From NCBI GenBank assembly GCA_026986575.1, contig JALSOH010000004.1, positions 124,001 through 188,000 on the forward strand: a DNA stretch of 64,000 bases. The letters are read 5' to 3'. Within the stretch, counting starts at the first letter, position 1. The number at the start of each line of letters is the position of its first letter. Source of the DNA: Thermoproteota archaeon. Its GTDB lineage: Archaea; Korarchaeota; Korarchaeia; Korarchaeales; Korarchaeaceae. Below, piece by piece: positions 1 to 64,000 of this stretch. Both the position numbers and the translations under genes were made by a program. The notes beneath the pieces are model-generated. The model ran no database searches. It was not told where the DNA came from and saw only the letters and a list, made by a program, of their open reading frames with translations.

Positions 1-315
1 TTCAGGAGGGAGTACGGGGTCAGGGCGCTCGACTTCGCCAAGGCGTTGATGGACAGAGGGGTGCATCCACCGACCATGTACTTCCCGCCCATAGTTCAGG
101 AGGCATTCATGATGGAGCCCACGGAATCGGATAGCTTGGAAGAGCTGGATGCCTACGTGAATGCCATGGGTGAGCTCGCCGATCTGGCTAGGAGGGATCC
201 AGATGATTTGCTTAGCGCTCCCAAGAACACAGCTATTGGTAGGATCGATGATTCATTCGCAAACAAGAGATTGTGGTTATCTTGGAAGATATATAAGGAG
301 AGAGAGGACAGCTAA
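1..315 (+). CDS. gcvPB: Glycine dehydrogenase (decarboxylating) subunit 2, C-terminal part
   Basis: The frame is open from the first base, so the gene starts upstream of the window; about 104 C-terminal residues are visible. The stretch HPPTMYFP followed by MMEPTES is the conserved C-terminal region of the PLP-dependent P-protein beta subunit of the glycine cleavage system. The last residues (KNTAIGRIDD) also fit the family ending. The PLP lysine lies outside the window. The stop overlaps the end of the convergent glycosyltransferase gene by 39 bases. Confidence 0.9.
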   Translation, partial: FRREYGVRALDFAKALMDRGVHPPTMYFPPIVQEAFMMEPTESDSLEELDAYVNAMGELADLARRDPDDLLSAPKNTAIGRIDDSFANKRLWLSWKIYKEREDS

Positions 316-1236
316 TACAACCTCGATCCCGAGAATAACTTTCACCAGCTCGTACTCCCTATTAACCCCTATTTTGATGAGGAACCACGCCAGCGACTTA
401 TTTGGTGGAGGGATAAGGATCCCATCAGGTTCGACCCTAGCGGGGATCTTCTTCCCTGTTCTCCCCCAGCTTACGAGTTTCAGAAGGAAATCGAATCCGT
501 GGGGAATGGTCATTATTATTAGGGGCCAATAAATTCCTCTTTGAGCTGAAATGAAGCCTATAAATCCTCCTAAGAGGAATGTCAGGATATTACCCGGAAA
601 CACTTTGGCGGGATACCAGTTGTAGGGAAGGAAGGCCAGTATAGCGGACAGTGAGATCAGCAGGATGATCCCGTAGGCGTCACCCCTTGCGAGTAATAGA
701 ATCGATAACGCTAGGTATATTATGAAGGAGGACCCTGCTTCGAGGCCGTTGAATCCAGCCAGAGTGTTGAAGGCGTTGGTCACGTAGATCCCGAATAGGG
801 TCGCCGCAACTATCTGAAGGAACGGATCTTGGTGGAAGGGTGGGAATGGCTTCAGTGAGCTGTGAAACACGAGAAAGGGTACACCAGATAATACGATCTT
901 CTCTATATTCCTAAGGCCGATAAAGTCGTCTATAAGTCCCATTGAGGCGGAAAAGACTGCAACAGTAATCAAAGGGTAAGCTTCGATTGAAGGAATTATG
1001 GATGTTGCTGGTAAGACCCCTATTAAGGTGAATGCCGCTGGTAACCCCCCTATCTTGGCTCCCCACTTTTCACGAGGTTTATGGAGATCCCTCGAAACGA
1101 GTTTCCTCCTCCTAGAGATCTTCTCCCAAGTCCCGGTAAGTAGGTAGGTGACTGTGAAGCTTGACAATATCAGACATACGCTGGCGATGATGCTGACGAT
1201 CGGATCGGCTGGAAGCATCTTTTTATCGGTGCTCAT
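277..1236 (-). CDS. GPT/MraY-like sugar-phosphate transferase (GT4 family), copy 1
   Basis: This polytopic membrane protein of about 319 residues transfers a UDP-linked sugar phosphate to a polyprenyl phosphate, the first step of lipid-linked glycan assembly. Family motifs visible in order are DLHKP after the first helix, the catalytic Asp pair in GLIDDF, NAFNTLAGFNG, and NWYPAKVFPGN. The start is uncertain: ATG at 1236 or 1218 is preferred over the longer frame from 1308, because the divergent paralogue starts at about 1247 and both need promoter space. In archaea such enzymes feed N-glycosylation (AglH-like) or surface glycan synthesis; which one applies here is not determined. Confidence 0.85.
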   Translation of the reverse strand: MSTDKKMLPADPIVSIIASVCLILSSFTVTYLLTGTWEKISRRRKLVSRDLHKPREKWGAKIGGLPAAFTLIGVLPATSIIPSIEAYPLITVAVFSASMGLIDDFIGLRNIEKIVLSGVPFLVFHSSLKPFPPFHQDPFLQIVAATLFGIYVTNAFNTLAGFNGLEAGSSFIIYLALSILLLARGDAYGIILLISLSAILAFLPYNWYPAKVFPGNILTFLLGGFIGFISAQRGIYWPLIIMTIPHGFDFLLKLVSWGRTGKKIPARVEPDGILIPPPNKSLAWFLIKIGVNREYELVKVILGIEVVLAVLSLLIYLPR

Positions 1237-1246
1237 CGGTTGGCTA

Positions 1247-2242
1247 ATGATAAAAATGCTTACTTGGATCTCCCTAACAACGCTTGCGATGGTGCTATCC
1301 CTCGTCACGTCCGAGCTGTTTCATCGGACTTTGATACCTAGGCTGGTGAGCAGGGGATATGTTTCCGAAGATGTCCACAAACCGAGTAGGCCTAAGATCC
1401 CGGAGCCAGCGGGACCCGCGGTCTATTTGTCCTTCGCCATATCTATGATGGTTGTATCGCATCTGGCTGGCAGCGTGGCACTTGAAGGAGTTGTCGCCTC
1501 AACCGGGTTGGCCTTCCTCATTGGGCTGCTGGATGATCTGTCCCCTCTAGGTCCCAAGACTAAACCTCTACTCCTGATCGTGCCTGCCCTCCTATTAGCG
1601 GTAAGTGGAGAGATAGTTCCTAGGCCCTACTTGCCCATACTAGGTAGAGCGAGGCTTTACTACATCTACTGGATCGTGCTAGCCATCATGTTCACCGTTT
1701 TCTCCAATGGTGTTAACATGATGGATGCGCTCAACGGGATGATGCCCTCCTCTGTCTTCGCTTCTACCCTGCCCCTATTGCCTGTGCTGATCACACTGGG
1801 CAGCCACACGGGCCTGCTATCGCTCACCACCCTGTATGGATCCCTGATACCCTACTACATAAGGAACAGGTACCCAGCCAAGGCATTTGGTGGCGACTCC
1901 AATTCCCTTTTCGTCGGAGCCGCTCTCGCCTCGGTAGCGGCAATATCCAACACCGAGGCCTTCTTCGCCATATCGCTACTCCCATTCATGGTTTCGGGTT
2001 TCTCCATTCTGGCCTCGATAGGGGGGTTGCTGGAGAGGAGGGATATAAGGGTCCGGCCCGTCATTGTGGAAGGAGGGGTTATAAGAGCAAATCCCAGTAA
2101 AGAGGCACCAATCTCCCTCATAGCCATACTGACGAGTTACGAGGGTAAAGTTGAACCTCGTATAGTTAAGGAGGTCGTCGTGATATCACTGATCTCAGGG
2201 CTGCTTTCATGCTTCACATTCTTCTTCCTCACCCCGAGGTGA
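1247..2242 (+). CDS. GPT/MraY-like sugar-phosphate transferase (GT4 family), copy 2
   Basis: This is a second polyprenyl-phosphate sugar-phosphate transferase, diverged from its neighbour but with the same motifs: DVHKP, the Asp pair in LIGLLDDL, NGVNMMDALNG, and NRYPAKAFGGDSNS. About ten hydrophobic segments are apparent. ATG 1247 and ATG 1256 are both possible starts; the open frame upstream to 1148 runs through the divergent gene and is unlikely to be used. The head-to-head arrangement with copy 1 suggests coordinated expression from a very short shared promoter. Assignment to a UDP-GlcNAc or other sugar substrate is not possible from sequence alone. Confidence 0.85.
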   Translation: MIKMLTWISLTTLAMVLSLVTSELFHRTLIPRLVSRGYVSEDVHKPSRPKIPEPAGPAVYLSFAISMMVVSHLAGSVALEGVVASTGLAFLIGLLDDLSPLGPKTKPLLLIVPALLLAVSGEIVPRPYLPILGRARLYYIYWIVLAIMFTVFSNGVNMMDALNGMMPSSVFASTLPLLPVLITLGSHTGLLSLTTLYGSLIPYYIRNRYPAKAFGGDSNSLFVGAALASVAAISNTEAFFAISLLPFMVSGFSILASIGGLLERRDIRVRPVIVEGGVIRANPSKEAPISLIAILTSYEGKVEPRIVKEVVVISLISGLLSCFTFFFLTPR

Positions 2243-2247
2243 GGATC

Positions 2248-2502
2248 GTGGATAAGGGGTTTCTCCTAGCCATCTATAGCGTTGTATCTGGATGGGTACT
2301 CATCTTGATGTCACTATCCTTGATTAAAGTGCTGATCACGACTTTGGGGACTAAGGGGTTCCTCATCGCCCTAACAGAGGCCGTAGTTGGCTTCCTAGCT
2401 CTAGGAGGGGCTCTCTATCTGTGGTATCTCACGCTCAGAGCACTGTTCCTAAAGGTAAAATCAACACTGGAGGAGGGCAATGGTGGGCCCGGGGGGACTT
2501 GA
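2248..2502 (+). CDS. Small membrane protein, unknown function
   Basis: A protein of about 84 residues with two clear hydrophobic helices (roughly residues 5-30 and 38-62) and a charged C-terminal tail. GTG 2248 is chosen because GAGGTGAG lies just upstream; an ATG at 2209 would overlap the preceding gene by 34 bases. It follows the second GT4 transferase closely and may be co-transcribed with it. The last 22 bases are antisense to the 3' end of the tRNA-Ile gene. I do not recognise a family. Confidence 0.6.
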   Translation: MDKGFLLAIYSVVSGWVLILMSLSLIKVLITTLGTKGFLIALTEAVVGFLALGGALYLWYLTLRALFLKVKSTLEEGNGGPGGT

Positions 2503-2591
2503 ACCCCCGACCTCCCGCTTCTCCTCTGGGGTCCCTGTAGCGGGAGCCGCCATATAAGGCGGGCGCTCTATCCAGTCTGAGCCACGGGCCC
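2481..2591 (-). tRNA. tRNA-Ile(UAU) with a 33-base intron after the anticodon
   Basis: Acceptor GGGCCCG pairs with CGGGCCC, and CCA is encoded. Anticodon-stem halves CCCGC and GCGGG are separated by the loop plus an inserted 33-base segment that starts after position 37, the standard archaeal intron site. Splicing restores a seven-base loop with anticodon TAT. Shifting the splice point by one base leaves the anticodon unchanged. Confidence 0.85.
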
Positions 2592-2654
2592 CAGCCCTGA
2601 TCGATAAGGCACTGGACCTATATATAAGGATTAGCTAGGCTTCATAGAGATGGC

Positions 2655-3332
2655 ATGAGTTCGACTACCTCGGAACCCGCCCATAAAGTGTGGATAGAGG
2701 AGCTCAGAGAGGGCAGATTCGAGGATATATCGATCAATCAGGTGCGCTACTTCCGATTATCTTGGGGGAGCGTCTCTAAGGTGAGAGTGATGGGATTGGT
2801 CATCAATTCATGGATGAATGACGATGGCACCTTCGCGTGGATAGAGGTACACGATGGTAGCGGAAGCATTCAAGTTAAGGCTTGGGAGGAGGATATAGAT
2901 AGGATCACAGATCCTGACACTGGTAAGTTGTTGGGAACCGGTTCCTTGGTCGATGTTATAGGCAGGATAAGGAGCTGGAGGGACACCCTCTACCTCTATC
3001 CCATCCTCGTGATCAAGATAAAGGATCCTAATGCCATTTTTCTCAGAGAATTAGAGGTTTTACGGCGGAAATTGAGGTATCAGACTCCCCCTAGAGGCGT
3101 TTCTACGGCGGAAGCCCCTAACTTAAGGACCATAATTAAGCTGCTCAAGGAGATAGGCCCCCTAGATAGTAGGGAGATGGCCGATCTCCTCAAGGTTGAT
3201 GAGAGTCAGCTCATCGTCCAGCTCCATGAGCTGGAGGACTTAGGTTTAATATACAAAGATAACGGAAAATACGTGTACGTTGGATGGGGTGATAAACATG
3301 TCAAGCAAAGAGGAGTACCTAGAGATGCTTAG
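2655..3332 (+). CDS. OB-fold nucleic-acid-binding protein, RPA32-like
   Basis: Residues 40-125 read as an OB fold (VRVMGLVINSWMNDDGTFAWIEVHDGSGSIQVKAW split over adjacent strands), as in the RPA2/RPA32 family of single-strand DNA-binding proteins. Residues 150-215 form a winged helix with an L-rich recognition segment (ADLLKVDESQLIVQLHEL). That OB plus winged-helix order is the layout of RPA32. A TATA box (TATATATAA) about 25 bases before the ATG suggests a leaderless or nearly leaderless message. The 3' end overlaps the start of the aIF2-beta gene by 35 bases. Confidence 0.7.
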   Translation: MSSTTSEPAHKVWIEELREGRFEDISINQVRYFRLSWGSVSKVRVMGLVINSWMNDDGTFAWIEVHDGSGSIQVKAWEEDIDRITDPDTGKLLGTGSLVDVIGRIRSWRDTLYLYPILVIKIKDPNAIFLRELEVLRRKLRYQTPPRGVSTAEAPNLRTIIKLLKEIGPLDSREMADLLKVDESQLIVQLHELEDLGLIYKDNGKYVYVGWGDKHVKQRGVPRDA

Positions 3333-3720
3333 GGAAGCTAGGGAGCAGTTACCTGCCGTCGTGGTTAGCGGGGAGAGGTTCACACCTCCTAAGCCCATAA
3401 TTGCGATAGAAGGCAAGCAAACTCACATAGTCAATTTCAAGGAGATAACCACCGCCTTAAACAGGGATCCCAAGCTCCTAGCTAGATATCTGTCCAAAGA
3501 ATTGGGCTCTCCCTACTTCCTAACCGAGGATGGTAGGAAACTCATACTGAGTAGGAGGATAGATCCCAGACAGGTGGAGAACAGGGTAGAGAGATTCATT
3601 AGAACTTACGTGATATGCCCTCACTGCGGGAGGCCAGACACGGTCATAGTGAAGATCAAGAAGGCTTGGGTCCTCAGGTGCCAGGCTTGCGGTGCGGAGA
3701 CCCCGATACCTAAGATTTGA
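3298..3720 (+). CDS. eif2b: Translation initiation factor aIF2 subunit beta
   Basis: 140 residues, the usual length for the archaeal beta subunit of the Met-tRNAi-delivering IF2 trimer. The central core binds the gamma subunit, and a C-terminal C2-C2 zinc ribbon is visible as CPHCGRPDT and CQACGAE. ATG 3298 is chosen over an upstream in-frame ATG because GGGGTGAT lies four bases before it. It leads a tight translation and ribosome-biogenesis operon with aIF1A, Rio1 and Pno1. Confidence 0.95.
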   Translation: MSSKEEYLEMLREAREQLPAVVVSGERFTPPKPIIAIEGKQTHIVNFKEITTALNRDPKLLARYLSKELGSPYFLTEDGRKLILSRRIDPRQVENRVERFIRTYVICPHCGRPDTVIVKIKKAWVLRCQACGAETPIPKI

Positions 3721-3731
3721 GGGGGGATCAT

Positions 3732-4097
3732 TTGCCCAAGAAGAAGGCTGCCAAGAAGAAGAAAGGGAGCGACATCGAGAGATCCTTAGATGCCGAGATG
3801 GAGGAGCTCCTTCCCGTCGAGGAGGAGCTCGAGATCTTCGGTAGGGTACTGGAGCCACTGGGGAAGGGACACTTCAGAGTGGAGTGCGCAGACGGGGCCA
3901 TCAGGGTGTGCAGGGTAAGAGGCAAACTTAGAGGGAGGAGATCTTGGATAAAGAGGGGAGACATCGTACTCGTGTCAATATGGCCCTTCAGGAAGGATAG
4001 GGGTGACATAGTGGTAAGATACACACACCAACAGGTTCAGTGGCTGGTGGAGAAGGGATACATACCCGAGGACTGGGCGCTCTATAAGGAGGGCTGA
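3732..4097 (+). CDS. eif1A: Translation initiation factor aIF1A
   Basis: A single S1-like OB fold occupies roughly residues 38-105 (GRVLEPLGKGHFRVECADG, then RVRGKLR), with a lysine-rich N-terminal tail, as in eIF1A, which binds the ribosomal A site during initiation. The start is TTG 3732, placed five bases after GGGGGGAT; a TTG at 3717 overlaps the stop of aIF2-beta and lacks a site. The first 35 residues are more basic and longer than in many archaeal homologues. Confidence 0.95.
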   Translation: MPKKKAAKKKKGSDIERSLDAEMEELLPVEEELEIFGRVLEPLGKGHFRVECADGAIRVCRVRGKLRGRRSWIKRGDIVLVSIWPFRKDRGDIVVRYTHQQVQWLVEKGYIPEDWALYKEG

Positions 4098-4115
4098 TTC
4101 GAGGGAGATTTCAGC

Positions 4116-4904
4116 TTGTCCGACAGGTTCGAGGAGCTGGAGGAGAGGATAGAAGAACTGCTGGAGAAGGATCGCGGCAAGAAGAGGATTAAAGATGAAG
4201 AGTATTTCAAGGTAAGGCAATTGGCCTTCGATAACAGGACGATAAGGTCCCTCCTGAAGCTGTTCAATAAGGGAGTGCTGGACGATCTGACATGGGTCAT
4301 CAGCGCTGGAAAGGAATCCCTTGTCTTGGCCGGAAGGGGACCCGAGGGCGAGCTAGCGATCAAAATATACAGGATCTATACAGCTAATTTCAGGAAGTAC
4401 TTGGACTACATCATAGGAGACCATAGATTTCCTCCTGTCAAGGATCGAGACAAAATCATACCCCTGTGGGCGAAGAAGGAGTTTAGAAACCTCAAGAGAC
4501 TGAGGGATGTGGGAGTGAGGGTGCCCAAGCCCGTAGATGTTGTAGGGAACGTACTGGTGATGGGGTTCATAGGCAGAGAGGGGGTACCTGCCCCTCTCCT
4601 GAAGGACACTGATCTAGAGGATCCTGAGAGATACCTCAAGGAGATACTTGAGGATATAAGGAAGTCTTACGTAAAGGCTGACCTAGTGCACGGGGATCTC
4701 AGCGAGTATAACGTGATGGTGTGGGAGGACCATCCTTGGATCATAGATGTGTCCCAAGCGGTGGTCACAGTGCACCCTTTATCCTTCTCATTGCTCCTAA
4801 GGGACTTGGAGAGGGTCACCTCATTTTTTAAAAAGCGATACCGGATAGATGTCCCGGACCCTTACAAGCTTGCCGAGGAGCTTGCTAGGACTAAGGAAGT
4901 TTGA
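4116..4904 (+). CDS. rio1: RIO1-type serine protein kinase / ATPase
   Basis: The 262-residue RIO kinase has a catalytic HGDLSEYN (H-x-D-x4-N) near residue 192 and the metal-binding aspartate in WIIDVSQA. An N-terminal helical domain precedes the nucleotide-binding segment around AGKESLVL. RIO1 acts in late small-subunit maturation, fitting the adjacent Pno1/Dim2 gene, its known partner on pre-40S particles in eukaryotes. TTG 4116 is the start, about nine bases after GAGGGAGA. Confidence 0.95.
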   Translation: MSDRFEELEERIEELLEKDRGKKRIKDEEYFKVRQLAFDNRTIRSLLKLFNKGVLDDLTWVISAGKESLVLAGRGPEGELAIKIYRIYTANFRKYLDYIIGDHRFPPVKDRDKIIPLWAKKEFRNLKRLRDVGVRVPKPVDVVGNVLVMGFIGREGVPAPLLKDTDLEDPERYLKEILEDIRKSYVKADLVHGDLSEYNVMVWEDHPWIIDVSQAVVTVHPLSFSLLLRDLERVTSFFKKRYRIDVPDPYKLAEELARTKEV

Positions 4905-4919
4905 GAGGGGGTCTTACTC

Positions 4920-5516
4920 TTGCAGGAGATCAGGGTCAGGATACCAAAAGACAGGATAGGAGTTCTGATAGGCAAGAGGGGTTCCACCAAGGCCATGATA
5001 GAGGAGCTCACCGGAGCCGAGATTGTGGTCGACAGCGGGACTGGAGAGGTCCTAATAAGGTTCCCTGATATTCCGGAGGATCCTCTAATGCCGATGAAGC
5101 TCGAATCTGTGATAAGGGCGATAGGCAGAGGTTTCAATCCTGAGATAGCGCTGAAGCTCCTGCAGGACGACTATGTGCTCGAGATCATAGATATAAGGAG
5201 GTTTGTTGGTGCTAGGAAGAATGCTTTGAAGAGAATGAGAGGGAGGCTAATCGGAGAGAAGGGGAAGGCTCGTTCCTACATAGAGAGCAGGACCAACACA
5301 CATATATCGGTTTACGGGCATACTGTCTCCATAATCGGAAGGACGTACGACGTCGTAGCCGCTAGAGAAGCGGTGTTCTCGCTGCTGGAGGGATCTATGC
5401 ACTCCACGGCCTACAGGGCCATGGAGAAGAAGATAGCTGAAATGAGTAAGAGGGCAATGCTCGATGAGAGTCTGCTGAGGAAGGCCCTCAAGGAGACTAT
5501 GAACGAGGAGAAGTGA
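4920..5516 (+). CDS. KH-domain ribosome-assembly protein, Pno1/Dim2 family
   Basis: 198 residues with two KH domains. The first has the loop IGKRGST at about residues 16-23, and the second has the canonical GxxG form IGEKGK at about residue 110 followed by YIESRTNTHISVYG. The length and the neighbouring rio1 gene match the archaeal Pno1/Dim2 protein that binds the 3' end of 16S rRNA precursors. It starts at TTG 4920 behind GAGAGGGGGT. Its stop overlaps the leader of top6B. Confidence 0.9.
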   Translation: MQEIRVRIPKDRIGVLIGKRGSTKAMIEELTGAEIVVDSGTGEVLIRFPDIPEDPLMPMKLESVIRAIGRGFNPEIALKLLQDDYVLEIIDIRRFVGARKNALKRMRGRLIGEKGKARSYIESRTNTHISVYGHTVSIIGRTYDVVAAREAVFSLLEGSMHSTAYRAMEKKIAEMSKRAMLDESLLRKALKETMNEEK

Positions 5517-5527
5517 GAGGTGTTTCT

Positions 5528-7090
5528 ATGTCCGAGGATGTGAGGCTCGAGGAGATAAGTGCTGCGGATTTCTTCTACAGAAATAAATCCTTAGCCGGGT
5601 TCGACAATCCTGTCAGAGCTACTTATACGATAGTCAGAGAGCTGGTGGAGAATGCTCTAGATGCGGCGGAGATGGCGGAAAATCCTCCGAAGATACAGGT
5701 AGTGATGGCTGGGTACAAGGAGAGGGACATGGGGTCCCTGCCCTGGTATAGGATAGTTGTCGCAGACAACGGAATAGGGTTAGGGCCAGATGAGATACCT
5801 AGAGCCTTCGGCAGAGTCTTCGTCAGTTCCAAATACAGGCTGATCCAGAGCAGAGGTACCTTCGGTCTCGGAGGAACTATGGCCCTCCTTTACGGGCAGA
5901 TAACTACGAATATGCCGTTCAAGGTAACGTCAGCTAAGAAGGGAGAGCCCGTTTATGAGATAACCATGATGATAGACATTCAGAAGAACGAGCCTGTGGT
6001 ACTGGACAGGAGGGTCTTAAAGGGCATATCTAGGGCTTCCTTCACTGTAGTGGAATCCTACTTCGAGGGTAATTACCCCAGGGCCAAGAGGAAGATAATA
6101 GATTACCTGCACCAGACGGCCATAGTCGTCCCCTACGCGGACATCACCTTCATGGACCCGGAAGGGAACTTCTACGTATTCCCCCGAAGTACTGACAGGC
6201 TGCCTCCCCGACCAAAGGAGGCGCTATATCATCCAAAGGGAGTGGATTTAGAGCTATTACAGAGGCTGCTGCAGGCAACGAAGGCACGCACCCTCAAGTC
6301 GTTCTTGACTAGGCACTTCCAGAGGGTAGGGGGTAAGACCGCCAGCGAGGTCCTGAAGATAGCTGGCTTGCCTCCAGATAAGAAGCCCTCCAAACTCACG
6401 AAGGAGGAGATAGAGAGGCTGTTTCGTGCGTTGAAGAGTTACGACAAGTTCCTCCCTCCCGACCCCAGCGTCCTATCTCCCCTAGGAGCGGACCTATTCG
6501 AGTCGGGTATAAAGAAGGAGTTGCGGCCTGAGTTCGTCAAAGCAGTTCAGAGACCGCCTTCAGTTTACGAGGCTCACCCTTTCATAGTAGAGACCGCCAT
6601 AGCCTATGGAGGGCAAATAAGACCTACGGGGGAGATACAGCTGTATAGGTACGCCAACAGGATACCCCTCCTCTACGACGTTTCAAGCGATGTATCATAC
6701 CAGATAATTAAGAGAATAGACTGGAGTAATTACGGCATAAAGAGTCCCGAGGATGAGCCGATCGTCTTCTTCGTTCACATAGTCTCCACTAAGGTTCCGT
6801 TTAAGACCGTAGGTAAGGAGTTCATAGCTAACGTACCTGAGGTGGCCAAGGAGATCGAGCTGGGGCTGAGAAACTGTGCTAGAGACCTGAGGATCTTCCT
6901 GAGTCGTAAGAGAAGGAAGGAGATGCTAAGAAGGAGGTACGAGTTGTTCAGGATGTACTACCAGATAATAGCGGAGACCTTGGAGGAATTGCTCGGTGAG
7001 CGCCCTCCCGTGGAGAATCTGCTGGATAAGTTGAGGGTTAAAGTAGGTGATGAGGATGGAGGAGATGGAGGTCAAGAAGAGAGCCCTTGA
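5528..7090 (+). CDS. top6B: DNA topoisomerase VI subunit B
   Basis: 520 residues. The GHKL ATPase motifs appear in order: ELVENALDA, DNGIGL, and the glycine lid GTFGLGGTMALLYGQ. An H2TH-like helical insert (FLTRHFQRVGGKTASEVL) and the transducer domain follow. Subunit B binds ATP and closes around DNA while subunit A cuts. ATG 5528 is chosen over GTG 5513 because GAGAGGTG lies just upstream of it. It overlaps top6A by about 40 bases, so the two are co-transcribed and probably translationally coupled. Confidence 0.97.
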   Translation: MSEDVRLEEISAADFFYRNKSLAGFDNPVRATYTIVRELVENALDAAEMAENPPKIQVVMAGYKERDMGSLPWYRIVVADNGIGLGPDEIPRAFGRVFVSSKYRLIQSRGTFGLGGTMALLYGQITTNMPFKVTSAKKGEPVYEITMMIDIQKNEPVVLDRRVLKGISRASFTVVESYFEGNYPRAKRKIIDYLHQTAIVVPYADITFMDPEGNFYVFPRSTDRLPPRPKEALYHPKGVDLELLQRLLQATKARTLKSFLTRHFQRVGGKTASEVLKIAGLPPDKKPSKLTKEEIERLFRALKSYDKFLPPDPSVLSPLGADLFESGIKKELRPEFVKAVQRPPSVYEAHPFIVETAIAYGGQIRPTGEIQLYRYANRIPLLYDVSSDVSYQIIKRIDWSNYGIKSPEDEPIVFFVHIVSTKVPFKTVGKEFIANVPEVAKEIELGLRNCARDLRIFLSRKRRKEMLRRRYELFRMYYQIIAETLEELLGERPPVENLLDKLRVKVGDEDGGDGGQEESP

Positions 7091-8156
7091 GCTAGCCAAG
7101 GAGATTGCCGAGAGGATAAAGCAGGGAGAGTTCCCCGAGATAGAATATCCCCCGAACAGTCAGAAGAACATACTGTTCGATGAGGACATAGGCTACATAT
7201 TCAGCCCCAAGACCTACAGTAAGATAAGAGGTTCTAGAGTGAAGAGTCTCAAGACTCTGGCTGGCGTCCTGTACGGACTGAGCAGGGCGCTAGATCACCT
7301 AGAGAACGGACTTACCATGACAAAAAGGGATTTCTACTATGTGCATAAAGTGGAGAGGCTCAAGGGAACTCTCTTTCCCGAGGATCAGAGGGAAACTGAT
7401 GCCAGAATAGTGCTTATGGAACTCATACTCGGAATGCCTAGGGAGGCCTTTTCCATAACAAGCGATCCCAGGGGATGGATCTACGGAGATATAGAGCTCA
7501 TTGACAGATCAGGAAGAATCCTGAGAGCCGATCAGGTGGGAGAGATGGGGTATTCCGTACCACCGAGGCCTGAGAACATAAAGTTCAAGAGGATTGGTGT
7601 CAAGGCAGTCGTCGCCATAGAGAAGGTGGGTCCTGCCAAGAACATGATCGAGTTAGGTATCCCCGAGGAGAGAAAGATCGCCATCGCGATTTTACAGGGA
7701 CAGGCTTCTAGGAGCATGAGGAGATTCCTGAGGATGCTATCTGATGAAGGGGTCCCAATTGCTATACTCACGGACTTGTCCCCTTGGTCCCTCAGGATAG
7801 CGGCCACCGTGATATACAACAGCATAAATTCCGCCCACATACCTTATCTAGCGTCTCCTGAGGCTAGATTCATTGGCATACTCACGAAGGATGTAGAGGT
7901 GGGGTTCTTCAGGGATTATCAGTTCGCCCTCGAACCCCTCACTCCCGCGGATCTCAAGGCCGCTCAGGACAATCAGTTCCTTCCCAACCTCCAGAACGAG
8001 TTCTGGCAGAGGGAGAATAGGTGGTTCTTGGAGAAAAAGAAGAAGGCAGAGATAGAGATATTTAAGGCCATGAGTCCCACTGCCAAGAAGCTGAAGGAAC
8101 TATTCGTCGAGTACTTGAGGGAGAAGCTGGATGAACACTTGGGAATAAGTATCTGA
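7050..8156 (+). CDS. top6A: DNA topoisomerase VI subunit A (Spo11-like), with altered Toprim motif
   Basis: About 368 residues. The catalytic tyrosine sits in TKRDFYYVHK within the 5Y-CAP domain. The Toprim glutamate is in VVAIEKVG. The Toprim D-x-D, which normally reads DADPYG or similar, reads TDLSPWS, so the second metal-binding acid appears to be serine. The rest of the Toprim core (GQASRSMRRFLRML, PEARFIGI) is conserved. Starts at 7050, 7056 and 7065 are all possible inside the end of top6B; 7050 directly follows GTAGGTG. Confidence 0.93.
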   Translation: MRMEEMEVKKRALELAKEIAERIKQGEFPEIEYPPNSQKNILFDEDIGYIFSPKTYSKIRGSRVKSLKTLAGVLYGLSRALDHLENGLTMTKRDFYYVHKVERLKGTLFPEDQRETDARIVLMELILGMPREAFSITSDPRGWIYGDIELIDRSGRILRADQVGEMGYSVPPRPENIKFKRIGVKAVVAIEKVGPAKNMIELGIPEERKIAIAILQGQASRSMRRFLRMLSDEGVPIAILTDLSPWSLRIAATVIYNSINSAHIPYLASPEARFIGILTKDVEVGFFRDYQFALEPLTPADLKAAQDNQFLPNLQNEFWQRENRWFLEKKKKAEIEIFKAMSPTAKKLKELFVEYLREKLDEHLGISI

Positions 8157-8252
8157 TCCTCACTCTCCTATCTTCAATTCGAGAATTAGGGTCTCTCCTC
8201 GACGAGGGGCCTCATAACATTTTTATTGGGGTTATACTTATAGGTGGATTGG

Positions 8253-8330
8253 GCTCCGGTGGTGTAGCCCGGTCAAGCATAGGGGCCTTTCGAGCCCCAG
8301 ACCCGGGTTCAAATCCCGGCCGGAGCACCA
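8253..8330 (+). tRNA. tRNA-Glu(UUC)
   Basis: Acceptor GCTCCGG pairs with CCGGAGC, the anticodon stem is GGGGC/GCCCC with loop CTTTCGA, and CCA is encoded. A TATA-like TTATACTTATAG lies 10-25 bases upstream. The 3' end abuts the next tRNA with no spacer. Confidence 0.96.
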
Positions 8331-8420
8331 GCGGGGGTAGCCAAGCCAGGTCCAAGGCGCCGGATTCAGGGTCCGGTGGGCGTCAGGCCCGCGTGGGTTC
8401 GAATCCCACCCCCCGCACCA
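8331..8420 (+). tRNA. tRNA-Leu(CAG)
   Basis: A 90-base class II tRNA with a long variable arm, anticodon stem CCGGA/TCCGG and loop TTCAGGG, and encoded CCA. It starts at the base after the CCA of tRNA-Glu, so both come from one transcript. Confidence 0.96.
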
Positions 8421-8464
8421 CTTGTGATCAAATTTTATAGGGAGGATGATAACTAACCTGTCGA

Positions 8465-8540
8465 AGCCCCGTGGTGTAGCGGCCAAGCACGCCGGGCTTT
8501 GAACCCGGAGACCCCGGTTCGAATCCGGGCGGGGCTACCA
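8465..8540 (+). tRNA. tRNA-Gln(UUG)
   Basis: Acceptor AGCCCCG/CGGGGCT, anticodon loop CTTTGAA, CCA encoded. A TATA-like AATTTTATAG precedes it. Its isoacceptor with anticodon CUG is at 59030-59105 on the other strand. Confidence 0.96.
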
Positions 8541-8575
8541 CCTCCCCCTTCCCTTCCTCCAACCATCCTAAGTGA

Positions 8576-9067
8576 GTGGTATGGATGTGCGACGCCAAGT
8601 TCCTTGTTGACTCAATGGGCGGGAAACTAGCGAAGTGGCTGAGACTACTGGGATGTGACACCGAGTATGTGGATCCCAGAGAGGAGGACTCCTTGATACT
8701 TAGGTCTTCAATCGGCAGGATACTGGTCACTAGGGATAGGGAACTTGTCAAGAGGGCGATTAACTACGGAATTAAGGTGGTAAATGTCCCTGAGCGATTG
8801 GAAGAGGCTCTGGCCATTCTATCAGCGAGCGCAGGGGTGAGGTTGAGGATCAATCCCAAGGAGAGCAGGTGCCCGTTCTGCAACACCAAGTTAGATATCA
8901 TCAAGAGGGCTCAAGTGGTCAAGGAGCTACCTAGGGAGGTCCTCCGCTCCCACATTAAGTTTCTAGTATGCCCGTCATGTGGAAATGTCTTCTGGTTCGG
9001 GACGCATTACTGGAATATGCTCAAGACCCTATCCAAGGTAAAGAAGAAAAGGCGTTCCCTCCAATAG
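8576..9067 (+). CDS. Mut7-C RNase-domain protein with zinc ribbon
   Basis: 163 residues. The N-terminal part (KFLVDSMGGKLAKWLRLLG, then VTRDREL) is the PIN-like Mut7-C fold predicted to be an RNase. The C-terminal part is a zinc ribbon with CPFCN and CPSCG pairs. The family is broadly conserved in archaea but poorly characterised. The start is GTG 8576 or ATG 8585. A C/D sRNA begins seven bases after the stop. Confidence 0.85.
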   Translation: MVWMCDAKFLVDSMGGKLAKWLRLLGCDTEYVDPREEDSLILRSSIGRILVTRDRELVKRAINYGIKVVNVPERLEEALAILSASAGVRLRINPKESRCPFCNTKLDIIKRAQVVKELPREVLRSHIKFLVCPSCGNVFWFGTHYWNMLKTLSKVKKKRRSLQ

Positions 9068-9073
9068 TCTAGG

Positions 9074-9133
9074 GGACCGGTGATGACAGGTGACGGCAAT
9101 GATTCGTGAGAAAACTGACCTACTCTGAGGTCC
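9074..9133 (+). ncRNA. Candidate C/D-box guide RNA (16S targets)
   Basis: A terminal stem GGACC/GGTCC encloses C box GTGATGA (9080) and D box CTGA (9125). Between them lie an internal D'-like ATGA (9099) and a C'-like GTGAGAA (9106), leaving two 12-base guides. The second guide pairs for 8 bases with 16S at 21700-21707. The first pairs for 9 bases, including one G-U, with 16S at 21551-21559. Regular guide spacing and rRNA matches support the call. Confidence 0.72.
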
Positions 9134-9217
9134 TCCCATACAATTCGAGTCAGACCAAAGGAATTTATGTAGCTCTCCTCTCCCCCTCGGGGTGATATCA
9201 CGGATAGACTATCGCTA

Positions 9218-10336
9218 GTGCTAAGGGGCGTGGCGGAGCCGCTGGATGAGTTCGTCATGACTCTGGATGAGATAAAGGAGTTGCTCAAGACGGGACGGCA
9301 TAACACATACGTGGGTTATGAGCCATCCGGCCCGATCCATTTAGGTACGCTCATCACGCTCTATAAGCTGAAGGATATGGTAGAAGCGGGATTTCACGCA
9401 ATAGCTTTAATGGCGGATATCCATGCGATCCTCAATTTGAAGGGGCCTAGAGAGCTTATAGAGGAGGTTTCGATGACCTACTGGAAGACGGTGTTCCATG
9501 AGCTTGGCTCTCCAGAAATAGAGATAAAACTCGGTAGTAGCTTCGAACTGTCTCCCGACTATGTTTTAGACCTCCTATCGCTATCTCAGAGGGTAACTGC
9601 TAGAAGGGCCTGGAGGGCCATGTCGATAATAGCTAGAGAGCAGGAGGACCCCCTAGTATCCCACCACATCTATCCTTTGATGCAGGCCCTTGACATCCTG
9701 TACCTCCGGGTCAAGGTGGCCATCGGAGGGACAGATCAGAGAAAAATACATGCCCTAGCTAGGGACATATTCTCGACGAATGTTCCCCTCAGGGTTGAGA
9801 AATACGTACCGTCAGCCATACACACCCCGCTGCTGACGGGGCTGACGGGGGGTAAGATGAGTAGCAGCATTCCCAAGTCGCACATAGCCGTTCACGATCC
9901 ACCTGAGATCATAAGGGAGAAGATAAAGCACGCTTACTGCCCTCCCGGATCTGAAGACCAATATGATGAGGAGGGCAGATTGAAGAACCCGATACTGGGC
10001 ATAATGAGGTATATAATACTTCCAAGATCCGGAAGCGTCATCCTGCCGAAGTCTAAGGCCGCTGGTGGTGGAGAGATCGAGATTTCCAGCTATGAAGAGT
10101 TGGAGAGCAGTTACAGGAGAGGCGAGATACATCCGCTGGACTTGAAGAACTTTGTGGCTGAGTATCTGGTGGACGAATTCGCTGGATTGAGGGAGAAGTT
10201 GGTGTCCGATAGTGGGTTGATAGAGCCTCTCTACAGGCTGCAGAAGTGGCAGAAAGAGAGAGGTTTGTTCGGGGACTTGGAGTGGAAGGAGGTCCTCAGA
10301 TCATACCGCCCCTACTTGGGAGACTCTATCTCATAA
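9218..10336 (+). CDS. tyrS: Tyrosyl-tRNA synthetase
   Basis: A class I synthetase of archaeal TyrRS type: HIGH-equivalent GPIHLGT, the tyrosine-pocket segment GGTDQRKIHALARD, and the KMSKS-equivalent GGKMSSS. The first GTG in frame is 9218, but conserved-looking N-terminal sequence (TDRLSLV) continues upstream to an ACG at 9200, which is the codon placed correctly after GGTGAT. A TATA box at about 9161 predicts a transcript start near 9187. The true start may therefore be non-canonical, adding six residues. Confidence 0.93.
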   Translation: MLRGVAEPLDEFVMTLDEIKELLKTGRHNTYVGYEPSGPIHLGTLITLYKLKDMVEAGFHAIALMADIHAILNLKGPRELIEEVSMTYWKTVFHELGSPEIEIKLGSSFELSPDYVLDLLSLSQRVTARRAWRAMSIIAREQEDPLVSHHIYPLMQALDILYLRVKVAIGGTDQRKIHALARDIFSTNVPLRVEKYVPSAIHTPLLTGLTGGKMSSSIPKSHIAVHDPPEIIREKIKHAYCPPGSEDQYDEEGRLKNPILGIMRYIILPRSGSVILPKSKAAGGGEIEISSYEELESSYRRGEIHPLDLKNFVAEYLVDEFAGLREKLVSDSGLIEPLYRLQKWQKERGLFGDLEWKEVLRSYRPYLGDSIS

Positions 10337-10379
10337 GGGGGATTCCCCCGAAATTTTTAGGGGAGATATGGTCAGAAGA

Positions 10380-10449
10380 GGGGGCTGTGATGATAGCTCC
10401 ACAGACGGATTATCACGAAAATGAGGAGACTCTCCGCTCCTGAGCCCCC
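10380..10449 (+). ncRNA. Candidate C/D-box guide RNA (23S targets)
   Basis: A terminal stem GGGGGC/GCCCCC flanks C box GTGATGA (10387) and D box CTGA (10440). A D'-like CGGA (10406) and C'-like ATGAGGA (10421) delimit two 12-base guides. The first guide pairs perfectly over 10 bases with 23S at 24421-24430, and the second over 8 bases with 23S near 23189. An A/T-rich AAATTTTTA lies 20-30 bases upstream as a possible promoter. It sits between convergent tyrS and rpl10. Confidence 0.75.
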
Positions 10450-10483
10450 TTGATCGAGAAAATTGAGGGGTCGAGGAGATAGG

Positions 10484-11359
10484 TCAGGAGACCTTCTCCT
10501 GCAGGGCCTTGGCGGCAGCCGCCGCCCTCCTTATCAGCAGAGGTATGGTCTTGTCGCTGAGCCACGCAGCCTCTAGGGCCAGAGCTAAAGCCCTCGCGAC
10601 AGCCCTCTCCGTGAGAGGTCTCACTGTGTGCCTGTTTATCTCGCCCATCTCCAAGGCCAAGTTCAGGGCGGCAGAGTGGGCCCTGACGACCATCTCTATT
10701 ATGTCCTCCTTGGTGATCGAGAGGAGTTCCGGTAGGTAGAGAAGCCCGTCCTCGTCTATAGCCGCGGTCACCTTGAAACCGACCTTCAGGGGCTTTATGT
10801 TGAGGTTCCTGAGTAAGTCAGCAACCTGTGGGGAGGCGGTCTCACCTTTCTTAAGTATCGTAAAGTCCTCTGATATCGCTATCTTGCCCCCCTGTATCTT
10901 AGTGGGTATCCCCATGGCTCTTAGATCTGTGAGAATAGGTCCAGGAGCTATGTCCGTGGGTCCCTTAGGTATGATTACGTCCTCCTCAGCTACGTCGCCG
11001 GGTTTGAGGAAGACCTCTGCCTTTCTCTCGGTTACTAGCCTGTAGGTCTCGAACGGGTCTTTCTTGCTGAAAATAGCGACTAAGCTCATCGGCATTCTCT
11101 TGACTAACTCTTGGATGCCCTTCCTGTCCATTTTCTCGGCTGCCTTCTGAACAAGCCTCTTCTTTATCACGAAGAACTTTATGTCAGGAGCCAGCTCTTT
11201 TCTCACCCGCTGAAAATGATCAGCTGGCACCCTAGCGAAGTCAGCCAGCATTATAGTGGGGTACTCCTTGGCTAGCTCTATGAACCTCTCCATCATCTTA
11301 GCTTTCCTTATCCTCTGAGGACTCTGCTTCCTCCTTACCTCTCCAGTAACGGTTGACAT
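10484..11359 (-). CDS. rpl10: Large-subunit ribosomal protein uL10 (P0)
   Basis: 291 residues. The N-terminal rRNA-binding domain (YPTIMLADFARVPADHFQ and later KKRLVQKA) is followed by the P0 insert region and the L12-binding helices. The protein ends at AAAAKALQEKVS, without the charged linker and Gly-Leu-Gly-Ala-Leu-Phe-Gly tail usual for archaeal P0. ATG 11359 follows GAGGTGAT. It is last in the L11-L1-L10 operon; the L12 gene that normally follows is not here, since the next gene is convergent. Confidence 0.95.
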   Translation of the reverse strand: MSTVTGEVRRKQSPQRIRKAKMMERFIELAKEYPTIMLADFARVPADHFQRVRKELAPDIKFFVIKKRLVQKAAEKMDRKGIQELVKRMPMSLVAIFSKKDPFETYRLVTERKAEVFLKPGDVAEEDVIIPKGPTDIAPGPILTDLRAMGIPTKIQGGKIAISEDFTILKKGETASPQVADLLRNLNIKPLKVGFKVTAAIDEDGLLYLPELLSITKEDIIEMVVRAHSAALNLALEMGEINRHTVRPLTERAVARALALALEAAWLSDKTIPLLIRRAAAAAKALQEKVS

Positions 11360-11364
11360 GGGGA

Positions 11365-12048
11365 TCACCTCCTCTTAGTGTAGGATATAGGGAGCTCGTA
11401 CGCTGGACCCATCGTCGTCTTCACATACACCTTGGCTATCTTGGAGGGATCCTCGTATTTCCTCTCTATCACGGATAGTACCGCCTTTATATTTTCCAGT
11501 AGTTCCTCGGGAGTCATGTTCCTAGATCCCACCTTCACATGAACCACGGGCTGATCCTTCATCCTTATCCTCACGGACCTCCTCAGCTTCTCTATCATGG
11601 CAGGTAGCTGAGATACCGCCGCTGCTGGGAGATTAACCGGCATCTTGTTTCTAGGACCGAAGACGGGACCTATGTACCTGACTATCCTAGGCAGGATGTC
11701 GGCTTGAGCTATGAAGAATTCGTACTCATTTGCTAGCTTTTTCAGTGCCCTCTTGTTACCGGCTAGTGTCTCTATCTCCTCCGGCTCAATTACCCTATCT
11801 GCTCCAGCCTCTTTAGCCTTGACCGCGAACTCCCCTTTCCCTATCACAGCTACCTTGATGGGCCTGTTCCTCGGCGGGTGAGGCAGCTCTACTATCTCGT
11901 TTATCTTCGCATTGGGATTCCTCTTGAGGTCTATTCCCCTGAGGAGGACCACTATATCAACAGCCTCGGTGAACCTCCTCTTAGGACTTTTCTCAAGCAT
12001 TTCAGAGATTACCTTCAACACCTCGTCTTCAATCAACACCTGAGACAT
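11365..12048 (-). CDS. rpl1: Large-subunit ribosomal protein uL1
   Basis: 227 residues, typical of archaeal L1, with the signature region around GPRNKMPVNLPAAAVSQL and the two-domain fold that binds the 23S L1 stalk. ATG 12048 follows AGGTGG; a GTG three codons earlier overlaps that site. Archaeal L1 commonly represses its own operon by binding mRNA, but I did not identify the mimic here. The gene overlaps the leader of uL10 and nearly abuts uL11. Confidence 0.95.
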   Translation of the reverse strand: MSQVLIEDEVLKVISEMLEKSPKRRFTEAVDIVVLLRGIDLKRNPNAKINEIVELPHPPRNRPIKVAVIGKGEFAVKAKEAGADRVIEPEEIETLAGNKRALKKLANEYEFFIAQADILPRIVRYIGPVFGPRNKMPVNLPAAAVSQLPAMIEKLRRSVRIRMKDQPVVHVKVGSRNMTPEELLENIKAVLSVIERKYEDPSKIAKVYVKTTMGPAYELPISYTKRR

Positions 12049-12049
12049 C

Positions 12050-12532
12050 TCAACCACCTATTACCTCATCCCAAGCTCCAGAATCTATTTCTCTCTGAAT
12101 CTCACGGGGGTCCTTCCCTTCCACGGTTACGCCCATAGATAGAGCCGTCCCCAATACCTGCTTCACCATCTTTTTGAGATCACTCGTATTAGCGTTCTCT
12201 AGTTTGGTCCTGGCTATCTTCACCACCTGATCCATCTTGAGATCTCCAATCCTCTTGGAGCCCGGATCGGAAGATCCCTTCTCCGCTCCCAATTCCCTGA
12301 GGATGAGCATGGAGGTAGGGGGAGTTCCTACCCTGACTTCGAACTCCTTACTCTCTAGGTCGATCTCTATCTCCACCGGAACCTTCATGCCAGCGTACTC
12401 CTTGGTCTTATCGTTTATCTCCTTGACCACGAGCCCCATGTTGAGGCCTAGACCTCCCAACGCGGGACCCAGTGGAGGACCGGGTGTGGCCTTTCCACCC
12501 TCTATCATAACCTTAACTACCTTCTTAGGCAC
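12050..12532 (-). CDS. rpl11: Large-subunit ribosomal protein uL11
   Basis: 160 residues. The N-terminal VMIEGGKATPGPPLGPALG is the conserved L11 signature region, and the C-terminal part binds the GTPase-centre RNA. GTG 12532 gives the family-typical short N-terminus (PKKVVKV) and lies six bases after GGAGGTG, so it is preferred over GTG 12541. The gene overlaps the end of spt5 by eight bases. Confidence 0.96.
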   Translation of the reverse strand: MPKKVVKVMIEGGKATPGPPLGPALGGLGLNMGLVVKEINDKTKEYAGMKVPVEIEIDLESKEFEVRVGTPPTSMLILRELGAEKGSSDPGSKRIGDLKMDQVVKIARTKLENANTSDLKKMVKQVLGTALSMGVTVEGKDPREIQREIDSGAWDEVIGG

Positions 12533-13025
12533 TCTGAGCACCTCCCTCAGCCTCTTCTCCCTTCTTCTCTACCAGTTTCACGTTTGTTAGGGGCATTTTT
12601 ATCTCCCAGTCCCTGTCTATGTCCAACAACTTCAGGGTGAGCATCTTTCCCCTGCCACCCTCAGGGACCGAGAGCACGACGGCCCTATAGCCTTTGAAAT
12701 TCCCTTTAATAATCTTCACTATATCCCCAGGCTCTATCTCTATAGCAGCCGTTTCGGAGGCAATCAAGTTCTCTATCTCTTGGAGTGGAATGGGGCTCGT
12801 TGATGCGAGTTTAACCTTGGTAAGGCCCCTAATTAGCCTCCTAACCTCGTACTCCCTGTCTGACTCGATGAACAGATACCCCTTGAACTTCGGTATGAAG
12901 AGAATGGACTTTACCTTGGCTCCCGTAGAGGATACCCTCGCCATGAGCAGGCGTATTATGTTTATTTCTTTTCCTGAAACTATTCTGACTGGAAAAAAGA
13001 GTGCCTGGGATTGCTGGCTCTCCAT
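12525..13025 (-). CDS. spt5: Transcription elongation factor Spt5 (NusG-like)
   Basis: 166 residues with an N-terminal NGN domain (about residues 10-90, which binds RNA polymerase with Spt4) and a KOW motif (EPGDIVKIIKGNFKGYRA). An acidic Gly/Glu tail follows. ATG 13025 sits five bases after GGGTGG. The order secE-spt5-L11-L1-L10 is the conserved archaeal arrangement. Confidence 0.93.
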   Translation of the reverse strand: MESQQSQALFFPVRIVSGKEINIIRLLMARVSSTGAKVKSILFIPKFKGYLFIESDREYEVRRLIRGLTKVKLASTSPIPLQEIENLIASETAAIEIEPGDIVKIIKGNFKGYRAVVLSVPEGGRGKMLTLKLLDIDRDWEIKMPLTNVKLVEKKGEEAEGGAQSA

Positions 13026-13026
13026 C

Positions 13027-13236
13027 CTAGCCACCCACTAGGTAGAGCGCCGCTAGCTGGAACAGGAAGCCTATTACACCGACTATAAGGAAGCCCGTCA
13101 CGGTCACCTTGAACGTGCTCCACACCTCTTCCCAGCTCGGTTTCTCCGCGACCTTGAGCGTCTGGACTATGTAATCCCACAGTCCAGACCTGCTTTTGGT
13201 GGGCTGCTTACCTCTCTGATCCCTCTTCCTAGGCAT
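13027..13236 (-). CDS. secE: Protein translocase subunit SecE (Sec61 gamma)
   Basis: 69 residues. An N-terminal basic stretch, a conserved amphipathic segment (SWEEVWSTFKVTVTG) and one C-terminal transmembrane helix match Sec61-gamma, the clamp of the SecYE channel. ATG 13236 lies after GAGGGATG; the longer frame to 13257 overlaps the ftsZ stop. It is co-transcribed with ftsZ upstream and spt5 downstream. Confidence 0.92.
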   Translation of the reverse strand: MPRKRDQRGKQPTKSRSGLWDYIVQTLKVAEKPSWEEVWSTFKVTVTGFLIVGVIGFLFQLAALYLVGG

Positions 13237-13246
13237 GGGACATCCC

Positions 13247-14452
13247 TCACAACTCATCCAGACCCAAGTCCCTTTCCGGTCCCCTTACCTCTCTAGCTAG
13301 AGGTACAGTCCTCCTATCTGAGACTATTCTCCTCGGAGCCGTGGGCCTCTCTACTCTCACCCTAGTGGCCCTCTCAGCGGTCGCCTCGGCGACCTCACCT
13401 TGGAGGGCAGCCTCAACACTAGGAGATGCTACTCCGGTAACCACCAAGAGAACTTGAACTACTCCCTTGAGGGACTCGTCTATCCTAGCCCCCCATATGA
13501 CATTGGCGGTCGGGTCCAAAGATCCCACTATGGTTTCCACGATCTGTTCCATCTCCTCGAGGGAGAAGTCCGGCCCTGATGTGATGTTTATGATGGCCGC
13601 CTTACCACCTGAGATATCGGCCTCGAGTAAGGGGTTACCTAGAGCATCCTCAACGGCCTCTATTGCCCTGTTCTCTCCATCGCTCTCTCCGAATGAGAGA
13701 ACTGCCGGGCCTCCATTCTCCAAGACGTTTCTGAGGTCGGCCAAGTCTACGTTTATCAGACCGGGCTTCATCACAAGCTCGACCATGCCCTTGACGGCCC
13801 TAGCTACAATTTCGTCCGAAATGAAGAACGCTTGATGCAGAGGAAGCTCTTTTGCTATATCCAGTATCCTATCGTTGTTAACCACCACTATAGTATCCGA
13901 GGATTCCGCCAGTTTGGCAAGTCCCTTCATGGCTATCTCCTTCTTCTTAGTTCCTTCCGCTGAGAATGGCAGTGTAACGACGGAAACCACAACGGCTCCT
14001 ACCCTCTTCCCGACCTCAGCTATCACAGGGGAAGCGCCCGTGCCAGTTCCCCCTCCCAGCCCGGCCATTATGAAGAGTACATCGGTACCCCTGAGGAACT
14101 GCTCTAGCTCCTCCATGCTCTCCCTAGCGGCCTCTTCACCTATATGCGGGTCACCACCTGATCCATTCCCGCCGCATAGCTCTTTACCCAAGAGGAATTT
14201 TCTATCGGCAATGGTGGTCAGGAGGTGCTGGGCGTCAGTGTTGACGGCCACTGTCTCCACAGAATCGACGCCTATCGCGTTAAGTCTGGTGATTGTATTA
14301 CTCCCAGCCCCACCTACGCCCATTATTACTATCCTAGCTTTAACTCTCTCCACGAAGTCCTTCAAAGCAGAATCTTCTGGGGATACCTTCTGGGGGATCT
14401 CCCGTACCTCCTCCTCAACTCTGCGTGTAGCAGATCTCACTATGGACTTCAA
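13247..14452 (-). CDS. ftsZ: Cell division GTPase FtsZ
   Basis: 401 residues. The tubulin/FtsZ signature GGGTGTGASP and the N-terminal GVGGAGSNT nucleotide loop are intact, as is the T7-loop region NVDLADLRNVL that completes GTP hydrolysis in the filament. After the globular domain is an Arg-rich linker and a short C-terminal peptide ending DLGLDEL, probably the binding site for membrane tethers. The start is TTG 14452 behind GGGGATG. Linkage to secE-spt5 is known from other FtsZ-bearing archaea. Confidence 0.97.
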   Translation of the reverse strand: MKSIVRSATRRVEEEVREIPQKVSPEDSALKDFVERVKARIVIMGVGGAGSNTITRLNAIGVDSVETVAVNTDAQHLLTTIADRKFLLGKELCGGNGSGGDPHIGEEAARESMEELEQFLRGTDVLFIMAGLGGGTGTGASPVIAEVGKRVGAVVVSVVTLPFSAEGTKKKEIAMKGLAKLAESSDTIVVVNNDRILDIAKELPLHQAFFISDEIVARAVKGMVELVMKPGLINVDLADLRNVLENGGPAVLSFGESDGENRAIEAVEDALGNPLLEADISGGKAAIINITSGPDFSLEEMEQIVETIVGSLDPTANVIWGARIDESLKGVVQVLLVVTGVASPSVEAALQGEVAEATAERATRVRVERPTAPRRIVSDRRTVPLAREVRGPERDLGLDEL

Positions 14453-14632
14453 TACACATCCCCTTCTCGCTCTTATTTCTCTCTTAGGATGGTGTCAATT
14501 CCCTATTTAAAGTAAGGCATATGGTTCGACGATGCGCTTCCATGCGATTGATTGAATTGAGCACCTAACCGGAGATGATTCCGGTCACATGTGGGACAAT
14601 GTTTATTAAACCTTCAGTGGCTCCCTACGATT

Positions 14633-14708
14633 GGGCCCGTAGCTCAGATGGTAGAGCGCCGGCTTTGCAAGCCGGAGGTCCCGGGTTCGAGTCCCGGCGG
14701 GTCCACCA
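14633..14708 (+). tRNA. tRNA-Ala(UGC)
   Basis: Acceptor GGGCCCG/CGGGTCC, anticodon stem CCGGC/GCCGG with loop TTTGCAA, CCA encoded. GTTTATTAAA about 20-30 bases upstream is a likely TATA box. It is not in the rRNA spacer, unlike in many euryarchaea. Confidence 0.96.
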
Positions 14709-14797
14709 ACCTTAACTTCCTGAAAAGAGCCCTACCGCCTTATGTCGATATCTCATCATGTAGAGCCAACCGGCCTATCGAGGGCGAGCAGTCAGAA

Positions 14798-14873
14798 TGG
14801 GGCCGGGGCCGGGATTTGAACCCGGGTTAAGGGCTCCACAGGCCCCCAGGTTACCAGGCTACCTCACCCCGGC
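14798..14873 (-). tRNA. tRNA-His(GUG)
   Basis: Acceptor GCCGGGG/CCCCGGC with discriminator C73 and encoded CCA; the anticodon loop is CTGTGGA. The base before G1 on this strand is T, so the G-1 required by HisRS is not encoded and would have to be added after transcription. Confidence 0.94.
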
Positions 14874-14879
14874 AAGTAG

Positions 14880-14956
14880 TGGTGCGGCCGCCGGGATTTG
14901 AACCCGGGTCTGGGGCGTGGCAGGCCCCCATCCTGTCCAGGCTAGACTACGGCCGC
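14880..14956 (-). tRNA. tRNA-Gly(GCC)
   Basis: Acceptor GCGGCCG/CGGCCGC, anticodon stem GGGGC/GCCCC with loop CTGCCAC, encoded CCA. It is upstream of tRNA-His on the same strand with six bases between them, so they are probably one transcript. Confidence 0.95.
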
Positions 14957-15009
14957 CAGCCCTATAGCAAGCGATCGTGTATTTAAGCATTAATTCCTCG
15001 AGATGGGAG

Positions 15010-15669
15010 ATGATCAGGGTATTTTTGGTGGAATCATCTTTAACAAAAATCCCGGAAGAGTTAAAGAACGATAGGATAAGGAGGTCATATACCAAAGTGT
15101 ATGGGAAGTTCTACGATGTCTTGGACATCCAAGCGCTGCCTCCCCAAGCTAGAGTCGGCATGGGACCCAAGGAGGGCAGACCGGACATAGTCCACAGATC
15201 TGTGCTTTCAGTAACCGATCATCCCCTCTTCCTTATGGGACAAATCGAGTTCTACATGCACACCTTGGATGGTAGGATATTCCGCTTCTCCAAGGAGGTC
15301 AGGCCCCCTCGCAACTACATAAGGTTCCTCGGTTTGATGAGTAAATTGCTCGACGAGGGGTGGGTGGGTCCGAGCGAGGATGAACCACTCATATGGGAGG
15401 TGAACGAGAGATTAGGAGATTTGGTAAGTGACCAGGCAATACTCCTAGAGGAAGGTGGAGAGTTCAGAGATCCCTTAGCCTACTTGAGAGACTTAGTGAA
15501 GAGGGGAGACGTATCGATTATGGTTGGCGGGTTCCCTCAGGGATCTTTTTCTGATGATGTCATATCGCTCGCTAGAGGCATATTCAGCCTATATAGGGGA
15601 GTGTTGTCCTCTTCAACGGCTCTCTCCATGGTGCTCACCTACCTCTACTACTTGGAGGTATGGAGATGA
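15010..15669 (+). CDS. nep1: 16S rRNA pseudouridine N1-methyltransferase Nep1 (Emg1)
   Basis: 219 residues of the SPOUT family. Conserved Nep1 segments are RPDIVHRSVL, the HTLDGRIF strand, PPRNYIRFLGLM and the SAM-loop IMVGGFPQGSFSDD. Nep1 methylates a pseudouridine in the small-subunit rRNA. ATG 15010 is chosen; a longer frame to 14977 would include the TATA box (GTATTTAAG) shared with the divergent tRNA region. Its stop overlaps the ATG of rnp4 (ATGA). Confidence 0.94.
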   Translation: MIRVFLVESSLTKIPEELKNDRIRRSYTKVYGKFYDVLDIQALPPQARVGMGPKEGRPDIVHRSVLSVTDHPLFLMGQIEFYMHTLDGRIFRFSKEVRPPRNYIRFLGLMSKLLDEGWVGPSEDEPLIWEVNERLGDLVSDQAILLEEGGEFRDPLAYLRDLVKRGDVSIMVGGFPQGSFSDDVISLARGIFSLYRGVLSSSTALSMVLTYLYYLEVWR

Positions 15670-16010
15670 GGAGGAAAGCCAAGGAAAGGGAGAAGGACCT
15701 TGCTAAGCAAAGGATAACGAGGTTGCTCAGGTTGGCCGATGAGGTATACCCTAGCGAACCTGAACTCGGACTCCGGTATGGAGAGCTGGCCAGAAGGTTG
15801 GCTCTAAGAACAAAAGCGAGGATACCCGAGCAATGGAAGTGGAGGTACTGCAGGAGATGTGGGTCCTTCCTTTACCCTGGAATAAGCGCTGATATTAGGA
15901 CGAGAGATCGCAGGCTTCCTCACCTAGTGATCAGATGTCAGTTATGCGGTGAGATGAGGAGAATCCCCTATCTAAGGGAGAAGAGGGCCAAGAGAGCGGC
16001 ATCTCGTTGA
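15666..16010 (+). CDS. rnp4: RNase P protein subunit 4 (Rpp21)
   Basis: 114 residues, very basic, with two N-terminal helices and a zinc ribbon whose cysteines are in YCRRCG and CQLCGE. This is the Rpp21 subunit of archaeal RNase P, which processes tRNA 5' ends; the catalytic RNA is at about 35.4 kb. ATG 15666 follows GGAGGT by seven bases and overlaps the nep1 stop. Confidence 0.93.
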   Translation: MRRKAKEREKDLAKQRITRLLRLADEVYPSEPELGLRYGELARRLALRTKARIPEQWKWRYCRRCGSFLYPGISADIRTRDRRLPHLVIRCQLCGEMRRIPYLREKRAKRAASR

Positions 16011-16120
16011 GTAGGGGGGTCATGCGAGGACACCTTGGTAGGCCTCAACTTCCCTAATGGTTTTATATGCCACGCCTGCAGTAGCTTGTTGAAGGTCTAA
16101 CGGAGAAAAGGGTGATGAGC

Positions 16121-16579
16121 TTGCCTACAGCTAGGGATGTAAGGGCTGACCTGCTGATAGACCGCCTCAAGGAGGAGCTTAAGAAGTTCGAATCGATAAG
16201 GCCACCTGAATGGGCTTTCTACACGAAAACGGGAGTGCATAAGGAGAGACCCCCGGTCCAAGAGGACTGGTGGTACATTAGGGCTGCCTCCATATTAAGG
16301 ACCCTTTACATGAGGGGAGGAAGGCCTGTCGGTGTAGAGAGGCTCAGAACAAAGTATGGAGGCAGGAAAGATAGGGGAGTAAGACCAGAGAGGTTCGTTA
16401 AGGGAAGTGGGCATGTGATACGGCTCATTCTCCAGCAGCTGGAGGCTGCTGATCTAGTAGAGAAGGTGGAAAGGAAGGGTAGGAGGATAACGCCGAAGGG
16501 AGTCTCTCTCTTGGATAAGACAGCCGCCGGAATAATCAAGGAGATTGAGTTGATTCCAGGAAAGGTGGAAGCGCCATGA
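16121..16579 (+). CDS. rps19e: Small-subunit ribosomal protein eS19
   Basis: About 152 residues with the eS19 winged-helix core (WWYIRAASILRTLYMRG) and the basic C-terminal region after RGVRPERFVKGSG. TTG 16121 is preferred over ATG 16115 because it is four bases after GGTGAT, the spacing seen elsewhere in this genome, and gives a family-like start (PTARDVRADLL). A TATA box (GTTTTATATG) is at about 16060. Confidence 0.93.
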   Translation: MPTARDVRADLLIDRLKEELKKFESIRPPEWAFYTKTGVHKERPPVQEDWWYIRAASILRTLYMRGGRPVGVERLRTKYGGRKDRGVRPERFVKGSGHVIRLILQQLEAADLVEKVERKGRRITPKGVSLLDKTAAGIIKEIELIPGKVEAP

Positions 16580-16902
16580 GTGCCGAGGATAGGGCGCTTA
16601 AGGAGATACAGGAGAAGTTGATGGCCGAGATGGCGGCTAAGCAGAGTAAAGAGGAGGAAGTAGCCAAGGAACTCCAGAAGATAGATGCTCTCGTTAAGCA
16701 ACTCCTGACCAATGAGGCTTGGCAGAGGCTCAAGAGGGTGGAGCTAGTTAAACCCGACCTAGCCAATGAGGTAAAGTTATATTTGGTTCAACTTTATACC
16801 GCCGGTCGGCTAGCTAGGAGACTGACCGACGATGAGTTGAAGGCCCTGCTGGCCCAGCTCTCGGAGAGGGCCAAGAGGGATTTCAACATAAGGATAGTGT
16901 AA
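16576..16902 (+). CDS. PDCD5-family DNA-binding protein
   Basis: 108 residues. A long charged N-terminal helix is followed by the PDCD5 three-helix core (LTNEAWQRLKRVELVKPDLA, LVQLYTAGRLARRLTDDELK) and the terminal RDFNIRIV. Archaeal members bind DNA or RNA non-specifically; their precise role is unsettled. Its ATG overlaps the eS19 stop, and this gene pair is conserved in archaea. Confidence 0.92.
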   Translation: MSAEDRALKEIQEKLMAEMAAKQSKEEEVAKELQKIDALVKQLLTNEAWQRLKRVELVKPDLANEVKLYLVQLYTAGRLARRLTDDELKALLAQLSERAKRDFNIRIV

Positions 16903-16921
16903 GTAAGTATAGGTGATAACT

Positions 16922-17074
16922 ATGGCGACTAATAGGCCTCTGGGGAGTAAGCTGAGATATGCTAGGGCCCTCAAGAGTAATAAGAGGGTTCCTGCTTGGG
17001 TCTACGCGAGGACTAACAGGAAGGTCAGGGCCAGACCCCTCAGGAACTGGAGGAGGAGCAGGCTCCAACTGTGA
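16922..17074 (+). CDS. rpl39e: Large-subunit ribosomal protein eL39
   Basis: 50 residues, extremely basic: it begins MATNRPLGSKLRYARALKSN and ends NWRRSRLQL, which matches the small eL39 protein lining the exit tunnel. It lies between the PDCD5 gene and eL31, its usual neighbours. A GGTGAT site is located immediately upstream of the ATG. Confidence 0.95.
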   Translation: MATNRPLGSKLRYARALKSNKRVPAWVYARTNRKVRARPLRNWRRSRLQL

Positions 17075-17085
17075 GGTGATCTTCT

Positions 17086-17358
17086 ATGGCTGAGGTGAAG
17101 GAAGTGGCCTTCAACATAAATATGGGGATCCTCATAAGGGCGAAGTATCCTCCCAAGAAGAGAGCGGCGAGGGCCGTGAAGTTCATCAAGGCCTTCGTCA
17201 GGAGGCATGCGAGAATCCCTGAAGAATACGAGATAAAGGTCAGACCGGAATTAAACGAGCTCCTGTGGTCTAGAGGAGCTGGAAATCCACCTGGTAAGGT
17301 GAGAGTGCGCGTTGTATTGGACGAGGATGAGAAAACAGCTGTCATATGGCCGGCTTAG
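17086..17358 (+). CDS. rpl31e: Large-subunit ribosomal protein eL31
   Basis: 90 residues. The family core is visible as KKRAARAVKFIKAFVRRH and VRPELNELLWSRGAGNPP, ending in a hydrophobic RVRVVLDED strand. It follows eL39 by 11 bases with a GAGGTGAT site in the gap. Confidence 0.96.
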   Translation: MAEVKEVAFNINMGILIRAKYPPKKRAARAVKFIKAFVRRHARIPEEYEIKVRPELNELLWSRGAGNPPGKVRVRVVLDEDEKTAVIWPA

Positions 17359-17366
17359 GGATTTAG

Positions 17367-18038
17367 ATGGTGGTTTTCAGGGTAAAGATCTTCGGCAGCT
17401 ACAACTTAGGGGTTTACTTGAGGGCGGTGGGCCCTTACCTGCTGGCCCCGCCCAACGCCTCGCAGGTGATTGGCGAGGAGGTAGAGGAGATAGGTCTGAG
17501 GATAGTCGAGACCTCGATTTATGATAGTAGGATGTTGGGTATATTCTTGACTGGGAATAGCAGGTCCCTGCTGGTCCCTCCCATAGTATCAGAAGGCGAG
17601 ATAAGATACCTCAGGGAGAAGTTGAATTTGGAAGTTCATGTGCTTCCCTCGGCCAGACTGACTGCCTTGGGAAATGATATAGTGGTGAACGATTACGGGG
17701 CCCTAGTGCACCCCCTCTTCACGGACGACGAGGTGGATCTCATAAGCAAGTTCCTTGGAGTCAAGGCGATCAAGGGGAGGATAGGTGGTGTCCCCGTGGT
17801 CGGCTCCCTGGTGGTGGTCAATAACAAGGGATGCCTGATCTCCCCCTCAGCCGATGATGCCGAGCTGAGGGGCGCCTCCGAGATCCTAGGCGTGGAGTGC
17901 CTCAGGGGCACAGTCAACGATGGCGTTGGCTATATAAGGCTGGGACTAGTGGCCAGCGACTCTGGTGCCTTGGTTGGCTATCCCACCACCCCTATGGAGA
18001 TAGAGAACCTAGCGGAAGCTCTTAATATTGAACCATGA
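17367..18038 (+). CDS. eif6: Translation initiation factor aIF6
   Basis: 223 residues with the five repeated units of the IF6 pentein fold (for example VNDYGALVHPLFTDDEV and VVNNKGCLISPSADDAEL). aIF6 binds the 60S-like subunit and blocks premature joining. It sits in the usual eL39-eL31-aIF6 cluster. The gene for eL20 (LX), which normally lies between aIF6 and prefoldin alpha in archaea, is missing from this position. Confidence 0.96.
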   Translation: MVVFRVKIFGSYNLGVYLRAVGPYLLAPPNASQVIGEEVEEIGLRIVETSIYDSRMLGIFLTGNSRSLLVPPIVSEGEIRYLREKLNLEVHVLPSARLTALGNDIVVNDYGALVHPLFTDDEVDLISKFLGVKAIKGRIGGVPVVGSLVVVNNKGCLISPSADDAELRGASEILGVECLRGTVNDGVGYIRLGLVASDSGALVGYPTTPMEIENLAEALNIEP

Positions 18039-18060
18039 GCCTATCAGTGAGGTGCGAAGA

Positions 18061-18459
18061 TTGAGCCAAGAGAGAGCTGCCGACCTGAACTTCCTCCAAA
18101 CGCTCTATAGATACCTGCTGGACGAGTACAACAGGTTGAACCTTCTCAAGACAGACTTAGAGAGGACAATAGAGACTCTGAAGGCCCTTAATAAGGCGCA
18201 GGAGGAAGAAGTTGGTCCTCTGATAATTCCCGTTTCGTCTTTCCTGTCCCTCCTAGTGGACGGGGTTAAGGCCAAGGAGACGCTCGTTCTCATGGGCGGC
18301 AACATATATGCTAAAATGGGGCCCGAGGAGGCATTGAAGCAGGCCCAAGAGAGGCTGGAAGAGGTCAACAAGGGCCTTCAGGAGGTGGGCATGAACCTCA
18401 CTAAGGTCCAACTCGAGATAGAGAACCTGCAGAGGGGGACCTCGAGACGTGCTAGGTAG
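18061..18459 (+). CDS. pfdA: Prefoldin subunit alpha
   Basis: About 132 residues: two long coiled-coil helices flank a beta-hairpin region (IIPVSSFLSLLVDGVKAKET, then GGNIYAKM), the layout of prefoldin alpha, which hands unfolded proteins to the thermosome. TTG 18061 is six bases after GAGGTG; an earlier TTG at 18028 overlaps aIF6. The beta subunit is at 43.8 kb. Confidence 0.92.
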   Translation: MSQERAADLNFLQTLYRYLLDEYNRLNLLKTDLERTIETLKALNKAQEEEVGPLIIPVSSFLSLLVDGVKAKETLVLMGGNIYAKMGPEEALKQAQERLEEVNKGLQEVGMNLTKVQLEIENLQRGTSRRAR

Positions 18460-19321
18460 GCTCGTAGACGAATTAACCTCCAGAGGAATTGTGAGGAAAA
18501 AGTGGAGTAGGAAGGATGTTTTCAGGGTATTTGACTCCTTGGAGTTGGAGCTGGTGGCCCAAGGGATCCCCCCTTCCCTAGTGGACAGCCTCAGGGAGGA
18601 GGTGGCCAAGAAGCTGGATGGGGTGGAGACCAAGGGGGATCCAAAGGGGATCGTGAGGAACGCGATCAAATCCGCGATAAGGGGATTGCTCCCTCCTCAA
18701 ATGAGATTGGATGATGTTATCGGGATCAAAGGACTCTATAAGGTCGTGTTCTTCGGGTTCAACGGCGTGGGAAAGTCACTGAGCATCGTCAAGATGGCCA
18801 AACACTTGCAGAGTAAGGGGAAGAGGGTCCTTGTCATCTCGGCCGATACGTACAGGGCTGCAGCGGGCGACCAGCTCGAGGGTTACTGCAGATCTGCCGG
18901 CGTTCCAATGTTCAAGGGTCCAAGGGGCGCCGACCCCGCGGCTGTCGCGTACGACGGTCTCAATATGGCCTCCTCCAAGGGGTACGAGTTCGTCCTCATC
19001 GACACGGCCGGGAGGAACTACCTGAACAAGAACCTCACGGAGGAGCTGAGGAAGGTGGTGAGGATCGTCCAACCGGATCTCAAGGTCTTGGTGGTGGACG
19101 GCATGGCTGGGAATGATGTCCTCAATCAGTGCGATTCCTTCGAGGAGGCTGTCGGTATAGATGCCCTAGTGGTCACTAAGGTGGATGGCTCAGGCCCAGC
19201 CACCCCGCTTGTAGCTTCTCTCCACTCCGGTAAGCCCGTGCTCTTCCTAGGGACCGGCCAGTCCTTCAACGATCTCAGGGATTTCGACCCCGAGGAGGCA
19301 ATAGATTATATCCTCGCATGA
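18449..19321 (+). CDS. ftsY: Signal recognition particle receptor FtsY
   Basis: 290 residues with a short N domain and a complete G domain: P-loop GFNGVGKS, DTYRAAAGDQLEGY, DTAGR, and the specificity motif TKVDG. The P-loop ends in GKS rather than the usual GKT. There is almost no acidic A domain. It starts at GTG 18449 inside the end of prefoldin alpha, the usual archaeal neighbour. Confidence 0.95.
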   Translation: MLGRLVDELTSRGIVRKKWSRKDVFRVFDSLELELVAQGIPPSLVDSLREEVAKKLDGVETKGDPKGIVRNAIKSAIRGLLPPQMRLDDVIGIKGLYKVVFFGFNGVGKSLSIVKMAKHLQSKGKRVLVISADTYRAAAGDQLEGYCRSAGVPMFKGPRGADPAAVAYDGLNMASSKGYEFVLIDTAGRNYLNKNLTEELRKVVRIVQPDLKVLVVDGMAGNDVLNQCDSFEEAVGIDALVVTKVDGSGPATPLVASLHSGKPVLFLGTGQSFNDLRDFDPEEAIDYILA

Positions 19322-19343
19322 CCCCTTATCCCGGTGTCAATCA

Positions 19344-20276
19344 ATGGCCTCGGTGCTGAGGAGGCTCAAGGGAAAGGACTTCCTCACTCTTCTGGATTTC
19401 ACGCCTCTAGAGTTCAAGGCGCTGATCGTCAGATCTAGGGAGCACAAGTGGGGTCTGGTGAGGGGAGACCCCTTAAAGGGCAAGTACGTCGCTGGCATCT
19501 TCGAGAAGCCGTCCACTAGGACTAGGGTCTCCATGTCTGTAGCTACGTTCGATCTGGGAGGAGTGTTCCTAGAGCTCCCCACATCCAGCCTTCAGGTATC
19601 AAGAGGAGAGACCTTAAGGGACACGGCTCAGGTGCTGAGCAGGTTCGTGAACGCCATAGCTGCTAGGGTGAAGTCCCATTCCACCCTAGAGGAACTCGCT
19701 AAGTGGGCCGACGTACCAGTGATCAACATGCTGAGCGACAAGTTCCACCCCCTTCAAGCCCTGACCGATGTGTTCACCATGATTGAGTTCTTCGGGGAGA
19801 GGAAGTTGAAGGTCGTCTTCCTAGGAGATGGGGCTGCCAACACGAACCACAGCCTCATGATAGCCTCAGCATTGGTGGGATACGACTATGTCGTGGGAGC
19901 GCCTCAGGAGTACTGGCCGGACAAGGGCATAGTGTCTAAGGTAGAGGAGATCATGGAGGAAACAGGGGGCGCATTGAGGGTGGTGGAGGATCCTGTCGAG
20001 GCCGTTAGGGAGGCCGACGTGATCTACACGGACACATGGTTCTCCATGGGTGTGAAGGACATAGAGAGGAGGAAGAATGTATTCCCGCCCTATCAGGTGA
20101 ACTCCAAGCTACTGAGCCACGCTGCTCCTCATGTAAAGGTGATGCATTGCCAGCCTTGGTTCTTGGGACAGGAGATAACCGAAGAAGTCGCCTATGGGCC
20201 TCATTCCATAGCGTTCGAGCAGGCGGAGAACAGGCTCCACACGGCGAAAGCCGTGCTGGAGGCTCTCCTCATATAA
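19344..20276 (+). CDS. argF: Ornithine carbamoyltransferase-like transcarbamylase
   Basis: 310 residues. The carbamoyl-phosphate loop KPSTRTR, a DKFHPLQALTD (usually HPCQ) and the DTWFSMG motif (usually SMG after D-x-W) place it in the OTCase group. The ornithine-loop HCLP motif reads HCQPWFLGQE, so Leu is replaced by Gln and the following residues also differ. It is most likely an ornithine carbamoyltransferase of arginine biosynthesis, but the change in the second-substrate loop leaves room for another amine substrate. It ends shortly before the rRNA promoter. Confidence 0.85.
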   Translation: MASVLRRLKGKDFLTLLDFTPLEFKALIVRSREHKWGLVRGDPLKGKYVAGIFEKPSTRTRVSMSVATFDLGGVFLELPTSSLQVSRGETLRDTAQVLSRFVNAIAARVKSHSTLEELAKWADVPVINMLSDKFHPLQALTDVFTMIEFFGERKLKVVFLGDGAANTNHSLMIASALVGYDYVVGAPQEYWPDKGIVSKVEEIMEETGGALRVVEDPVEAVREADVIYTDTWFSMGVKDIERRKNVFPPYQVNSKLLSHAAPHVKVMHCQPWFLGQEITEEVAYGPHSIAFEQAENRLHTAKAVLEALLI

Positions 20277-20288
20277 ATCTTTCTCAGT

Positions 20289-20302
20289 CAACTTTATATA
20301 GC
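20289..20302 (+). promoter_or_regulatory. rRNA operon promoter (TATA box)
   Basis: TTTATATA at 20293-20300, immediately after argF and about 235 bases before mature 16S, is the only good TATA element ahead of the rRNA leader. Confidence 0.65.
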
Positions 20303-20471
20303 TACGTGACCACTAATCTGATTGGCCACGGTTGACCCGGTGGCGGTCCCGAGGAGATGAAGGGGGAGACCCCGATCGGGTGAGGGATCGTCTTTCCGAC
20401 CGTGGCGACAGTGTGCGTACGTTGTGTACGGTCATGTGAGCACGAGGAAACGTCAGATCCCTCGCGCTCAA

Positions 20472-22104
<1,633 letters not shown>

Positions 22105-22181
22105 AGTCGGATGATGCTCCGGAGGCGCCACCTCCGGAGTTGAGGCGCAAATCCCGTTAGTTGCCCGCTAACGGGAAATGT

Positions 22182-25295
<3,114 letters not shown>

Positions 25296-25427
25296 GTTCG
25301 TTTTCACACATATATCCATGGAAAACTTTCCTTTCCTAGAGTCTAGGGTCTTTCTAAAAGCTGTTTCGAGCTTTACCCATTTCGTTAACTTCAAGGATTT
25401 ATTTCATTATTATCTCATAATTAAAGG

Positions 25428-25470
25428 GAAACTTATATTTCTCCCCCCCCCCAGAATCAGGGTGATCATA
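25428..25470 (+). promoter_or_regulatory. Promoter and ribosome site of the first peptide locus, with a C10 tract
   Basis: A TATA-like ACTTATATTTC at 25430-25439 is followed by an uninterrupted run of ten C residues (25443-25452) and then GGTGAT four bases before TTG 25471. The homopolymer lies between the TATA box and the predicted transcript start, where a length change would alter spacing. Confidence 0.55.
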
Positions 25471-25773
25471 TTGAAGATATATGGGATTGAAAGAGAGGTA
25501 TTTGCACTTTCTCTCGCAATCCTGTTAATACTGCCGTTAGTAGCCAGTATACCAAACTCCATGGGTGTCTGGATAGGGACCTATGTAAGAACGTGGTCTG
25601 TGAAGCGTGCTCACAGGATGGCTAGCTGGGCGCTTGATCAGATTACCGATCCCATCGGATGGGCAATAGGACACCATACTTGGTACACACGCCTCGCATC
25701 TATCGCACTCATAGCTTATACTGGCATTGGACCTTATTACGCGGCATTCACGATAGGATTCACTGTAGGGTGA
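25471..25773 (+). CDS. Leader-bearing hydrophobic peptide, candidate circular-bacteriocin-like precursor
   Basis: 100 residues. A basic start and a hydrophobic helix (ALSLAILLILPLVASIP, about residues 11-27) look like a leader. The remaining roughly 70 residues (from MGVWIGTY to the C-terminal FTIGFTVG) are cationic, aromatic and amphipathic, the size of mature circular bacteriocins such as enterocin AS-48. TTG 25471 is set by GGTGAT four bases upstream. The stop TGA overlaps the GTG start of a SpoIIM/DUF95 gene, and ABC transporter genes follow; SpoIIM/DUF95 and ABC proteins are standard partners in circular-bacteriocin operons. Function is inferred from size, leader and context; no family motif exists to confirm it. 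Confidence 0.6.
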   Translation: MKIYGIEREVFALSLAILLILPLVASIPNSMGVWIGTYVRTWSVKRAHRMASWALDQITDPIGWAIGHHTWYTRLASIALIAYTGIGPYYAAFTIGFTVG

Positions 25774-26312
25774 CAGAAATTATTAGAACATCCTGTTTAC
25801 CCGAGTTTTTTATTCTAATCATTTATCTATCATCGTTTGTTGTAGGTACATGGCACACCTTTAACGAAAATGGCGCTCGGGATGGATCCTTCCATCTGAA
25901 GGATGTTAAAAATATTAATATAGATTACCTCGATTTCTTCAGGATGGTATTGTTAAATAATTTAGTGGCAGGTATCTTAATCATTGTGGGAGGATGGTTG
26001 TTCTGCATACCGACTCTCTTAGTCCCCATAGCTTCGGGTTACTTTGCTGGGCTTTACTTTGGAGCTGCTTACAGAGCTTATGGACTCTTCATTTCCTTAA
26101 TTTTGTACATTCCCATGCCCTTGGAGATAGCCGCCATAGTTATCCTAGGTCATGTATCCTTCAAGCTATGTAAGGAGAATCTCAGGAGATTAAGGGGAAA
26201 CGACTCGGATGCTCCTTTGCTCAGAGGCCATATTAAATCTATCACATACGGTATTTTCCTCATAGTTGTAGGTGCTGTGATCGAGACAGTTATTCAATTC
26301 TACATCGGTTAA
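25770..26312 (+). CDS. SpoIIM/DUF95-family membrane protein
   Basis: 180 residues with about five membrane segments. The central block NNLVAGILIIVGG...PTLLVPIASGYFAGLYFG and the late YIPMPLEIAAIVILGH correspond to the conserved asparagine-rich first half and the P-x-x-x-E motif of SpoIIM (usually PHGxxE). It starts at GTG 25770, sharing four bases with the peptide stop, so translation is likely coupled. In bacteria, DUF95 proteins of bacteriocin operons take part in maturation, secretion or immunity; here such a role is inference. Confidence 0.75.
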   Translation: MTEIIRTSCLPEFFILIIYLSSFVVGTWHTFNENGARDGSFHLKDVKNINIDYLDFFRMVLLNNLVAGILIIVGGWLFCIPTLLVPIASGYFAGLYFGAAYRAYGLFISLILYIPMPLEIAAIVILGHVSFKLCKENLRRLRGNDSDAPLLRGHIKSITYGIFLIVVGAVIETVIQFYIG

Positions 26313-26342
26313 ATTCATGAATGAGATCGCCGAGGGAGATTT

Positions 26343-26936
26343 ATGAGGCTATTCTTTTCCTTCATGCTAGTGCTTCTCACGGGAATCATGGTACACCTTT
26401 ACTTCACTATGCCGTTCTTAAAGCCTAGTACCTCCACATACGCCGAAATGGATGTCCGCATTATAAGGGGATCTTTCCTACTCACTCCGGTATTTTCCAG
26501 CCTCATAGTCGTCCTGATATGGGCTGTGGAATCTTCTTTAGCCTCGCTCGTCATCAGAAGATCGGTGAGAGGGGCGGAAAGGTCCCACATAAATTTAGGC
26601 GTCATAATGAGCGAATTTTCCTTGGGATACGTTCCTGAATTTATCTTCCTCCTCATAATAGTCCCGCTCGTATGGTTCAACCTCCCTGAATACACAGTGA
26701 CCTCTGTGAAGGAGCTTATTAACGCATCTAAGAGCCTAGGAGAGTCTCCATTATACGTAAACGGGATGCTCGCTCTGATTGCTGTATCCATATCTCGCTA
26801 TCCCATATACGCAGCCATACTCAGATACAGATTGGATATAGGATGGAGGGAGACCCTCACTATCATCGCCCTGCTTATCATTGTTGATACACTCATAGCT
26901 TTGTGGGGAGGAGGGTTCGACTTAGGTAGGGGGTGA
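26343..26936 (+). CDS. Polytopic membrane protein of the peptide locus
   Basis: 197 residues with about five hydrophobic helices, preceded by GAGGGAGA before ATG 26343. It is not clearly related to a named family, though the general pattern resembles Yip1-type proteins. A membrane protein of almost the same length (199 residues) also follows the SpoIIM gene in the second peptide locus (39695-40294), so the position is conserved even if sequence similarity is weak. Possible roles are immunity or export. Confidence 0.65.
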   Translation: MRLFFSFMLVLLTGIMVHLYFTMPFLKPSTSTYAEMDVRIIRGSFLLTPVFSSLIVVLIWAVESSLASLVIRRSVRGAERSHINLGVIMSEFSLGYVPEFIFLLIIVPLVWFNLPEYTVTSVKELINASKSLGESPLYVNGMLALIAVSISRYPIYAAILRYRLDIGWRETLTIIALLIIVDTLIALWGGGFDLGRG

Positions 26937-26943
26937 GTTAGGC

Positions 26944-27591
26944 ATGAGAACTGAAGATAACCTCATCTTAGAGGTTAAAAGGATAAGTAAAAGGCTCGGG
27001 AAGAGACAGGTGTTAGCAGATGTGAGCTTCGACGTGAGGAATGGAGAGGTAGTCCTCATAAGGGGGCCCAATGGGTCGGGAAAGACGACGCTTCTAAGAA
27101 CCATTGCTGGGGTGTTTAGACCAGATTCCGGTCGAGTACTCCTATTGGGAAGGGATATTCACGAGGATATGGGTGTGAGGAGAGAAATCAGCTACTGTCC
27201 TGAGAGGCTAGGCCTTCTTGGGGATTACACAATCGAGGATAACATGATGTTCTTTACCAAAGTGTTCGGGAGATCGTTCGACGAGCACAGATTTAGAGAC
27301 TACGTGAAAGGGTTTCGGCTCGAGGGATACTCGGATGACAAGATATCCAAGCTCTCGGCTGGGACTAGGAAGAAGGTGGCTATCATCAGGACTCTCGTCT
27401 TCCCGGCTAGGCTGTACCTGCTTGACGAACCACTAGCTAACCTAGACGAGGAGAGCGTGAGCTTTTTAATTGAGGAAATTAGGAGAATGGCCGATCTAGG
27501 ATCTTCCTTCCTGATATCTTCTCACATAGAGTTCCCGGCTGCTGATCGTGAATTAGAGATGAGAGGTGGGGGACTTGTCGAGGTTAGGTGA
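26944..27591 (+). CDS. ABC transporter ATP-binding protein
   Basis: 215 residues, a single nucleotide-binding domain: Walker A RGPNGSGKTT, the signature LSAGTRKKV, Walker B LYLLDEP, and the switch histidine in ISSHI. The signature has SAGT instead of SGGQ. It is directly followed by two overlapping membrane genes, likely the permease. The operon context suggests export of, or immunity to, the upstream peptide. Confidence 0.93.
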   Translation: MRTEDNLILEVKRISKRLGKRQVLADVSFDVRNGEVVLIRGPNGSGKTTLLRTIAGVFRPDSGRVLLLGRDIHEDMGVRREISYCPERLGLLGDYTIEDNMMFFTKVFGRSFDEHRFRDYVKGFRLEGYSDDKISKLSAGTRKKVAIIRTLVFPARLYLLDEPLANLDEESVSFLIEEIRRMADLGSSFLISSHIEFPAADRELEMRGGGLVEVR

Positions 27592-28309
27592 CCTAATAGC
27601 GGGTCACCTCTACCTAATGGGTGGATTGACCAATGTCAGGGAGATCTTCGTGTTCTTGAGCCCACAGATCCTGTTTTTGGCACTAGCTGAGGTCATAGCA
27701 GGATCCAGGACGTATACAGAATTATTGATGGTTACTTCGTTGCTTGAGAGTTTTTCCTTAGTCATTACGTATATTCTCCTTGGTATCGTGGTGCCGGGGA
27801 GGCTAATCAGATTAAGCTACTCGATGAGAGATGCCGGAATGATGGAGATATTCCTGAATCAGGGGGTTGGATTGGATCAGGTATTGCTGTCTCTCTGGAT
27901 CGGTTCGTCCCTAAAATACTCCTTATACGTGATTGCAGGAAGCCTGATAGCCCTGCTCTCTTTATACCTAGCTGGATGGATGACAGTAGTCGAATTCCTA
28001 ACGGCATTGGGCGTGATCGCCGTCATGGTCACACTCTTCTCGGCAATTTGCATTACCCTATCTCTTATCCTTCCTCCCAGTGAAGCTCAATACTGGTCTC
28101 AATTAGTCTTTTTCCTGATCTTCGGATATTTATACTTAGGTTTCCTCAATCCCCGGAATTACAATGATATCGTGAGGCTCTTCTTGGGCGGATACTTAAA
28201 CCCCATGTCGCTGGGTGGAGGGGCCATAGCAACCTTTCTCGTAATAGTTTTACTGATAGGATTATCTGAGGAGAGGGGGGATATTATTGAAATTGATGAG
28301 GTTAAATAA
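27575..28309 (+). CDS. ABC-2-like permease subunit
   Basis: About 244 residues with six probable membrane helices and no extracellular domain, the layout of ABC-2 export permeases. TTG 27575 behind GAGGTGGGG is the best start, overlapping the ATPase gene by 17 bases. It in turn overlaps the next gene by 23 bases. The family call is by topology and context, not by motif. Confidence 0.7.
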   Translation: MSRLGDLIAGHLYLMGGLTNVREIFVFLSPQILFLALAEVIAGSRTYTELLMVTSLLESFSLVITYILLGIVVPGRLIRLSYSMRDAGMMEIFLNQGVGLDQVLLSLWIGSSLKYSLYVIAGSLIALLSLYLAGWMTVVEFLTALGVIAVMVTLFSAICITLSLILPPSEAQYWSQLVFFLIFGYLYLGFLNPRNYNDIVRLFLGGYLNPMSLGGGAIATFLVIVLLIGLSEERGDIIEIDEVK

Positions 28310-28973
28310 TCTAAATGCCCAAATCACCTTGGAATTGACTTTGCTTGTAAGGGGTAGGGGAAAGAGGATCGGGTGGTTAATTAGGGTACTCGTGGTCTCC
28401 ATGGCTGTGCTGTCGCTGGGTCTGCTAAGCTCACTGGAGTTGGGTAATCTCAAAAACATTTACCTATCACTCCCGGGTGTATGGCTCCTGTCTTCGGCCT
28501 TGATGATGGATAATACGGTCGAGATAAAGAATAGCGGTCTTGCTGAGATTTTGCTCCAGACATATGGGCCTTCATATTTGGGTGTGAGGTATCTCCTATA
28601 TACTGTGGTAACGATACTCCTATCAATATCCTTTATTTTGCTGGGAGGCTCTGTAGTTTCACTGATGGTTGGGATAGGATTATCGGGTTTGGATGCCATT
28701 TCCTTGCTATCTCTCTCCGTCATAGGTTCAACGGCTTTAATGACCGTTACAGTCTTATTATCGGTGAAAATTGGTGGCCTGAGGTTATTAGACACCTTTT
28801 CCCTAGCAAGTGGCGGACTTACCCTCCTCCTGATCATTTCCATGCCTTCTATATTGGAGGCGCTTAATCAAGAGTTGTTTGTTTGTATGTTGCTCGCTGG
28901 GACATTCTCCATAGCTGTTCTGACTATAGTGTACCTTAAGAGGCATGACTTTCCGGCATTATTAACAATCTAG
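28287..28973 (+). CDS. Membrane protein, probable second permease or immunity subunit
   Basis: 228 residues with six hydrophobic segments. TTG 28287 lies four bases after GGGGGGAT and is nested in the end of the previous permease gene, so the two are translated together. It is the last gene of the operon starting at 25471. The following 1.1 kb is non-coding or decayed. Confidence 0.65.
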   Translation: MKLMRLNNLNAQITLELTLLVRGRGKRIGWLIRVLVVSMAVLSLGLLSSLELGNLKNIYLSLPGVWLLSSALMMDNTVEIKNSGLAEILLQTYGPSYLGVRYLLYTVVTILLSISFILLGGSVVSLMVGIGLSGLDAISLLSLSVIGSTALMTVTVLLSVKIGGLRLLDTFSLASGGLTLLLIISMPSILEALNQELFVCMLLAGTFSIAVLTIVYLKRHDFPALLTI

Positions 28974-29223
28974 TGTCTCGATATTTCCCCTCATGTTCTT
29001 CCCTTCATCTTATATTAGGTTAAAGCATCCGAAGGGCTTGAGAAATTAGAAAATTCGAAGAGATTAGGACTTCTAAGGATCCAATCAAGTATAATTTGAG
29101 GAGAACCCTTAGTCGGAGTGACAGTCAAGAACTCAGTATTGTTCTCCTCACCTGAATTCTCTGGAGATTGTTTCGGCAGTACTGTAAATATTTTAACCGG
29201 TTTAAGCCTAATTAGGCGTCCAA
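28974..29223. other. AT-rich gap after the peptide operon
   Basis: No gene is visible in these 250 bases. A T/A-rich TGTAAATATTTTAACC at about 29183 could be the promoter of the small remnant that follows. Confidence 0.4.
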
Positions 29224-29352
29224 GTGAATATTAGGTGGTTAAGGATCATGAGCGAGATGATGATCTTCTATCCTCTCACTTCGATCCTAACAGCATTGTT
29301 CGTAGAACAGAGGCCGCTTGATAATTTTTTATGTTTTTTTATTACTTTTTAG
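29224..29352 (+). pseudogene. N-terminal remnant of a membrane protein, possibly ABC permease
   Basis: A 42-codon frame from GTG 29224 begins like the N-terminus of an ABC-2 permease: a basic start, then MIFYPLTSILTALF, a hydrophobic helix. It then runs into T-rich sequence and stops. No continuation is visible in other frames. It is a guess from hydrophobic pattern only. Confidence 0.3.
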
Positions 29353-29552
29353 ACGATACTATGCGAAGAAATCAAATTATGCGCGTGGTAAAATAATTAA
29401 AAAAGAAATCTTATTTCTTCAGACTTTTTGGAAAAATTACTTCTAAAGAAAATGCCAAAAAATGTGTTAAAAATTAGATACCTTCAACATCTCTTCTTTA
29501 GGAGCAGAGGTGCTTCTCGCCCCAAACACCTAATTTGCATCGATAATACCTT

Positions 29553-29735
29553 TTTAAGTGGCCTAGGCAGCCACTTGCTTAGTCGAGAATATGCTTTTTA
29601 TTTTGCACCATTTTTTGGTGATGCGTTGCGATAGCGCATATACACTATGTCACCACCTACTATTGGACCTACCCGCATTAGTTACTAATGCGAGCTGGTA
29701 GAGCTCTCGGTGTTTCAGCAAAATTGTTGTATATA
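29553..29735. other. Hairpin-rich non-coding stretch
   Basis: Four compact inverted repeats follow one another: AAGTGGC/GCCACTT; a nested GGTGA...TCACC enclosing ATGCG/CGCAT; CGCATTA/TAATGCG with a five-base loop; and GAGCT/AGCTC. There is no open frame. It could be a structured RNA or the end of a transposable element; the next feature is a probable transposase tail. Confidence 0.4.
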
Positions 29736-29769
29736 GCTCGAGGATCCTTTGGGCCGTTAATCTTGCTAG

Positions 29770-29980
29770 AGAAGCACTATAATTTACAAAGTTGATGTCC
29801 TTCAGATGGCTTCAGCCAAATATGTCGAGTCAGAAAGGCTCTTAGCCAAGGATGGGGCTGCATGAGTGGCTACCAATAAAGGGATTAACTAACGAATGCA
29901 AGCCTCCGTCTCCGAAGGCCGAGGATACGAAAACTGTGTTTCCAGTAGAAACCATCAAATGGAAGCCACCACACAAATGA
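29770..29980 (+). pseudogene. C-terminal fragment of a probable transposase, frameshifted
   Basis: One frame reads VDVLQMASAKYVESERLLAK and, after a one-base excess in the G run at 29854-29857, another continues GLHEWLPIKGLTNE, SPKAEDTKTVFPVETIKW to a stop at 29978. The style (acidic, PVET near the end) reminds me of IS605-type OrfB/TnpB C-termini in archaea, but catalytic residues are absent, so the family is a guess. The two halves joining across a frameshift show a decayed gene. Confidence 0.45.
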
Positions 29981-30074
29981 TAATCTTCTAGATATCAACA
30001 TTGATAACTTGGAAGCTTCCTACTAGGAAAAGGCTAATTGGCTCATAAAGCCATATTTGACATGGGTGTAGGGA

Positions 30075-30275
30075 TTGTCTAAAGCCATATGGGTGAAGTA
30101 TGAGAAGGGGGTATTGAAGCCTCTGGAGGAGCTAGACCTCCCTGAGGGCGAGGTATTGCTTGTAAAGTTAATTGGGACACAATTGGCAGAGAAGGTATTT
30201 GGTTCCATAAAGGTCGATAAGGAGAGGCTCGAGCACTTTCTGAGGGAAGCTGAAGATGAGTTCGGTGTTTATTGA
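30075..30275 (+). CDS. VapB-type antitoxin (AF2212/DUF104-like)
   Basis: 66 residues. The N-terminal IWVKYEKGVLKPLEELDLPE is the AF2212-like pattern (a short beta strand with GxLKPLE), and the charged C-terminal part likely wraps the toxin. It starts at TTG 30075 behind TAGGGAT. It overlaps the PIN-domain toxin gene by 20 bases, the usual vapBC arrangement, and probably represses its own promoter. Confidence 0.85.
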   Translation: MSKAIWVKYEKGVLKPLEELDLPEGEVLLVKLIGTQLAEKVFGSIKVDKERLEHFLREAEDEFGVY

Positions 30276-30690
30276 TAGTAATGTATTCATTAAATACTTT
30301 GCTGGTGACATAGAGGCTAGGAGGCTCTTAGAACCGATAATTTACGGAGATATGCAGGGCTACATTAATAACGTAATTTTCTCAGAAGTACTCTTCATTT
30401 CAGTAAAGCTTCTCACGGGAAGGAAAGCTTACGAATTAAAGAAGAATCCGGAAATAATCAAGAATATATTCGATAAAATAACGGATTACGTTCTCTTCCT
30501 ACGGCAATACTTCAAAGAGTTAGAGATAAATGAAGAGATAAAGCAATCGGCGTATGAAATAATCAGAGACTACGGGCTACTACCCAACGACTCCTTAATC
30601 GCGGCAACATGCAAACACTACGGCATAGATACCATAGTGACTTTTGATGTAGATTTCAGGCGTATACCGTGGCTCAACGTAGTTCCCTAG
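30256..30690 (+). CDS. VapC-type PIN-domain ribonuclease toxin
   Basis: 144 residues. PIN acidic residues are visible in FIDSNVFIKYF, the middle glutamate in FSEVLF, NDSLIAATC and VTFDVDFRR. Such toxins cut tRNA or rRNA when released from VapB. This is the only vapBC pair in the window with both genes intact. ATG 30256. Confidence 0.88.
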   Translation: MSSVFIDSNVFIKYFAGDIEARRLLEPIIYGDMQGYINNVIFSEVLFISVKLLTGRKAYELKKNPEIIKNIFDKITDYVLFLRQYFKELEINEEIKQSAYEIIRDYGLLPNDSLIAATCKHYGIDTIVTFDVDFRRIPWLNVVP

Positions 30691-30705
30691 GTTTAGGTTT
30701 AGCTG

Positions 30706-31284
30706 ATGAGTCCTAAGCTAGGAGGATATGCGGGAATGAGGCGGTGCAATGAGCACGTCCTGCCTCTTTTATTAGTGTGGTTATGGATGTTCATCGGTTT
30801 TGTTGTCACCAGCATTTTGTTAGCTATATTAAAAGGGTGTAGTTCACTTCAGAGCGTATCATCGAATTGTATAGCAATGAGCCCTACTTAGCGGTTTACG
30901 GCGAGATAACTAGTATGGGAGGGTTACCTCTCCCATCTCAATCCTATGTGGAGACAGTTTCACGATGTATGGTTTTAGAAGGCAGGGAATGCTCTGAGGA
31001 GCTTAGGGTTATTATCTATATTTGCCATTGTCATGTCAACATTGAGAACCATGCGGAGCGACTGATCCTTTGAGAGCTTTAACCTAAAGTTCCCCCTTAA
31101 TGTTTGGTATGCAGTATTGGGTGTCTTAGCTTACGGTTCTCTAGAGATTTTCTTTGTGGTATGGCTTATAGTAAATGTCTATAGGGTACCTAATAAGTGT
31201 GGAAGGTTATTATCTCATGAGCTACTCATCACTGCTACAATACTTAGTTTGTCGCATTTGGTACTATCCCCTGCAGGTGGAGAT
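30706..31284 (+). pseudogene. Fragmented membrane protein gene
   Basis: Short frames with hydrophobic helices follow one another in alternating phases: one from 30706 (LPLLLVWLWMFIGFVVTSIL), one from about 30867 with several cysteines, and one from 31117 (LEIFFVVWLIVNVY). The order suggests one frameshifted membrane protein, but no family is recognisable and chance frames cannot be excluded. Confidence 0.3.
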
Positions 31285-31289
31285 CAACG

Positions 31290-31743
31290 AGAAGGCTGGT
31301 GGGAAGGATTACCCCGTAAGTTATGGTCTACTCCCTTCTCCTCAGCCCACTTGATCAGCGATAATGCAAGCTTTTCTATGTCACTGTAGAGCTTATCCTC
31401 CAAGATTTTCCTCACGATATAAAGATCCACAGACTAATACTGATTGATCACAACGTTCCTGAATCTTATGATCTTCCTGAACAGCTCAGCCTCGGGATCG
31501 CTCAGGCAGCTCTCCCGTTTCAGGATCTGAGGGATTCCTATAACTCTAGGGGACAGCAGCTCCAACCTTCGAGGCTGTATGAGCCGTCAGAGCTATGAAC
31601 GCTTGAGATGCTAACTGGAGGGCGTGTAGAGCTGATAGAAGGAGAAACTTATCCTTTAAAATAGCGATTCCGTGTCTCTGAATCCCCTCATCCAGTAACT
31701 CGGTGCCCTCCCTGATGACTTATAGGAGCCTCTCGTTTCTCAT
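31290..31743 (-). pseudogene. HepT/DUF86-family HEPN toxin, decayed
   Basis: From ATG 31743 the frame reads like HepT (IREGTELLDEGIQRHGI, LLLSALHALQLASQAFIAL, ELFRKIIRFRNVVINQY, VDLYIVRKILEDKLY) but has in-frame stops, including one after MRNERLL and one after INQY, and a frameshift in the middle. The HEPN R-x4-6-H site reads RNVVIN, so the histidine is lost. It is the toxin half of a dead MNT-HEPN pair. Confidence 0.7.
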
Positions 31744-31945
31744 CTCAGATCCCTCTCCGCGGCCTTTAAGAACTTCCTCCTGAGGTCCAACTTCTCCCTG
31801 AAGACGAGGTAGTCTAGGTATTGGGAGAGGATCCTTCTCTTATTACTCGCTGCAGAGCTGGGGATCCGAGGATCAGAGCGGGATCTCAGATTACAGCGTC
31901 GTACAGGAGGCGCGCGCATTCATGCGATAACCCATATGGATCCTC
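31744..31945 (-). pseudogene. Fragment of an MNT nucleotidyltransferase (C-terminal part)
   Basis: Upstream of the HepT remnant, pieces in two frames (HECARLLYDAVI; PALILGSPALQRVIREG; then QYLDYLVFREKLDLRRKFL) resemble the C-terminus of MntA-type nucleotidyltransferases. Stops and a frameshift separate them; the catalytic N-terminal GSRARG part is missing. Confidence 0.5.
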
Positions 31946-31950
31946 TGCTT

Positions 31951-32466
31951 TTACCCTTCAGCTGAACTCTCTCCGCTTTCTTCACCGCTCCTCTTCTCCT
32001 TCCAAGGTTCTCTTAGTTCTCCTGGCTCTGAGAGCTTATCACCGTACTTGTAGAACAATATGTAGATGAAATAGCTCCCTGCCACTAAGAAGGCAAAGTC
32101 ACGAAGCTCTTTGCCGGGAATTAAGTCTGAGCTAATCCCCAGTCTGATGAGCGTATACGGATAAAGCACTACCATCATAACGTAGAAGGTTATCAGAGAG
32201 AAGAAGACGTATATGAGAGCATATCTCGTTCTCCTTACTTCCAGCATGTAGTAGTCGATCGCACCGATCAGCCCGAAGCTGGTAATTACTATGAGCACTC
32301 CTTCTATAAAAGGTAGATACCTGTTATTCTTACTGGCAACCGGAAAGTATGTAATGAAATGATAGATTAGCATGGCAAAAAGCATAAATATAGTAAATAA
32401 TATCCTCTCTTTGGATGATTTATTTGAACCTCCTACATCTTGAGGCCTTAAGGTACGCATTGACAT
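31951..32466 (-). CDS. Membrane protein paired with the halocin-like gene
   Basis: 171 residues with four probable membrane helices and a long charged, Glu/Ser-rich C-terminal tail. It overlaps the end of the cysteine-rich precursor gene by 19 bases, so it is its operon partner. By analogy with halocin systems it may serve export or immunity, but no family motif is visible. Confidence 0.6.
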   Translation of the reverse strand: MSMRTLRPQDVGGSNKSSKERILFTIFMLFAMLIYHFITYFPVASKNNRYLPFIEGVLIVITSFGLIGAIDYYMLEVRRTRYALIYVFFSLITFYVMMVVLYPYTLIRLGISSDLIPGKELRDFAFLVAGSYFIYILFYKYGDKLSEPGELREPWKEKRSGEESGESSAEG

Positions 32467-33152
32467 ACCGTACCTACCTCGCTACAACATCCGCCATACA
32501 GGGTAAATACTAAGCAAAAGGGACACCAGACTATCAAGCATTCCCAGAATGCCGGAACATTTCTACAGCTAGCGCAGCAATTGAGAAGACATGAGATATT
32601 CCATCTACAGCAGTACGCGGAGCAACTGCAGTAGTCCCCACATGAATCATATCCTGGATATGCTGTGCAATTATGAGCGCAACTGCTCAAATTTATATAT
32701 GAACCATTGATGATTCTAGCATCAATTGATATATAGTCTTTATGAGAGCTGAGAATCAACGCTATACTTCTAATTTCATTGACTAATTTAGTGCCCTTCA
32801 TATAAATTAAATACTTTCTTTCCTTAAGTGGGATTAGAAGCAGTACTGCTGTGACTATATCTCCATCGACCGAAAATCTAATGAGCGAGCCTTTAGGTTG
32901 AGATGCCTTAAGATCATTTACATTAAGTGCGCCCCTCTCTATAAGAGAAATCACATCATTTGATTTTAAAGCCTCTGTAACGAAATTTTTGAGCTCTGCT
33001 CCCTCCAGTTTCATGTGATCCAATTCAACAAAATAGGGTTCATTTCTTAATCCTTTGTTCGCCTTTATTTTGAGATCTCCTGTACAAGTAATTGATACTA
33101 TGCTGAGAAGAGATGCCTTTAATGCTTCTTTAATAAACCTCCTTCTGCTCAA
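32448..33152 (-). CDS. Halocin C8-like precursor: twin-arginine leader and cysteine-rich C-terminus
   Basis: About 234 residues from TTG 33152; ATG 33173 and 33188 are alternatives. The N-terminus SRRRFIKEALKASLLSI is a twin-arginine signal. A middle domain of about 140 residues follows. The last 78 residues hold 18 cysteines, many in pairs (YCCRW, NCCASC, GGCCSE, CQC). Halocin C8 has the same order: Tat leader, an immunity domain, then a released ten-cysteine peptide. Sequence identity to it is not apparent by eye, so the relationship rests on layout. A membrane-protein gene overlaps its end. Confidence 0.65.
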   Translation of the reverse strand: MSRRRFIKEALKASLLSIVSITCTGDLKIKANKGLRNEPYFVELDHMKLEGAELKNFVTEALKSNDVISLIERGALNVNDLKASQPKGSLIRFSVDGDIVTAVLLLIPLKERKYLIYMKGTKLVNEIRSIALILSSHKDYISIDARIINGSYINLSSCAHNCTAYPGYDSCGDYCSCSAYCCRWNISCLLNCCASCRNVPAFWECLIVWCPFCLVFTLYGGCCSEVGTVCQCVP

Positions 33153-33249
33153 ATTAATTCTCCATAGGCGCATGAGCGTAATAGACATTCCTGAAATATA
33201 AATTCTACGTTCTATTCCTATGCATTCTTTCCTTGAGAATCTCACCTTA

Positions 33250-33455
33250 CCCTCTACATTTCCGCCCTCAGGCCATATCGCGTTTAGGGCTTCCTTGAAT
33301 CCTAGATCCGCTGATCTGAACAGTCTGATCGCAAGTTCCTTGAGGTAGAGACCAATTTGCCTCCTTTAACTTGGCCTTTATTAACTCTTTGTTCTTTCTC
33401 GCTTTTGTCTCCTTTATTCTCGTCTCTACGATTCTTCTGAGCTTCTCAGCGCGCG
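33250..33455 (-). pseudogene. Gene remnant upstream of the halocin-like gene
   Basis: Two overlapping frames read RRIVETRIKETKARKNKELI and YLKELAIRLFRSADLGFKEA, apparently halves of one small basic protein split by a frameshift. The second half is in frame with the halocin-like gene but separated from its signal sequence. I do not recognise the family. Confidence 0.35.
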
Positions 33456-33481
33456 AATAGGATTATTAAAGTTCATCACAG

Positions 33482-33515
33482 ATCTTCGGGAATTCGTTAA
33501 ATACTTCCCGAAGAT
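33482..33515. promoter_or_regulatory. Perfect 11-bp inverted repeat before the HEPN-MNT pair
   Basis: ATCTTCGGGAA at 33482 and its exact reverse complement ending at 33515 flank a 12-base spacer containing GTTAAATA, a possible TATA box, and end four bases before the ATG of the HEPN gene. This is the position of an autoregulatory operator. Confidence 0.55.
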
Positions 33516-33518
33516 TTA

Positions 33519-33945
33519 ATGCTTGGAACCCTCATGAGGGACGAAGCCAGAAGGTGGTTCTCTGAGGCGAGATGGAACTTGGAGACCGCTAGGATATTGC
33601 ATGATAGGGGAAGATACAACGCCGCTTGCTTTTACGCTCATAGCCGCGGAGATGGCTGTCAAAGCCCTCTTGATAAGCAGGAACGAGCCTCCTTGGAGCC
33701 ACGGCGTGAGGGCCCTGCTCGAGAGGTATTCGGAGATCAGTGGTGAGGACGTGTCCCTCCTCTTACCTCACGCCAGGGAGCTGGACAGGCACTACATCCC
33801 CTCCAGATATCCGAACGCCCATCCATACGGGACGCCCCACGAGGCTTACGACAAGCCAACCTCCATAAAGGCCATCGGAAGCGCGGAACTAATATTGGGT
33901 TACGTGGAGGATAGGTTGGATGGATCTCAGGAAGCTGGTGAATAG
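33519..33945 (+). pseudogene. HEPN-domain protein gene with a one-base frameshift
   Basis: The frame from ATG 33519 (EARRWFSEARWNLETARILH...AACFYA) continues in the next frame as IAAEMAVKALLISRNEPPWS and then HGVRALLERY, a typical HEPN protein. The shift is near 33635-33640, where one base is missing. The reconstructed product would be about 142 residues and ends inside the start of the nucleotidyltransferase gene. It could be a sequencing error, a pseudogene or, less likely, a recoded gene. Confidence 0.75.
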
Positions 33946-34312
33946 GATAAGGGAGAGGTATAGGGTCTACGCGATCATACTCTTCGGCTCACGGGCCAGG
34001 GGAGACTGGCTCCCTCACAGTGATTACGATCTTCTCGTCGTGGCCGAATTCAAAGAGCCCTTCCTAGACAGGATCTACGAGCTCTCCGGATTGGCTAAGG
34101 GCCCTGTGGAATTCCATCCCTACACCCTCTACGAGGTGAGGGAATTACTGAGGAGGGGCGTTCCATCGATCGTTGATGCCCTCGAGGAGGGCATCGTCCT
34201 CTACGAGGGGGAGGAGTTCAGGGAGGTGAGGGAGCTTTTCGAGGAGATGAAGAGGAAGGGGCTCAGGAGGAGCGGTGTATCGATCATATTGCCCGGAGGT
34301 GATCAGCCGTAG
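33920..34312 (+). CDS. MNT-type minimal nucleotidyltransferase (antitoxin)
   Basis: 130 residues. The polymerase-beta motif FGSRARGDWLPHSDYDLLV has the GSxARG and DxD elements complete. Partner HEPN genes are toxins neutralised by adenylylation in MntA-HepT systems. It overlaps the HEPN gene at its start, and its last 168 bases are antisense to the 3' end of the secreted-protein gene. Confidence 0.88.
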   Translation: MDLRKLVNRIRERYRVYAIILFGSRARGDWLPHSDYDLLVVAEFKEPFLDRIYELSGLAKGPVEFHPYTLYEVRELLRRGVPSIVDALEEGIVLYEGEEFREVRELFEEMKRKGLRRSGVSIILPGGDQP

Positions 34313-35284
34313 GTCTCTTCCACGCCCCCACCCAGCCGGGGATCTGGTGTTCCCGAGTTTTATCGACCCTTCACCCTTCAATACGCTTCTAACGTCGGAT
34401 ATGAAGATCTGAGGTGTGTTGCAAGATCCCAAGCATCCGCAGTAGCTGTAGTAGGGACATGGATCCCTTTTCGTGTGGGTCATCATGTAGCTGACGAACA
34501 TGATACCTCCCAGATCCCTCAGCTCCAGCCCGCACGTCCCGTTAACTAGCGTGTTGGCGGAGCCGCACGACCCCCCGCAGTTCGCTGCTGGTTCACTGCC
34601 CGATAGGGTGATCAGCGCTACGCCCTCACCCATGCCCAAGAACCTCGCTCTGAAGATCATGTGAACGTCGCATGCCGTGCGAGGTGGTTTCTGTCTCGTG
34701 CACCCACTCGCCCTGCCATGTTCGTAGTAAAACCACCAGACATTCCCCTCGGGGTGCATGAGCCCGTGATATATCTCGTTGCACCTCCACATACCATCTC
34801 CGTAACCCTCTGATGGTCCGCTCAGCCTCCTCCACCCCTTCTCCTCCCTAATCCAGAGATCCGCGACCCCTCTCAGGGGGTCCAGTAGGGTGGGCGGTAA
34901 GTCGGCGAAGATCCTAGAAGGCACGCTGCTAAGGGCTAGCTCTGATGCCAGCATCTCGATATAGTGGATGTCGTGACTCCCGTTGAGGGACCATATTATA
35001 ACGAACGGGAGGGTCCTGTTGATTCGCTCGGCGTAATCGAGCAGCTTCCTTATCTCTAACCTGTTAAACCTGAGTGGAGGGACGACGAGGGCGAGAGAAC
35101 CTAGCCTCCTCCCGTATCTCTCGAATACCTCCTTCTCCTTGGCGTAATATTCAACGTCAGGGAGGGATTTGAGGAACATCTCCTTCACGGAATTCCCCCT
35201 AGGAGCTAAGCTTAAGACAAGTCCGCCGATGAGTAGGATAAGGAATAGAGAATTAAGAGCCCTCCTATCGACCGTGGGATCCAT
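34145..35284 (-). CDS. Secreted cysteine-containing protein, unknown family
   Basis: About 379 residues from ATG 35284. A signal peptide (ALNSLFLILLIGGLVLSLAP) is followed by an extracytoplasmic domain with cysteines concentrated between residues 225 and 310 (NCGGSCGS, DPCPYYSYCGCLGSC). The C-terminal 56 codons overlap the nucleotidyltransferase gene tail to tail. A TATA-like CTTATAACA precedes it. I do not recognise it; its closeness to the cysteine-rich halocin-like gene may be coincidental. Confidence 0.6.
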   Translation of the reverse strand: MDPTVDRRALNSLFLILLIGGLVLSLAPRGNSVKEMFLKSLPDVEYYAKEKEVFERYGRRLGSLALVVPPLRFNRLEIRKLLDYAERINRTLPFVIIWSLNGSHDIHYIEMLASELALSSVPSRIFADLPPTLLDPLRGVADLWIREEKGWRRLSGPSEGYGDGMWRCNEIYHGLMHPEGNVWWFYYEHGRASGCTRQKPPRTACDVHMIFRARFLGMGEGVALITLSGSEPAANCGGSCGSANTLVNGTCGLELRDLGGIMFVSYMMTHTKRDPCPYYSYCGCLGSCNTPQIFISDVRSVLKGEGSIKLGNTRSPAGWGRGRDLRLITSGQYDRYTAPPEPLPLHLLEKLPHLPELLPLVEDDALLEGINDRWNAPPQ

Positions 35285-35376
35285 GCATCCTTTCCTATGT
35301 CGTACCGGGTGCAATGTTATAAGATCTGATGCGCTGCCCTCGAGTCAGTTTTTAATTTCGAGGGGAGCAATAAATT

Positions 35377-35672
35377 GGGGGAGAGGAGGCCGGGGGTTAC
35401 GGCCGTAAGGCTGAGGAAGGTCCGCCCACGCCCCCAGCACCGCCTCCCCGTAAGGGGATGCCCCGAGAGGGGCAGGAAGGCCCACAGAAACGACACGTCC
35501 CTCGGGGCATGGCGATGATGCCGGTGAGGCAGAGGACCCCGAGGGGACCGGTGAAACGGGGCCCCGGCGGTGTGCAAGCCAGTCCCCGCAATGAGCAGCT
35601 GGGGCGAGCGGGGGGTAGGCGCTCAGCCGAATCCCCCAAGTACAGAAGGCGGACTATGGCCTCCACTCCCCC
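35377..35672 (+). ncRNA. rnpB: RNase P RNA
   Basis: The 5' P4 strand GAGGAAGGTCCGCCC and the matching 3' ACAGAAGGCGGACTATGG are the conserved cores, and internal archaeal elements are visible (ACAGAAACGACACGTCCC, GACCGGTGAAACGG, GCAAGCCAGTCCCC). P1 is long: GGGGGAG-A-GGAGGCC pairs with GGCCTCC-A-CTCCCCC. The length is about 296 bases. A TATA-like TTTTTAATT lies near 35349. The open frames across it are not genes. Confidence 0.92.
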
Positions 35673-35836
35673 CCCAACGAGATCCCACTCCCCCTAACTG
35701 AAATGGGGGTGCGGGAAGATCATGACCATATAGCGCAGGAGAGACGGCTCCAAGCCAAAAGAGGAGAGAATAGCCTTCCACCGCTTGGGAAATCTTTAAA
35801 TATGGGAAATTCAGGTATAGGATGGCGGGGCGAAGC

Positions 35837-35910
35837 AGCGGGGTGGGGCAGCCTGGTAGCCCGCCGGGCTCATAACCCGGAGGTCGGTGGTTCAAATCCA
35901 CCCCCCGCTA
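35837..35910 (+). tRNA. Initiator tRNA-Met(CAU)
   Basis: Acceptor AGCGGGG/CCCCGCT; anticodon stem CCGGG/CCCGG with the three G-C pairs diagnostic of initiators and loop CTCATAA. CCA is not encoded (the gene is followed by CTT). TATA-like CTTTAAATATG is about 30 bases upstream. Confidence 0.95.
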
Positions 35911-36083
35911 CTTGAAAAGTTTTGACATTATTTCGTGTTTTCTGATGTATATTTTCCTATAAATCCGAGTTATTGAATAAAACCATCTATAACATCCCCT
36001 TCAAAAATTCAGTCCCCTGTCTCACAACTCTCATTGACGTGATTTTGAATAAGTCCGGGCACTTAGCACCTATTAGATAGTCG

Positions 36084-36299
36084 CTATGAGGAATCTCTCT
36101 CCGCATTTCGGCCAATGCTGGGTCTCGCACCACCCTCCTCAACTCTCTTAGCTAGATCTATTAGCCTCCTTATTATATCATCGTAGGTTTCTCCCTTCCT
36201 CCCAAGACTCTTGAGCATCTCTCTGGTCTCTTTTGATATCTGAATGGTCGTTAGATCTCTTCTAGATTTAGGCATCGTCGTTATGGGTAGTTTATGCAT
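36084..36299 (-). CDS. Orphan VapB/ribbon-helix-helix-like antitoxin
   Basis: 71 residues, or 63 from ATG 36275. The segment LTTIQISKETREMLKSLGRK and then TYDDIIRRLID is typical of small archaeal antitoxins that pair with PIN toxins. No intact partner follows; the next 150 bases contain only a short unfamiliar frame. It is probably a leftover antitoxin. Confidence 0.65.
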   Translation of the reverse strand: MHKLPITTMPKSRRDLTTIQISKETREMLKSLGRKGETYDDIIRRLIDLAKRVEEGGARPSIGRNAERDSS

Positions 36300-36375
36300 T
36301 TTAAACTTAATTATGCATCACATATAATTGCACATAATAATTATATAATTCTACCTCCGAAATTATGGGGTGCAC

Positions 36376-37441
36376 ATGGTAAGCGAGAAAGTACGGAGTC
36401 AGAAAGTTACTCCTAGGGGAAGACGCATCCCTCATGACCTCAGAATGGAACTCTACTTTTTAGTTAGAGAGCCCCGCGATAGAGGGATGAGTTATCGTGA
36501 GATTCAGAGAATTGTGGAAAGGGAGCGCGGTATCAAAATAAGCAGGTCTCACATATCCTACTGGATTCACGGCCTTCATACCCCGCTAAACGAGCCCTAC
36601 AATCATGTCGATACTTCCAAGAAGGGTGAGCTGGCTTGGATAGCAGGGATGTTCGTAGGGGATGGTTCCGTGAAGATCAACAGGAAGGGTCGCTTCTTGG
36701 TGCTGAAAGTTAAGGATAGGGAGCTAGCGGAGGCTGCCGCTAATAAACTGGCAGTTGTTCTGGGAAAGGGAGAGAGGTACGCGGTAAACAGGATGGGGGA
36801 CGGTAGGTACTACGTACAGGTCCAGTCGAGGGAACTAGTCGACCACTTGAGAGCGTGGGAGAACATTCTCTCGCATCTAGAGAGAAGCCCTAGAGAGTTC
36901 ATTCAGGCACTCTTCGATTGTGAGGGCGGACCTATAGGACACGTTAGTGCATCTGGCAGGTTCTTCGCCAGAATAGATGTAGGTAATACCAATAGAGAGT
37001 TGCTCGAGGATGTATCCCTGAAGCTCTCTGACATGGGGATTCCAATCAACCGTTTCGATGCATTATCCCAAGGGAAAGGTTTTCGTAACTAGGAAGGGGA
37101 GATCCGTGGCTAGAAGAGACTGTTACTTCTTAAGGATATATCGGCAGGGGGGCATCATTAGGTACCGGGATGAGGTTGGATTTGTCACTTCAAGGAAGCA
37201 GGAGAAGCTAGAGGACATAGTTTACATCCTCTCTAATCTCGGATCTGGACGGGAAGCTGCCGTGGAGTGGATTAGGAGATACGAATACAAGAGAGGGATG
37301 GGCCGCCAGAGGTGGTTCAGGAGGGAGAGGTTCCTTGAATGGGAGGATGCTGTTAAGGAGTATGAGAGGTTCTTAGCCAGGAGATCGGCGATTAATCGTT
37401 ATTATAGGTCACAGCATTCCCCTCTTTCTGCAGGCCTCTAG
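36376..37441 (+). pseudogene. LAGLIDADG homing-endonuclease-like gene, frameshifted
   Basis: An N-terminal helix-turn-helix region (MSYREIQRIVERERGIKISR) precedes two LAGLIDADG-type helices, IAGMFVGDGSV and FIQALFDCEGG, each with its acidic residue. Near 37065-37085 the frame shifts by one base and continues as YPKGKVFVTRKGRSVA to the stop at 37441. The whole would be about 355 residues, free-standing and not inside a host gene. GGGGTGC precedes ATG 36376. Confidence 0.7.
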
Positions 37442-37885
37442 CGCCTTTTCCCACCTGTCTCTCCTCCTGTAACTCTCGAGCTCCTCGAATACCCTCATTA
37501 GTAGCTCTCCTCTAAGACCGGAGCTCCTATCACGTCTGAAATCGGTTTAGATTCTTACCGTCTAAATAGGCTAGCTATCGTGGTTTCTTAACGCAATTCG
37601 TGGAGGCCTTGACCGGCTCCCCGGAACCCACCTCTACCCTCCGCGCGGGGTGTCCCTTCACTCACCTCAGTTATCTCTTATAGAGCACCAGGTATTCCTG
37701 CGCTGTGGTTTTCAAGCCTGAACTATCTTAGAGATACCGCACGGGATCCTAAGGAGGATTATGGCGTTTACACCCACGAATCCAAGCGATAATATGAGAC
37801 GGGATGCGAACTCTCCGTATTGTAAGCCGAGCCCCCTATTATCCTCTGGCGAACAGGAGAACGAGAAACGCATTTAATATAGGTG
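37442..37885. other. Non-coding stretch before the first tRNA-Arg fragment
   Basis: I see no gene. A short minus-strand frame (about 37420-37510, VFEELESYRRRDRWEKALEA) looks like an antitoxin or VapB tail, and other scraps of frame are hydrophobic, so this is probably decayed sequence. Confidence 0.35.
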
Positions 37886-38150
37886 TGGCGGGCCCGCCGG
37901 GATTTGAACCCAGGACCTCCGGCTCCGAAGGCTGGCACTTAAATACCTCTGTCCTAGGGTTTGATAATAGACCAAGACAGGCAGTTACAATAAACATTCA
38001 TACTCATTACCTAGTACATGGGACAGCCAATCTGAGAGCTTAGCTTTGTTAATGCTATGGCTTCGGAGAGGTGATCAAAGGCAATCAATTATACTAATTA
38101 TAACTGTTAATGTCCCATTGAGAGAAATTATGTTATTAGGTTCTCATTGA
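37886..38150 (-). repeat. tRNA-Arg(UCG) 3'-half fragment plus flanking repeat, copy A
   Basis: 37886-37936 is the 3' half of a tRNA, from the anticodon stem (CCAGC, loop CTTCGGA) through the T arm to CCA; the 5' half is absent. The following ~210 bases (higher coordinates) resemble those of copy B in order: CTTAAATACCTCTGTC, TTGATA, GACAG, GGACAG, TTAATGTC. This is typical of an attachment site left by an element inserting into a tRNA gene. Confidence 0.65.
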
Positions 38151-38273
38151 AGCTTTATCATAAACACCGGATTATATTCATAGTAATATTTCATCCCTTT
38201 AGGGATAGGAGAAGCTAAGTGTAATGGGAAATCGCATTATATCATTTTCAACTTCATACGGTAGCCCAGTTTT

Positions 38274-38578
38274 CTACTGTTTGGAGAGTATATGTGCGAA
38301 ATCTGTGTCACGAGTGACTAGTTCTTCATCGCGGTTGATAGCTATAGCGGCCACTAGTAGGTCTGCAAATGCTTTTGCTTCCTCATCCTCAATTAGCTCA
38401 AGCTGTATTCTATGAGCTAGAATGAAATTGTCTCTGAGGGGAAATATTACTCCACCGTAGAAGCGCTCATAGAAAATGATCCTGGATACTCTACGAAGGT
38501 TACAGCCGTTATATCCTCTTGGATGGGCTTCTTCTCTCTAATCCTATCAATAACGATACCTGTATCCAGTATGGTCAA
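38274..38578 (-). pseudogene. VapC-type PIN toxin, frameshifted
   Basis: From TTG 38578, overlapping the antitoxin stop, the frame reads TILDTGIVIDRIREKKPI and then must shift near 38475 to continue as FYERFYGGVIFPLRDNFI, FADLLVAAIAINRDEELVTR and DTDFAHIL. The PIN acidic positions (DTG, E in TFVEY, D in FADLL, TRDTDF) are recognisable. One base is missing, so the toxin is inactive as read. Confidence 0.7.
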
Positions 38579-38787
38579 GACAGCCTCCCCTTCTCCCTGC
38601 GCCTCAGCTCCCCCACATCATAGACCTCTATGTCCTCAGTCAACTCCTCCGATCTAATACCAAGCATCTCCCTAACCTCAGCTACATCAACACGGCCACC
38701 AAGCCTCGCTAAAACGGCCTCTATGACCTCCTTCACCTCCTCCTCAGAGAGCCATGGGGGAATCCTCACTACCACACTCTTAGACAT
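38575..38787 (-). CDS. VapB-type antitoxin
   Basis: 70 residues: a short strand (KSVVVRIPPWLSEEEV), a helical middle and the charged tail (EDIEVYDVGELRRREKGR) typical of antitoxins in this group. It is directly upstream of, and overlaps, the frameshifted PIN gene. It may survive as an antitoxin without a toxin. Confidence 0.7.
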   Translation of the reverse strand: MSKSVVVRIPPWLSEEEVKEVIEAVLARLGGRVDVAEVREMLGIRSEELTEDIEVYDVGELRRREKGRLS

Positions 38788-38875
38788 CCACGCATCCCCA
38801 AGACTGTATGAGGCCTAAGGAACCTATAATCCTGTTTCGACGATCTATAGCAGGTACCTCAGGGGTTTTAATCTA

Positions 38876-39130
38876 TGGCGGCCCGTCGGGACTTGAACCC
38901 GGGACCTCCGGCTCCGAAGGCTGGCACTTAAATACCTCTGTCTAACTAATTGATAGTAAGCGGGACAGATAGGTACAGTTTTATACTTATTATTCGGTGT
39001 ATAGGACAGTAGTCTAGAAATTTAGCGCTATTAAGAACATGTTTTGAGAGAATAGGGATAGTCTCCTATGGATATTAATGTCTTTAATGGATAATGGATA
39101 AAGAGGTGAGATCTAATATGCTTACATGTG
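38876..39130 (-). repeat. tRNA-Arg(UCG) 3'-half fragment plus flanking repeat, copy B
   Basis: 38876-38926 is the same tRNA 3' half as copy A, with one acceptor base deleted and T-stem changes. The next ~200 bases align with copy A with many substitutions and indels. The two copies are 990 bases apart in direct orientation and bracket the vapB-vapC remnant, as expected for successive insertions at one tRNA gene. Confidence 0.65.
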
Positions 39131-39258
39131 ATTAGTGAGCTGATAGAACCAATATATGAGGCTCTTGATTAAGAGAAAGTTAAGCCACTGGATGATACTG
39201 CCCCTATTCCGATTCTTCCCCCTGCGAGCTCCATAACTTTTCCTTGGCTCAAAAAAGA

Positions 39259-39597
39259 TTAGAGGGTTGAAGGGTCAACCTCAGCCATTGGATATACTCC
39301 TCCCAGGGGGAACTGGGCCTCGTTCAATATCCTCCTTATGGATTCCGCGTCCGGGGACTCCCAGCAGCAGTAAATCCTCTCGATTAAGCCTTCCTCTGTT
39401 AGTTGGACCCATGTGTTAATCAATCTGACCTCTTGGGTGGTGAGGTCCCTCACCTTCTTCCCCATAGCGGAGGCTACCTCAACGGATACCGGCTCAGCCA
39501 TATCGTGCACAGCCAAGAACTTTGGGACATCCACGCGCGATATCAAACGCCTTTCATCGGTAAATCCTCTAACGAATCCTTGGAGACAACTGTTCAT
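39259..39597 (-). CDS. DUF4242-like small protein
   Basis: 112 residues. The segment VPKFLAVHDMAEPVS near residue 24, followed by CCWESPDAESIRRILNEAQF, matches the ferredoxin-like DUF4242 family (some bacterial members bind nickel). The start could be ATG 39597 or GTG 39534, the latter giving the family-typical N-terminus. It stands alone between decayed sequence and the second peptide locus. Confidence 0.6.
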   Translation of the reverse strand: MNSCLQGFVRGFTDERRLISRVDVPKFLAVHDMAEPVSVEVASAMGKKVRDLTTQEVRLINTWVQLTEEGLIERIYCCWESPDAESIRRILNEAQFPLGGVYPMAEVDPSTL

Positions 39598-39694
39598 GGT
39601 GGATCCTACCTAAAAACCATGCCGCAGAGTGAGCGATATCGGATGGGTCTCTTGCTCACTCTCCCTCCTTAATATGATCGAACCAAAGGGTGCC

Positions 39695-40294
39695 TTAGGG
39701 ATAGAGTGCGTGATTTTTTAATAACTGCTGGGCAGCAATCTTCGGATAATATATTCTCAGCACTATGTCCGTCAAAAGAAGCATGAGTATCATTGCTACG
39801 TCGTCCACCCTCTTCATCCCATATCTATGATTGAAAACACGATAGAAGTAGATGAAGGATAGAGTCGAGAAGGAAGTATCGATTAGCGCCTTGATTGATG
39901 AGTATAGCTCGATACTAGATGCTCCTATAATGGGAAGAAGCACTAGATCCGTTACTAGTGATATAGACGAAAAGAGGAAGTAAAAGGATACAACACTCAG
40001 TATTGGGGAGAGCGGACCCTTATACACGCTTCTATAAAACAAGAAGAGGTAAGTTAGTGCTCCCAGCAGGCCCCAAAGTAGGGCTCCGGTGAAGCTGCTT
40101 CCTAACAATACAAAATATGCGATAACATATGGGGGAATGGATTGATTGGCTACACCCAGCTCGTTCAAGACGATCATTAGGTACAAGGATTGAGTACCCG
40201 TGTAGAGCAAGTATAGGAGAAGGGGCCTTCTCCTATTGGATGGAGGGCTATTGTTAAGCAGATCCGGATTTTCTTCTCTTCTACATATGGCCAT
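39695..40294 (-). CDS. Polytopic membrane protein of the second peptide locus
   Basis: 199 residues with five probable helices; a GALLWGLLGALTYLFLF segment gives it a Yip1-like look. It overlaps the SpoIIM-type gene by 14 bases, so it is translationally linked. It corresponds in place and size to the 197-residue protein after SpoIIM in the first peptide locus. Confidence 0.65.
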   Translation of the reverse strand: MAICRREENPDLLNNSPPSNRRRPLLLYLLYTGTQSLYLMIVLNELGVANQSIPPYVIAYFVLLGSSFTGALLWGLLGALTYLFLFYRSVYKGPLSPILSVVSFYFLFSSISLVTDLVLLPIIGASSIELYSSIKALIDTSFSTLSFIYFYRVFNHRYGMKRVDDVAMILMLLLTDIVLRIYYPKIAAQQLLKNHALYP

Positions 40295-40841
40295 TTAACT
40301 TCACCAAGATGCAAGGTATTGAGAGATAATATTCTATAACTGATGATAATATTATCATAATTAAACTTAATAACGCCAATTTTGTTAAATAAACTAACTG
40401 ATCTCTGGAGAGGTCATAGTGATCCCCGCCATGGATGACCGTTACGGCGCTCGAAAGACCTACGGATGAGGAGATGAGGATAGAAGTGATCTCCAGCGGC
40501 CCGTGGAATAGAAAGCAGGGGAGTGCACCTGTCAAGTTTTCTCTGAGAATTTCCCTGACGATGCTACCTACCACCATGCCGTTGAAGCTAAGGGAGAGAG
40601 CCGTGAGCGTTCCAAGTGTCACATATCCTATGGAAAGAATCAGGATAACGGAACTGTTCAAGAGTATAAGTCCGCGTAAATCATAATGTCCATTAAAGGA
40701 ATGAGGAACGAAAACTCCACCTAACCCTTCTGTGTAAGATTGATCTGGGATCAGGAAACTTCCTAAGATCCCGGCCGCATAGAAAAGCGATGCTAAGATC
40801 AGTCCCTCACCCACCCTTGGGCCTTGTTTCGTCCCTACCAT
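40281..40841 (-). CDS. SpoIIM/DUF95-family membrane protein (second locus)
   Basis: 186 residues with about five helices. LLNSSVILILSIGYVTLGTL and the motif CFLFHGPLEITSILISSS (HGxxE, usually PHGxxE) identify SpoIIM/DUF95. ATG 40841 follows GGAGGATG and overlaps the end of the M48 protease gene by 35 bases. In bacteriocin operons this family accompanies leader-bearing circular peptides. Confidence 0.75.
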   Translation of the reverse strand: MVGTKQGPRVGEGLILASLFYAAGILGSFLIPDQSYTEGLGGVFVPHSFNGHYDLRGLILLNSSVILILSIGYVTLGTLTALSLSFNGMVVGSIVREILRENLTGALPCFLFHGPLEITSILISSSVGLSSAVTVIHGGDHYDLSRDQLVYLTKLALLSLIMIILSSVIEYYLSIPCILVKLNGHM

Positions 40842-41778
40842 GGCTCATCCTCCTGATGATCTCTATTCTCTTCTCCAAGCTAGGATGCGTTGGAAGTAGG
40901 GAGGGGGTTTCCTTCATTCCATATATTTTGATCAGAGCGTTTATCAGATCCTCTGGATTTGAGTAAGATGCTGCAATGAGATCGGCCTTGACCTCCCTCC
41001 TCCTTATCAGGATTAAGAAGACCGACAACGCTGCCAAGAAGCCAGCCACCACTAGCAGGAAGATTACGGGATCGCGTTTCGTTACTGCCCCCGTTAGGGA
41101 GGAGGGTACTTCGCCTACAAGGAGTAGCATCGCGTACATCAGTAGTGTGTAGCCCAGATACCTGGCGATGTCTCCTTCTTTATAATGGGCGAGTTCGTGG
41201 GCCAGTACGCTCTTGATCTCTCCATTAGACAGCACCTTAAGCAGATCCTCATTTATGAAGACAGTCGGTTGAACGATCCCGCCAAGAAGCGCGGTTTTCA
41301 TTAGAGAGGATCTGAATAATCGGAGCCTTATATTCTTCCTGATCTCCATCTTTCCCTTAAGATCCTCGAAAACCCTCTTCAGATCGTCCGGGGGGTCTCT
41401 CCCCTGACCAATCTTATCGAAGATTATAGGAACCAGATTAACTGTGACGAACAGTACTACGAGAAGAGTGGAGAATTCCACTAGGATGCTGTGGTTGGGA
41501 AGTGAGGAGATCACAGCAGCGTAGATGAAGATCAAATATAAATCGAAATAATTGAGCAGGAGATCCTTGAATAATCTCCTGGCTCCCGGGCTTTCCTTAC
41601 GAAGAATGGGGTCTACAAGGGAGAGAATTATAGCAGCTAGTATCAAGATGAAAAATCCTGTGATAAGGGGGTTAAGCCTGTACTCCACCACGAGGATTAC
41701 GGTAAGAGACATCATAGCTACTGTTATGAGAGCCATCACTAAATTGTAAAGAGAAAAAAATGGAGAGTTAGTTCCCAA
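40807..41778 (-). CDS. M48-family (HtpX-like) membrane metalloprotease
   Basis: 323 residues: N-terminal membrane helices, a catalytic HExxH in VLAHELAHYKEGD, two further helices, and a third zinc-ligand glutamate in RREVKADLIAAS. The PTHPSLEKRIEIIR ending is typical of M48B. It starts at TTG 41778 after GGGATC, ten bases after the end of the peptide gene. Its position directly behind a leader-bearing peptide suggests it cleaves the leader. Confidence 0.88.
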   Translation of the reverse strand: MGTNSPFFSLYNLVMALITVAMMSLTVILVVEYRLNPLITGFFILILAAIILSLVDPILRKESPGARRLFKDLLLNYFDLYLIFIYAAVISSLPNHSILVEFSTLLVVLFVTVNLVPIIFDKIGQGRDPPDDLKRVFEDLKGKMEIRKNIRLRLFRSSLMKTALLGGIVQPTVFINEDLLKVLSNGEIKSVLAHELAHYKEGDIARYLGYTLLMYAMLLLVGEVPSSLTGAVTKRDPVIFLLVVAGFLAALSVFLILIRRREVKADLIAASYSNPEDLINALIKIYGMKETPSLLPTHPSLEKRIEIIRRMSHGRDETRPKGG

Positions 41779-41788
41779 TGTAGATCCC

Positions 41789-42034
41789 TTATCCTATTAA
41801 AAAGCTCCCTACTGCTACAAGGGCGCCAGTGAGACCCGTAATTGGAGTACTGCATGCTGCTATTTTTGCTAGGGCTAAGAAATACCCTCCAAGTGCTACC
41901 GCAGCTGCTCCATAGTTACCTTTTGCAAGTAGATAGCCTATTCCCAACTGAGTGGCTGCAGGTGTTAATATAGGAACCACTAGTATTGCTATATTGAGGG
42001 CGAGGAGGGCTAGGGCTTTCTTTTCTGTCTTCAT
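41789..42034 (-). CDS. Leader-bearing Gly/Ala-rich peptide, candidate bacteriocin precursor
   Basis: 81 residues. MKTEKKALALLALNIAILVV is a basic-hydrophobic leader; the remaining ~55 residues (from ATQLGIGYLL to VAVGSFLIG) are Gly/Ala-rich, helical, weakly charged and contain one cysteine, much like circular bacteriocins. ATG 42034 follows GGGGGCGAT. It is the first gene of a four-gene operon with an M48 protease, a SpoIIM/DUF95 protein and a membrane protein. Like the first peptide it ends in glycine. The call is from context and composition. Confidence 0.6.
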   Translation of the reverse strand: MKTEKKALALLALNIAILVVPILTPAATQLGIGYLLAKGNYGAAAVALGGYFLALAKIAACSTPITGLTGALVAVGSFLIG

Positions 42035-42169
42035 ACCATCGCCCCCGTTCTCCTAACTATTAGAGAATTATAGAATAATGAGAATAATTATAAAAATCTT
42101 GCGCGAAATCTACTCTTTTTTTCACTAAAAAAAGAAAAACTGAAAAATTTGAAGATAACGGCGTCCTTG

Positions 42170-42340
42170 AGGTAGAATCGTCTACCTAGATTCCCACGGA
42201 GCAGATATGCATAAATTATACTAAGCAAAGAGGTTATATTTTATAGAGGCTTTGAGGAAGACTCTTATATAGCATTTAAGCTAAAGTTATTGTCAGTCCA
42301 GCGGGAGAAGTTTATGCTGACTTTTGATCACAATTAATTA
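42170..42340. repeat. Diverged repeat upstream of the second peptide locus, copy 1
   Basis: TAGAATCGTCTACCTAGAT, then GACTCTTATATAGCATTTAAGC, AGCGGGAGAAGTTT and TTTTGATCAC occur in the same order and spacing as in copy 2 at 42985-43160. Both are AT-rich and non-coding. Confidence 0.5.
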
Positions 42341-42631
42341 GTTCGGTTTAGACCCTTCTTACCGGACTCGATCTCTATCCTCACCCCCTCAATAGTTAGA
42401 TCGATGTCTGTCCTTCTATTCACACTCAGTCCAAGTTTTTCGAGTTAGGATGACCATCTCCTCGATCATCAACATGTGAAGACGGATCTTTGAATTGGAT
42501 GGGGGCTTACAATATACAAGATTCTTTCCATGATAGTCAATGGGTTCAGCCTTAACTAACTAGCGCGAGATCTGGAGAACAAAGCCAGTATCTTAGGAGG
42601 AGGCTCTACCATGCCGGCATGTTTGATTGGA
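42341..42631. other. Non-coding stretch
   Basis: No convincing gene. Short minus-strand scraps resembling a nuclease or restriction-type domain (around 42360-42430) are too broken to name. Confidence 0.3.
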
Positions 42632-42855
42632 TTACATAGAGTGGGTGGTCAGCATTCCCCCTCTGATAACCTCCTTCTTTTCCTCCTTGGAGAGTGTTTC
42701 AAGGTATAACTCTGCTGCTTCCTGACATTCCTAATCGCCTCATCTAGGCTATCGCCCTGTGTATGGCATCTCGGGAGTTCCCGGACGATCGCGACGTAGC
42801 CTCCGCCTTCATCCTCTAGTGTAATAACACTAAACTCACGCATACTCCTGTCCAT
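42632..42855 (-). pseudogene. HicB-type antitoxin, frameshifted
   Basis: MREFSVITLEDEGGGYVAIV then RELPRCHTQGDSLDEAIRNV is the HicB domain. One base is missing at about 42745; the other frame continues EAAELYLETLSKEEKKEVIR to a stop at 42632, the normal HicB ending. No HicA gene is adjacent. Confidence 0.75.
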
Positions 42856-42984
42856 TTAATAACCCCCTTAAAGTAAACAGTAATTACCTCTCCAAGACGG
42901 CCCTAGGGGCTAACTTCTAATAAAGTTATATAATGCTTACGTGTTTTCCTGCTCTCGCGCGATTTATTTAAAGATAAGCGTCTC

Positions 42985-43160
42985 TACAGTAGAATTGTTT
43001 ATCTAGATACGCGTGAAATAAAATATGCTTAGATTGCATCAAGTGGGGGGAAGGATCACTGAGGACTCTTATGGAAAATTTAAGCTAGATCATTGCCGCC
43101 AAGCTAGCAGGAGAAGTTTTATTATTTAGAATTTCTCATTGATCACGAATCGCGCACTGC
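42985..43160. repeat. Diverged repeat, copy 2
   Basis: TAGAATTGTTTATCTAGAT, GACTCTTATGGAAAATTTAAGC, AGCAGGAGAAGTTT and ATTGATCAC match copy 1 at 42170-42340 with many substitutions. The two copies bracket the hicB remnant. The rest of the gap to 43217 shows only a TATA box (CTTTTTAATC) for the next gene. Confidence 0.5.
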
Positions 43161-43217
43161 ATTAGTTCAAACTTATATCTGAGACTACTTTTTAATCCTT
43201 CTAACCGTCATCTACCG

Positions 43218-43700
43218 ATGGCCGAGATCCCAAGTAGACCATCCCTCTTCAAGGCTGAGTGTGGCTTCATATTGGTCGCTGGGCTGCTTCCCAGCGATAA
43301 GCTGCCTCTATCAGCCCTACCCGACAGAATAGCCCTAGTCCCCGTCGAGTTAGTGGCTTCCCTGAGGCATATAGTCATGGCAGCTTTCAGAGCATGCAGG
43401 GCCCTTAACACGGGAAGGAATGTGGCCGAAGCATTCGCCTACGAGCTGGGAGCGTGCCTCACGGGTATGAGAGAGGTATCTAAGGTAAGAAAAGCCCTCT
43501 CATCTTTAGGCCCCAAGGTGTTCGTCTCCATCTGCGAGGATGTGGGTGACTGTCTGGGACCGTTGATGGCCATGTTGGCTTGGGGTTCTCGCCTCACCGA
43601 CGTCGAGCCCAGATACAAGCCGGACGACCTGCCCTCCTGTTCCGGCAATGTTGAGGCCCTGGCGATGGAAGAAGGCGCCATGTTGGAGCTGGATCGGTGA
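43218..43700 (+). CDS. cgi121: KEOPS complex subunit Cgi121
   Basis: 160 residues. RHIVMAAFRACRALNTGRNVAEAFAYEL (split over two helices) and SKVRKALSSLGPKVFVSICE are the conserved core of Cgi121, which brings tRNA to the KEOPS t6A-synthesis complex. Its kinase partner Bud32 is at 46613. The TATA box lies about 25 bases before ATG 43218, so the mRNA is probably leaderless. Confidence 0.9.
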   Translation: MAEIPSRPSLFKAECGFILVAGLLPSDKLPLSALPDRIALVPVELVASLRHIVMAAFRACRALNTGRNVAEAFAYELGACLTGMREVSKVRKALSSLGPKVFVSICEDVGDCLGPLMAMLAWGSRLTDVEPRYKPDDLPSCSGNVEALAMEEGAMLELDR

Positions 43701-43781
43701 GGTGGAGTGATGCGAAAGCGGAGGGAAGGGAGAGAGGGGAATGGGATACCTTTTAAAGAGTAGTAGTTAGAAGCGGAGGAG

Positions 43782-44108
43782 ATGGAGATGTCTTCCGAGG
43801 ATTTCCTGCAGGCTAAGGCGGAGGAGCTGCTCAACGAGCTGAATCAGGTGGTCACCCAGATATCCACTCTGAAGGCTGAGCTCGCCTCGGTGGAGGAAGC
43901 GCTCAAGAGGTTGGAGAAGCTGAGCGATGTGGAGGAGGTCTTCGAGAGGATCGGGGTGGTCTACGTCAAGAGGGATAGGGAGTCCGTGATAGTCGAGTTG
44001 AAGGCCACCAAGGAGGCCCTCGAGACCACCATAGGATCGCTGGAGAAGAGGGAGAAGGACCTCAGAGAGACCTTGAACAGGATGTTGCAGCCCTCCCAAG
44101 GTGGTTAA
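43782..44108 (+). CDS. pfdB: Prefoldin subunit beta
   Basis: 108 residues: two coiled-coil helices joined by a hairpin containing VEEVFERIGVVYVKRDR, the archaeal prefoldin beta layout. ATG 43782 or 43788; the TATA box CTTTTAAAG at about 43750 suggests a leaderless message. It partners the alpha subunit at 18 kb. Confidence 0.93.
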   Translation: MEMSSEDFLQAKAEELLNELNQVVTQISTLKAELASVEEALKRLEKLSDVEEVFERIGVVYVKRDRESVIVELKATKEALETTIGSLEKREKDLRETLNRMLQPSQGG

Positions 44109-44207
44109 GCCCTAGACCGATCTGAAAGGGAGGGTAGCGCTTTCCAACTTTCATTATTTCACCTCCCCTCAGATCCCTGATAGATGCAGGTTTTAGCTGA
44201 GATGTAT

Positions 44208-45554
44208 TCACTCGAAGTATTTGAGAAGTGTCGATTCGAAAGCCTTCTTCCCTTCCCTAGGTATCTGGGCTCCAGCGGCCATCTGATGACCGCCACCTGT
44301 CCCACCGGCCTCCTTAGATGCCGTCCTGATGAGCTCGTCGAGGTCTATCCGCTTGGAGCTTCCCTTCCCAGTCAGCCTAGCTGACACCTTTATCATGCCC
44401 TCATCGGTATGCGCGTACCCCACTACTATGTCCGCTTCTCTAAGGGATTTGCTGAGTATCGACGTGACCGTGCCTATCATGGTGTCCTCGGCCAAGCCCT
44501 CATCTATGAAAGCCACTCTGCCTACTATTCTGGGCCTGGCGCTCCTCAGTACTTGGGCGAGAACCCTCTTGTAGGACTGTTGCAGCTCTAGCGCTTTCCT
44601 CAGGACCTCTCCTCTTAGGCCGGAAGCTAGCAGGGCTCCCACATGACCGCCCCCCATTCGCCCGCAGGCGTTGAGTATCGTGGCGAAGCTGCCCAGATCC
44701 CTGAGAGGGGAACCCTTGGGCTCCTTCAGATATATGTAGACGTTTCCCACCAAAGATTTAGCTTTCTCTAAGCTCTCCATCCTCTTGACCAGCTCGTTGG
44801 TCAGGTCCCTCTTCTGCTCCTCCGACAGGTCAGAGAGGGTGATCCACCTCTCCCCCACCTTTATGGGTATCCCCAAGGACTCAACGAGTGCCAACGCCCC
44901 GGCTGAGTTGTTGGACACTCCCTCTATGAAGGGATCCACCGTCCTCTCCAGCGATGCTACCAAGGGGTAATCCGGACCTCCAAAGAGCCTGAGGTCCGGC
45001 ATGACCTCTACCAATCCTGATTCCACGGCCAGCTTCAGTATCTCGGCGTTGAGGCCCCGGAAACCATCGTTCTCCTGGACGTCGCCCAGCGCCCCGGTTA
45101 TGGCCATCGGGGCCATGTCGGGATCATCCAGCATCTCGTAATACAGCAGGAAGGCCACCCCAGCACCGCTGATCTCCCTGTCTCCGTCTATCCCGGCAAG
45201 GAACGGATTGAGGATCCTCGCCTTTCCAACATCCCCCTCCGGGCGGTGATGGTCCACTATGAAGATCTTCTTCCCCAGTGAGGATATGATTTGGAGGTCG
45301 CCGGAACCCAGATCTGAGAATAGATATACCTCGTAGGGCTCTCTCCTCAGTTCCTCCACGAGAGACTCGCTGACGTACTTGACGATCGTCAGGTGGAAGG
45401 GGACGTTCAGCCTTCTGAGGAGGGAGATCAATATACCTGCTGAACTCAGGCCATCGGCATCGAGGTGGCTTATCAACCTTACCGTACCCTCAAAGGAGTT
45501 GTATAGGTCCCGGGCGAAGGACCTGACGTGATCCCGGAACCGGCCTAGGTCCAA
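44208..45554 (-). CDS. DHH-family phosphoesterase, archaeal RecJ/GAN-like
   Basis: 448 residues. DHH-domain motifs are SHLDADGLSSAG, FSDLGSGD, FIVDHHRPEG and the aspartate in GALGDVQ; a DHHA1-type domain ends with GTGGGHQMAAGAQIP. Archaeal members are single-strand nucleases, some associated with GINS at the replication fork. It lies upstream of nothing obvious; uS15 precedes it in the same direction by 11 bases, an arrangement found in many archaea. Confidence 0.9.
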   Translation of the reverse strand: MDLGRFRDHVRSFARDLYNSFEGTVRLISHLDADGLSSAGILISLLRRLNVPFHLTIVKYVSESLVEELRREPYEVYLFSDLGSGDLQIISSLGKKIFIVDHHRPEGDVGKARILNPFLAGIDGDREISGAGVAFLLYYEMLDDPDMAPMAITGALGDVQENDGFRGLNAEILKLAVESGLVEVMPDLRLFGGPDYPLVASLERTVDPFIEGVSNNSAGALALVESLGIPIKVGERWITLSDLSEEQKRDLTNELVKRMESLEKAKSLVGNVYIYLKEPKGSPLRDLGSFATILNACGRMGGGHVGALLASGLRGEVLRKALELQQSYKRVLAQVLRSARPRIVGRVAFIDEGLAEDTMIGTVTSILSKSLREADIVVGYAHTDEGMIKVSARLTGKGSSKRIDLDELIRTASKEAGGTGGGHQMAAGAQIPREGKKAFESTLLKYFE

Positions 45555-45565
45555 GGGAACCCCTT

Positions 45566-46021
45566 CTATGACGCGTAGAGCTCGGCCAGCTCGGGACTGT
45601 AGCGCCAGTCCGGTGGGAGCTTACCCACCCTCTTGTAGTACTTGACCAGCCTGCTTATCTTGGACTCCGTGAGTATGAGACCCCTCTTGGCGTGGAAGTC
45701 CTTCCTATGCTCCTCTAGATGCTTCCTGATCTTGTATGCCTTGCTTATCAGCGCCAGTAGATCCTCGGGTATGGGCGGCGCTGCATCGTGCTCCTCCAGT
45801 ATCTGGGTTATCTTCTTACCGACGACCCTCTTCACTAGAGGTACTCCGTACTCGTCCCTAAGTATCATGCCTATCTGGCTGGGGGAGACTCCTCTCTTGC
45901 CAAGCTTAACCACCAGCTCCTCTATCTCCTCCTTGGACAGGGGGACCCAGTCTAGGGGGGTCTCTCTGGGGGGCCTAGTCGACTCGGACTTGCCCTTCTT
46001 CCTGCTGTGCATCCTAGCCAT
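45566..46021 (-). CDS. rps15: Small-subunit ribosomal protein uS15
   Basis: 151 residues, the long archaeal/eukaryotic form: an N-terminal extension ([16 protein letters not shown]), [20 protein letters not shown], and the S15 core ([20 protein letters not shown]). ATG 46021 follows GGGTGAACA. Overlap with the ITPase gene upstream is avoided with this start. Confidence 0.95.
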
Positions 46022-46025
46022 TTGT

Positions 46026-46616
46026 TCACCCTTCAGCTCCCCATGACCCAAGCTCGTTTTTAAACAATTGCGCCCCCCTCGCCCGAAGGAAACGCCGGAG
46101 TTCCCTCACCGCTGCTCCCCTATGCGAGAATACGTCCTTCTCTTCTCCCAGCTCACCGAAGGTCCTGCCTCCTGATCCCTCGGGAATGAAAATGGGGTCA
46201 AAACCCCAGCCCCCTCCCCTAGGTTCGGTGGATATCCGGCCCCTCGACCTGCCCACGAAGGTCAGTAGCTCCCTCCCCGTGTGTAGCGCTATGACTGAGA
46301 TGAACTCCGCTTCCCTATCATCGATACCGGACATTAGTTTTAGCAGGCCCTCATTTCCCAGCTTCGAGAACACGTAAGAGGAGAACGGCCCTGGGAAGCC
46401 CCCCAGCGAGTGTATGAACAGACCGGCGTCCTCCAAGAAGAAGGGCTTAGGCAGGTGGTCTGCCAGCCACAGGGCCGAAGTGAGCGCCACTTCCTCGAGA
46501 TCGTCGCTCTGCGGTTCGAGATATTCTATTTGGATCCATTGGACCTTCACTATGTCGGAGAGCATCCTCCTGAACTCCTCATACTTGTGCCTGTTAGAGG
46601 ACGCCAGATAGATCAT
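46026..46616 (-). CDS. XTP/dITP diphosphatase (RdgB/HAM1 family)
   Basis: 196 residues. [10 protein letters not shown] at the N-terminus, [20 protein letters not shown] with the catalytic region, and [12 protein letters not shown] with [10 protein letters not shown] are family hallmarks. It removes deaminated purine nucleotides. ATG 46616 follows GAGGGAGATA and overlaps the Bud32 stop by four bases. Confidence 0.94.
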
Positions 46617-47200
46617 TTGTATCTCCCTCTAGCCTCCACCTTGACCAGCCTGGCCAGCACCCTGTCAGAGAGTTCACCGCACTTCCGATATCCGCGGAGG
46701 AAGGATTGCCAGAGCGGCTCCCAATCGTCTCTGAGGGACTTGAGGGACCTCTTGAGCACGTAAAGGTCGACGGCATAGTCCTCAACGTCGTGGGTGTACT
46801 CAGCGAGGCCGAAGTCTATGAGGCATATTCCAGAGGGAGTCACCAGCGCGTTGTAGAGGGTAAGGTCGTTGTGGGCTATGTGGGACGAGTGGAGCTTGCA
46901 GGCCATGTCCCCGAAGATCTCCATCCTCTCGGGAGTGAGCTCCTCTGCAAGCCTCACGCCTTCTATGAACTCCATCATCAGTGAGTCCTTCCACACATCC
47001 AACACGGCCGGAACGCTCACCCCTCCCAGTCTAGCCCTCCTCATTAACCTAGCCTCCTTCCTAGTCCTCCCTCTCCTCAGGTGGATGTCCAAGTCGGGGT
47101 GCCTGTACCCCTTCCTGATCCTCCTCTTCACCACCACGGGGAGACCCATGAATTCGGTCCTGTAGAGCTCCGCCTCAGCTCCCCTGTATATCAGCTCCAT
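46613..47200 (-). CDS. bud32: KEOPS kinase/ATPase Bud32
   Basis: 195 residues: a minimal RIO-like kinase with invariant lysine in VVVKRRIRKGYRHP, the catalytic HNDLTLYNAL (usually HGDLTTSN) and LIDFGLAEY. Here it is a separate gene, not fused to Kae1. It supplies the ATPase step of t6A synthesis together with Cgi121 (43.2 kb). Confidence 0.94.
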   Translation of the reverse strand: MELIYRGAEAELYRTEFMGLPVVVKRRIRKGYRHPDLDIHLRRGRTRKEARLMRRARLGGVSVPAVLDVWKDSLMMEFIEGVRLAEELTPERMEIFGDMACKLHSSHIAHNDLTLYNALVTPSGICLIDFGLAEYTHDVEDYAVDLYVLKRSLKSLRDDWEPLWQSFLRGYRKCGELSDRVLARLVKVEARGRYK

Positions 47201-47209
47201 CCCATTAAC

Positions 47210-47878
47210 TCACCTCCAACCGAACTTACCCCTCAAGGGGACGAAGGCCACATCCGTGACCCTCTTGGTGACCATTCTCCCCTCAACCTTCTCGACTAGG
47301 AGGAGTTCCTGGCCCCAGAGACCCGGGGTCCCAACTGGGATGACCATCTTGCCGCCCTCCTTGAGCATTTCGAAGAGGGGTTTTGGAATGTCGGGCGCAG
47401 CGGCGGTCACTAGTATCCTATCGACCTTCACCCTCAGGGGAACCCCGGCGCCGCCATCCATGTTGAGCACATGGACTCTACAGGAGTACCCTGCGGCCAT
47501 CAGATTGTAACGCGCGAGAGTGGCCAAGTGGGGATTTATCTCGACACTCACCACGACTCCCCAAGTGTGGGGCGGCTCCTCCAATGGGGCCACTATCTCG
47601 GCCACAGTAGCTGCGTGGTATCCGCTGCCCGCCCCCACCTCAAGCACCACCTGGCCCACTTCCAAGTCCAAGAGCTCGTTCATCATGAAGACCATGTGGA
47701 GCGCGCTTATGGTCTGCCCCTCCCCTATAGGGAGGGGCGTGTCGGCGTAGACCACATCCTTATAGCTTTTGGGGACGAACATCTCCCTCTTGACCCTTTC
47801 AGCGGCTCTCCTGACCTTCTCGCTCCTTATAATTCCGAGTCTCACCAGCCTATCCACTAACGATTTATGAGTGTCCAT
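47210..47878 (-). CDS. pcm: Protein-L-isoaspartate O-methyltransferase
   Basis: 222 residues. The SAM motif VVLEVGAGSGYHAATVAEI, DTPLPIGEGQTISALHMV and GGKMVIPVG are the PCMT core. It repairs isoaspartyl damage, common in thermophiles. ATG 47878 (MDTHKSLVDRL) is the natural start; the open frame upstream runs antisense through the next gene. Confidence 0.93.
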   Translation of the reverse strand: MDTHKSLVDRLVRLGIIRSEKVRRAAERVKREMFVPKSYKDVVYADTPLPIGEGQTISALHMVFMMNELLDLEVGQVVLEVGAGSGYHAATVAEIVAPLEEPPHTWGVVVSVEINPHLATLARYNLMAAGYSCRVHVLNMDGGAGVPLRVKVDRILVTAAAPDIPKPLFEMLKEGGKMVIPVGTPGLWGQELLLVEKVEGRMVTKRVTDVAFVPLRGKFGWR

Positions 47879-47890
47879 TCGGGGAAACTT

Positions 47891-48301
47891 ATGCTGGAGG
47901 AAATAATAGCTTACGGGCACCCCAACATAACTGCCAAGCACAGGACCACGCTCCAAGTGACCAAGGACGAGGAGATAACCCCGAGGGCAGACTGCATCAT
48001 AGGGGTCAGGGCCGATAAGGCGGTGAGGGACCTCTCGCAGGAGCTTAAGTCCCACCTGATCGAAGGAGGGTCCGTGAGTATCACCATTTCGGTGGGAGGA
48101 ATGGAGTTCCGCCTGGAGGCGGTGGGAGATCCGAGACTCAGGCTCACTCACGCTAGGGATGCGGTCGTGAGGAGATCCGACTTCGTTGATGACAGGACCC
48201 TAGTCATCAGGTCCAGCGCCGCGGCTAGAGATCTGCCTAGGGAGATGGTGAGGGTCATGAGGAGGGCTGACGAGGTAGTGGTCATGGAGATAATCTTCTG
48301 A
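47891..48301 (+). CDS. DUF371 family archaeal protein
   Basis: About 136 residues. The N-terminal EEIIAYGHPNITAKHRTTLQ with TKDEEITPRADCIIGVRADK is the DUF371 pattern, a small archaeal family of unknown function, predicted to be a beta-rich nucleic-acid-associated protein. ATG 47891 is preferred to 47867, which would overlap the divergent pcm gene; GGGG lies upstream. Confidence 0.85.
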   Translation: MLEEIIAYGHPNITAKHRTTLQVTKDEEITPRADCIIGVRADKAVRDLSQELKSHLIEGGSVSITISVGGMEFRLEAVGDPRLRLTHARDAVVRRSDFVDDRTLVIRSSAAARDLPREMVRVMRRADEVVVMEIIF

Positions 48302-48304
48302 CGA

Positions 48305-49393
48305 TCAGTGAAACCCCTGAGCCACTGGATCCTTAGGTTTGATGATCTCCCTCAGGAAGGAGGTTGCGTAAGTCCCCCTATCGAGGAAGAAGGACAGGAT
48401 TAGGTTATTCTCTCTCCAAAGCGACGCTAGGGACTTGACCCTCGCCAGCGCCGCTCTGAGGTCTCCCAAGGCGCTTATCTCTGGAAGTTCCCTGAACAGG
48501 AACAGGTCCAATGATACGCTCTCCTCACTCAGCAAGTCCCTCAGCGCCTCAGACGCCCATCCCCTCACTCTAGTGTAGGCCCCAGGAATGGGTAGCACCA
48601 ACTCGCCATCTTCGGGGTAGAGGGCCACCTCACCGTTCTCCTTGATGACGAGATCTCCCTCCCTGGGGTTGAGGCCCTCAAGCAACCTCTTTGATAGGAG
48701 CACGTTGAAGAGGTAGGATTGGTAGGAGTGAACGTAGAACCTGAGCAGCTCAACTCCCACCTCGCTAGCCAACTGCCTCAGGCTCCTACCTTGGGTCTCG
48801 TACCCCTGCTCCGCCATCATCGATGTGGCTGACCTGAGGTCCCTGAGGATGAGGGCCCTTCCTATTTCATGATTGAAGGGGGGCCTCACCCCGAACCTCT
48901 GGTAGGAGAAGAAGTTGGGGAACCTGTCGGGTATTGAGGGGGTTAACGCGCCCCCCCGAACAACTACGGTGAAGTGGTTACCGTCGTTCCTCCCCTTAGA
49001 TAGGGGTTCGTGGAGCCGTCCCACTGGCCTGATCCACACGCCATTTCTGACCTCTCTGAGCCTGAATCTCCCCTCCAGCGAGAAGAACTGGAAGGCAATG
49101 GCTCTGGCATCCTTCAGTCCTGCGTACCTGACTCGACCACCCAGTTCCCTGTTGATGAGGGAGGCGAGCTCCCTAGTCCCCATTTTGGTGAATTTGGCGG
49201 CCACCACATAGTGGCAGGGTCCCTCCGACGGGAAGTCCTCCACCCCTAGGAGGACCCGAGATGCCCTCCTTCTCATGAGGACTTCGTCCACTATGAAATC
49301 GCTGAGCCTCTCTTTTATCCTCCCGCCGATTCCATCACCTTCAGTGAGGTAAGTCAGCATCCCCAACCTCTCGTCCAGTTCGGGCACTCTCAC
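48305..49393 (-). CDS. truD: tRNA pseudouridine synthase TruD
   Basis: 362 residues. TruD motifs: the catalytic aspartate in YAGLKDARAIAFQ, GNHFTVVV, and NFFSYQRFGVRPP. The C-terminal YVHSYQSYLFN is also conserved. It modifies U13 of tRNAs. It starts at GTG 49393, overlapping the Pth2 stop by four bases. Confidence 0.93.
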   Translation of the reverse strand: MRVPELDERLGMLTYLTEGDGIGGRIKERLSDFIVDEVLMRRRASRVLLGVEDFPSEGPCHYVVAAKFTKMGTRELASLINRELGGRVRYAGLKDARAIAFQFFSLEGRFRLREVRNGVWIRPVGRLHEPLSKGRNDGNHFTVVVRGGALTPSIPDRFPNFFSYQRFGVRPPFNHEIGRALILRDLRSATSMMAEQGYETQGRSLRQLASEVGVELLRFYVHSYQSYLFNVLLSKRLLEGLNPREGDLVIKENGEVALYPEDGELVLPIPGAYTRVRGWASEALRDLLSEESVSLDLFLFRELPEISALGDLRAALARVKSLASLWRENNLILSFFLDRGTYATSFLREIIKPKDPVAQGFH

Positions 49394-49746
49394 CTGTACA
49401 GCCTCAGCCTCCCGGTGACCCTATCGATCCTCTCGCTCTCGTGGGGCCCTATCCCAACGGCCGTGGGGGTTCCGGGTTCCAGCTCGGTCAGGCCAGCATC
49501 CCTTATCAGGACAGCAGGCAGGCCCTTCTCCAGAGCCTCCCGGTAGACATCCATGAGCTCATCCTCGCTCCCCACCTGAACGACCACCTTCTTAGCCCCT
49601 TCATCCCTCCACATCCTGTACACATCCGGCATCCTCTTTCTCACCACTTCCGCTGCCTCAAGTGATGCGTGGGCTACCTGAACCGCAAGTTTGCCGCAGC
49701 TCATTCCCAGATCCTTCCTCACCACTATGACCTGCTTGTACCTCAC
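49390..49746 (-). CDS. pth2: Peptidyl-tRNA hydrolase, Pth2 type
   Basis: 118 residues: KQVIVVRKDLGMSCGKLAVQ, HASLEAAE and the C-terminal DAGLTELEPGTPTAVGIGP are Pth2 hallmarks. GTG 49746 is set by GGAGGGTG; the longer frame overlaps the glycosyltransferase gene. It releases peptides from peptidyl-tRNA. Confidence 0.95.
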   Translation of the reverse strand: MRYKQVIVVRKDLGMSCGKLAVQVAHASLEAAEVVRKRMPDVYRMWRDEGAKKVVVQVGSEDELMDVYREALEKGLPAVLIRDAGLTELEPGTPTAVGIGPHESERIDRVTGRLRLYR

Positions 49747-50816
49747 GAGAACACCCTCCCAAGCAATCTCAAGTAGTCGAGGGCCACATGTCTCCACGTC
49801 CTAGATAGGGCCTTATCCCTTCCTCTCTCACCCATCTCCTTCCTGAGATCGTCGTTCAGTAGGAGGAAGGCCACTCTGTCTGCCATCTTCTCGGCATTCC
49901 TCTCCTCGATGTAACCATTCACCCCGTCCTCCACGAGGTCCCTAGCCCCACCCACATCGGTGGTGATCACTGGAGTGCCAGCAGCCATCGCCTCCCTTAT
50001 AACCAATCCGTAGCCTTCGAATCTGGCTGGATGAAGGAGGAGATCAGCTGCTCTATAATATTTGACCGTCTCCTCGAACTTCTTACGGCCTAGGAGGATG
50101 ATACGGTCCCTCACGCCTAGACGAGCGGCTTTCTCCTCTATGATCCTTCTGAGGGGACCTTCCCCAATTAGTAAAAAATTCGCAACGACCTCCTTCTTCA
50201 TCAGGAAGGCTGCTATCTCCGGGACCATGTCGAACCCCTTAGCCTCAATCAGGGCTCCAACCGATAAAACCAGCTTGTTTCCGGGATCCAAACCCAAATC
50301 CTCTCTCACCTCCTCCCTAGGAGGGAGTGCTAGAAAGGGATCTGGATCTATCCCTCCCGGTATGACATCGCTTACCTCTATGCCCGAATCTTCGAGGCGC
50401 TCGGCCAACCAACTACTCACTGAGATCACAGCTTCAGCCCTAGAGGATGCAATTCTAGAGAGGCGGGGCGAGATCCTGAGATCACTGCCGTGAAACGTGA
50501 CTGTATAGGGTACTCCGAGGAAGCTTGCGAGCCAGGCAGCGACACCGGAGGTTATGGCGTATTGGGCTAGGGCTACATCCGGTTCCTCCCTAACTAGTGA
50601 GAACGCCGAATAGGTCATGAACGCGAGCCCCCTCAGACCCCGAATCCTCACATTAGGGGACCTCCTCACCTGCTCCCCCCACCTAGATCTGGCGTAGTAA
50701 TAGGAGACGACGACCACGTTGTGTCCCAAAGAAGCGAGTTCTCCCGCCAAGTACGTGGTGTATATCTGCACGCCGCCCATATCTGGGTGGTAGGGCCCCA
50801 CGAGCGCTATCCTCAT
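49743..50816 (-). CDS. Glycosyltransferase, GT4 (GT-B fold)
   Basis: 357 residues. N-terminal GPYHPDMGGVQIYTTYLAGE and C-terminal LLLHPARFEGYGLVIREAMA with the EX7E pattern are typical of GT4 retaining glycosyltransferases that add sugars to lipids or polysaccharides. ATG 50816 gives the normal MRIALVGPY start; it has no clear ribosome site and the message may be leaderless. It is the first gene of the pth2-truD operon. Confidence 0.9.
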   Translation of the reverse strand: MRIALVGPYHPDMGGVQIYTTYLAGELASLGHNVVVVSYYYARSRWGEQVRRSPNVRIRGLRGLAFMTYSAFSLVREEPDVALAQYAITSGVAAWLASFLGVPYTVTFHGSDLRISPRLSRIASSRAEAVISVSSWLAERLEDSGIEVSDVIPGGIDPDPFLALPPREEVREDLGLDPGNKLVLSVGALIEAKGFDMVPEIAAFLMKKEVVANFLLIGEGPLRRIIEEKAARLGVRDRIILLGRKKFEETVKYYRAADLLLHPARFEGYGLVIREAMAAGTPVITTDVGGARDLVEDGVNGYIEERNAEKMADRVAFLLLNDDLRKEMGERGRDKALSRTWRHVALDYLRLLGRVFS

Positions 50817-50892
50817 CTGGAGGAGTTGACAGTTCGACTTGATAAAGACCAAGGTTTAATTCGAGGGAGCGGCGGAATAACTGTGACCTCCC

Positions 50893-51921
50893 ATGGGGGT
50901 CAAGATAGGTGATCTGATAATCAAGAAGGTGGAGCTCAGGCTGAAGGACCTATCTGGAAGGAGGTTGGCCCTCGATGCGTTCAACGCTATGTATCAGTTC
51001 CTCGCCAAGATAAGGCAGCCCGACGGCACGCCCCTAATGACTAGCAGGGGGGAGATAACCAGTGTCCACTCTGGGATCTTCTACAGGACCGCGAACCTGT
51101 TGAAGGAAGGGATAATTCCCGTCTACGTTTTCGATGGGGAGCCACCGGAGTTCAAGGCCGAGACAGTTGAGGAGCGCATAAGGGCTAGGGAGGAGGCTGG
51201 AGAGAGGTGGAAGGAAGCCCTCCAGAAGGGAGATCTGGAGGAGGCTAGGAAGTACGCCCAAGCAGCGTTGATGGTTACGGATGAGATGGTGGAGGATGCC
51301 AAGCAGATACTCCGACTGATGGGCGTTCCAGTCGTGCAAGCGCTAAGTGAGGGTGAAGCCCAAGCTGCCCATATGGCCGCCAAAGGGGATGTCTGGGCAG
51401 CCGCCTCCCAAGATTACGACTCCCTCTTGTTCGGCGCGCCAAAGCTCGTTAGAAATGTTACGATCACAGGCAAGAGGAAGCTCCCCGGGAAGAACATATA
51501 CATTGATGTGCATCCCGAGTTAATAGAGTTAAAGGATGTTTTGAATGCTCACGGGATCACTAGGGAGCAGCTGATACTCATAGGCATCTTAGTGGGGACC
51601 GACTACAACCCCGGTGGTGTCAGGGGGATAGGGGTAAAGAGGGCACTGGAGCTTGTGAAGAGATTCCCGAAGCCCGAGATCCTCTTCTCCAAGGTGAATT
51701 GGGAGTTCGATGTGGATCCCCAAAGCATATTAGAGTTCTTCCTGAATCCACCCACCACCGACGACTACGACATCAACCTGAGGAGACCCGACAGGGAAGG
51801 ATTGCTTAAGTTCATGGTTGAGGAGCACGAATTCTCGGAGGACAGGGTGAGAAAGGTGATAGATGAGGTAGAGGAGGCATACAAGATGTTGGCAGGAGGA
51901 GGATTGGAGGCCTGGTTCTGA
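50893..51921 (+). CDS. fen: Flap endonuclease 1
   Basis: 342 residues: N-terminal [21 protein letters not shown], the FDGEPPEFK segment, [20 protein letters not shown] and [13 protein letters not shown]. The C-terminal GGGLEAWF is a PCNA-interaction peptide lacking the usual first glutamine. It trims Okazaki flaps. ATG 50893 is at the conserved start. Confidence 0.96.
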
Positions 51922-51926
51922 GCCGC

Positions 51927-52175
51927 TCACTCCTCGTCCGGTGTCAGATATCTCCTCTCACCGGCTATTTCGATGAGCAGCTCTCCCTTCTTACCGCTCG
52001 CTGATGTGACGACTTTGCCCATTACCTCCAGCTTAAGTAGGGCCTCCTCTATCTGTGAGAGCGATACTCCCGGTATTTTGGAGGAGACCAGCTCGTACAG
52101 GTCCCTGTCGTTTATTACCTTCTTGCTCCTGACCACATCGTAGACTACTGTGAGGAGGGGTAGGTTCCGGGACAT
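51927..52175 (-). CDS. Small winged-helix protein, unknown
   Basis: 82 residues, predicted helix-turn-helix (RDLYELVSSKIPGVSLSQIE, EALLKLEVMGKVV) with a beta wing. It directly follows the EF1-beta gene (stop-to-start gap zero), so it is co-transcribed. No named family recognised. Confidence 0.65.
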   Translation of the reverse strand: MSRNLPLLTVVYDVVRSKKVINDRDLYELVSSKIPGVSLSQIEEALLKLEVMGKVVTSASGKKGELLIEIAGERRYLTPDEE

Positions 52176-52445
52176 TCAGCCCGCCCTGCTCACTCTCTCA
52201 AGTTCAGCGCTGCTCACTCCTTCGATGCCCTGTATGACCTCCATTATCCTGTCGGTTATTCCGTCCTCCTCTGGGGCGGTGAGCACCACGCTGAGGGCCG
52301 TTATCCCAAAGCCGATGGGTTTCTCCTCGTAGCTCTCTAGACTACTCCCGATTGAGGAGAGGGCCTTCCTGAGGTCCTCAACGATCTTGGCCGATTCTAC
52401 GCTCCCATCGAGGAGCACCCTCACTAGAGCCATTATCCTAGCCAT
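52176..52445 (-). CDS. ef1b: Translation elongation factor aEF1-beta
   Basis: 89 residues, the single alpha-beta domain that exchanges nucleotide on aEF1A: LSSIGSSLESYEEKPIGFGI and TALSVVLTAPEED are the conserved core, ending in the EGVSSAELERVSR strand-helix. It sits behind a zinc-ribbon protein gene, its usual archaeal neighbour. Confidence 0.93.
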   Translation of the reverse strand: MARIMALVRVLLDGSVESAKIVEDLRKALSSIGSSLESYEEKPIGFGITALSVVLTAPEEDGITDRIMEVIQGIEGVSSAELERVSRAG

Positions 52446-52455
52446 TCAGACCACC

Positions 52456-52662
52456 TCACGGACCGACGAATCCGCAGTTGGGACAGACATACTCGTTGGC
52501 CTGCTTCCTGCAGACCTTGCACCTTATTATGATAGCCTCTCCGCAGTTAGGGCAGCGGAAGGCCACGAACCCCTGCTCGTAAGTGACCTTCTTACCGCAT
52601 GAGGTGCAGTAAACATCCTCGTCGGGAGGTATTAGGGTGAAGACTAGGCTCTCGCTGGACAC
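52456..52662 (-). CDS. Zinc-ribbon protein (HVO_2753-like)
   Basis: 68 residues with four Cys pairs: YCTSCGKK, FRCPNCGEA, RCKVCRK and YVCPNCGF. Archaeal proteins of this size upstream of EF1-beta are predicted RNA-binding zinc fingers. GTG 52662 follows GGTGTGATG; an earlier frame start at 52692 lacks a site. Confidence 0.85.
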   Translation of the reverse strand: MSSESLVFTLIPPDEDVYCTSCGKKVTYEQGFVAFRCPNCGEAIIIRCKVCRKQANEYVCPNCGFVGP

Positions 52663-52710
52663 TTCATCACACCGGTAAGGGCCCCGCCCCACGGTAATTT
52701 AAAGATGTCC

Positions 52711-53694
52711 CTAACTGGTCTGCGACCTGAACCTCTCAGTTAGGGTCACCAAGTAGGTCTTGCCGTACTTCTTCCTCTCCACGACCTTCCTATCGACTAG
52801 ATCCTTCAATAGTCTGCTTATCTTTGGTTTGGAGAACCCGGTCAGCTCGGGGAGCTCCTCCTGCGACACCTCGCCTCTCTCCATGACGACCTCTATGAGC
52901 TTCCTCTCATCCACGGTGAAGAAATCCATTATGTCGGAGGGACCCGGCTTGGGCCTCAGCCTGTAGATCAGGATCGCTACTGCCAGGCCGGCAAGCAGAC
53001 CCGTGAGGAGGGGGAGGGGTTTGAGGATCTCCCTTATTATGAACGAGGGTGACCATCCGCCTGAGAAGGGTTTGCTACCTCCTATCTCTCCGATGACCTC
53101 CACATTATAACCATGAGATGTGAACTTAGCTGCCTCCTCCCTATCTAGGCTACTACCTATCACCACCAAACTCTTCACATCCTTGAGGTGCTCCTTCAGG
53201 GCCGCTTCAAAGCCCTCGGGAGGCCTGCCGTTCATCGTGTAGATTATCGGGGCGTTCCTCTCCACGGCAACAGAGAGTGCCACCATGTAGTAGGAGGAAT
53301 TGAGCCCGTCAGCCAGCACCACTGAATCGCAGTCGTTCCAGTAGTACATAGCTAGGAGGAGGGATGTGTCGAGCCTAGTCGCCCCCCCTATCCTGCTGAC
53401 GGTCGCCCCCATTCTCCGCAGCTTTTCCTCGAATTCAATAGGGACGGCGTTAGGGGCACCTATTATGAGGATGCTCATGCCCTTACGGAACCTCATGAAC
53501 CCGGAGAGGAGGTTGAGCACCTCTCCCTCGTTGTCTGCCGTTAGATGCATGACCCAAGATCCGTGGGTTATACCGTAGGCCATGGCCACTGCCCAATCGG
53601 TGTATATGTCTCCCCTCACGATTACGGCGTCGAAACGAGCTTGCTGTCCCGAGAGGGGGATCAGGGGTATGATCAGAATGATCAGCAGGAGGAT
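52711..53694 (-). CDS. Secreted CWB2-like domain, membrane anchor and cytoplasmic winged helix
   Basis: About 328 residues. An N-terminal hydrophobic leader (ILLLIILIIPLIPLSG) is followed by an extracytoplasmic domain resembling cell-wall-binding repeat 2 (GGATRLDTSLLLAMYYW, CDSVVLADGLNSSYYMVALS), a membrane helix (LLTGLLAGLAVAILIY) and a winged helix (VSQEELPELTGFSKPKISRL, LLKDLVDRKVVERKKYG). The order suggests a membrane-bound regulator sensing the cell surface. The frame has no ATG, GTG or TTG between the tRNA-Arg gene and the leader; only ATC/CTG codons or an ATG at 53778, before the tRNA, are available. Confidence 0.75.
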   Translation of the reverse strand: MLLLIILIIPLIPLSGQQARFDAVIVRGDIYTDWAVAMAYGITHGSWVMHLTADNEGEVLNLLSGFMRFRKGMSILIIGAPNAVPIEFEEKLRRMGATVSRIGGATRLDTSLLLAMYYWNDCDSVVLADGLNSSYYMVALSVAVERNAPIIYTMNGRPPEGFEAALKEHLKDVKSLVVIGSSLDREEAAKFTSHGYNVEVIGEIGGSKPFSGGWSPSFIIREILKPLPLLTGLLAGLAVAILIYRLRPKPGPSDIMDFFTVDERKLIEVVMERGEVSQEELPELTGFSKPKISRLLKDLVDRKVVERKKYGKTYLVTLTERFRSQTS

Positions 53695-53772
53695 GGCGGG
53701 CCCGCCGGGACTTGAACCCGGGACCTCCGGCTCCGCAGGCCGGCGCTCTGATCCTTGCTGAGCTACGGGCCC
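53694..53772 (-). tRNA. tRNA-Arg(GCG)
   Basis: Acceptor GGGCCCG/CGGGCCC, anticodon stem CCGGC/GCCGG with loop CTGCGGA, CCA encoded. The last base of CCA is the first base of the reading frame of the following membrane-protein gene. Confidence 0.95.
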
Positions 53773-53828
53773 GCTCATTTGAAACCCTCCAAGTGAGAGG
53801 AGTTTGTGGATTGAAAAAGGTTAATGGA

Positions 53829-53993
53829 TCACTTCCTCACGAGCTTGGTCTTCTTCAGCCGGAGGTTCTTGCTCCTGCACCTCCTGCATCTAGTAGCGCT
53901 TAGGGGATTCCTAGCGCCGCATTTCCTGCATATCTTGTATCCCAGCAGGGCTTTCATAGCCACACTCCTTTTGAACGGGTCTTCTATCGGCAT
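53829..53993 (-). CDS. rpl40e: Large-subunit ribosomal protein eL40
   Basis: 54 residues: MPIEDPFKRSVAMKALLGYK, then a zinc ribbon with ICRKCGARNPL and TRCRRCRS, and a basic end (KLVRK). This is the archaeal eL40 without ubiquitin. GGGAGATCG lies just before ATG 53993. It is upstream of tRNA-Arg on the same strand. Confidence 0.93.
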   Translation of the reverse strand: MPIEDPFKRSVAMKALLGYKICRKCGARNPLSATRCRRCRSKNLRLKKTKLVRK

Positions 53994-54062
53994 TTCGATC
54001 TCCCAGCTAGGGGCATCGCACGGCTTGATAAAACTTTATGCTTGTGGATCGTGGGATAGATC

Positions 54063-54413
54063 ATGGGCTCGGGATTGAGGGAAAGGGTGCTCAGGGAGCT
54101 TAGTGGGCCGGAGGTTCTCCATCTCAGGGAGCTCTTGAGGAAGCTGGATGTCTCCATCTCCGAACTCAAGCCTGTACTGGAGGAGATGGTGAGAGAAGGA
54201 CTGGTAGAGAAGTTCTCTCATGGAGGATACACTTTCTACAGGATAACTAGTGAGGGTAAGGGGTTCCTGCTTCAGATGGAGGCCGAATCCCAACTCACAA
54301 ATGAGGGGATGGGGATAGAGGCGGAAGTGGATGAGGATTCAGAAAGAAGTACTGAAGAAGGTGAAAGTGAGGATACAGAGGGTGGAGGTCAGGTGGACGA
54401 TTCGATGGCTTAG
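54063..54413 (+). CDS. Winged-helix protein with acidic tail
   Basis: 116 residues. Residues 1-70 form a winged helix ([40 protein letters not shown]); the last 45 are strongly acidic (Glu/Asp-rich). TATA-like AAACTTTATG is about 25 bases upstream, so the message is probably leaderless. Likely a transcription regulator; target unknown. Confidence 0.7.
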
Positions 54414-55300
54414 GCTAACCCCCTTTCCTTCATCGCTTTCTCCAGTAAGGAAGCTATTTCGAACGGTGTCTTGGCCACTGGCACCCCGGCTTCCCTGAAT
54501 GCCGCTTCCTTGCTCTTCACGGTACCTTGTCCCCCAGTTATTATTGCTCCCGCGTGTCCCATCCTCTTGCCGGGAGGTGCGGTCCTTCCAGCCACGTACG
54601 CCACCACCGGCTTTGGATAGTTCGTCTCCTTTATGTAACGAGCGGCCCTCTCCTCAGCATCCCCTCCGATTTCTCCTACCAAGACAACTGCCTTCGTTTC
54701 TGGATCCTTCTTAAACATCTCCAGCACCTCTATGAAGTTCAGTCCAGTTATCGGATCCCCGCCTATGCCTATGGTCGTGCTTGATCCGTAGCCGTCCTCC
54801 TTGAGTGAGATAGAGATCTCATAGGTTAGTGTTCCGCTCCTCGATACTATCCCGACCGGCCCGGGAGTGAAGGCATCAGCGGGCATTATCCCTATCTTCA
54901 CCCTGCCTGGCGCGATTATACCGGGGCAGTTGGGTCCTATTATTGTGGCTCCCTTGCTTTTCGCGTAACTCACGAACTTGGCCGTGTCATGGACGGGTAT
55001 GCCCTCGGTTATCACCACCACTAGAGGTATTCCGTTATCGACGGCCTCGACGACCGCATCCAAGGCGAAGGGAGCTGGCACGAATATTATGGAGGCGTCT
55101 ATCGATCCTACCTCCTTAATCGCTTCCTCTACCGTGTCGAAGACCGGAACACCGTGCACCTCCGTCCCCGCCTTTCCTGGAGTAACTCCAGCGACCACGT
55201 TCGTTCCATAATCAAGCATGAGCTTCGTGTGGATTGTTCCCTGCCTTCCAGTAATGCCCTGAACGAGCACCTTCATGCCCTCGCGTACCAGTATCGCCAT
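54410..55300 (-). CDS. sucD: Succinyl-CoA synthetase alpha subunit
   Basis: 296 residues: CoA-binding Rossmann part ([19 protein letters not shown]), [11 protein letters not shown], and the phosphohistidine in [10 protein letters not shown]. It works with SucC, which is divergent and only 60 bases away, an unusual head-to-head arrangement, since the genes are usually in tandem. ATG 55300 follows GGTGATCGG. Confidence 0.95.
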
Positions 55301-55360
55301 CCGATCACCGGGTCCAATCGGCGGTGTAATGATTAAAATTATCGATGGAAGGATTGCCCT

Positions 55361-56491
55361 ATGAGATTGCTCGAGTACGAGTCAAAGGAGGCGCTTGCTT
55401 CAAAGGGAGTGCCAATCCCCCTGGGTGAAGTCGCCAGAACTCCGGAGGAGGCTGCCGCTATAACCGAGAAGCTGGGTGGTAGGGCTGTTTTGAAGATACA
55501 GATCCCCCACGGGCAGAGGGGAAAGGCCGGAGGGATAAAGGTAGTCAGCTCACCTGAGGAAGCTAGGCAGGTGGCCAGCGAGCTGCTCTCCAAGACGTTC
55601 TACAGCTACAAGCCCGAGTCCTTGCTGGTTGAGGAGCCTATAAAGGTCAAGACCGAGATTTACGTGGGTGCAATTGCCGACAGGAATGCGAGGAGCATGA
55701 CCTTCATCACCACCCCCTATGGGGGAATGGAGGTCGAGGAGATCGCTGCGGAGCATCCCGAGTCCATAGAGAAGAGGTCCGTCCACCCCTTGCTTGGGAT
55801 GGTTCCCTACATTGCCAGGGCTTTGGCCAAGAACGCCTCCATGAACGTGCCTGACAAGCTGAAGGAGATCCAGAAAGTTGTTATGGCCCTATGGGAGGTC
55901 GCCAGGGACTACGATGCCATGATGCTCGAGATAAACCCCCTAGCGGTTACGGAGGACGGCAGGCTACTGGCCCTAGATGCCAGGATAGAGGTGGATGACA
56001 ACGCCCTTTTCAGGCATAAGGAGTTCGAGAAGCGCTACTATGCAGTGGGCAATCCGAGGGAGGCGGAGGCTAAGAAGAAGGGAATAGCCTACGTGGAGCT
56101 TGAGGGTAACGTGGGCACGATGGCCAACGGAGCTGGGCTGGCGATGGCGACGATGGACCTGGTCTACACCTTCGGAGGGAAGCCCGCCAACTTCTGCGAC
56201 GTGGGAGGTGGTGCCTCAGCTGACAGGGTCGCCGAGGCTCTGGAGCTGGTGGTGAGCAATCCCAACGTGAAGGTGGTCCTGATAAACACGCTGTGCGGGA
56301 TAACCAGCTGCGTGGATGTGGCTGAGGGCGTGAGGAAGGTTCACGAGAAGGGCCTCCTCAAAGTGCCCGTGGTGGTCAGGATGTCCGGCAACAGGGCCGA
56401 GGAGGGCAAGAGCATCCTGTCGGAGCTCGGAATAAAGGCGACGGAGAAGGCCGTGGAGGCAGTGAAGCACGCCACCGAGCTGGCCAAGTGA
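55361..56491 (+). CDS. sucC: Succinyl-CoA synthetase beta subunit
   Basis: 376 residues with the ATP-grasp domain ([20 protein letters not shown] at the start, [14 protein letters not shown] near the middle) and the ligase domain [16 protein letters not shown]. The loop [16 protein letters not shown] replaces the more usual NIFGGI(V/M)RCD. It makes ATP or GTP from succinyl-CoA with SucD. Confidence 0.94.
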
Positions 56492-56530
56492 GGGAACTTT
56501 TTTATATCCCTCTAATCCCTATAGGTGGTG

Positions 56531-56604
56531 GGGCCCGTAGCTCAGAATGGTAGAGCGCCCGGCTCTTAACCGGGAGGTCGGGGGTTCGAAGCCCCCCGGG
56601 CCCG
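56531..56604 (+). tRNA. tRNA-Lys(CUU)
   Basis: Acceptor GGGCCCG/CGGGCCC with G73; anticodon stem CCCGG/CCGGG and loop CTCTTAA. CCA is not encoded (CTA follows). TATA-like TTTTTATATCC is about 30 bases upstream. Confidence 0.95.
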
Positions 56605-56636
56605 CTATATCGTCTCAAAATCCTATAATCGGATTG

Positions 56637-58385
56637 CTAGAGGATATACTCCTGAAGAAAGCCATAAAATCTCACTGCAAGGCCTCGTTCTGCTGTTTCA
56701 ACAGCTTTCTGTTTAATTTTCTCCTTAGTAGGTATTTCCTCCGCTAGAAGCGTTTCTACCGTATTTAGCAAGCTTTCTGCAAGCGATTCAAGAAACCGAG
56801 AAAACGAATGTAATGACTCTTGCATAGTGTCAATCACTTCGTGGCGATCTCTGTTATAAAGGGACGATACATCTATATTACATGTGCCCTGAATAATATT
56901 AAAAATAGTCCTGAGGAGCTCTTCCGGCACATAAACTCTAACTGGAGATAATGAAGCTCTATATTCCCTTGTCCTCTTTACTTCCTCCGATATGTGCCAT
57001 CTGATGTCCAATAAAGACCTAGATCTTCTTTCTACCTCGTCGTAAAGCAGAGGCTCCTCTATAATTCCGGAACTCACCAAGGGAATAGTTTCGAGGTCAA
57101 AGATTACTGGTTTTCTGTCTGGGTTTAGAAGCTCGTCCCATTGCATGGGATGTATTCTATTAAGGAGGTGGAGAAGTACTTTGGTTGTCTCTTTTTCTTT
57201 TTCATATATTAATGGAAGCATAGTTACCTTAGACTTTGCAGGATCCCACCCGATATCTTTTGCCGAAATTCTAAAGGGAATCTCGTTGTAGACTTTTCTC
57301 TTCATTATTCTTTCTGCCACTTCTTGTGGAAGAGAGCCGCTACCCCTCATTTCTATCAATAGTTCTTCGTCAGTCATTGTGAGTATCTCTCTTAGATTTC
57401 TATTCTGAAATCTGATCATATTATACACCGCTCTTATGATCAACTCCTGATACGCTCTGTGTATTGGATGAAAGTAAACGCTAGTATACATTAAGTCCCT
57501 AGACCTACTCAAGCTCTCCAGAGCATCCGAATACTTCAGATCTATCCTAAGTCTAACGGTTTCTTCACCATCATCGGTTGGTTCCCTAATAAGCATTACT
57601 CCATTAACTAAAGCCCATATATCTGTGTAACCCGTCTCAACGCCTGTAAATAAGGCATCCCTTCTAAGATAATCCATCCTATCTGCGTCGAAACCGACGC
57701 TGATTATATCGCTAAGAAATTGAAACTCTCGAGCTTGCTCCAGTATACAACCTGATTCAATTAGGCTCTTTGAATTTTTAATTCGTTCCTTCATTTTAGA
57801 GTCTTCCCAAGGATACCTACAACCATTTTGATGATCAGATGGTTTTTGGGGAGACTCGCCTATTGAGATGTTCGCTATATTTAAAGGATCCAAGAGCCAC
57901 CAGAATTTCATTTCTCTATCTATGGCTCTATTACGTAACCTCGTTATGAATTCGTTCACCTCTATCATCTGTGGATCTTTTCCTAATATTATCTCGTAGG
58001 TTCTATACTTATCTTTCAACTCCTCTCCGTAACCAGCCCTCCTTCCAAACATGTCCATAGTATGAGAAAAAGGCCCATGACCGATATCATGGAATATAGC
58101 ACTTATCTCAGCAGCTAATCTTGCGATAGATGGTATATTATTGTCTCTGCTGGGCCTTTCTTCAAGTACATCTAGTATCCTGCTCGTTAAGTAGAACACT
58201 CCAAGGGTGTGAGCGAATCTTGTATGGGTTGCTCCTGGGTAGACTAGGTCCACCGTTGCTAACTGTTTTATCCTACGTAATCTTTGGACCGGCCATAAGT
58301 CAAAGGCCCTCCTATGGAGAGAGGAAGATGGTACAAAACCATATAGGGGGTCATAGAATGTACCTATCTCATACGCGCTCGACAT
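56637..58385 (-). CDS. HD-domain phosphohydrolase, SAMHD1/dGTPase-like
   Basis: About 582 residues. HD-domain metal ligands are visible: H in THTRFAHTLG, HD in ISAIFHDIGHGPFSHTMD, and the distal aspartate in GFDADRMDYLRRDALFTGVE, a segment very close to the SAMHD1/dNTPase pattern. A long helical C-terminal part follows. Base composition is more AT-rich than in the flanking housekeeping genes, and it lies between tRNA-Lys and tRNA-Gln, suggesting acquisition. It follows the 165-residue gene by 42 bases. Confidence 0.88.
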   Translation of the reverse strand: MSSAYEIGTFYDPLYGFVPSSSLHRRAFDLWPVQRLRRIKQLATVDLVYPGATHTRFAHTLGVFYLTSRILDVLEERPSRDNNIPSIARLAAEISAIFHDIGHGPFSHTMDMFGRRAGYGEELKDKYRTYEIILGKDPQMIEVNEFITRLRNRAIDREMKFWWLLDPLNIANISIGESPQKPSDHQNGCRYPWEDSKMKERIKNSKSLIESGCILEQAREFQFLSDIISVGFDADRMDYLRRDALFTGVETGYTDIWALVNGVMLIREPTDDGEETVRLRIDLKYSDALESLSRSRDLMYTSVYFHPIHRAYQELIIRAVYNMIRFQNRNLREILTMTDEELLIEMRGSGSLPQEVAERIMKRKVYNEIPFRISAKDIGWDPAKSKVTMLPLIYEKEKETTKVLLHLLNRIHPMQWDELLNPDRKPVIFDLETIPLVSSGIIEEPLLYDEVERRSRSLLDIRWHISEEVKRTREYRASLSPVRVYVPEELLRTIFNIIQGTCNIDVSSLYNRDRHEVIDTMQESLHSFSRFLESLAESLLNTVETLLAEEIPTKEKIKQKAVETAERGLAVRFYGFLQEYIL

Positions 58386-58427
58386 ATGTCCCATCTCACA
58401 GAAAAACGTCGAAAGTCGGAGTGCACC

Positions 58428-58925
58428 TCATGGCCTAGTGGATAGGAGGATATGTAATGCTTGTCTAGCGGTGCTTCTCAGGGATCTTAACGTTTCTGTC
58501 TCATTTAATGAGCCTATCTCATTAAAGAGCCCTTCAGCGAATTCCTTAGTCTCCTTATAAAGGTCCTCAGCTTGCCTAAGCTCTTTACGGAAAATCTCTA
58601 TAACCAGCCAACCTCTATCCGTTGGTGTTATGGGGCTTCCCCAAGTCAGCAATTCGGCTGATCTAAGGTTCCTTAGATCTTGATCTAAAAGTCTACTGTG
58701 AAGGGCTGTAGAGAAAGAATAGTCGAGTGGTACACCTCTGGACTTAGCGATTAGTGCTATATAATGTGCTGTGTTTATGGTAAACATCTCTTTCATACGT
58801 GTTTCGTTTACGCCTCCGGAGAATAGAAGGAATTTCTCTCTTCGTGGTATGAAACCCTTAGGGAGCGCTTCTATGAACTCTCTTATAACTTCCTCCAGAT
58901 GGGGCACGTTCCCACCTATACTCAT
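58428..58925 (-). CDS. Helical protein preceding the HD phosphohydrolase, unknown
   Basis: 165 residues, almost entirely helical by composition, with no recognised motif. Same AT-rich composition and same strand as the HD gene, so the two form an operon. It may be a partner or regulator of the HD enzyme. TATA-like AATAATAAAAAG lies just upstream of ATG 58925. Confidence 0.7.
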   Translation of the reverse strand: MSIGGNVPHLEEVIREFIEALPKGFIPRREKFLLFSGGVNETRMKEMFTINTAHYIALIAKSRGVPLDYSFSTALHSRLLDQDLRNLRSAELLTWGSPITPTDRGWLVIEIFRKELRQAEDLYKETKEFAEGLFNEIGSLNETETLRSLRSTARQALHILLSTRP

Positions 58926-58994
58926 ATATGTGCTATGGGACCCAAAGTAATAATAAAAAGTTAGGTTAACCCTAACCCTCAGTTGTTGTTAAAG

Positions 58995-59013
58995 AATAGA
59001 TCTTCGATCTATT
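58995..59013. other. Perfect 8-bp inverted repeat
   Basis: AATAGATC-TTC-GATCTATT between the tRNA-Gln 3' end and the HD operon promoter. It could be an operator or a processing or termination hairpin after the tRNA. Confidence 0.4.
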
Positions 59014-59029
59014 AAGAAATTATGTTTTA

Positions 59030-59105
59030 TGGTAGCCCCGCCCGGATTCGAACCGGGGTCTCCGGGTCCAGAGCCCGGCGTGCTTGGCCGCTACACCACG
59101 GGGCT
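59030..59105 (-). tRNA. tRNA-Gln(CUG)
   Basis: Almost identical to tRNA-Gln(UUG) at 8465-8540, with anticodon loop CTCTGGA. Acceptor AGCCCCG/CGGGGCT, CCA encoded. Confidence 0.96.
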
Positions 59106-59266
59106 CCGAGGTGATCATCGTCATGATACGTTCATAAGCTTTGCGGTGAAGTCCTCGCTGTCCCCTAGAAAGACCAACTACATCACTGATCTGCTGAGGA
59201 TTTATTTTATGTGTATCGGGCACGAACACGTAACTTTTTGAGCATTTAAGATGAGAGTATCCAACT

Positions 59267-59590
59267 AATGGAGCGTCCAACTGGCAGAGTCCCTCGTCGA
59301 GGTGTACAATCTGATCAAGAGTCATGGCAGGGGTGACGGCGCTCAGAGAACTCTCCTTTGAGGTGCAAGAGGGGGAAATTTGCGGACTCTTAGGACCTAA
59401 TGGCGCGGGTAAGACCACGACCCTCAAGATGCTGGTGGGTCTGCTCACTCCCCGAGGTAGTAGGGCGCACATAACTGGGACATGACATCGTGCGTGAGAG
59501 AGTGGCCGCCCTGAAGTACGTGGGTTACATACAGAGAATCCCGTCCTCTTCAGAAATATAACAGTGAGAGAATTTTTGGAAATGATCGCG
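59267..59590 (+). pseudogene. ABC transporter ATPase, decayed
   Basis: Frames read [16 protein letters not shown], then (shifted) [20 protein letters not shown] with a Walker [15 protein letters not shown], then (shifted) NITVREFLEMIASG. At least two frameshifts and stops interrupt it and the signature and Walker B are missing. Confidence 0.75.
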
Positions 59591-60264
59591 AGTGGTAACT
59601 TGGTGGCCTTAGTGTCCTACCCGCGATAGCTCTGATAGGAGATTACCGAGCTGGGTACTCGGGATGTCCGGTGATCCTAAGTTTCTGAAATCGGTAGGTG
59701 CGATGATCATCTTCATCCTCGCTCCCTCCATCATGACATCGATTTGGAGATTGTGTGGGTGGTAGGTCTGTGAATCTACCGCGTCTACTCGATAGAGATG
59801 AGGCCTTTCGGGGAGCTCTCATTCTCAAGTACTTCTATAGGATGACGGTCCCTCTGGCTGTATTGTCGGCATTCATCTTCGGCTTTACGAGGAGTCCAGT
59901 ATCCTTACGGCTCCTCTGTGTCTTCTCGCCCGTCGCGATCGTAGCTGTCTTTATGACGACTCTTCCTATAGTCTACTTCCTCCCTAGGAGGAGGGTGTGG
60001 AGGGTTGTCAGGTAGAACCCCCCTGGCTATTACTCGTTGGATTGGCTGGTGACGATCTTGGCGATCGCATCGATCTCGATGGTAGTCATAGGCTTCTTCT
60101 TAGCTATCTACTTCACCATCGTCAGCTGGGAGATTATACTGCTGGCCTCCGCCTCCTCTCCCTTAATGTCAGCGTTCCTGATAAGGTTCCTAGGGGGATC
60201 AGTTGGGCGATATGCTCTATTTCGCGGACCTAGCAGGTTAGCTTCTGGAGGTCTTCTCCTTTAG
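59591..60264 (+). pseudogene. ABC permease genes, decayed
   Basis: A 5' fragment near 59663 (KFLKSVGAMIIFILAPSIMT) stops early. From 59755 a longer frame with hydrophobic helices (LAVLSAFIFGFTRSPVSLRL) reaches an in-frame TAG at 60013 and then continues in the same frame as DWLVTILAIASISMVVIGFF and WEIILLASASSPLMSAFLIR. It is the permease part of the dead transporter; its end overlaps the GGGP synthase gene. Confidence 0.6.
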
Positions 60265-60981
60265 GGATCTTACTTTCTCCTCTACGTTGCCGCCTTCCTC
60301 TATATGAGTTCCCACCACCACTATGTCGGCGCCTGCCCTGACTCTCTCCTCCACCTGGTAGGGGGACTTTAACCCCCCTCCCACTATTATCCTGAGTCCC
60401 GTCCTCGCTCGAACTGTAGCCACCATCTCGACTGGAACTGGCTCCTCAGCACCGCTACCCGCCTCGAGATACACCCACCTCATGCCCAACAGCTCAGCCG
60501 CCATGGCATAGGCCAGCACTATCTCCGGCTTCTTCCTAGGAATGGGATTCACCCATCCGACCCATCCCGCAGCGCTAGTGTGTCCGGGTTCGACTATGAG
60601 GTATGCGGTGGGCATGACCTCTATTCCCAGTCTCTTGACGACCGGCGCCGCCAAGGCTTGGGCCTGGATTATCCAGTAGGGGTTGGACGAGTTCAGGAGG
60701 GACATGAAGAGTATCGCGTCGGCGTAGGGGGAGACCCCGTCCACGTTACCAGGGAAGAGTATCACAGGGAGGTCGGATCCCTCCTTGGCTCCCAGTATGG
60801 TATCATTGAGCCCGAAGGCCGCGCCAACCGAGCCACCAACGAATATGAGATCGGCCCCACCTCTCTCGGCCTGGGAGGCTATTAGACGCGCCTGATCCCT
60901 ATTGAGGTTTGCGGGATCCAATAGCACGGCGAGAAGGGCCTCCTCCCTTGACTTCTCCCTTATCCTATCCTCTATGGACAT
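60238..60981 (-). CDS. Geranylgeranylglyceryl phosphate synthase
   Basis: 247 residues, a TIM barrel: LLAVLLDPANLN, LIFVGGSVGA, VILFPGNVDGVS, PTAYLIVEPGHTSAAGWVG, VYLEAGSGA and the phosphate-binding IIVGGGLKSP. It makes the first ether bond of archaeal membrane lipids. ATG 60981 is chosen; a TATA box (TTTATATTG) just before the TTG at 61005 puts the transcript start near 60981. Confidence 0.94.
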   Translation of the reverse strand: MSIEDRIREKSREEALLAVLLDPANLNRDQARLIASQAERGGADLIFVGGSVGAAFGLNDTILGAKEGSDLPVILFPGNVDGVSPYADAILFMSLLNSSNPYWIIQAQALAAPVVKRLGIEVMPTAYLIVEPGHTSAAGWVGWVNPIPRKKPEIVLAYAMAAELLGMRWVYLEAGSGAEEPVPVEMVATVRARTGLRIIVGGGLKSPYQVEERVRAGADIVVVGTHIEEGGNVEEKVRSLKEKTSRS

Positions 60982-61019
60982 CTCTCTTTGGGAGGGAGGA
61001 GACAATATAAGGAGGGGTG

Positions 61020-61370
61020 TTAGCCATCTGTCCTTAGCTCAGCCAACCTAGCCAGCCTGGCAGATAGATCTTTGAGCCTCTTCCTGCTATCCGCATCCAA
61101 ATCCATGCGCTCCAGCTCAGAGACTATGCTCTCCAGGTAGTCCAGCAACCTCTGGTGGCCCTCTCCAACCAGACCACGGAGCTGGAAGCCCTGAAGGGGA
61201 GTCACCCTAGAGTAGAGCTTCGGGCCCAAGTAGCACCTCCTCTTCCTCCACCTGCCTCCCTCCTTGTACATGTGAACCGCGTAGAAGTACACCTGCTTGG
61301 ATCCCTTGACTGTCCTTCTCTCGATGTAGCTGTAGGGCTGACCGCAGCGTGGACATACCTTCTCGCTCAT
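61020..61370 (-). CDS. Small zinc-ribbon protein, unknown
   Basis: 116 residues with one N-terminal Cys pair (KVCPRCGQPYSYIE) and a basic middle (KEGGRWRKRRCYLGPKLYSR) followed by a helical, acidic C-terminus. It resembles small archaeal RNA-associated proteins but I cannot name a family. A repeated TAAATTTATGGG lies around its start and the divergent gene's promoter. Confidence 0.6.
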   Translation of the reverse strand: MSEKVCPRCGQPYSYIERRTVKGSKQVYFYAVHMYKEGGRWRKRRCYLGPKLYSRVTPLQGFQLRGLVGEGHQRLLDYLESIVSELERMDLDADSRKRLKDLSARLARLAELRTDG

Positions 61371-61442
61371 TACCCACAAATTTATGGGTAAAAATATAAC
61401 CTTTGCCCCTAAATTTATGGGAGACTGGAGGCGAGTGACCTG

Positions 61443-61997
61443 ATGAAGAGAGGAATCAGGATACTCGCTATGGACGATGCTCCCTTCAATAAATGGTCGG
61501 ATGAGAAAGCATTCCTCGTCGGGCTTCTCTTTAGAGAGTTAACTCTTGAGGTGGCCTTGAGGGAGATTGTGAGCGTCGATGGCGATGACTCGACCTCAGC
61601 CCTTATCAGGATGGTGAGGCATCCAAAGGTAAGAGAGGAGGTGAAGGTGGTCTTCACTCACGGGACGACGTTCGCGGGCCTCAACCTGCTCAATATGCGA
61701 TCCTTCTACGAGGAGACCGGCGTGCCGGTGATAGCCGTCACCTCAAAGGAACCTACTGATGAGATAAGGGATGCGCTCAGGGCCGCAAAGCAGGAATGGA
61801 AGGAGGAGATTCTAGGGAGGAACCCGCCCTATAAGGCGCTCGAGACCCCACATGGAACCTGCTACTACTCCCACCTTGGATTGGGAAGGGATGAGGTTGA
61901 AGAGTTGCTGAGGAGGTACTCCATAGAGTCCAAGCTACCTGAGCAGCTTAGAGTGACTGACCTAGTAGCGAGGCTGCTCGAGGGCCTTGCCCCCTAA
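61443..61997 (+). CDS. DUF99 (UPF0215) family protein
   Basis: 184 residues. LAMDDAPFN near the N-terminus, VSVDGDDSTSALIRMV, VFTHGTTFAGLNLLNMRSFY and VPVIAVTSKEP are DUF99 features; the fold is related to endonuclease V but function is unknown. ATG 61443. Confidence 0.85.
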   Translation: MKRGIRILAMDDAPFNKWSDEKAFLVGLLFRELTLEVALREIVSVDGDDSTSALIRMVRHPKVREEVKVVFTHGTTFAGLNLLNMRSFYEETGVPVIAVTSKEPTDEIRDALRAAKQEWKEEILGRNPPYKALETPHGTCYYSHLGLGRDEVEELLRRYSIESKLPEQLRVTDLVARLLEGLAP

Positions 61998-62052
61998 ACT
62001 ATTTATTGACGGAGGGGATCATCAGGAGAGCTGAAGGAAAGGAGGGATCCCT

Positions 62053-64000
62053 TTGTCTAGACGAGAGCCCAGACTCAAGGAAAAGCACTGGTCTCCCGAT
62101 ATGGAGCTCGAGATGCAGAAGGTGTGGGAGGAGGAGGACACTTATCGCTTCAATCCGGACTCTGATAGGCCTCTCTTCTCAATAGATACGCCCCCTCCCT
62201 ACGCTAGCGGTAAGTGGCACATAGCTGCGGCCATCCATTATTCTCAGATCGACATGATCGCGAGGACCCAGAGGATGAGGGGTTACGAGGTCTACTTCCC
62301 CTTCGGGGTGGACAGGAACGGCCTCCCGGTTGAGGTGGAGACTGAGAAGAGGTACGAGATCAAGATGTTCGAATATCCTAGAGAGGAGTTCCTCAGGCTG
62401 TGTAGGGAGTTCTTGGATGAAGCTGAGCAGGACATCCTCTCGATAGTCAAGAGGCTGGGTATTAGCGCAGACACCAAGAACTACTTCCAGACTGATAGTG
62501 AGAAGTGGAGGGCTGTGACTCAAGCCACCTTTATCGATGCCTGGAATAAGGGGTACATCTACGAGGACTACAGGCCGAACATATACTGCCCGAGGTGCAG
62601 GACCACTCTAGCAGATGCGGAGGTCGAGTACAAGGAGCTCCCCACCAGACTCGTGTACCTCAAGTTCAAGGTGGAGGGGAGTGAAGAGGAGGTGGTCGTG
62701 GCCACTACCAGGCCGGAGCTCCTCCCAGCATGTAAGGCGGTCATATACAATCCCGACGATGAGAGGTACAAGTGGCTGAGGGGGAAGAGGGTGGTCACGC
62801 CCCTAGGGGATGCCATACCCGTTATGGAACACCCGTATGCCGATCCCGAGTTCGGGACCGGCTTGGTGATGATATGTTCCTATGGTGACAAGATGGATGT
62901 CCAACTCTTCAGGGAGCTCGGTCTGGAGCCGAAAATAGTGGTCAATGAGGACGGCGCCCTCAATGAGAACGCTGGGGAGTACGCGGGCCTCACCATACAG
63001 GAGGCGAGGGAGAGGATAATAAGGGATTTAGAGCGGAAGGGGTTTGTTGAGAGGATCGAGACCATCATGCACAGGACTCCCGTGTGCTGGCGCTGCAAGA
63101 CTCCTCTGGAGATAGTCCCGATGAGGGAGTACTACCTAAAGCAGGTTGATCTGATTCATGAACTCGAGGAATACCTTGATGTGGTGAGATTCTACCCGGA
63201 GTGGGCGTCCAACTACTGGAGGGACTGGTTGAAGTCCGTGAGTTCCGACTGGCCCATATCCAGGAGGAGGTACTACGCCACGGAGATACCGGTATGGTAC
63301 TGCAAGAGCTGCGGAAAGCCCGTGTTACCGCCTCCCGGCAAGTACTACCAGCCTTGGAAGGAGGATCCGCCCTACGACAAGTGCCCGCACTGTGGTTCAA
63401 CGGCTGGCTTCGAGGGGGAGAAGAGGGTCTTCGATACGTGGATGGACTCCTCCATCTCGCCCCTAGTCTACAACGGATTCGGTTGGGACGACGAGTTCTT
63501 CAGTAAGCTAGGATCGAGCGATTTGAGGCCTCAGGGCAAGGACATAGTGAGAACTTGGCTCCATTACACCTTCCTGAGGGTGCATCAGGTGCTCGGGAAG
63601 CCAGCCTTCAAGCACGTCTGGATATCGGGGATGGGGCTGGATGCGAAAGGCAGGGCTATGCACAAGAGCTTGGGTAACATAATATACCCGTGGCCCTTGT
63701 TTGAGAAGTACGGGGCCGATGCTGTGAGGTTCTTCGGTGCGGCAGAGGCGCATCACGGTTCCGACTTCAGGATATCTGAGAGGAAGATAGAGGGCGCCTA
63801 TAAGTTCCTGCAGAAACTGTGGAACGTGGCCAGGTTCATCTCACAATTCGAGGAACCCAAGGGGATGCCTGAGCTGGAACCCTCTGATCTCTGGATACTG
63901 GGGGAGCTGAACAAGTCTATAAGGAGGGCCCTGTCGGGTTATGAGAGGTTCGACTTCTTTGACCCGGCTAACGAGGTCAGGATCTTCATCTGGGATGTGT
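62053..64000 (+). CDS. valS: Valyl-tRNA synthetase, 5' part
   Basis: The open frame runs off the window (649 codons visible). TPPPYASGKWHIAAAIHYS corresponds to the HIGH region, GVDRNGLPVEVE and the editing-domain ATTRPELLPACKAV follow; VFDTWMDSSISPLVY, RPQGKDIVRTWLHYTFLR and the KMSKS-equivalent AMHKSLGN identify archaeal ValRS. Both signature motifs deviate (HIAA for HIGH, AMHKS for KMSKS). TTG 62053 follows GGAGGGATC. Confidence 0.92.
   Translation, partial: MSRREPRLKEKHWSPDMELEMQKVWEEEDTYRFNPDSDRPLFSIDTPPPYASGKWHIAAAIHYSQIDMIARTQRMRGYEVYFPFGVDRNGLPVEVETEKRYEIKMFEYPREEFLRLCREFLDEAEQDILSIVKRLGISADTKNYFQTDSEKWRAVTQATFIDAWNKGYIYEDYRPNIYCPRCRTTLADAEVEYKELPTRLVYLKFKVEGSEEEVVVATTRPELLPACKAVIYNPDDERYKWLRGKRVVTPLGDAIPVMEHPYADPEFGTGLVMICSYGDKMDVQLFRELGLEPKIVVNEDGALNENAGEYAGLTIQEARERIIRDLERKGFVERIETIMHRTPVCWRCKTPLEIVPMREYYLKQVDLIHELEEYLDVVRFYPEWASNYWRDWLKSVSSDWPISRRRYYATEIPVWYCKSCGKPVLPPPGKYYQPWKEDPPYDKCPHCGSTAGFEGEKRVFDTWMDSSISPLVYNGFGWDDEFFSKLGSSDLRPQGKDIVRTWLHYTFLRVHQVLGKPAFKHVWISGMGLDAKGRAMHKSLGNIIYPWPLFEKYGADAVRFFGAAEAHHGSDFRISERKIEGAYKFLQKLWNVARFISQFEEPKGMPELEPSDLWILGELNKSIRRALSGYERFDFFDPANEVRIFIWDV

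What the first reader, a model, noticed from the sequence alone, without database searches (positions are those of the whole stretch)
31951..33152. Halocin C8-like Tat precursor with an 18-cysteine C-terminus in a non-halophile
Twin-arginine signal, middle domain, then 18 cysteines in the last 78 residues, with an overlapping membrane-protein gene. Halocin C8 has the same domain order (Tat leader, immunity domain, ten-cysteine bacteriocin). A folded, Tat-exported, disulfide-dense peptide would suit a thermophile.
Basis: partly seen in the sequence, partly recalled or inferred. Interest (0 to 1): 0.76.

Follow-up and report, generated by a model that had tools for sequence, protein, structure and literature searches.

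The report
Disulfide-zippered archaeal bacteriocin with immunity gene
This archaeal gene pair looks like a secreted killing peptide, held together by about nine disulfide bonds, plus the membrane protein that protects its maker; relatives in Thermococcus show that warhead and protector are swapped together on a constant carrier, which would give heat-loving archaea a bacteriocin system that can be tested in the laboratory.

Summary
A 234-aa reading frame (TTG 33152 to 32448, minus strand) has an SRRRFIK leader, a middle domain and 18 Cys in its last 78 residues, overlapped by 19 nt by a membrane-protein gene. The host encodes TatC.

Homologues occur patchily in the window's own family (4 of 24 genomes) and in 42 of 94 Thermococcus-order genomes. 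Across 34 loci the middle "carrier" is conserved while the Cys-rich tip and the next-door membrane protein are hypervariable and change together (20 of 21 similar membrane-protein pairs also share tips; permutations average 1.3). Extra immunity-type genes without their tips occur downstream and elsewhere. This is the signature of a toxin with cognate immunity.

All 36 distinct tips have an even Cys number (14-20), and variable cysteines come and go in strictly nested pairs. The tip is therefore predicted to be a disulfide-zippered hydrophobic hairpin.

The tip is not a halocin C8 domain: no TIGR04449 hit, and profile comparison is no better than shuffled. It works like halocin C8, but specific immunity most likely lies in the separate membrane protein, not the middle domain. 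Toxicity is inferred, not shown. I rate it a new variant of a known kind: polymorphic archaeal bacteriocin.

The parts
32448..33152 (-). precursor gene, 234 aa from TTG 33152 (ATG 33171-33173 possible: 241 aa)
   Evidence: homologues
33081..33152 (-). Tat-type signal MSRRRFIKEALKASLLSIVSITCT
   Evidence: RR motif and weakly hydrophobic h-region; TatC in host and in the 3 relatives tested but in 0 of 10 Thermococcus-order genomes, whose homologues have a Sec-like anchor
32685..33041 (-). carrier (middle) domain, residues 38-156, predicted helix-helix then five or six antiparallel strands
   Evidence: hhalign to Thermococcus carriers probability 98.6, E 6e-16; AF2 model
32451..32681 (-). 18-Cys tip (predicted toxin), residues 158-234, with hydrophobic hairpin
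   Evidence: predicted cystines C175-C232, C181-C223, C188-C222, C192-C213, C193-C210; C196-C205 inferred; C158, C162, C171, C177, C182, C230 unassigned
31951..32466 (-). overlapping membrane protein, 171 aa, predicted cognate immunity protein
   Evidence: co-variation with tips in 34 loci; homologue next to the related tip in L003; lone 72% identical copy in G008
33194..33202 (-). TATA-like box TTTATATTT
   Evidence: sequence
33160..33163 (-). Shine-Dalgarno GGAG, 7 nt before TTG 33152
   Evidence: sequence

Best explanation
A two-gene archaeal bacteriocin cassette. The precursor is exported, by Tat in this host and by a Sec-type signal-anchor in Thermococcus. Outside the cell its Cys-rich C-terminal tip folds with all cysteines paired into a nested ladder of cystines that zips a hydrophobic helical hairpin. 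The tip, released or still attached to the carrier, inserts into or blocks a membrane target of related competitors. The co-transcribed small membrane protein protects the producer from its own tip. Tip and immunity genes are exchanged as one cassette behind a constant carrier. Shown here by sequence: gene pair, shared carrier, co-variation of tip and membrane protein, orphan immunity genes, even and pairwise-varying cysteines, TatC and RR-motif co-occurrence. Inferred: processing, toxicity, membrane target, neutralisation.
For: 34 loci: 20 of 21 pairs with similar membrane proteins also have similar tips (permutation mean 1.3, maximum 7 in 10000); at carrier similarity 0.7-0.9, 11 pairs share both, 3 only the tip, 0 only the membrane protein, 119 neither. 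The membrane-protein start lies -43 to +18 nt from the precursor stop in 33 of 34. Nine loci with an intact precursor carry further membrane-protein genes like other tips' partners downstream or nearby, one 95% identical to another locus's cognate; displaced tips occur in L063 and L081. G008 has the window's membrane protein (72%) without a precursor. All 36 distinct tips have even Cys counts; the optimal pairing of variable Cys columns is strictly nested, 5 discordant cells against mean 111 and minimum 13 in 20000 random pairings. One carrier with two kinds of tip, one of them halocin C8 type. Patchy occurrence and broken copies.
Against: No member has been shown to kill anything, and no processing site was identified. 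Nothing in Pfam, NCBIfam, PHROGs or the PDB matches. Co-variation alone would also fit a tip and its dedicated anchor, chaperone or receptor. Sequences are related, so counts are not independent events. The AF2 model is of moderate confidence (pLDDT 66.6). No VKOR was found in the host, so the source of disulfides outside the cell is unknown.
Confidence: 0.74

Rival explanations
1. Kin recognition or adhesion: the tip is a variable surface ligand and the membrane protein its matching receptor or anchor, with no killing, as proposed among other options for the VARTIG module of Thermococcales.
For: Hypervariable exported tip and matched membrane partner; carriers with N-terminal membrane anchors; VARTIG precedent (PMC8416519).
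Against: Extra partner genes without their tips and a lone partner in G008 fit immunity better; the tip is short, hydrophobic and fully Cys-paired, like a peptide toxin.
Confidence: 0.15
2. A true halocin C8 family member in which the middle domain gives immunity and the downstream gene is incidental.
For: Same order of parts: Tat leader, middle domain, Cys-rich C-terminus; weak carrier similarity to a TIGR04449 precursor.
Against: No TIGR04449 match; tip profiles unrelated; the downstream gene is tightly linked and follows the tip.
Confidence: 0.06
3. A Cys-rich metal-binding or redox protein with a membrane partner.
For: 18 cysteines with several CxxC and CC pairs in a Tat substrate, and Tat often exports cofactor proteins (own knowledge).
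Against: No metal or redox family match; cysteines are lost and gained in matched pairs far apart in sequence and are always even in number; hypervariability.
Confidence: 0.04

Closest known systems
Halocin C8 and the halocin C8-like domain family (TIGR04449)
   Same: Exported precursor with N-terminal leader, a middle domain and a C-terminal Cys-rich peptide; Tat leader in this host and in haloarchaea; even Cys number; a small gene follows the precursor in the haloarchaeal plasmid loci read here.
   Different: 14-20 Cys in a different scaffold against 10-12; no sequence relation of tips; immunity predicted in a separate, co-varying membrane protein, whereas halocin C8 and its immunity peptide HalI come from one gene (described in PMC11509114).
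Polymorphic toxin systems (for example CDI) with cognate and orphan immunity genes
   Same: Constant N-terminal part, exchangeable C-terminal tip, adjacent specific immunity, arrays of orphan immunity genes, displaced tips.
   Different: Small precursor (about 240 aa), no large delivery filament, a disulfide peptide in place of a nuclease or other enzyme, membrane-protein immunity.
VARTIG module of Thermococcales (PMC8416519)
   Same: Hypervariable exported protein followed by matched membrane proteins, in Thermococcales.
   Different: VARTIG proteins are large and built of Ig domains; here no Ig match, a small Cys-rich tip, and a distribution that reaches a second archaeal phylum.

Membership tests
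halocin C8 family (TIGR04449) | C-terminal domain matches the family profile | tested here: not met
halocin C8 family (TIGR04449) | about ten cysteines in the halocin C8 pattern | tested here: not met
   18 Cys in another scaffold; halocin-type tips have 10-12
halocin C8 family (TIGR04449) | Tat-dependent leader | tested here: met
   SRRRFIK motif and TatC in the host; shown by sequence only
halocin C8 family (TIGR04449) | immunity supplied by the precursor's own middle domain | tested here: inconclusive
   Conserved carrier with variable tips argues against specific immunity there; weak similarity to one halocin-type carrier
halocin C8 family (TIGR04449) | C-terminal peptide released and active against related strains | not testable with these tools
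   needs proteomics and killing assays
polymorphic toxin with cognate immunity | constant N-terminal part, variable C-terminal tip | tested here: met
   median normalised score carrier 0.60, tip 0.31, membrane protein 0.07 over 561 pairs
polymorphic toxin with cognate immunity | adjacent immunity gene that follows the tip | tested here: met
polymorphic toxin with cognate immunity | orphan immunity genes and displaced tips | tested here: met
polymorphic toxin with cognate immunity | toxicity of the tip and neutralisation by its partner | not testable with these tools
   bench test needed
VARTIG | immunoglobulin domains in the exported protein | tested here: not met
   no Pfam or NCBIfam match up to E 10 for the window protein; fold comparison gave no confident match

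The most novel reading that the evidence does not exclude
A previously undescribed class of archaeal polymorphic bacteriocins, shared by the window's small phylum and Thermococcus: one carrier whose export route switches between Tat and Sec with the host, carrying interchangeable cystine-zippered hairpin warheads with co-inherited membrane immunity proteins and orphan immunity arrays.
Probability: 0.5. Interest if true: 0.85.

Novelty: new variant of a known kind. Interest (0 to 1): 0.73.

Why it matters
Only halocins and sulfolobicins are well described as archaeal bacteriocins. This would be a third kind, in hyperthermophile relatives, with a testable toxin-immunity code: many tips, each with a matched protector, in Thermococcus, some members of which can be genetically manipulated. 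The cysteine co-variation gives a concrete disulfide map to check by mass spectrometry, and disulfide-zipped peptides of this density may be extremely stable.

Tried and rejected
Family searches (Pfam, NCBIfam, PHROGs, PADLOC) and the PDB gave nothing usable for the precursor or its partner; the profile's best PDB hit was a WAP-type peptide at E 0.26, not significant. Foldseek and VIA-align gave no confident fold (best E 0.048; best Z 4.8). A rank correlation of tip against partner similarity was uninformative because most pairs are at noise level, so a threshold test was used. The IMG/VR hit L132 is a chance match on the wrong strand of a large phage gene. The first genome-contig scan, with the window protein, found no relatives; alignment A2 was too diverse to scan with. 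Makarova et al. 2019 (mBio), the likeliest place for a prior prediction of this family, is not held, so priority could not be checked. Halocin carrier homology to this carrier was tested and left open. L118's tip is not distinguishable from shuffles against these tips (21.6 against maximum 22.1). VKOR was not found.

Full report
Observation. The frame at 32448-33152 (minus) encodes a 234-aa protein from TTG 33152. A GGAG sits 7 nt before that codon and a TTTATATTT box at 33194-33202 would place the transcript start near 33171, so TTG is the likelier start; an in-frame ATG at 33171-33173 adds 7 residues. Either way the SRRRFIK motif is inside the protein. The last 78 residues hold 18 Cys; the next densest frame in the window has 9. 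The following gene (31951-32466) encodes a 171-aa membrane protein and overlaps the precursor by 19 nt.

Relatives. In the window's own family, precursors are found in G005, G016 and G022 besides the window's genome, 4 of 24 genomes; G005 keeps the tip and partner but not the leader. In the order of G055, 42 of 94 genomes match, several with broken copies or fragments; named records are Thermococcus and Thermococcaceae. In a sample of 394 archaeal genomes nothing convincing was found outside these two groups.

Architecture. Thermococcus members have a signal-anchor, a conserved carrier and a variable Cys-rich end, then a small membrane protein. The carrier of the window's group and that of Thermococcus are homologous without the Cys part (hhalign probability 98.6, E 6e-16). 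The tip alignment keeps a Cys scaffold with variable loops.

Toxin and immunity. For 34 loci, carrier, tip and membrane protein were compared pairwise. Of 21 pairs with similar membrane proteins, 20 have similar tips; permutations give 1.3 on average and at most 7. Among pairs with equally similar carriers (0.7-0.9), 11 share tip and membrane protein, 3 only the tip, none only the membrane protein and 119 neither. So tip and membrane protein travel together and the carrier does not. Nine loci with an intact precursor hold additional membrane-protein genes related to other tips' partners; in L077 the extra gene is 95% identical to the cognate of L078. Displaced tips occur in L063 and L081. G008, 98% complete and of the same genus, has a 72% identical copy of the window's membrane protein beside a GGGP-synthase-like gene and no precursor. 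Orphan partners without tips are expected of immunity genes, less of anchors or chaperones.

Disulfides. All 36 distinct tips have an even Cys number (14, 16, 18 or 20). Cys columns that vary do so in pairs, and the best pairing of 14 variable columns is strictly nested: 5 discordant cells, against a mean of 111 and a minimum of 13 for 20000 random pairings (columns 69 and 70 were merged as a one-residue alignment shift). Pair 38-82 was lost jointly in two unrelated tips. In the window this predicts C181-C223, C188-C222, C192-C213, C193-C210 and C175-C232; C196-C205 follows from nesting; six further Cys pair in an N-terminal knot of unknown connectivity. The AF2 model has a strand, two helices and a strand in this region, in keeping with a stapled hairpin, at moderate confidence (pLDDT 66.6). 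The tip has a hydrophobic stretch (KD 1.95), so a membrane target is inferred.

Export. TatC is present in the window's genome (168 bits) and in the three tested relatives, and absent from ten Thermococcus-order genomes. Precursors in TatC-bearing hosts have RR motifs (SRRRFI, SRRRFI, KRREFL) with a weakly hydrophobic core; the Thermococcus example has a strongly hydrophobic anchor. In two relatives the RR motif follows two N-terminal hydrophobic segments. The export route thus seems to switch with the host while carrier and tip stay.

Comparison with halocin C8. TIGR04449 does not match the window protein or its relatives and the tip profiles are unrelated. The order of parts is the same. A TIGR04449 precursor from another archaeon (L092) has a carrier that resembles this group's (hhalign P 3e-4, score 28 against shuffled maximum 15), and the same genome bears the same carrier with a different 16-Cys tip (L118). 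So the systems probably work alike and may share a carrier ancestor, but this is not a halocin C8 member. In halocin C8 one gene gives both the toxin and its immunity peptide (PMC11509114); here specific immunity most likely lies in the separate membrane protein.

Limits. No activity, processing or disulfide was measured. Related sequences inflate counts. Whether this family was already predicted by Makarova et al. 2019 could not be checked. The window's lineage is an archaeon of a small phylum; I suspect Korarchaeota but did not test it.

Noticed in passing
33601-34312: HEPN (PF05168) and nucleotidyltransferase (PF01909) genes adjacent to the cassette: a HEPN-MNT toxin-antitoxin pair.
   Followed up: partly
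30075-30690: PIN-domain protein with a small upstream antitoxin-like ORF: a VapBC-type pair on the other side of the cassette.
   Followed up: partly
34145-35314: 389-aa frame, minus strand, with a hydrophobic N-terminus and a Cys cluster (7 Cys in 78 residues), no family match; its end is antisense to the nucleotidyltransferase gene.
   Followed up: partly
25659-28973 and 39695-41778: Two clusters with SpoIIM-family membrane proteins (PF01944), one with an ABC transporter ATPase and membrane proteins, one with an M48-like peptidase; SpoIIM proteins are known from bacteriocin loci elsewhere (own knowledge). No link to the cassette shown.
   Followed up: no
35381-35668: Archaeal RNase P RNA gene (RF00373, 179 bits) and tRNA-Met (35837-35911) flank the region.
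   Followed up: no
36370-37441: LAGLIDADG-type protein that seems split over two overlapping frames, perhaps frameshifted.
   Followed up: no
L091, L102 (genome G169): Two TIGR04449 halocin C8-like precursors in one Thermococcus-order genome; L102 is followed by a small membrane protein.
   Followed up: partly
L117, L119, L120: The same first 36-45 residues as the halocin-type precursor L092 precede unrelated secreted sequences in the same order, as if one leader serves several effectors.
   Followed up: partly

What the first reader, a model, noticed from the sequence alone, without database searches (positions are those of the whole stretch)
39695..42034. Second peptide operon with M48 protease, SpoIIM/DUF95 and a membrane protein
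An 81-residue leader-bearing Gly/Ala-rich peptide is followed ten bases later by an HtpX-like M48 protease, then overlapping SpoIIM and membrane genes. The protease right behind the precursor suggests a dedicated leader peptidase, and no ABC gene is present, so export must differ from the first locus.
Basis: partly seen in the sequence, partly recalled or inferred. Interest (0 to 1): 0.86.

Follow-up and report, generated by a model that had tools for sequence, protein, structure and literature searches.

The report
Archaeal bacteriocin-like peptide operon with protease
A heat-loving archaeon carries a small operon that looks like a microbial weapon-peptide cluster (a precursor, the membrane protein typical of ring-shaped bacteriocins, and a membrane protease that may process the precursor), and similar peptide cassettes turn out to be common in other archaea.

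Summary
On the minus strand lie an 81-aa leader-bearing Gly/Ala-rich peptide, an M48 protease starting 10 bases later, an overlapping short SpoIIM/DUF95 gene and an overlapping membrane gene. The peptide is a real gene: dN/dS is 0.11 against a relative. The genome is Korarchaeum-like. It holds four short-SpoIIM loci, each behind a small secreted-type hydrophobic peptide. The same cassette recurs in other archaea, often in tandem, with conserved leaders and hypervariable cores: 36 of 50 short SpoIIM genes have such a peptide upstream, against 0 of 21 long SpoIIM genes. SpoIIM is the hallmark of bacterial circular-bacteriocin clusters, and the window's first locus has the gassericin A gene order. 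So this is most likely a bacteriocin-like peptide cluster. Cyclisation is not shown, and the precursor matches no known bacteriocin family. The M48 next to SpoIIM is confined to this genus, not common in archaea; it tracks short SpoIIM genes but sometimes stands alone. Leader cleavage by it is plausible, not shown. The missing ABC gene is usual in archaeal cassettes. DUF95 cassettes were published in 2014-2015 as membrane-remodelling systems, so this is a new variant of a known kind.

The parts
42088..42105 (-). TATA-box-like promoter stretch (CGCGCAAGATTTTTATAA), about 55-60 bases upstream of the peptide ATG
   Evidence: Read from the sequence; a near-identical stretch is kept upstream of the same gene in G015. 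Not tested experimentally.
41789..42034 (-). 81-aa precursor peptide: Sec-signal-like leader about residues 1-27, Gly/Ala-rich hydrophobic core about residues 28-81 (boundary inferred)
   Evidence: dN/dS 0.11; core resembles a methanogen cassette peptide beyond composition, p=0.007
40807..41778 (-). M48 metalloprotease (HtpX/BlaR1-like, N-terminal membrane segments, HELAH + ExxxD)
   Evidence: distinct from the housekeeping HtpX
40281..40841 (-). Short SpoIIM/DUF95 (PF01944) membrane protein
39695..40294 (-). 199-aa membrane protein, no known family; candidate accessory or immunity protein
   Evidence: 54% identical partner in G002; not shown to be Yip1
25462..25773 (+). First-locus precursor (103 aa), same kind of cassette; sister system
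25770..26312 (+). First-locus short SpoIIM
26343..28973 (+). First-locus membrane protein, ABC ATPase and two permease-like genes
   Evidence: same order as the gassericin A cluster

Best explanation
The operon makes a secreted, membrane-active, bacteriocin-like peptide of the DUF95 type. Inferred steps: the 81-aa precursor is targeted to the membrane by its signal-like leader; the short SpoIIM protein, with the 199-aa membrane protein, forms the membrane complex that matures, exports and/or tolerates the ~54-aa core; the membrane M48 protease, beside the precursor only in this lineage, most likely cuts the leader (or clears mis-processed precursor). The core may be joined head to tail as in bacterial DUF95 bacteriocins, but that step has no direct evidence here. 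A zinc protease makes no acyl-enzyme, so I would not assign ring closure to M48. Shown: gene order, coding selection, association of short SpoIIM with such peptides across archaea, presence/absence between close relatives. Inferred: export, cleavage, cyclisation, killing. My split: bacteriocin-like peptide cluster about 0.7; M48 as its leader peptidase about 0.4; core circular about 0.4.
For: Short SpoIIM genes have an upstream leader-bearing Gly/Ala-rich peptide in 8 of 12 korarchaeal and 28 of 38 other archaeal cases, against 0 of 21 long SpoIIM genes. In methanogen, Thermococcales- and Archaeoglobi-like genomes the leaders are conserved and the cores hypervariable, with up to six cassettes in tandem. 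SpoIIM is treated as class-defining for circular bacteriocins (PMC13289728; PMC8659200), and its removal makes mature leucocyclicin Q pile up inside the cell (reported in PMC7132975). SpoIIM proteins of the AS-48, gassericin A and B21AG clusters match the archaeal short profile (E=4e-14, 8e-8, 2e-13) and fall among the short, not the long, archaeal SpoIIM in a tree (weak support). The first locus has the gassericin A order precursor-SpoIIM-ABC-permease. M48 subfamily and short SpoIIM co-occur: all 4 genomes of the genus with short SpoIIM have it, 1 of 12 others does (hypergeometric p=0.003 by hand, genomes not independent). PMC8659200 reports M48 genes in two bacterial circular-bacteriocin clusters. 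The operon is absent from close relatives: a 190-base gap in G008 where the window has 3.7 kb, and no counterpart in G007.
Against: The precursor matches no bacteriocin profile in Pfam or NCBIfam, while AS-48 and gassericin A precursors do match in Pfam, and it aligns to them no better than its own shuffles. Structure prediction of the core is poor (pLDDT 65, two helices). No ABC ATPase in the operon. M48 without SpoIIM in G005 and apparently G014. Circularin A is made in a heterologous host from cirABCDE (PMC10028692), with no peptidase named among those genes, so a dedicated protease is not required in general.
Confidence: 0.62

Rival explanations
1. Same peptide cluster, but M48 serves immunity or quality control: it degrades mis-inserted or incoming peptide in the producer's membrane, like HtpX, while a general signal peptidase removes the leader.
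For: HtpX/M48 enzymes are membrane quality-control proteases (general knowledge). Many leaders in this family look Sec-type with an A-x-A-like end, which signal peptidase could cut. The other three loci of the genome lack M48.
Against: The gene directly follows the precursor and tracks short SpoIIM genes. It is a second, distinct M48 beside the housekeeping one.
Confidence: 0.3
2. The SpoIIM cassette is a membrane-remodelling or vesicle-forming system and the small peptide is a structural membrane subunit, as proposed for arCOG01996 cassettes.
For: PMC5898192 describes arCOG01996-Yip1-small membrane protein cassettes in Archaeoglobi, Methanococci and Thermococci and suggests membrane remodelling. 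Yip1 is confirmed here in a methanogen cassette.
Against: Hypervariable cores behind conserved leaders, tandem arrays of different peptides, presence/absence between close relatives, and the bacteriocin-cluster gene order of the first locus fit conflict peptides better.
Confidence: 0.15
3. Chance neighbours: an accessory HtpX paralogue lies beside an unrelated SpoIIM operon.
For: Lone M48 of the same subfamily in G005 and, as far as its contig shows, in G014.
Against: Overlapping genes in one operon, the same M48-SpoIIM-membrane gene order in three genomes (G000, G015, G002), and co-occurrence across the genus.
Confidence: 0.08

Closest known systems
Circular (head-to-tail cyclised) bacteriocin clusters, e.g. 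gassericin A and enterocin AS-48
   Same: Leader-bearing hydrophobic precursor next to a short SpoIIM/DUF95 membrane protein; the SpoIIM proteins are homologous. The sister locus also has ABC and permease genes in the gassericin order.
   Different: Precursor has no detectable sequence homology; no ABC gene in this operon; M48 protease present; archaeal host; cyclisation untested.
arCOG01996 (DUF95/COG1300) cassettes in archaeal dark-matter islands (PMC4158269, PMC5898192)
   Same: Paralogous short SpoIIM with small, fast-evolving membrane proteins, sometimes with an ABC exporter; accessory and variable.
   Different: Reported for Archaeoglobi, Methanococci and Thermococci with Yip1 and read as membrane remodelling; here in a korarchaeon, with M48 and without detectable Yip1.
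M48-bearing bacterial circular-bacteriocin clusters, group 1 of PMC8659200
   Same: M48 zinc peptidase encoded in the cluster.
   Different: There it lies three genes downstream of the precursor, in two bacterial members; here it is the next gene. I could not compare the sequences.
HtpX / Ste24 (M48) and BlaR1 (M56) membrane metalloproteases
   Same: Catalytic motif and fold family.
   Different: A separate subfamily, found only in this genus among 394 genomes at E<=1e-20.

Membership tests
Circular bacteriocins | SpoIIM/DUF95 gene adjacent to a leader-bearing precursor | tested here: met
   (here with M48 between the two)
Circular bacteriocins | Precursor matches a known circular-bacteriocin family (PF09221, PF12173 or the NCBIfam models) | tested here: not met
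   No match at E<=1; AS-48 and gassericin precursors match in the same Pfam library; shuffle test not significant
Circular bacteriocins | ATP-binding transporter gene in the cluster (precursor, DUF95 and ATP-binding protein form the minimum set in PMC8534725) | tested here: not met
   None in or beside this operon; present in the first locus
Circular bacteriocins | Compact multi-helix fold of the core | tested here: inconclusive
   AlphaFold2 on two sequences: two helices, mean pLDDT 65
Circular bacteriocins | N-to-C peptide bond and antimicrobial activity | not testable with these tools
   Needs mass spectrometry and killing assays
Archaeal arCOG01996/DUF95 cassettes | Short SpoIIM paralogue with small diverged membrane proteins, separate from the long SpoIIM | tested here: met
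Archaeal arCOG01996/DUF95 cassettes | Yip1 (PF04893) partner, frequent but not universal | tested here: not met
   199-aa protein has no Yip1 match by Pfam or profile comparison
Peptidase family M48 | HExxH and downstream ExxxD zinc-binding motif, Pfam score above cut-off | tested here: met
   79.7 bits against a cut-off of 20.3; residues invariant in three relatives

The most novel reading that the evidence does not exclude
Archaeal short-SpoIIM cassettes are a large, unrecognised archaeal class of cyclised bacteriocin-like peptides, and in this genus the M48 is their dedicated leader peptidase, the enzyme that has never been identified for circular bacteriocins.
Probability: 0.25. Interest if true: 0.82.

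Novelty: new variant of a known kind. Interest (0 to 1): 0.62.

Why it matters
How circular-bacteriocin leaders are removed is open: no peptidase has been characterised in the reported clusters (PMC8534725; PMC8659200). An operon with the protease next to the precursor gives a concrete enzyme-substrate pair to test. The survey also suggests that DUF95 cassettes published as membrane-remodelling systems are better read as families of hypervariable secreted peptides in hyperthermophilic archaea, a possible source of very stable antimicrobials and of archaeal competition systems.

Tried and rejected
Sequence homology of the precursor to known circular bacteriocins: Pfam, NCBIfam, PDB sequence search and alignment against shuffles all failed for this peptide. 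A single profile of the euryarchaeal precursors does not pick up the korarchaeal ones. Yip1 identity of the last gene: profile comparison negative. AlphaFold2 of the core: too poor to use for fold search. Viral origin: no relatives of this M48 in IMG/VR, no SpoIIM or peptide match in PHROGs. Known defence system: no PADLOC match. Small RNA or riboswitch near the operon: none. Plasmid relatives of this SpoIIM: none. The 2019 mBio survey of archaeal antimicrobial peptides (Makarova et al.) is not held, so I could not check whether it already covers these cassettes.

Full report
The observation. The four genes described are present and in the stated order on the minus strand: peptide 41789-42034, M48 40807-41778, SpoIIM 40281-40841, membrane protein 39695-40294, with a 10-base gap and then overlaps of 35 and 14 bases. 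Pfam gives Peptidase_M48 and SpoIIM well above cut-off and nothing usable for the first and last genes. The peptide is a real gene. Against the same operon in G015 (public contig JAOZFI010000006.1, Thermoproteota archaeon Aegir_M25_B233) its dN/dS is 0.11, lower than that of the other three genes (0.15-0.24), and a TATA-like stretch and a Shine-Dalgarno-like stretch upstream are kept.

The organism. The genome (G000) shares its genus with a single-contig genome of 1,590,757 bases. From memory that is the length of Candidatus Korarchaeum cryptofilum, so I take the host to be a Korarchaeum species; the database gives no name. The operon lies in an A+T-rich stretch of about 7 kb (G+C 41-50% against about 56% around it). 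In the close relative G008 the flanking sequences at 39525 and 43212 lie only 190 bases apart, and G007 has no counterpart of the operon either. It is an accessory locus.

The same kind of locus elsewhere. PF01944 is present five times in the genome: one long form (about 475 aa), found through most of the genus, and four short forms. Each of the four short forms has a small leader-bearing hydrophobic peptide upstream: this one, the first locus at 25.4-29 kb, C6 (L038) and C1 (L039). Searching 394 genomes with the short-SpoIIM alignment showed many archaea with several copies. Twenty such regions were read. They carry the cassette peptide - small membrane protein - SpoIIM, often followed by a Yip1-like gene (one tested by Pfam), with up to six cassettes in tandem. 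Leaders are nearly identical within a lineage (for example MNILKGNVLKVFGAVVLVSMIGALVAEPVALGDIG) while cores differ strongly. Contig lengths equal those I remember for Methanocaldococcus jannaschii, Pyrococcus horikoshii, Ferroglobus and Geoglobus; these names rest on memory.

Quantified association. With one fixed rule (60-125 aa, same strand, within 1.1 kb upstream, hydrophobic N-terminal stretch, Gly/Ala-rich weakly charged core), 8 of 12 korarchaeal and 28 of 38 other short SpoIIM genes have a candidate, against 0 of 21 long SpoIIM genes and 1 of 7 other forms. Caveats: several long-form loci hold only 350-700 bases upstream; at least one of the 28 is more likely the small membrane protein; and the first locus was missed for a start-codon reason.

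What it is. SpoIIM/DUF95 is treated as class-defining for circular bacteriocins (PMC13289728; PMC8659200). SpoIIM proteins from the AS-48, gassericin A and plantacyclin B21AG clusters match the archaeal short-SpoIIM profile and sit among the short archaeal forms in a tree, away from the long ones, with weak support. The gassericin A cluster reads precursor - SpoIIM - ABC ATPase - permease. The window's first locus reads precursor - SpoIIM - membrane protein - ABC ATPase - permease - permease; the ATPases are 31% identical, which is ordinary for ABC ATPases. I therefore read the operon as a bacteriocin-like peptide cluster. I do not file it as a circular bacteriocin: the precursor fails the known profiles, aligns to known ones no better than shuffles, and there is no ABC gene in the operon. 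Within archaea, the core resembles a methanogen cassette peptide beyond composition (45% over 42 positions, p=0.007 against shuffles, uncorrected).

The protease. The M48 subfamily occurs in 5 of 394 genomes at E<=1e-20, all in this genus. It is separate from the housekeeping HtpX that nearly every genome of the genus has. Four of its six occurrences lie next to SpoIIM (this one, G015, two in G002); G005 has it alone, and G014's copy is cut by the contig end on its upstream side and has no SpoIIM downstream. Across the genus, all four genomes with short SpoIIM have it and only one of twelve others does; p is about 0.003 if genomes were independent, which they are not. In one of the two G002 copies and in G014 the contigs end inside M48, so whether a precursor precedes it there is unknown. 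In the other G002 copy (L040) M48 follows SpoIIM and small membrane genes, and no clear precursor was recognised. No M48 was found beside SpoIIM in the other archaeal regions. Literature support is indirect: PMC8659200 notes M48 genes in two bacterial circular-bacteriocin clusters and says that no cleaving or cyclising enzyme is known; PMC8534725 says the same of peptidases and found only an M50 exception. Because a zinc peptidase forms no acyl-enzyme, leader removal or quality control is more likely for M48 than ring closure.

Export. The missing ABC gene does not set this locus apart, since most archaeal cassettes read here have none nearby. The leader is Sec-like, and an exporter could act in trans.

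Prior knowledge. DUF95 cassettes (arCOG01996) with small fast-evolving membrane proteins, Yip1 and sometimes an ABC exporter were described for Archaeoglobi, Methanococci and Thermococci and interpreted as membrane remodelling (PMC4158269, PMC5898192). In the held papers I found no one calling them circular-bacteriocin-like, but the most relevant survey (Makarova et al. 2019) is not held. The present locus adds a korarchaeal branch and an in-operon M48.

Noticed in passing
window 25462-28973 (+): First locus: precursor, short SpoIIM, membrane protein, ABC ATPase and two permease-like genes, close to the gassericin A gene order and just downstream of the rRNA region.
   Followed up: partly
L123 (G008), about 4755-7541: A close relative keeps the membrane protein, ABC ATPase and permeases of the first locus but lacks its precursor and SpoIIM; this could be a retained immunity module. 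G007 (L122, 1404-2405) shows only permease-like fragments there.
   Followed up: partly
window 32448-33245 and 31951-32466 (-): A 265-aa protein with a Tat-like leader (SRRRFIKEA) and a very Cys-rich C-terminus, next to a membrane gene: reminiscent of halocin C8-type precursors. No Pfam or NCBIfam match.
   Followed up: partly
window 34145-35314 (-): A 389-aa secreted-looking protein with Cys/Gly-rich patches; relatives in G007, G008 and G015; no family found.
   Followed up: no
L038 5062-6436 and L039 5243-6990: Two further precursor-SpoIIM loci in the same genome (contigs C6 and C1); the C1 precursor is nearly identical to one in G014.
   Followed up: partly
L092 3276-12029, L094 3587-11089: Tandem arrays of several SpoIIM-peptide cassettes with near-identical leaders and unrelated cores; arrays of this kind end in a Yip1-like gene, and a related one also in a CARDB-domain protein.
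   Followed up: partly

What the first reader, a model, noticed from the sequence alone, without database searches (positions are those of the whole stretch)
52711..53778. Membrane-spanning CWB2/winged-helix protein whose frame has no normal start outside a tRNA gene
The protein combines a cell-wall-binding-like outer domain, one membrane helix and a DNA-binding inner domain, a rare one-protein surface-to-gene sensor. Its signal sequence begins right at the tRNA-Arg 3' end; the only ATG in frame lies on the far side of the tRNA, so translation would have to start at ATC/CTG or read a tRNA-containing message.
Basis: partly seen in the sequence, partly recalled or inferred. Interest (0 to 1): 0.55.

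Follow-up and report, generated by a model that had tools for sequence, protein, structure and literature searches.

The report
Protein gene that starts through tRNA
In a genus of archaea the start signal of a membrane regulator gene lies in front of a tRNA gene, so ribosomes seem to have to read straight through the tRNA, and one RNA must become either a tRNA or a messenger.

Summary
The ORF 53778..52711 (-) begins with an ATG six bases before the tRNA-Arg(GCG) gene, runs in frame through all 76 bases of it, and enters the hydrophobic signal core at the tRNA's 3' end. It is not an assembly accident. In all 15 full-length copies of the same genus (of 16 genomes held) there is an in-frame ATG 6 or 9 bases before the tRNA, an SD-like stretch ahead of it, and no conserved start behind it. 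The ATG columns show no change on the gene's tree; the other leader columns average 4.1. A matched tRNA-Cys leader keeps no such ATG. In the other 10 loci of the class the gene also follows a same-strand tRNA, but has its own ATG after it. Codon-position bias shows coding right up to the tRNA. The tRNA is the only GCG-anticodon gene found in this genome. Best reading: an elongator tRNA nested in the coding sequence of a cleavable signal peptide, one transcript with two exclusive fates. Nearest precedent: tRNA-Sec nested at the 3' end of selB (predicted, 2021). The protein design (signal, two CWB2-like units, one helix, winged helix) is recurrent in archaea. Translation through the tRNA is inferred; no RNA or protein data were available.

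The parts
53829..53993 (-). upstream gene, 50S ribosomal protein L40e-like (54 aa); may be co-transcribed
   Evidence: tblastn: directly upstream of the tRNA in 15 of 15 same-genus loci, in none of the 15 other loci tested; the name L40e is recalled, from no family search
53809..53822 (-). weak TATA-like motif, start 50 bases before the tRNA
   Evidence: 6.4 bits at -50; the 36 other tRNAs without a tRNA just upstream have a median of -36
53785..53790 (-). Shine-Dalgarno-like GGAGGG
   Evidence: duplex -8.6 kcal/mol with the genome's own 16S 3' end; 15 of 15 loci between -6.9 and -9.5
53776..53778 (-). ATG start codon, 6 bases before the tRNA
   Evidence: in frame in 15 of 15 same-genus loci (-6 in 13, -9 in 2), zero changes
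53694..53772 (-). tRNA-Arg(GCG): 76-base body 53772-53697 plus encoded CCA; read in frame as codons 3-28
   Evidence: ARAGORN; RF00005 66.4 bits
52711..53778 (-). complete ORF, 355 aa, start codon before the tRNA
53653..53694 (-). hydrophobic core of the signal peptide (residues 29-42), beginning at the tRNA 3' end
   Evidence: hydropathy 3.70 over 12 residues; codon-position pattern 8,1,15 in the first 51 bases after the tRNA, six close loci
53092..53631 (-). CWB2-like ectodomain, two alpha/beta units (residues 50-229)
52957..53019 (-). single transmembrane helix (residues 254-274)
   Evidence: AlphaFold2 helix in a hydrophobic stretch
52717..52932 (-). winged helix, DUF7343/MarR-like (residues 283-354)
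   Evidence: PF24034 E 2e-10, above its cut-off; Foldseek MarR-type matches
52456..52692 (-). downstream zinc-ribbon protein (HVO_2753/PRK14890 type)
   Evidence: follows the sensor gene in 24 of 25 class loci
52176..52445 (-). downstream elongation factor 1-beta
   Evidence: EF1_GNE above its cut-off; follows in 24 of 25 class loci
51927..52175 (-). downstream 82-aa protein, no family found
   Evidence: no hit; found in 23 of 25 class loci

Best explanation
An elongator tRNA gene, tRNA-Arg(GCG), is nested inside the first 28 codons of a protein gene. The ribosome starts at the SD-supported AUG just before the tRNA and reads the tRNA sequence as codons (MSGPVAQQGSERRPAEPEVPGSSPGGPA in this genome), straight into the signal-peptide core; the tRNA-coded residues form the n-region of a signal peptide that is probably cut off, so the mature sensor is unaffected. 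The AUG is 6-9 bases from the acceptor stem, so a folded tRNA should block the ribosome and a loaded ribosome should stop the tRNA folding. Each transcript is therefore either cut by RNase P and RNase Z into tRNA-Arg (leaving a downstream message that can still make the zinc-ribbon protein and EF-1-beta from their own starts but not the sensor) or translated whole into the sensor. Shown: anatomy, frame, conservation, the single GCG gene in this genome, presence of RNase P RNA and RNase Z. Inferred: use of the AUG, competition of the two fates, signal cleavage.
For: In-frame ATG in 15 of 15 same-genus loci; in two it is moved by exactly one codon. Its three columns show 0 changes, the other 33 leader columns a mean of 4.1; it is the only run of three unchanged columns. 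Control: tRNA-Cys leader in the same 15 genomes, no unchanged column, ATG within 12 bases in 8 of 15 at drifting positions. Anti-SD pairing mean -8.6 against -4.4 shuffled, 0 of 1000; in this genome 1 of 43 other tRNA leaders pairs as well. In the 10 other class loci the gene follows a same-strand tRNA with its own ATG after it. Distances from tRNA start to the VRGD codon of 147, 153, 156, 159 and 162 bases, all multiples of 3, in the genus; mixed outside it (arithmetic). Coding pattern up to the tRNA end. No other GCG tRNA among the 44 of this genome nor among the four best other Arg-like tRNAs of G009 and of G011. Compensatory tRNA changes show that it is kept as a tRNA (sequences). RNase P RNA and RNase Z present. 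Cutting the tRNA out loses the frame within 11 codons in 15 of 15.
Against: No transcript, ribosome or protein data. The promoter picture is mixed: the TATA-like motif sits further upstream than for other tRNAs in 8 of 15 loci (L001-L007, L010), near the usual place or closer in 6 (L008, L009, L011-L014) and is absent in L015; where it is close, the SD would lie only on read-through from L40e. The 15 loci are related, so they are not 15 independent trials; singly, SD pairing beats shuffles at p<0.05 in 9 of 15. The tRNA-coded peptide shows no selection of its own: changes by codon position 6, 7, 7. Scattered possible starts soon after the tRNA exist in five loci: L006, L008, L009, L011, L012.
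Confidence: 0.8

Rival explanations
1. RNase Z cuts at the tRNA 3' end and the remaining message, almost leaderless, starts at a non-AUG codon (ATC, ATA, TTA and so on) at or near its 5' end.
For: The signal core begins at the tRNA end and distances to the domain keep frame from that point too. In the 10 sister-genus loci the message probably does begin after the tRNA.
Against: The first codon is not conserved: ATC, ATA, ATT, TTA, TCC. Under this reading the upstream ATG and SD-like stretch would be free to drift, yet they do not, unlike the tRNA-Cys leader.
Confidence: 0.1
2. Translation starts inside the domain (GTG or ATG at or beyond VRGD) and the true protein has no signal peptide.
For: Such codons exist in every locus.
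Against: Their positions differ between species; the hydrophobic core is kept in all 15 with third-position-biased changes (8,1,15 in six close loci), so it is translated; relatives have ordinary signal peptides.
Confidence: 0.03
3. The tRNA is cut out and the two message ends are rejoined.
For: Archaea splice tRNAs and some mRNAs (recalled).
Against: Removing 76 or 79 bases shifts the frame and meets a stop within 3-11 codons in 15 of 15 loci.
Confidence: 0.01
4. The upstream AUG is used, but chiefly as a device by which ribosomes on the leader control tRNA release; the fused protein is a by-product.
For: Initiation at the AUG would collide with tRNA folding; the codon at ORF position 12 or 13 is CGC or CGT, read by the same tRNA, in 15 of 15.
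Against: No in-frame stop ends a leader peptide; the sensor has no other conserved start, and its coding sequence changes mostly at third positions.
Confidence: 0.05

Closest known systems
tRNA-Sec (selC) nested in the selB ORF of Alphaproteobacteria (Mukai 2021, PMC8124441; parts 1 and 2 of 3 of the text read)
   Same: A whole tRNA lies in frame inside a protein ORF, conserved over many species; tRNA maturation and protein synthesis are proposed to be alternatives.
   Different: There the tRNA forms a C-terminal extension after the functional protein; here it lies at the start, so no full-length protein can be made from an AUG without reading the tRNA. Archaeal, a tRNA for a standard amino acid (the only GCG copy found), and no protein-tRNA partnership like SelB and tRNA-Sec.
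tRNA-Lys inside cox1 of the Armadillidium vulgare mitochondrial genome (cited in PMC8124441; the paper itself is not held)
   Same: tRNA wholly inside a coding region in direct orientation.
   Different: Compact mitochondrial genome; here a genome of 1.9 Mb.
tRNA-mRNA co-transcripts with the tRNA outside the ORF (the sister genera here; the E. coli tufB and tyrT operons, recalled)
   Same: tRNA and downstream gene on one strand, cutting sets the mRNA 5' end.
   Different: There the ORF has its own start after the tRNA.
Archaeal membrane-anchored winged-helix regulators with DUF7343 (PF24034)
   Same: Signal, ectodomain, one helix, C-terminal winged helix; 28 of 28 aligned members match PF24034.
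   Different: CWB2-like ectodomain; tRNA-coded N-terminus in this genus only.
Clostridial CWB2 wall-anchoring proteins (Cwp6, Cwp8, SlpA)
   Same: CWB2 fold by profile and by Foldseek.
   Different: Two units instead of three (three is recalled), no peptidoglycan or PSII wall expected in archaea (recalled), fused to a winged helix.

Membership tests
Nested tRNA in a protein ORF (selB/selC type) | complete, functional-looking tRNA inside the ORF, same strand, no in-frame stop | tested here: met
Nested tRNA in a protein ORF (selB/selC type) | conserved across species | tested here: met
   15 of 15 full-length same-genus loci of 16 genomes; G004 (63% complete) gave no full-length gene
Nested tRNA in a protein ORF (selB/selC type) | tRNA at the C-terminal end, in the gene of that tRNA's elongation factor | tested here: not met
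   here at the N-terminal end of a membrane regulator gene; so it works like that case but is not a member of it
Nested tRNA in a protein ORF (selB/selC type) | tRNA maturation and protein synthesis exclude each other | not testable with these tools
   needs RNA and protein data
CWB2 domain proteins (PF04122) | Pfam CW_binding_2 above gathering score | tested here: inconclusive
   window protein 21.5 bits, cut-off 24.9; 27 of 28 aligned members match at E<=0.01, best 4.5e-14; PDB profile E 5e-35
CWB2 domain proteins (PF04122) | binding of a cell-wall polymer | not testable with these tools
   needs a binding assay
DUF7343 winged-helix membrane regulators (PF24034) | PF24034 above gathering score | tested here: met
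   40.7 bits, cut-off 27.6
DUF7343 winged-helix membrane regulators (PF24034) | DNA binding | not testable with these tools
   needs a DNA-binding assay
Ordinary SD-led archaeal gene | SD-like stretch and ATG at the start | tested here: met
   but the start lies before the tRNA

The most novel reading that the evidence does not exclude
The nested tRNA is a coding-sequence switch: folding and processing of tRNA-Arg(GCG) turns the sensor off, and making the sensor needs the same tRNA, because codon 12 (13 in two loci), inside the tRNA, is CGC or CGT, the codons of anticodon GCG, in 15 of 15 loci. Sensor synthesis would then report supply or processing of this one tRNA, a loop in which a tRNA gene gates translation through itself.
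Probability: 0.2. Interest if true: 0.88.

Novelty: new variant of a known kind. Interest (0 to 1): 0.72.

Why it matters
The one published bacterial case read here is a prediction in which the tRNA is a tail of the protein (PMC8124441). Here the start codon is on the far side of the tRNA in a whole genus, so the prediction that ribosomes translate a tRNA sequence can be tested with a single reporter. It bears on how processing by RNase P and RNase Z, co-transcriptional translation and tRNA folding compete, and suggests that a signal-peptide n-region can be replaced by whatever a tRNA happens to encode. Automatic annotation would tend to trim or drop such a start, so similar cases may be hidden.

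Tried and rejected
Non-AUG start after the tRNA: first codon not conserved. Internal GTG start: position not conserved. Excision and rejoining: frame lost in 15 of 15. Sequencing or assembly error: 15 assemblies agree. Chance open frame: not excluded by openness alone, made very unlikely by conservation.

A switch in which the SD pairs with CUCC codons just after the tRNA, as the minimum-energy fold of the window shows: mean pairing -12.3 kcal/mol is no stronger than for synonymous shuffles (-13.0; 827 of 1000 joint shuffles at least as strong); rejected. The fold of the 141-base stretch is itself not unusual (z -1.14, 29 of 200 shuffles as good).

Promoter shift as general evidence for a long leader: holds in 8 of 15 only; not used as support. 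Selection on the tRNA-coded peptide: none seen (6, 7, 7 changes by codon position). Sequence-family label for CWB2 in the window protein alone: under the Pfam cut-off, rescued by relatives and fold.

Literature: ten searches were answered; none listed an archaeal tRNA nested in an ORF. Apart from PMC8124441 only search listings with abstract starts were seen. The library holds open-licence papers only.

Full report
What is there. On the minus strand of the window, an SD-like GGAGGG (53790-53785), an ATG (53778-53776), one codon (AGC) and then tRNA-Arg(GCG) (53772-53697, followed by an encoded CCA) lie head to tail; the ATG's frame passes through the whole tRNA without a stop and continues for 355 codons to 52711. 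After the tRNA come a hydrophobic core (ILLLIILIIPLIPLSGQQ), an alpha/beta ectodomain, one helix and a winged helix. The frame has no ATG, GTG or TTG between the upstream ATG and a GTG inside the conserved VRGD motif.

Is it more than chance? An open frame through a tRNA is common: of 43 other tRNA genes in this genome several carry chance frames from a start within 18 bases upstream, the longest 138 codons past the tRNA from a TTG and 114 from an ATG. The test is conservation. The protein was found in 37 of 41 related genomes (some of these by the winged helix alone) and in 26 of 26 genomes of the class held; 25 of those 26 gave a full-length gene, the exception being G004, 63% complete. All 25 have a tRNA just upstream on the same strand.

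In the window's genus (15 full-length loci) the tRNA is the same tRNA-Arg(GCG) (one copy, L004, has anticodon GCT) and every locus has an ATG in frame 6 bases before it (13 loci) or 9 bases before it (L011 and L012, sister species; one codon more). On the tree of the protein's C-terminal part the three ATG columns have 0, 0, 0 changes; the other 33 columns of the 36-base leader average 4.1, one of them unchanged. As a matched control I took tRNA-Cys, whose leader in this genome also has an ATG and an SD-like stretch: in the same 15 genomes it has an ATG within 12 bases in 8, at drifting positions, and no unchanged column.

The stretch before the ATG pairs with the genome's own 16S 3' end (found by a recalled pattern) at a mean of -8.6 kcal/mol, shuffles -4.4, 0 of 1000 joint shuffles as strong; singly 9 of 15 loci have p<0.05. 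At the same place in the 10 class loci outside the genus pairing is -4.3 to +2.8 and no ATG stands at -6. One of these 10, L017, has an ATG within 12 bases, but its frame stops soon after the tRNA. In this genome 1 of 43 other tRNA leaders pairs as well.

Behind the tRNA nothing takes the ATG's place. The first codon is ATC, ATA, ATT, TTA or TCC depending on species; possible starts within 16 bases occur in 5 of 15 loci at differing positions. The stretch is nevertheless coding: among six close loci the first 51 bases after the tRNA show 8, 1 and 15 minimal changes at codon positions 1, 2 and 3. From tRNA start to VRGD the genus has 147, 153, 156, 159 or 162 bases, all multiples of three.

The tRNA is real and probably indispensable. 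RF00005 scores it 66.4 bits. No other of the 44 tRNA matches of this genome has anticodon GCG: those read by ARAGORN, and four intron-bearing ones read by eye, carry other anticodons. In G009 (contig of 1,590,757 bases, which I recall as the genome size of Korarchaeum cryptofilum OPF8) and G011 the four best other Arg-like tRNAs are CCG, TCG, TCT and CCT. Substitutions in the tRNA are structural: C27-G43 to T27-A43 in L011-L014 (standard tRNA numbering), and paired changes in the T stem (sequences). They fall evenly over codon positions (6, 7, 7), so the tRNA, not the peptide, is what is selected there.

Neighbourhood. In 15 of 15 genus loci the order is L40e, tRNA, sensor, zinc ribbon, EF-1-beta, 82-aa protein, with FEN1 convergent. 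Sensor, zinc ribbon and EF-1-beta stay together in 24 of 25 class loci (not L024) and in L025 and L026 beyond the class; L40e is upstream only in the genus. In the other genera the upstream tRNA differs (called Ile, Arg-CCT, Leu, or unnamed by ARAGORN) and the sensor has its own ATG after it. I infer that the old state was a tRNA-sensor co-transcript cut apart by RNase Z, and that in this genus the start moved to the far side of the tRNA.

The protein. AlphaFold2 (28 sequences, mean pLDDT 82) gives a signal helix beginning at the tRNA boundary, an alpha/beta ectodomain, a helix at 253-273 of the model and a winged helix. A profile search of the PDB hits Cwp6 (5e-35) and Cwp8 (2e-32), and Foldseek hits Cwp6 (3e-7), the SlpA heavy chain, and MarR-type proteins for the winged helix. 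DUF7343 matches 28 of 28 members and CW_binding_2 27 of 28. The same genome has a second protein of this layout with a different ectodomain and an ordinary ATG, so the architecture is not what is unusual.

Mechanism. Established knowledge (recalled): stable structure within about 15 bases after an AUG hinders initiation, and RNase P and RNase Z cut a folded tRNA out of its transcript; both are present here. With the acceptor stem 6-9 bases from the AUG, initiation and tRNA folding should exclude each other. Cutting leaves a message that can still give the zinc ribbon and EF-1-beta but not the sensor; translation gives the sensor at the price of that tRNA. The 28 tRNA-coded residues sit in front of the hydrophobic core and would leave with the signal peptide (cleavage near the conserved [S/A]xQ stretch is inferred), which would explain why such an odd N-terminus is tolerated. 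The promoter evidence is mixed and the primary transcript may begin upstream of L40e in some species.

Known or new? A tRNA nested in an ORF was predicted for selB/selC in Alphaproteobacteria in 2021, with the same idea of alternative fates; that paper also cites a mitochondrial case (PMC8124441). The present case differs in domain of life, in a tRNA for a standard amino acid with no second GCG copy found, and in position: it is at the start, so the whole protein depends on reading the tRNA. I rate it a new variant of a known kind; there is no experimental proof here, and the 2021 report was a prediction too.

Noticed in passing
L004:2478-2556 (G015): The orthologous tRNA-Arg has anticodon GCT instead of GCG, and the other best Arg-like tRNAs of G015 are TCG, CCG, TCT and CCT; either a base error in that metagenome assembly or loss of the CGC/CGT reader.
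   Followed up: partly
L001-L024, L027: The sensor gene follows a same-strand tRNA in 25 of 25 class loci although the tRNA's identity changes; all 25 tRNAs start with GGGC. Remoulding or repeated capture is unexplained.
   Followed up: partly
L017:2487-2561: In one sister-genus locus an ATG before tRNA-Ile opens a frame through that tRNA in the sensor's own frame, ended by a stop just after it; possibly what a precursor looked like.
   Followed up: no
window 35381-35668: Archaeal RNase P RNA (RF00373, 179 bits) lies in the window, shortly before a tRNA-Met.
   Followed up: no
G000:C4, about 222.6-223.8 kb (L062:1456-2604): Second protein with signal, other ectodomain, helix and C-terminal winged helix (382 aa), next to and opposite to tRNA-Leu(CAA); winged-helix matches of similar frame length in other genomes of the genus.
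   Followed up: partly
window 8484-8554: ARAGORN tRNA-Arg(TCG) call on the strand opposite to tRNA-Gln looks spurious; the TCG gene supported by RF00005 is elsewhere (C6:94551-94625).
   Followed up: no
L079-L083, L086 (G000, G007, G003, G005, G008, G015): The tRNA-Cys leader also has an ATG and SD-like stretch in the closest species, with frames open up to 79 codons past the tRNA, but it is not kept across the genus.
   Followed up: yes
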